Both the position numbers and the translations under genes were made by a program. Of a DNA stretch of 9,279 bases, positions 1 to 9,279 are shown one piece after another. The stretch is from Candidatus Tectimicrobiota bacterium. Lineage in GTDB: Bacteria; JACPSX01. Every line of letters begins with the position of its first letter. Position 1 is the first letter of the stretch. The stretch is taken from contig JACPSX010000133.1 in the NCBI GenBank assembly GCA_016193065.1, forward strand, positions 1-9,279. Direction: 5' to 3'. The notes under the pieces were generated by a model. The model did no database searches. It saw nothing but the letters and a program-made list of their open reading frames with translations, and was not told where the DNA came from.

Positions 1-1570
1 CTCCTTCGGGCTTCGGGTTCGTCACGGTCACCGGAAAGGTCCCCACCCGCCGCAAAAGTCGGGCGGGGATAATGGCCCTAAGCTCTGTGGGGCTGAGGAA
101 TTCCGTGTGCAGGCCCACCCCATCAAGCCGCGCCACAGATTCCCTCTGGAAGGAAGTCCCCCTCAGGGTAATCTCCGTCTCTGGATCCTCCTCGGTAGCA
201 ATGACCGGAGAGAGCTTCTCGATTTGAGGGAGGGGATTCCCGTAAAACTCCTCGTGGCTGGGCCGCGGGATCGGATTGGTAAATTCCCGGTGAAATCCGT
301 GATCGAGAACGCGCCCGCCCTGAATCACCCGGTCGATTTTCTGGGTGTTGGAAATGCTCTCCAGGGGGTTCAAGCCAAGCACCACCAGGTCCGCCAGTTT
401 TCCGGGCGCAATGCTCCCGAGATCTTTTTCCTTCTGGAGAAATTCCGCCGCCACCGTGGTGGCCGATTGCAGAGCTTGCATGGGGGTCATGCCCGCCTCG
501 ACCAAAAGTTCCAGCTCCCGATGGAGCCCGATTCCGGGAACGACGGCCCCTGTATCGGACTCGGCCACGACCTTTCCTCCGGCCCTGGCCAACTGGCCAA
601 TGAAATCCCGGTGCTGGATGAAACCCTGGCGCAGATCCTCAAAGCTGTACTTGGCCGTGGCCCCGTATACCGCGTTGTAGTTGTCCAACCAGTAACGCCG
701 GCGGTCCTCGGGAATGTAGTCGAGCCCCGGCTGCCTGAGCAGATGAAAATCCTCGTATTCGTGCTGCCGGCGATGCTCGACGACGGCACCCCACAGGGTA
801 ATCAGATTCGGCCCTACATAAGTCCCGCGCTCGACGAAAATCTGGATGAGCTCATCAAAGTAGCGGGGCTCCATGAGATGACCCGGGCCGATGAACTTTT
901 CAATGAGAGTGGAAAACTGGGCGAGCTTTTGGACACGGAGGGGATCGCGGATCGTGGCCCGATCGATTCCCGTGGCGTGCTCCACACCGTCAAGACCCGC
1001 CAGTACCGCGTCCCGGGCGCTCAGGTCAATGTGCCCCGTGACCCGCAGGCCAGCCCGGTGCGCCTCTTCGGCCACAGCACGGATCATGTCGGCCGTCACC
1101 CCCAGGTGAACCTTGATCACGTCCACGCCGCACTCGATCAGTTTTTTTGTCTCCCGGCGGGCCTCCTCCGGGGAACTGACCGGGATGTGGTGGCTGCGTG
1201 CACCCCGGGCAATGAGAAGGCTGCCCGAAGCAAAAATGCGGGGGCCGACGATCTTTCCCCGAGTCACCCCTTCCCTCTGGGCCAAAATCCACTCGGTCGG
1301 ATTCCCCAGGTCCTTGACCGAGGTGACCCCGAAGGCCAGAAAAAGCTCGGGCATCCAGTCCCGGTAGTGCACGTGGCTGTCAATAAGGCCAGGAATGATC
1401 CATTTCCCCGGAGCTTCGATCACTTCCGCCCCCGGGGGAACCGACACCATTTGCCCTTGCCCGATCTGGTGGAAACGATCCCCCTCGATAACGATGACGG
1501 AATTCTGCAGGGATTTTCCCCCACTGACGTCGATCAGCGTGCCTCCCCGGATGACCAGTGTTTGACTCAC
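1..1570 (-). CDS. Metal-dependent amidohydrolase with C-terminal IPT/TIG-like domain (partial, C-terminus off the window)
   Basis: This is a cyclic-amidohydrolase-superfamily enzyme (imidazolonepropionase/prolidase-like branch). It presumably hydrolyses an amide or ester bond in the cytoplasm; the substrate is unknown. I translated 523 codons, still open at the window edge. The N-terminal beta-sandwich has the usual LVIRGGTLID opening. The metal-site motif GLIDSHVHY gives H66 and H68. Further candidate ligands are K153 (VIKVH, possible carboxylated lysine), H180 (VTGHI), H198 (GVEHAT) and D339 (AESDTGA). GSIAPGKLADLVVL (385-398) closes the catalytic domain. From about residue 450 the sequence looks like an IPT/TIG immunoglobulin-like fold, ending GTFPVTVTNPKPEG. 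The start is GTG at 1570, five bases after a GGAGG in the 15-bp gap behind the binding-protein gene, so the two are probably co-transcribed. No signal peptide is visible, which is odd for a protein carrying a TIG-type domain. The family is certain; the substrate is not. Confidence 0.92.
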   Translation of the reverse strand, partial: MSQTLVIRGGTLIDVSGGKSLQNSVIVIEGDRFHQIGQGQMVSVPPGAEVIEAPGKWIIPGLIDSHVHYRDWMPELFLAFGVTSVKDLGNPTEWILAQREGVTRGKIVGPRIFASGSLLIARGARSHHIPVSSPEEARRETKKLIECGVDVIKVHLGVTADMIRAVAEEAHRAGLRVTGHIDLSARDAVLAGLDGVEHATGIDRATIRDPLRVQKLAQFSTLIEKFIGPGHLMEPRYFDELIQIFVERGTYVGPNLITLWGAVVEHRRQHEYEDFHLLRQPGLDYIPEDRRRYWLDNYNAVYGATAKYSFEDLRQGFIQHRDFIGQLARAGGKVVAESDTGAVVPGIGLHRELELLVEAGMTPMQALQSATTVAAEFLQKEKDLGSIAPGKLADLVVLGLNPLESISNTQKIDRVIQGGRVLDHGFHREFTNPIPRPSHEEFYGNPLPQIEKLSPVIATEEDPETEITLRGTSFQRESVARLDGVGLHTEFLSPTELRAIIPARLLRRVGTFPVTVTNPKPEG

Positions 1571-1585
1571 GATCTCCTCCGACGG

Positions 1586-2575
1586 TTACCGGCCAAACAC
1601 GCGCTTTTGGGCCTCCCGCAAATAGCTCATGTCGATGAACTTGGTTGCCGGAGGATAGGGCTTTTTTAAGTCCCCCATCTCTCCCAGGCTCTCGATGACT
1701 CTTTCCACCCCCCGTTCCGGGACGGTTCCGTCCAGGGGCTGCACCTTATTGGCGATATAGTACTCGTAGGCCCGATCCGCGTAATCCACGGGAACACCGG
1801 TCTCCTTGGCGGCAATCTCGACGGCCTCTTTGCGGTTGGCGTGAATCCAGCGGTTAGACTTCAAAATGCCTTCCAGAAAATCGACCACCTTACCCGGATT
1901 TTCTTTCGCCCACTTCCCTCCCACGTTGATGTCCGTGAACTGGAACTCCTTCACGTACTGGGAGAGATTGCTTACTTCCGGATACCCCTTGTCGATGGCC
2001 ACGTAGTTCGTGGGGATCATGAGCATCACTGCCGAGATATTGCCTGCCTCCAGAGCCATCATGCGCTCCTGCGTGGAACCTACCTGAACCATCTTGTAGT
2101 CCCGTGGGAACTCCATCCCGTTGGTCCGTAAGATCTCCTGCATGAGGACGGTCGTCCCGCTCTTGAGCCCCGAGACCCCCAGGGTCGTTCCCTTCAGATC
2201 CTTCAGAGTCTTGTACTCCTTGCGGGCCACCAGACTGAAACCGGGCACGTTATTCAGGGAGGCGATGATCTTCATGTCCTGGCCTTTTTCAACCAGCCGG
2301 ATCACCCCCTCGGCGGCACTGGTAGAAAACTGGATGGAACCGGCCAGTAGAGCCTGAGCTTCCACGTCCAGGCGCGGCACAACCGAATAGCCCACATCCA
2401 TCCCCTTTTCCTTGAAAAAACCCTTTTGCTGTCCGACCCAAACGGGAAGGTAAGCTTGATTCTTCCCTACCATCCCCACGGTGATCTTCTCCGCCGCCGG
2501 AGCCGGAGAGACCGCCAGAGCGACCATCAAAATCCCCGCCGGTATCCAGAACCGACTTCTGTTCGCAAACCGCAT
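1586..2575 (-). CDS. ABC transporter periplasmic substrate-binding protein, NitT/TauT (NMT1/THI5-like) family
   Basis: This is a predicted 329-residue periplasmic binding protein that would deliver a small solute to an ABC importer. A signal peptide is clear: basic start MRFANRSR, a hydrophobic stretch at about residues 9-22, and a cleavage-like site PAPAA/EK near 28. The mature protein opens with ITVGMVGKNQAYLPVWVGQQ and KGFFKEKGMDV. This is the family's signature entry strand and its 'fully exported, gains function next to a membrane partner' layout. LAGSIQFSTSAAEG (78-90), YKTLKDLKGTTLGVS (121-135) and TQERMMALEAGNISAVM (168-184) are also typical of NMT1-like proteins. I chose ATG 2575 over the longer open frame starting at 2689 because it has GGAGG eight bases upstream and directly starts the signal peptide. 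The amidohydrolase follows after 15 bp. No permease or ATPase gene is in view, so the partner is either beyond the window or encoded elsewhere. The ligand is unknown. Confidence 0.93.
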   Translation of the reverse strand: MRFANRSRFWIPAGILMVALAVSPAPAAEKITVGMVGKNQAYLPVWVGQQKGFFKEKGMDVGYSVVPRLDVEAQALLAGSIQFSTSAAEGVIRLVEKGQDMKIIASLNNVPGFSLVARKEYKTLKDLKGTTLGVSGLKSGTTVLMQEILRTNGMEFPRDYKMVQVGSTQERMMALEAGNISAVMLMIPTNYVAIDKGYPEVSNLSQYVKEFQFTDINVGGKWAKENPGKVVDFLEGILKSNRWIHANRKEAVEIAAKETGVPVDYADRAYEYYIANKVQPLDGTVPERGVERVIESLGEMGDLKKPYPPATKFIDMSYLREAQKRVFGR

Positions 2576-2630
2576 GGACTTTCCCTCCTTCTCCCAATTC
2601 CTCTCTCTGCCGCCCGGACTTGGGGCACTG

Positions 2631-2765
2631 CAAAGCGCTCGTAATGGCGTTGTATCCCGCCCGCATTTTCTCCAGCTTCCGAGCCACAACCCGGCTCTCT
2701 GGAGTCAGCACAAACCCAAGTACCAGGAAAACAACGAACACCGCGGCACCCGCCCTTTTGGACAT
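2631..2765 (-). pseudogene. Truncated N-terminus of a second NMT1-like substrate-binding protein
   Basis: An ATG at 2765, six bases after AAGGAG, opens a frame beginning MSKRAGAAVFVVFLVLGFVL, a convincing signal peptide. About 45 codons in, it reads KMRAGYNAITSAL. This is the standard first beta-strand and loop of NMT1-like binding proteins, which normally continue into a 'PLWVAKE' segment. Here the similarity stops abruptly. The following residues are low-complexity and polar, and none of the three frames restores the family sequence before the intact binding-protein gene starts at 2575. The frame itself stays open to 2289, overlapping the intact gene one base out of phase. I infer a deletion that removed nearly all of a paralogous gene and left its promoter, ribosome binding site and leader upstream of the surviving copy. 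It could instead be a short translated leader peptide. Confidence 0.6.
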
Positions 2766-2843
2766 GGATCACTCCTTAGTTGACATTTCTCCGATCCAGA
2801 AGTGTTGGCTGGGAATTGCCTTTACAGGATGAAATTTTGGAAT

Positions 2844-2872
2844 ATTCTAAACCAGATCCGGAAAACGGGCAA
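2844..2872 (-). promoter_or_regulatory. Putative sigma-70 promoter for the binding protein/amidohydrolase unit
   Basis: Read on the minus strand, TTGCCC (2872-2867) and TAGAAT (2849-2844) are separated by exactly 17 bp, a good match to -35 and -10 boxes. Transcription would start near 2837. It would pass the truncated leader ORF (start 2765) before reaching the intact binding-protein start at 2575, giving an untranslated or leader region of about 260 nt. This is pattern matching only. Confidence 0.5.
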
Positions 2873-2929
2873 CGGGATTCTGTGCCGCTCTTTCGCTAAT
2901 TCTGCCGGGTTCTTAGCGGAGAGGGGATC

Positions 2930-3514
2930 ATGAAAAATCTCATCCGATTCTTGCCCCTGATCTTTGTCGTCGGCCTGCTCAGTACCATCCAGATCATCCC
3001 ACCGGGATGGCAATCCGAAGCATTTCAAGCGCAGTCCGAGCCCCCCGTGCTGGCTCCCTTTGAGCCGACGCCCATGGAGGTCGTCATCCCCATGCTGATC
3101 CTGGCCGACATCCGCGCCGGGGACGTGCTTTACGATTTGGGCTCGGGAGACGGGCGGATCGTCATTGCCGCCGCCAAGAGGTACGGTATCCGCGGGGTCG
3201 GCGTTGAGATCGACCCCGAGCTTGTCCGGGAATCCCGAGAAAAGGCGCGCAAGGAGAGAGTCGAACACCTGGTCGAGTTCCGCCTGCAAGATGCTCTGAC
3301 CGTCGATCTCTCCGCAGCCACGATCGTCACATTGTACCTCTATCCGGATGCGAACTTGCTGCTGCGGCCCATATTACGGAAGCAATTGCGGGCAGGAGCA
3401 CGGGTTGTCTCCCACGATTTCGACATGGGAGACTGGAAACCGGATAAATCCGAGAAACTGAAGGATAACCAGGGCGAGAATCACACCATCTACCTCTGGC
3501 GCATCAAAAAGTAA
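2930..3514 (+). CDS. Membrane-anchored or exported class I SAM-dependent methyltransferase, FAM173/ATPSCKMT-like
   Basis: This is a 194-residue Rossmann-fold methyltransferase. Residues 5-24 are a hydrophobic anchor or signal segment, followed by a polar linker to about 43. PFEPTPMEVVIPML (43-56) precedes the SAM-binding motif I, DLGSGDGR (69-76). The acidic residue after strand 2 is in GVEIDP (91-96). QDALTVDLS (120-128) and LYLYPDAN (135-142) occupy the motif II-IV region. The tail RAGARVVSHDF with GDWKP is reminiscent of the FAM173 lysine methyltransferase family, where a similar 'PAGARVVS...WQP' segment occurs; this comparison is from memory. The start is supported by GGAG eight bases upstream of ATG 2930. 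It stands alone: the leftward operon diverges from it, and a 460-bp gap lies downstream. Bacterial members are often annotated only as methyltransferases, and the substrate is unknown. A hydrophobic N-terminus on a SAM-dependent enzyme suggests tethering to the inner face of the membrane rather than true export. Confidence 0.88.
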   Translation: MKNLIRFLPLIFVVGLLSTIQIIPPGWQSEAFQAQSEPPVLAPFEPTPMEVVIPMLILADIRAGDVLYDLGSGDGRIVIAAAKRYGIRGVGVEIDPELVRESREKARKERVEHLVEFRLQDALTVDLSAATIVTLYLYPDANLLLRPILRKQLRAGARVVSHDFDMGDWKPDKSEKLKDNQGENHTIYLWRIKK

Positions 3515-3899
3515 GCGCCCCGCAGCCCCGGCAGAGCTCGTAATGACTCGGGGACTGCCTCCCGCCCTTCGATGCTCTCCCTCCGAGGGAGTAACCCCCG
3601 CAGGCGACCTACAGGGTTGCTGGAAGAGACCGGGTGTGCCCCGTAGGGCGACTTACCTGTCTGCGTGTCCGCACAGGCAGGAAGTTTTGCAGGCGCCGCA
3701 GCCGGAAGACTTGAATCTCCTCGTATGCGAAAACCAACCGTCCCTAAATCGCCCTCCCGCGCAAAAGTTTACCGGGTACCCGCAGGGCGGGTGCCCAAGG
3801 GGCACCCCGGTCTCTCATTACCTTTTCCTCTTGCCGCAAGCTGTTCGGGAGCTCAAGGATACTCCCGAGGACATCGCATACGCAAAGGGAGGAAAACCG
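3515..3899. repeat. Intergenic region packed with GC-rich hairpins and repeated motifs; no credible gene
   Basis: This gap between the methyltransferase and the benE-like gene contains short palindromic modules. Visible hairpins are CTCCCT/AGGGAG (3577-3591), an imperfect CCTGTCTG/CAGGCAGG stem (3656-3681) and GGGTGCCC/GGGCACCC (3789-3807). The last competes with GGGTACCCGC/GCGGGTGCCC (3775-3797). A core CCCGYAGG(G)CG recurs in the same direction at 3597-3606, 3640-3650 and 3779-3789. A 16-17-bp imperfect inverted repeat, GAGACCGGG(T)GTGCCCC, sits at 3626-3642 and 3799-3814. Open frames crossing the region have no recognisable domain, no good ribosome binding site and Pro/Arg-rich composition, so I treat it as non-coding. 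It may be a mosaic of dispersed palindromic repeats, a decayed miniature element, or a structured RNA. Confidence 0.6.
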
Positions 3900-3929
3900 T
3901 TGACAGAGGAAATAGGCATGAGGTAGAAG
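3900..3929 (+). promoter_or_regulatory. Putative sigma-70 promoter for the BenE-family gene
   Basis: A perfect TTGACA (3900-3905) is followed after 17-18 bp by GTAGAA/TAGAAG (3923-3929), a weaker -10. It lies about 50 bp upstream of the GTG start at 3976, beyond the repeat-rich region, so the transporter probably has its own promoter. Pattern match only. Confidence 0.45.
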
Positions 3930-3975
3930 ACGGAGAACGCTTCATCCCCCTTCGTGCTTTCAGCGAGGAAACTTA

Positions 3976-5217
3976 GTGATCCTGGAGCCTGGAGACGGCT
4001 TTGGCCGCTCCCTCAGAGACCTGCCCCGCTATCTCAACGGCGCCACCATCAGTCACGGCTTCATTGCCTGGCTCTTTGCCGTCACCGGCCCTCTCCTCGT
4101 CCTTCTCAATGCCGCCCAGCAAGGCAAGCTCCCCCAGGAGATTGTGAGCTCCTGGATCTTTGCGGGCTACGGCATGGGCGGTGTGCTCAGCATCTTCCTC
4201 TCCCTCTACTACCGCCAGCCCATCGCCTCCGCCTGGACCATCCCGGGCGCGATCCTGGTGGGGAATTTCCTGACCCACTTCTCGTTTGAACAGGCCGTAG
4301 GGGCCTACATCGTCACCGGACTCCTGATCACCTTCCTGGGGGTCTCCGGCGTCATCAAAAAGCTCATGGAATGGATCCCCATGCCGATCATTCTGGGCAT
4401 GGTTTCCGGCGTTCTCCTACCCTTCGGCATCAATATCATTAAGGCGCTGGGCCAGACTCCTTTCCTCACAAGTGCCACCGTCGCCATTTTTCTCGCCAGC
4501 ACCTTCCTGGGCACCCTGACCAGGCGCTTCCCTCCCATCCTGTGGGCCATCCTGGGGGGGTTGATCGTTGCCACCGTGCAGGGGGAGGTGCATTGGGAGT
4601 TTTTTTCCCTGAATTTCATTTCTCCCCAGTTTTTCACCCCAAAGTTCAGCCTCTCGGCCGCCGCCGAACTCGTGATCCCGCTGGCTCTCACGGTAATCGC
4701 GGTGCAAAACGGTCAAGGCTTTGCGATCCTCAAAAACGCCAACTACAATCCCCCCATTAACGCCTTCACAATTTACACGGGGGTGGGTTCCCTGGTCAGC
4801 GGGGTCTTCGGCTGCCACTCAGCCTGCATCACGGGGCCCATGAACGCCATCATCTCTTCGCCCACGGCGGGAGCCCAGGAGGGGCGCTATGCGGGCGGTG
4901 TGGTGGCAGGATTTCTGTTCCTGCCCTTTGCGGCCCTGGCTCCGGTAGCTGCCGCTATCACCCGCCTTTTTCCTGCTGCCCTCATTAACGTCCTGGGGGG
5001 ACTTGCGCTGATCTACGTCCTGGCGGCTTCCTTCGGGCAATCCTTTTCGGGCTCCTTTCGCCTGGGCGCCCTGTTTTCTTTCATGATCACCCTGTCGAAC
5101 TTCACCCTGTTCAACATCGGATCCCCCTTCTGGGGGCTGGTGGGCGGTGTCCTCATTTCCCTGGTCCTGGAGCGCCGGGACTTCGAAACTCTGCGTCAAT
5201 CCGCGCCGGCAAAATAA
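3976..5217 (+). CDS. BenE-family (benzoate/H+ symporter-like) inner-membrane transporter
   Basis: This is a 413-residue polytopic membrane protein with about a dozen hydrophobic segments, close to the usual BenE length of about 390-400. Family landmarks are YRQPIASAWTIPGAILVG (79-96, BenE 'AWSTPGA' region), QNGQGFAILKNANYNPPIN (244-262, counterpart of the 'PGIAVL..GYRPP' loop) and FGCHSACITGPMNAI (278-292, counterpart of the 'GGHAxNLAAITAAI' half-helix). The start is GTG at 3976, six bases after GAGGA, and the first transmembrane segment begins near residue 26. Known members import benzoate with protons, but the substrate-loop residues here differ from the classical ones: CHSACITGP replaces GHAxNLAA. 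No benzoate-degradation genes are nearby, so another organic anion is possible. The gene is monocistronic and converges on the fumarase operon, whose terminator abuts its stop codon. Confidence 0.88.
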   Translation: MILEPGDGFGRSLRDLPRYLNGATISHGFIAWLFAVTGPLLVLLNAAQQGKLPQEIVSSWIFAGYGMGGVLSIFLSLYYRQPIASAWTIPGAILVGNFLTHFSFEQAVGAYIVTGLLITFLGVSGVIKKLMEWIPMPIILGMVSGVLLPFGINIIKALGQTPFLTSATVAIFLASTFLGTLTRRFPPILWAILGGLIVATVQGEVHWEFFSLNFISPQFFTPKFSLSAAAELVIPLALTVIAVQNGQGFAILKNANYNPPINAFTIYTGVGSLVSGVFGCHSACITGPMNAIISSPTAGAQEGRYAGGVVAGFLFLPFAALAPVAAAITRLFPAALINVLGGLALIYVLAASFGQSFSGSFRLGALFSFMITLSNFTLFNIGSPFWGLVGGVLISLVLERRDFETLRQSAPAK

Positions 5218-5244
5218 AAGGCGCCCGGGAAACCCCGGGCGCCT
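5211..5244 (-). terminator. Intrinsic terminator of the fumarase operon
   Basis: An 11-bp perfect stem, AGGCGCCCGGG (5219-5229) with CCCGGGCGCCT (5234-5244), has a 4-base loop. Read on the minus strand, the stem is followed by TTTTATTTT, so it is a canonical terminator for the leftward fumarase genes ending at 5262. On the plus strand there is no T-run after the stem, so rightward termination of the benE-like transcript would be weaker. The T-run is the complement of the last codon and stop of the benE-like gene. Confidence 0.85.
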
Positions 5245-5261
5245 CCGAGAGATCCTGAACA

Positions 5262-5837
5262 CTACTTGTGGGAAGAGACAATCTCCTGGTACTTGCCCTG
5301 AGAGATCTGTAAGATGTCCCGGTGCAGGCTGTTGCCGTGGCTGTCCATTGTGACCACGGCCGGGAAGCTGCGCACGGAGAATTCCCAGATCGCCTCGGGG
5401 CTGCCGAACTTCTCCATCAAGTGCACCCCGCGCACCTCGGTGACGCATTCGGCCAGCACCTGGGCCGCCCCGCCGATGGCGTGGAGGTAAACGCAACCGA
5501 ACCGCTCGCAGGCCTTCAGCGTTTTATCTCCCATTCCCCCTTTGCCGATGATTCCACGGATCCGGAACTTCTCGATAATTCCCGCCTGGTAGGGTTCTTC
5601 CCGGATGGAGGTCGTGGGACCCGCGGCCACCACCGTCCAGCGTCCGTTCCTCTGGATGACCACCGGCCCGCAGTGGTAGATGATCGCGTCTTTCAGCGAG
5701 ACCGGAGGGACTCCGCCCTCGTGCAGAAATTTGTGAACCGCATCGCGGCCGGTAAATATGATTCCGGAGATTTCCACCAAGTTGCCCACCTTCAGGGGCC
5801 GAACCTTTTTTTCCGTAAACGGAGCCTCTAGCAACAT
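5262..5837 (-). CDS. Fumarate hydratase class I, beta subunit (Fe-S hydro-lyase, tartrate dehydratase beta-type)
   Basis: This 191-residue subunit pairs with the alpha subunit encoded immediately upstream to form the cytoplasmic [4Fe-4S] fumarase, which interconverts fumarate and malate. Family motifs are SGIIFTGRDAVHKFL (24-38), YHCGPVV (54-60), AAGPTTSIREEPY (71-83, the substrate-binding GPTTS loop), GKGGMG (98-103) and HAIGGAAQ (119-126). The length is normal for the split form; in the fused enzymes this part is the C-terminal domain. The start at 5837 follows GAGGAG by nine bases, and 30 bp separate it from the alpha-subunit stop, so the two are co-transcribed. Class I fumarases and L-tartrate dehydratases share both domains, so tartrate or another hydroxy-dicarboxylate is a possible alternative substrate. 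Fumarase is the more likely call. Confidence 0.92.
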   Translation of the reverse strand: MLLEAPFTEKKVRPLKVGNLVEISGIIFTGRDAVHKFLHEGGVPPVSLKDAIIYHCGPVVIQRNGRWTVVAAGPTTSIREEPYQAGIIEKFRIRGIIGKGGMGDKTLKACERFGCVYLHAIGGAAQVLAECVTEVRGVHLMEKFGSPEAIWEFSVRSFPAVVTMDSHGNSLHRDILQISQGKYQEIVSSHK

Positions 5838-5867
5838 GGCATCCCGCTCCTCTGCAGAGCGCCGGCC

Positions 5868-6746
5868 TCAGTACAGCCAGCGCGCGATATCTCCTCCGTT
5901 ACTCAGGACAAACCCCTGGCGCCGGAAGGCCCAGCACATATAAGAGACGCTGACGAAGTAGCTGGCGGGGAGCCGGTTCAGGACCCCGATCTTCACCCCC
6001 AGCACGGTCGTCTTGCCGCCAAAGCCCATAGGCCCGATCCCCAGGTCATTCCCCTTCTCCACCATCTCTTCCTCGAGCTGCGCCAGCACCGGATCCGGGT
6101 TCCTGTCGTCCAGGGCGCGCAGGAGCTGCTCTTTGGAATGCGCGTAGCCCGTGGCCCGGTCGCCTCCAACCCCCACGCCCAGGATCCCCGGTCCGCACCC
6201 CTTTCCCTGGGCCTGCAAGACCGCATCGAGAATGCATTTGCGAACCCCGTCCAGATCCCGATCCGCCTGGATGCGCCCGTCAGGGAGCGAGTACTGGACT
6301 CCCATGTTCTCGCACCCCCCTCCTTTCAAGATCAGGCGCACGTCTGCTTCGGGGTTTTTCCTCTGCTCGAAGTGGAACGCGGGGGAGCCCGGACCCAGGT
6401 TGTTGCCCGTGTTGGCCCCAGTGATGGAATCCACGGAGTTCTGGCGCAAATACCCCTGGGCCGTGGATTCCGCCACGGCCTCGCGGGCCGCTTCCTCGAA
6501 GGCCAACTGATCAAACCCGGCCGGGACTTTCACATAGAAGAGGATCGAGCCCGTGTCCTGGCACAGGGGCTGGGATTTCTCCATGGCCAGAACAATGTTC
6601 TTCTGGATCACGTCCAGGGCATAGCGGGCATTGGTCCCGCTCTCTTCTTTCTCGACACCCTCTCGGAGCGCGTTCACCACGTCCCGGGGGAGTTCCGCCG
6701 AAGTGCGTCGAATCAGCTCGATGAGGTTTTCCTTGAGATTCTTCAT
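5868..6746 (-). CDS. Fumarate hydratase class I, alpha subunit (Fe-S hydro-lyase, tartrate dehydratase alpha-type)
   Basis: This 292-residue subunit carries the [4Fe-4S] cluster of a two-subunit class I fumarase of the TCA cycle. Candidate cluster ligands by family position are C62 in PLCQDTG, C184 in GKGCGPG and C271 in YMCWAFRR. C145 in KGGGCENMG is an extra cysteine where many relatives have serine. Other landmarks are GANTGNNLGPGSPAFHF (110-126), ILGVGVGGDRA (188-198) and NDLGIGPMGFGGKTTVLGV (233-251). The start at 6746 lies seven bases after GGGAG. The beta-subunit gene follows after 30 bp, and a strong promoter lies upstream (6777-6806). The split alpha/beta form is typical of many anaerobes, archaea and thermophiles and is oxygen-sensitive in characterised examples. 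Tartrate dehydratase is the main alternative, less likely without a tartrate-specific context. Confidence 0.93.
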   Translation of the reverse strand: MKNLKENLIELIRRTSAELPRDVVNALREGVEKEESGTNARYALDVIQKNIVLAMEKSQPLCQDTGSILFYVKVPAGFDQLAFEEAAREAVAESTAQGYLRQNSVDSITGANTGNNLGPGSPAFHFEQRKNPEADVRLILKGGGCENMGVQYSLPDGRIQADRDLDGVRKCILDAVLQAQGKGCGPGILGVGVGGDRATGYAHSKEQLLRALDDRNPDPVLAQLEEEMVEKGNDLGIGPMGFGGKTTVLGVKIGVLNRLPASYFVSVSYMCWAFRRQGFVLSNGGDIARWLY

Positions 6747-6776
6747 GGCTGGGCTCCCTTTCCTAGCACTCCGGCC

Positions 6777-6806
6777 ATTTTAAGGAGGTTCTGCCCGACA
6801 GGTCAA
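6777..6806 (-). promoter_or_regulatory. Putative sigma-70 promoter of the fumarase operon
   Basis: On the minus strand, TTGACC (6806-6801) and TAAAAT (6782-6777) are separated by 18 bp and lie about 30 bp upstream of the alpha-subunit start at 6746. The predicted transcript start is near 6770, giving a short leader. Just upstream of the -35 are two direct copies of TTATTCG (6811-6817 and 6834-6840), which could be an operator or a repeat scar. Confidence 0.6.
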
Positions 6807-6841
6807 TGAGTTATTCGCACAGGGGACACCAGTTTATTCGT

Positions 6842-7876
6842 CTATAAGACGCGAGCCTCCCCTTCCTCCCCCGCCTTGCCCGAAACCGAGATCTCCCGGG
6901 GGAGGAACCGCCCCACCACCCAGGCTCCGGTCAGGAGGTGATTCGTGACCCGGTGGGTCGTGAAGGCGGACGGCCCGGGGGCTAGGGCCAGGAAAGGGAG
7001 GATCTGGTCCGCCAGATGCTCGTCCAAGGCCCCCTTGCCGGCCCGAAAATCGACCCACTGTTCAAAGGCTTCCCGAGCTACCTCCTCCGACGGCTTGCCC
7101 CGGGCCCCTAGACTGCCGAACCCGGCCCGCACCTGCTCAAACTCAGCCACCAGAAAAACAAAGGTTCCTTTTCCCGGGGAGGGGGCTTCCACAATGGAAA
7201 TCTCCGCGTCCTCCCCCGCTTCTCGAAGCAGCCTGCGGAGCTCCGCGGCCTGGCGGTCGGCAATGGAGCGGGGGAGATTAGAGACGGCGGAGATTCCCCG
7301 CAGCTTCCGGAGGGCTCCACGATCCTGCAGGTTGAGGGGGTTCCATCCACGGGCACGGCGCAGGGTCACCTCTACCTCTCCCCCTCCAGCCGGGTACCAG
7401 CCCCAACGGATCAGATCCACTCGGGCTTCACCACCCAGCTTTGCGATCATCGGGAGGAACACCTCCTGGACGTAGTGCACGGGCGGACTCCAGGGGACGT
7501 GGGTCCCTCCTTTCACCCTGAGGCGGGAAGGCACATCGGCCAGGCACAAAGGGAGAAAAACCGCCTGGAGTACCAGGGATACGGATCCCGCGCTCCCCTT
7601 CCGCTCCGCCACATCCCAATCATAGGTACCGCCCAGCAGGGGGCCGGGACGGAACTCGATTTCCCGGGAGCCCAGTTCATCACCCAGGACCCGGGCCGAG
7701 CAGATGTCCCGGGCAGCCAGCACGGAGGCGAGATGCTGGGGTTGAAGTCCCGGGTTCCTGCGTCCCGCCCGGATGTTCGTCAAGCGGAACGGCGTCCCCG
7801 TAACGCAAGACAGGGCCAGAGCCGTGCGCAGGATCTGGCCTCCGCCCTCGCCAGTCGAGCCATCCAATGTCAGCAC
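6842..7876 (-). CDS. rtcA: RNA 3'-terminal phosphate cyclase
   Basis: RtcA uses ATP, through a histidine-AMP intermediate, to convert an RNA 3'-phosphate into a 2',3'-cyclic phosphate; characterised enzymes also adenylate 5'-phosphorylated DNA ends. The protein has 344 residues, the normal length. Landmarks are LDGSTGEGGGQILRTALALS (4-23), GGTHVPWSPPVHYV (123-136), the family signature GWYPAGGGEVEV (159-170) and EHLADQILPFLALA (286-299). H287 in this last motif is the expected adenylated histidine. Near the end THRVTNHLL matches the usual 'TTH..TN' strand. The start is GTG at 7876, five bases after GGGAGG, placing the conserved LDG motif at residue 4 as in relatives. It is divergent from the Clp1-like kinase at 8012 with a 135-bp shared control region. 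No rtcB, archease or rtcR is in view, unlike the classic E. coli arrangement. Confidence 0.95.
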   Translation of the reverse strand: MLTLDGSTGEGGGQILRTALALSCVTGTPFRLTNIRAGRRNPGLQPQHLASVLAARDICSARVLGDELGSREIEFRPGPLLGGTYDWDVAERKGSAGSVSLVLQAVFLPLCLADVPSRLRVKGGTHVPWSPPVHYVQEVFLPMIAKLGGEARVDLIRWGWYPAGGGEVEVTLRRARGWNPLNLQDRGALRKLRGISAVSNLPRSIADRQAAELRRLLREAGEDAEISIVEAPSPGKGTFVFLVAEFEQVRAGFGSLGARGKPSEEVAREAFEQWVDFRAGKGALDEHLADQILPFLALAPGPSAFTTHRVTNHLLTGAWVVGRFLPREISVSGKAGEEGEARVL

Positions 7877-7930
7877 AGGACCCTCCCGTTGCTATGACTG
7901 GTTTTCCTGCCGAATCTTGCCCCTTTCGAT

Positions 7931-7959
7931 ACTATAGAAGATGATCCCGAAGCCGTCAC
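7931..7959 (-). promoter_or_regulatory. Putative rtcA promoter in the divergent rtcA/kinase control region
   Basis: On the minus strand, GTGACG (7959-7954) and TATAGT (7936-7931) are spaced 17 bp, a reasonable sigma-70 promoter about 55 bp upstream of the rtcA GTG. The box core CTATAG is palindromic, so polymerase could also be recruited rightward toward the kinase, though I see no matching -35 on that strand. I found no sigma-54 type GG-N10-GC element such as drives rtcBA in E. coli. Confidence 0.45.
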
Positions 7960-8011
7960 CTAGTCTTCCCGCCCCGGGGTTGAAATCCGGAGACCCTGCG
8001 AGGGAGGAGAG

Positions 8012-8902
8012 ATGGACAACCTGGATGTCCCAGACTCCTGGCATGAACTTGCAAACGTATTGGTTCGCGATCCGGGAGCGGTCCTCTTTCTTGGTGAACC
8101 GGATGCCGGCAAGAGCACCTGCGCCTTTTTCCTTGCCCAAGAACTTGCGGCCCGCAGTCTTTCCGTTGCGTTCGTTGATGGGGACATCGGACAGGCGCAT
8201 CTGGGTCCCCCGGCAACCCAGGGGCTTGCCCTGGTCAACTCCCAAGTACTTCAACTGCAGCACCTCTACTTCGTCGGCGCCATCACCCCCGCAGGCCATC
8301 TCTTGCAAGCGGCCGGAGGAATCAAGAAGCTTACAGATCGCGCCCGGGAACTAAAAGCAGAGATCATCCTGGTGAACACCACGGGCTTCATTAGCGGACA
8401 GGCGGCTACGGCTCTCAAGCTCCACAAGGTGGAGCTCCTGTCCCCGCGCCACATCGTGGCCCTCGAGCGCGGGGATGAACTGGCGGGAATTCTCACAGCC
8501 CTGGCCTCACCACCGGGAATTACCATCCACCGGCTGGCGGTCTCGCGTCGCGTGCTTCCTCGGACCCCGGAGCAGAGGCGAGCCTATCGCCGCCAGCGCT
8601 ACCAGGACTATTTCTCGAACTCCGGACGGCTGGAGATCCCTCAGCACGGACCCATCGGAATTGAGTACGCTGGAAACGCCCCGCTTCTGGCCAAAAATCC
8701 TCCGGCCATGTTGGGTCTCCTGGTAGGTCTCAACGATCCAGAGGACTTCGCCCTGGGCGTGGGGATCATCCGGGAGCTTTGCGAAGATCCAGCGACGATG
8801 GCCGTGGAGTCCCCGCTTCAGGACCTGTCCGGGGTCGTCCGCTGCCGCTTCGGCACCGTCGCCGTGGGCCCCGACTGGGAGGACCGCCCGCTCGTTTCCT
8901 GA
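8012..8902 (+). CDS. Clp1/Grc3-type polynucleotide 5'-hydroxyl kinase
   Basis: This predicted 296-residue P-loop kinase of the Clp1/Grc3/Nol9 family would transfer the ATP gamma-phosphate to a 5'-OH end of RNA or DNA. Walker A is GEPDAGKST (28-36). VDGDIGQAHLGPPATQG (55-71) is the hallmark 'D.D.GQ...PP.T' Walker B/substrate segment. VNTTGFISGQAATALKLHKV (121-140) matches the family 'DTTG...G....LK..K' motif, followed by SPRHIVALER (144-153). The arginine-rich helix RTPEQRRAYRRQRYQDYF (184-201) is the expected lid. The C-terminal third is a small beta-rich domain. The start at 8012 follows GGAGG by four bases. It is divergent from rtcA and followed after 64 bp by a macrodomain gene, supporting a role in nucleic-acid end processing. 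The exact nucleic acid is unknown. Archaeal and eukaryotic members act on RNA; bacterial ones are little studied. Confidence 0.87.
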   Translation: MDNLDVPDSWHELANVLVRDPGAVLFLGEPDAGKSTCAFFLAQELAARSLSVAFVDGDIGQAHLGPPATQGLALVNSQVLQLQHLYFVGAITPAGHLLQAAGGIKKLTDRARELKAEIILVNTTGFISGQAATALKLHKVELLSPRHIVALERGDELAGILTALASPPGITIHRLAVSRRVLPRTPEQRRAYRRQRYQDYFSNSGRLEIPQHGPIGIEYAGNAPLLAKNPPAMLGLLVGLNDPEDFALGVGIIRELCEDPATMAVESPLQDLSGVVRCRFGTVAVGPDWEDRPLVS

Positions 8903-8906
8903 TGTG

Positions 8907-8951
8907 TGGTAAAATTTCAACTCAGCAGCAAGCTGAGAAGCCCGGTCCGGG
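8907..8951 (+). promoter_or_regulatory. Possible promoter and hairpin between kinase and macrodomain genes
   Basis: The 64-bp gap holds an extended -10-like TGGTAAAAT (8907-8915) without a recognisable -35. It then has a hairpin CTCAGC/GCTGAG (8921-8926 and 8932-8937, 5-base loop) and the near-palindrome CCCGGTCCGGG (8941-8951). The macrodomain gene could be read through from the kinase or have its own start. There is no T-run after the hairpin, so it is unlikely to be an efficient terminator. Confidence 0.3.
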
Positions 8952-8966
8952 ACAGGGGAAAAAGCC

Positions 8967-9279
8967 ATGGAAATTGAAGTCCAACAGGGGAGCATTTTGG
9001 AAGCCCGGGCAGATGCAATCGTCAACGCCGCCAACAGCCAGGGGGTCATGGGGGGCGGCGTGGCCGGCGTGATCCGGCGGGCCGCGGGTAAAGAAGTAGA
9101 AGAGGAAGCCGTTGCCCAGGCTCCAATCCCCGTCGGTTCCGCGGCTCTGACGGGAGGCGGCAAGACGCGATTTCGGGGCATCATCCATGCTCCCACCATG
9201 CCCCAGCCGGCCCAGCGTATTCCCGCGGAAAACGTCTACAAGGCCACCGCGGCGGCCCTGCGGCTCGCCGAGGAAAAAG
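8967..9279 (+). CDS. Macrodomain protein, ADP-ribose-binding or -hydrolysing (partial, C-terminus off the window)
   Basis: Only the first 104 codons are present, all within one macrodomain. MEIEVQQGSILEARADAIVNAAN includes the conserved strand and the NAAN motif (20-23). MGGGVAGVIRRAAG (28-41) is the glycine-rich catalytic/distal-ribose loop and following helix. PIPVGSAALTGGGKTRFRGIIHAP (about 53-76) is the next strand pair, ending at the usual 'IHAP/IHA' motif. Macrodomains bind or hydrolyse ADP-ribose on proteins or nucleic acids, O-acetyl-ADP-ribose, or ADP-ribose-1''-phosphate, the last produced after 2'-phosphotransferase-dependent RNA ligation. The loop MGGGVAG resembles archaeal AF1521-like or Thermus-like domains. 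A purine-rich AGGGGA lies about seven bases before ATG 8967. It sits downstream of the Clp1-like kinase in the same direction, which hints at a role in the same end-processing pathway. Whether more domains follow is unknown. Confidence 0.88.
   Translation, partial: MEIEVQQGSILEARADAIVNAANSQGVMGGGVAGVIRRAAGKEVEEEAVAQAPIPVGSAALTGGGKTRFRGIIHAPTMPQPAQRIPAENVYKATAAALRLAEEK

Follow-up and report, generated by a model that had tools for sequence, protein, structure and literature searches.

Polynucleotide 5'-kinases of the Clp1/Grc3 type and RNA 3'-terminal phosphate cyclases of the RtcA type both remodel the ends of broken RNA. In the Las1-Grc3/Nol9 system of ITS2 rRNA processing, the Grc3/Nol9 kinase converts a 5'-OH cleavage product into a 5'-phosphate end for exonuclease decay. 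RtcA takes AMP on a catalytic histidine (His309 in E. coli) that is missing in Rcl1, and its cyclization reaction is specific to ribonucleotide ends. In E. coli and Salmonella, RtcA is paired with RtcB in the RtcR-regulated rtcBA RNA repair operon. There is also biochemical precedent for 5'-adenylation by RtcA, and the literature states uncertainty as to whether its "real" reaction is 3' cyclization or 5' adenylylation (PMC4499129). Ligation by RTCB in animals is promoted by RTCA and curbed by CLP1, the two activities acting on the 3' side and the 5'-OH side of the RtcB substrate, respectively (PMC13247085). A single bacterial Clp1 has been characterised, that of Thermus scotoductus (Ts-Clp1), which is an active 5' kinase and prefers ssRNA over ssDNA (PMC6777427). 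These protein families are known, but a pairing of clp1 with rtcA appears to be undescribed.

In this study, we examine a locus in which the two genes are neighbours. The stretch of DNA analysed, referred to as the window, is an entire 9,279-bp contig (C94) of a metagenome-assembled genome (MAG; G000) that is 86% complete, lies in 294 contigs and yielded no 16S rRNA. We establish that both genes are present, that their active-site motifs are intact and that their linkage recurs in other genomes.

Results

Layout of the locus

The region of interest comprises the following features:

6842..7876, minus strand: rtcA (344 aa, starting at GTG), predicted RNA 3'-terminal phosphate cyclase
7877..8011, no strand: divergent intergenic region, 135 bp
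8012..8902, plus strand: clp1 (296 aa), predicted polynucleotide 5'-hydroxyl kinase of the Clp1 type, bacterial short form, PF16575
8967..9279, plus strand: macrodomain gene, N-terminal 104 aa, PF01661 (5e-21), truncated by the contig end

The rtcA and clp1 genes diverge, and the macrodomain gene follows clp1 in the same direction after a gap of 64 bp. The intergenic region holds one weak sigma-70-like match on the minus strand (7959-7931), a match to the consensus only, and a purine-rich, ribosome-binding-like sequence lies directly before each of the rtcA and clp1 start codons. Fumarase genes follow rtcA on the same strand after a 95-bp gap. The initial annotation had placed genes for RtcA, a Clp1-type kinase and a macrodomain here, and profile matches (PF01137, PF16575 and PF01661) bear out all three positions; the identities of the two enzymes are upheld.

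RtcA and the Clp1-type kinase

The RTC domain and the insert domain extend across the full length of the window RtcA (PF01137, 8.5e-77; PF05189, 2e-20). Two NCBIfam equivalogs exceed their cut-offs, TIGR03399 at 393 bits (cut-off 250) and NF003246 at 387 bits (cut-off 352), and the Rcl1 equivalog scores far under its own. Full-length matches to solved structures include RtcA 4o89 (1.5e-72) and E. coli RtcA 1qmh (3e-68). His313, in the motif TNHLLT, aligns with the histidine of E. coli SCHLLT, and at most one of 30 aligned homologues lacks it. The window protein is a predicted RNA 3'-phosphate cyclase with its catalytic histidine intact, of the same family as the enzyme of the rtcBA operon. Its gene is placed differently: whereas the operon pairs RtcA with RtcB, the window rtcA is flanked by the 5' kinase gene on one side and a fumarase gene on the other, and PF01139 (RtcB) has no match in the whole of the 86%-complete assembly. 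The lack of an RtcB in view, noted in the initial annotation, holds for the window and also for this incomplete assembly.

The window kinase matches PF16575 (CLP1_P) at 5e-36. Its AF2 model (pLDDT 93.3, pTM 0.91) finds its best Foldseek matches in Clp1/Grc3 proteins and, when compared with C. elegans Clp1 with RNA, aligns over 281 residues at Z 30. Values for individual entries are Z 30.4 and rmsd 2.5 over 276 aligned residues for 8hmy, and Z 30.2 and rmsd 2.8 over 281 for 4ohy. As modelled, the protein is of the Clp1/Grc3 fold over almost its full length. The kinase keeps its Walker A, Walker B (DxDxGQ), clasp and lid positions intact, and none of G28, G33-K34, D56, D58, G60-Q61, P93, R189 and R193 varies across 65 homologues. 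By homology, we infer that the window kinase phosphorylates 5'-OH ends.

Like Ts-Clp1 and the archaeal Ph-Clp1, the window kinase is a short form that has the CLP1_P domain and lacks the eukaryotic N-terminal domain; the Walker A, Walker B and clasp motifs are alike, and the family is patchy across phyla (PMC6777427). It is only ~30-37% identical to the nearest relatives found, and its set has arginine at both lid positions (R189 and R193) without exception, whereas Ts-Clp1 reportedly has Lys at one lid position. Against eukaryotic Clp1, the model aligns through the C-terminal domain too (residues 1-287). The kinase fold is also common to Las1-Grc3/Nol9 (Z 23-27), but the window kinase has no adjacent Las1/HEPN nuclease and lacks the N-terminal and Las1-binding regions.

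The macrodomain gene

Because the window spans the entire contig, the macrodomain gene is truncated, and PF01661 is matched at profile positions 1-92 of 118. NCBIfam NF001666 ("ADP-ribose-binding protein") is matched at 8.9e-39 and, owing to the truncation, falls under its cut-off. The nearest solved structure is TTHA0132 (2dx6, 3.2e-15). The protein reads GGGVAGVIRR in place of the MacroD motif GGGVD(G/A); since Ala replaces the catalytic Asp, MacroD-type ADP-ribosyl hydrolase activity is doubtful. The same Ala occurs in TTHA0132 and in a macrodomain at locus L069. Similarity to DarG is confined to a stretch of 41-43 aa at 31.8 bits (cut-off 250); the upstream neighbour of the macrodomain gene is the kinase gene, and the contig ends downstream. 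A role in anti-phage defence was considered and rejected, as neither RtcA nor the kinase has a PADLOC match and the macrodomain resembles DarG along no more than 43 aa.

Linkage of clp1 and rtcA in other genomes

The window kinase as a lone query gave no match against the genome contigs. Clp1 loci were gathered with a four-sequence kinase alignment, so that the resulting 64 named loci are biased to QSHxGPP-type kinases. In 8 of these 64, rtcA lies directly after clp1 and in the same direction (L029, L030, L032, L047, L052, L064, L081 and L082; seven in Planctomycetota, one in Latescibacterota), the spacing ranging from overlap (ATGA in L052 and L082) up to <30 nt. A further link is probable at L056 (genome G088), where a contig break falls between both genes. 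The linkage is patchy, being found in 1 of 28 RtcA genomes of one planctomycete class sample (2 with G088) and in 1 of 8 Latescibacterota. The initial annotation had proposed a functional link among three genes, to be judged by whether they are neighbours elsewhere; its kinase-RtcA part withstands that check and is supported by these eight adjacent, often overlapping pairs.

The window pair is adjacent but divergent, in contrast to the eight co-directional loci, and does not form a clp1-rtcA operon. The eight linked kinases form a clade that excludes the window kinase. Given this and the difference in orientation, the linkage probably arose independently at least twice.

Co-occurrence, RtcB and RNA ligases

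A broad sample of 289 genomes, taken at family level and sharing only the domain, not the phylum, with the window genome, was searched for both enzymes; PF16575 matches of 20-25 bits, which cover Walker A only, were excluded from the kinase count. Kinase and RtcA co-occur in 7 of the 289 (expected 4.1, p = 0.095), a marginal excess, and are linked in none of the seven. RtcA is present in 32 of 50 genomes with a clp1 of the window-like subfamily versus 26 of 253 clp1-negative genomes of the broad sample, a comparison (64% vs 10%) confounded by phylogeny and by the way the loci were found.

RtcB is present in 44 of the 50 clp1 genomes and in 7 of the 8 linked genomes. An RtcB-independent route, as the initial annotation had suggested, is therefore rejected as a general rule; it may still hold for the window genome, where we attribute the missing RtcB to the MAG being only 86% complete. 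The annotation had also called for a genome-wide check for rtcB or a ligase, and both PF01139 and PF09414 (5'-phosphate RNA ligase) are absent from this incomplete assembly. PF09414 is likewise absent from all eight linked genomes (7 of 51 genomes match overall, 4 above the cut-off), and a classical 5'-P/3'-OH RNA ligase was rejected as a partner.

Discussion

That some Planctomycetota and one Latescibacterota carry the same pair as a tight operon suggests that the two enzymes act together. That RtcA and the bacterial Clp1-type kinase are a functionally linked pair, fixing the end chemistry and hence the fate of broken RNA, is a proposition we regard as evenly balanced. In its favour are the recurrent linkage, the conserved active-site residues of both enzymes, the full-length Clp1 fold, the independence of the window from the linked loci in clade and orientation, the higher share of RtcA among clp1 genomes, the RNA-preferring 5' kinase activity of Ts-Clp1 and the opposite effects of RTCA and CLP1 on RTCB in animals. 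Against it speak the weak co-occurrence in the broad sample, where none of the seven pairs is linked, the confounding of the 64% vs 10% comparison, the patchiness of the linkage within its own groups, and a SagB-like dehydrogenase that lies upstream of clp1 more often than rtcA lies downstream.

RNA cut by metal-independent RNases carries a 5'-OH and a 2',3'-cyclic or 3'-phosphate. The kinase would phosphorylate the 5'-OH of broken RNA, and of DNA less well, while RtcA would form 2',3'-cyclic phosphate from 3'-phosphate ends and, at a lower rate, from 2'-phosphate ends, so that breaks treated by both would bear a 5'-phosphate plus a cyclic phosphate. Because RtcB needs a 5'-OH, the kinase would remove the break from RtcB and mark the RNA for 5'-monophosphate-dependent processing or decay; RtcA would keep the 3' end in a form that is shielded or ready for RtcB. 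In RtcB-bearing genomes, which are the majority, the pair could thus switch RNA breaks between fates, a role proposed for CLP1 and RTCA towards RTCB in animals, although the animal proteins come from separate genes and serve tRNA and XBP1 splicing, whereas the bacterial genes are neighbours. Counting against a switch in the window genome, this MAG shows no RtcB to switch. More tentatively, kinase and RtcA may constitute an operon-level module, present in at least two independent lineages and in the window perhaps without RtcB, which sets both RNA ends and so decides between re-ligation by RtcB and 5'-phosphate-dependent decay or adenylylation.

It is somewhat unlikely that the window genes are chance neighbours, each functional but unrelated, with the planctomycete operon being a local arrangement of its own. 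The divergent orientation, the lack of adjacency in the broad sample, the possible co-transcription of rtcA with the fumarase genes, and the other frequent neighbours of clp1 would fit such a reading, but adjacency by chance in any of the 32-39 genomes with both genes is just ~2-3%, and eight more genomes carry the pair in translational-coupling geometry.

Sequential 5'-adenylation, in which the kinase makes a 5'-phosphate that RtcA adenylates to give AppRNA or AppDNA as stable caps or pre-activated ligation substrates, is unlikely. It would explain a kinase-RtcA pairing in a genome without RtcB or a PF09414 ligase, but the RtcA active site is common to this reaction and 3'-end cyclization, and sequences cannot separate the two.

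A DNA repair module is quite improbable. The order polX-NTPase_1-(DUF429)-(SagB-like)-clp1-rtcA occurs in L029, L032 and L081, with partial arrangements in L064, L052 and L043, and from this position behind polX (DNA polymerase X with a PHP domain), NTPase_1 and DUF429 the kinase would serve in the repair of DNA breaks with 5'-OH ends. However, of the 8 linked loci only 3 contain polX, which is also missing from the surroundings of the window pair, and the ribonucleotide specificity of RtcA cyclization speaks against DNA, as does the preference of the characterised bacterial Clp1 for ssRNA over ssDNA (PMC6777427).

Highly improbable is a three-gene island in which the macrodomain, co-directional with the kinase gene, clears ADP-ribose products or modifications, as the initial annotation had it: a macrodomain flanks no RtcA locus found and none of 72 other clp1 loci, the one exception among 73 (L069) lying ~1.5 kb from clp1 with an opposite-strand gene between, and the GGGVAG motif makes hydrolase activity doubtful. 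The island is rejected as a conserved trait, and the macrodomain is probably a mere neighbour of the kinase-RtcA pair.

If kinase and RtcA are indeed coupled, their substrates are probably the same broken molecules. The pair joins two questions, namely the physiological substrate of bacterial Clp1 and the real reaction of RtcA, and offers a defined two-enzyme system for work in vitro. It would also place in bacteria two activities that are thought to be opposed around RtcB in animals.

Genes of the window and the predicted kinase

The window is the complete contig C94 (9,279 bp) of a MAG of 2.9 Mb in 294 contigs, with 86% completeness. Among 289 other sampled bacterial genomes, its nearest relation was "same domain". 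Gene calls and domain matches confirmed the three genes that the initial annotation had placed here:

6842-7876, minus strand: rtcA, full-length family member in both Pfam and NCBIfam
8012-8902, plus strand: clp1 kinase, CLP1_P domain (5e-36)
8967-9279, plus strand: macrodomain gene, first 104 residues, truncated at the contig end and incomplete because the window is the complete contig

RtcA aligns end to end with solved RtcA structures (4o89, 1.5e-72; E. coli 1qmh, 3e-68). Its catalytic histidine is retained as H313, opposite the one in the SCHLLT motif of the E. coli enzyme. Fumarase subunit genes (PF05683, PF05681; 5262-6842) follow rtcA on the same strand after a 95-bp gap, and rtcA may therefore be co-transcribed with them.

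The AlphaFold2 model of the kinase (mean pLDDT 93.3, pTM 0.91) aligned with human CLP1 (8hmy; Z 30.4 over 276 residues) and with RNA-bound C. elegans Clp1 (4ohy; Z 30.2 over 281 of 296 residues). Clp1/Grc3 structures were far ahead, the next unrelated P-loop proteins reaching Z 14. The match spans model residues 1-287; this short bacterial form thus lacks the eukaryotic N-terminal domain but retains a counterpart of the C-terminal one. The motif residues of Walker A (G28, G33, K34), Walker B (D56, D58, G60, Q61), the clasp (P93) and the lid (R189, R193) show no variation in 65 of 65 aligned homologues. The bacterial Ts-Clp1 is a demonstrated 5' kinase that prefers RNA (PMC6777427); given this activity, the fold and the invariant motifs, the window protein is likely an active 5' kinase as well.

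Recurrent pairing of clp1 and rtcA

The initial annotation had proposed a neighborhood check, and it bore out the adjacency of kinase and rtcA. A kinase-alignment scan of 84,980 species genomes yielded 64 named clp1 loci, in eight of which rtcA is the next gene after clp1, with both on one strand:

Planctomycetota, co-directional: L029, L030, L032, L047, L052, L064, L081
Latescibacterota, co-directional: L082

In these linked loci rtcA begins anywhere from an overlap with the clp1 stop (ATGA, L052 and L082) to less than 30 nt downstream, a spacing that is the usual sign of translational coupling. L056 is a probable ninth case, since its clp1 sits at the end of a contig and rtcA of the same genome starts another contig, where it is followed by the same AMP-binding gene that L029, L064 and L081 have.

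In the kinase tree, all linked planctomycete and Latescibacterota kinases fall in one 14-row clade (support 100/100) with the window outside; in the RtcA tree, the window lies near Desulfobacca-type RtcAs (moderate support, 81/87), apart from the planctomycete clade. The genes are also divergent in the window, whereas they are co-directional in the linked loci. The simplest reading is therefore that rtcA and clp1 became neighbors on two or more occasions. In both trees the Latescibacterota pair lies alongside that of the planctomycetes, as would be expected had the two genes moved as a unit.

The linkage is patchy. Among 150 sampled genomes of one planctomycete class, 28 had RtcA and only the starting genome, plus probably G088 (the genome of L056), was linked; in Latescibacterota one of eight RtcA genomes was. 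In the broad sample of 289 bacterial genomes (CLP1_P kinases counted at >44 bits), 36 had the kinase, 33 RtcA and seven both, against 4.1 expected (one-sided Fisher p = 0.095), and the two genes were near each other in none of the seven. Of 50 named clp1 genomes that were searched, all chosen as relatives of the window kinase subfamily, 32 had RtcA, versus 26 of 253 kinase-negative genomes (p = 4e-15), an excess inflated by shared ancestry and the manner of locus finding. Chance adjacency in one of 32-39 genomes with both genes has a probability of ~2-3%, and the window was picked for being noticed; by itself, the window instance is not proof.

Other neighbors of clp1

Immediately upstream of clp1-rtcA, three linked loci carry further genes in one same-strand run:

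L029:4216-8441: polX (PHP-type DNA polymerase X), NTPase_1
L032:4616-8888: polX (PHP-type DNA polymerase X), NTPase_1
L081:1575-7337: polX (PHP-type), NTPase_1, DUF429, SagB-like gene

DUF429 is also upstream of the pair in L064. A SagB-like dehydrogenase/nitroreductase gene (PF00881; TIGR03605 above cut-off) lies directly upstream of clp1 in ten loci of Planctomycetota and Desulfobacca-type genomes (L030, L031, L034, L043, L047, L052, L056, L066, L079, L081), mostly at 7-50 bp (~130 bp in L066), and is a commoner partner than rtcA. Lineage-specific genes directly upstream of clp1 are an agmatinase/arginase-like gene (cluster c15) in Omnitrophota-type loci and argC/argJ-like genes (clusters c22 and c23, named by eye from sequence) in Aerophobetes (loci as grouped: L059, L061, L072, L077 and L040; L038, L041, L048, L071).

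Macrodomain, RtcB and ligases

The initial annotation read the three genes as a candidate end-processing island that may be an RtcB-independent route or a damage-response module. This interpretation is partly supported: the kinase-rtcA adjacency recurs, but the macrodomain partner and, as a general rule, RtcB-independence are not supported. Of 73 other clp1 loci, L069 alone had a macrodomain gene nearby, 1.5 kb off with an opposite-strand HD gene in between. The window macrodomain, the sole one in the 86% complete assembly, resembles TTHA0132-type "ADP-ribose-binding" proteins and has Ala (GGGVAG) where MacroD enzymes have the catalytic Asp (GGGVD). It is best regarded as a neighbor of the pair.

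The absence of RtcB from view extends to the whole window assembly, which gave no match to RtcB or PF09414 RNA ligase with about one gene in seven missing. RtcB is, however, present in 44 of the 50 clp1 genomes and in seven of the eight linked ones (the exception being G064), so replacement of RtcB by the pair is not the rule. PF09414 was absent from all eight linked genomes; hence kinase-made 5'-phosphates would not obviously serve a ligase of the Rnl type.

RtcB of six Planctomycetota genomes bearing the clp1-rtcA clade (G063, G065, G066, G081, G088, G091) scores ~410-430 bits against PF01139, versus ~550-610 in most other genomes, and is a divergent type. Separately, RtcB genes in the Nitrospirota genomes of clp1 loci L044, L062 and L051 (L162, G078:C31; L163, G090:C69; L164, G084:C489) have an in-frame UGA exactly at the active-site metal-binding Cys of DINCG (VGYDINUGVRLLRS). 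Apart from this codon the frame is unbroken, with L164 a fragment at a contig end; just 3' of the UGA, 48 nt fold into a stable hairpin of -16 to -21 kcal/mol. These are candidate natural selenocysteine RtcBs; the only paper found naming both RtcB and Sec describes an artificial Cys98 to Sec replacement (PMC4150793).

Discussion

The recurrent clp1-rtcA pairing appears to be new, its component families being already known; no paper describing it was found in the open-access literature, a scope outside which most subscription journals fall. Gene identities, motifs, fold and recurrent linkage are the demonstrated part of the mechanism. Clp1 enzymes convert 5'-OH to 5'-P ends, and RtcB requires a 5'-OH. 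We propose that the pair would take broken RNA carrying 5'-OH and phosphate termini and set both ends. The main rival is sequential 5' adenylylation, in which the kinase acts first and then RtcA, which can also adenylylate RNA and DNA at 5'-P ends (PMC4499129); sequence fits this and end-setting alike. A DNA-repair role of the operon is a less likely reading, kept in view by polX and NTPase_1 upstream in three of the linked planctomycete loci.

Setting of both ends by the kinase and RtcA has its closest functional precedent in animals, where RTCB-dependent ligation is raised by RTCA and lowered by CLP1 (PMC13247085). RtcA converts RNA 3'-P to 2',3'-cyclic phosphate, and 2'-P much more slowly (PMC13247085). 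In the proposed scheme the kinase would take an RNA break out of RtcB's reach, and RtcA would keep the 3' end of the break cyclic.
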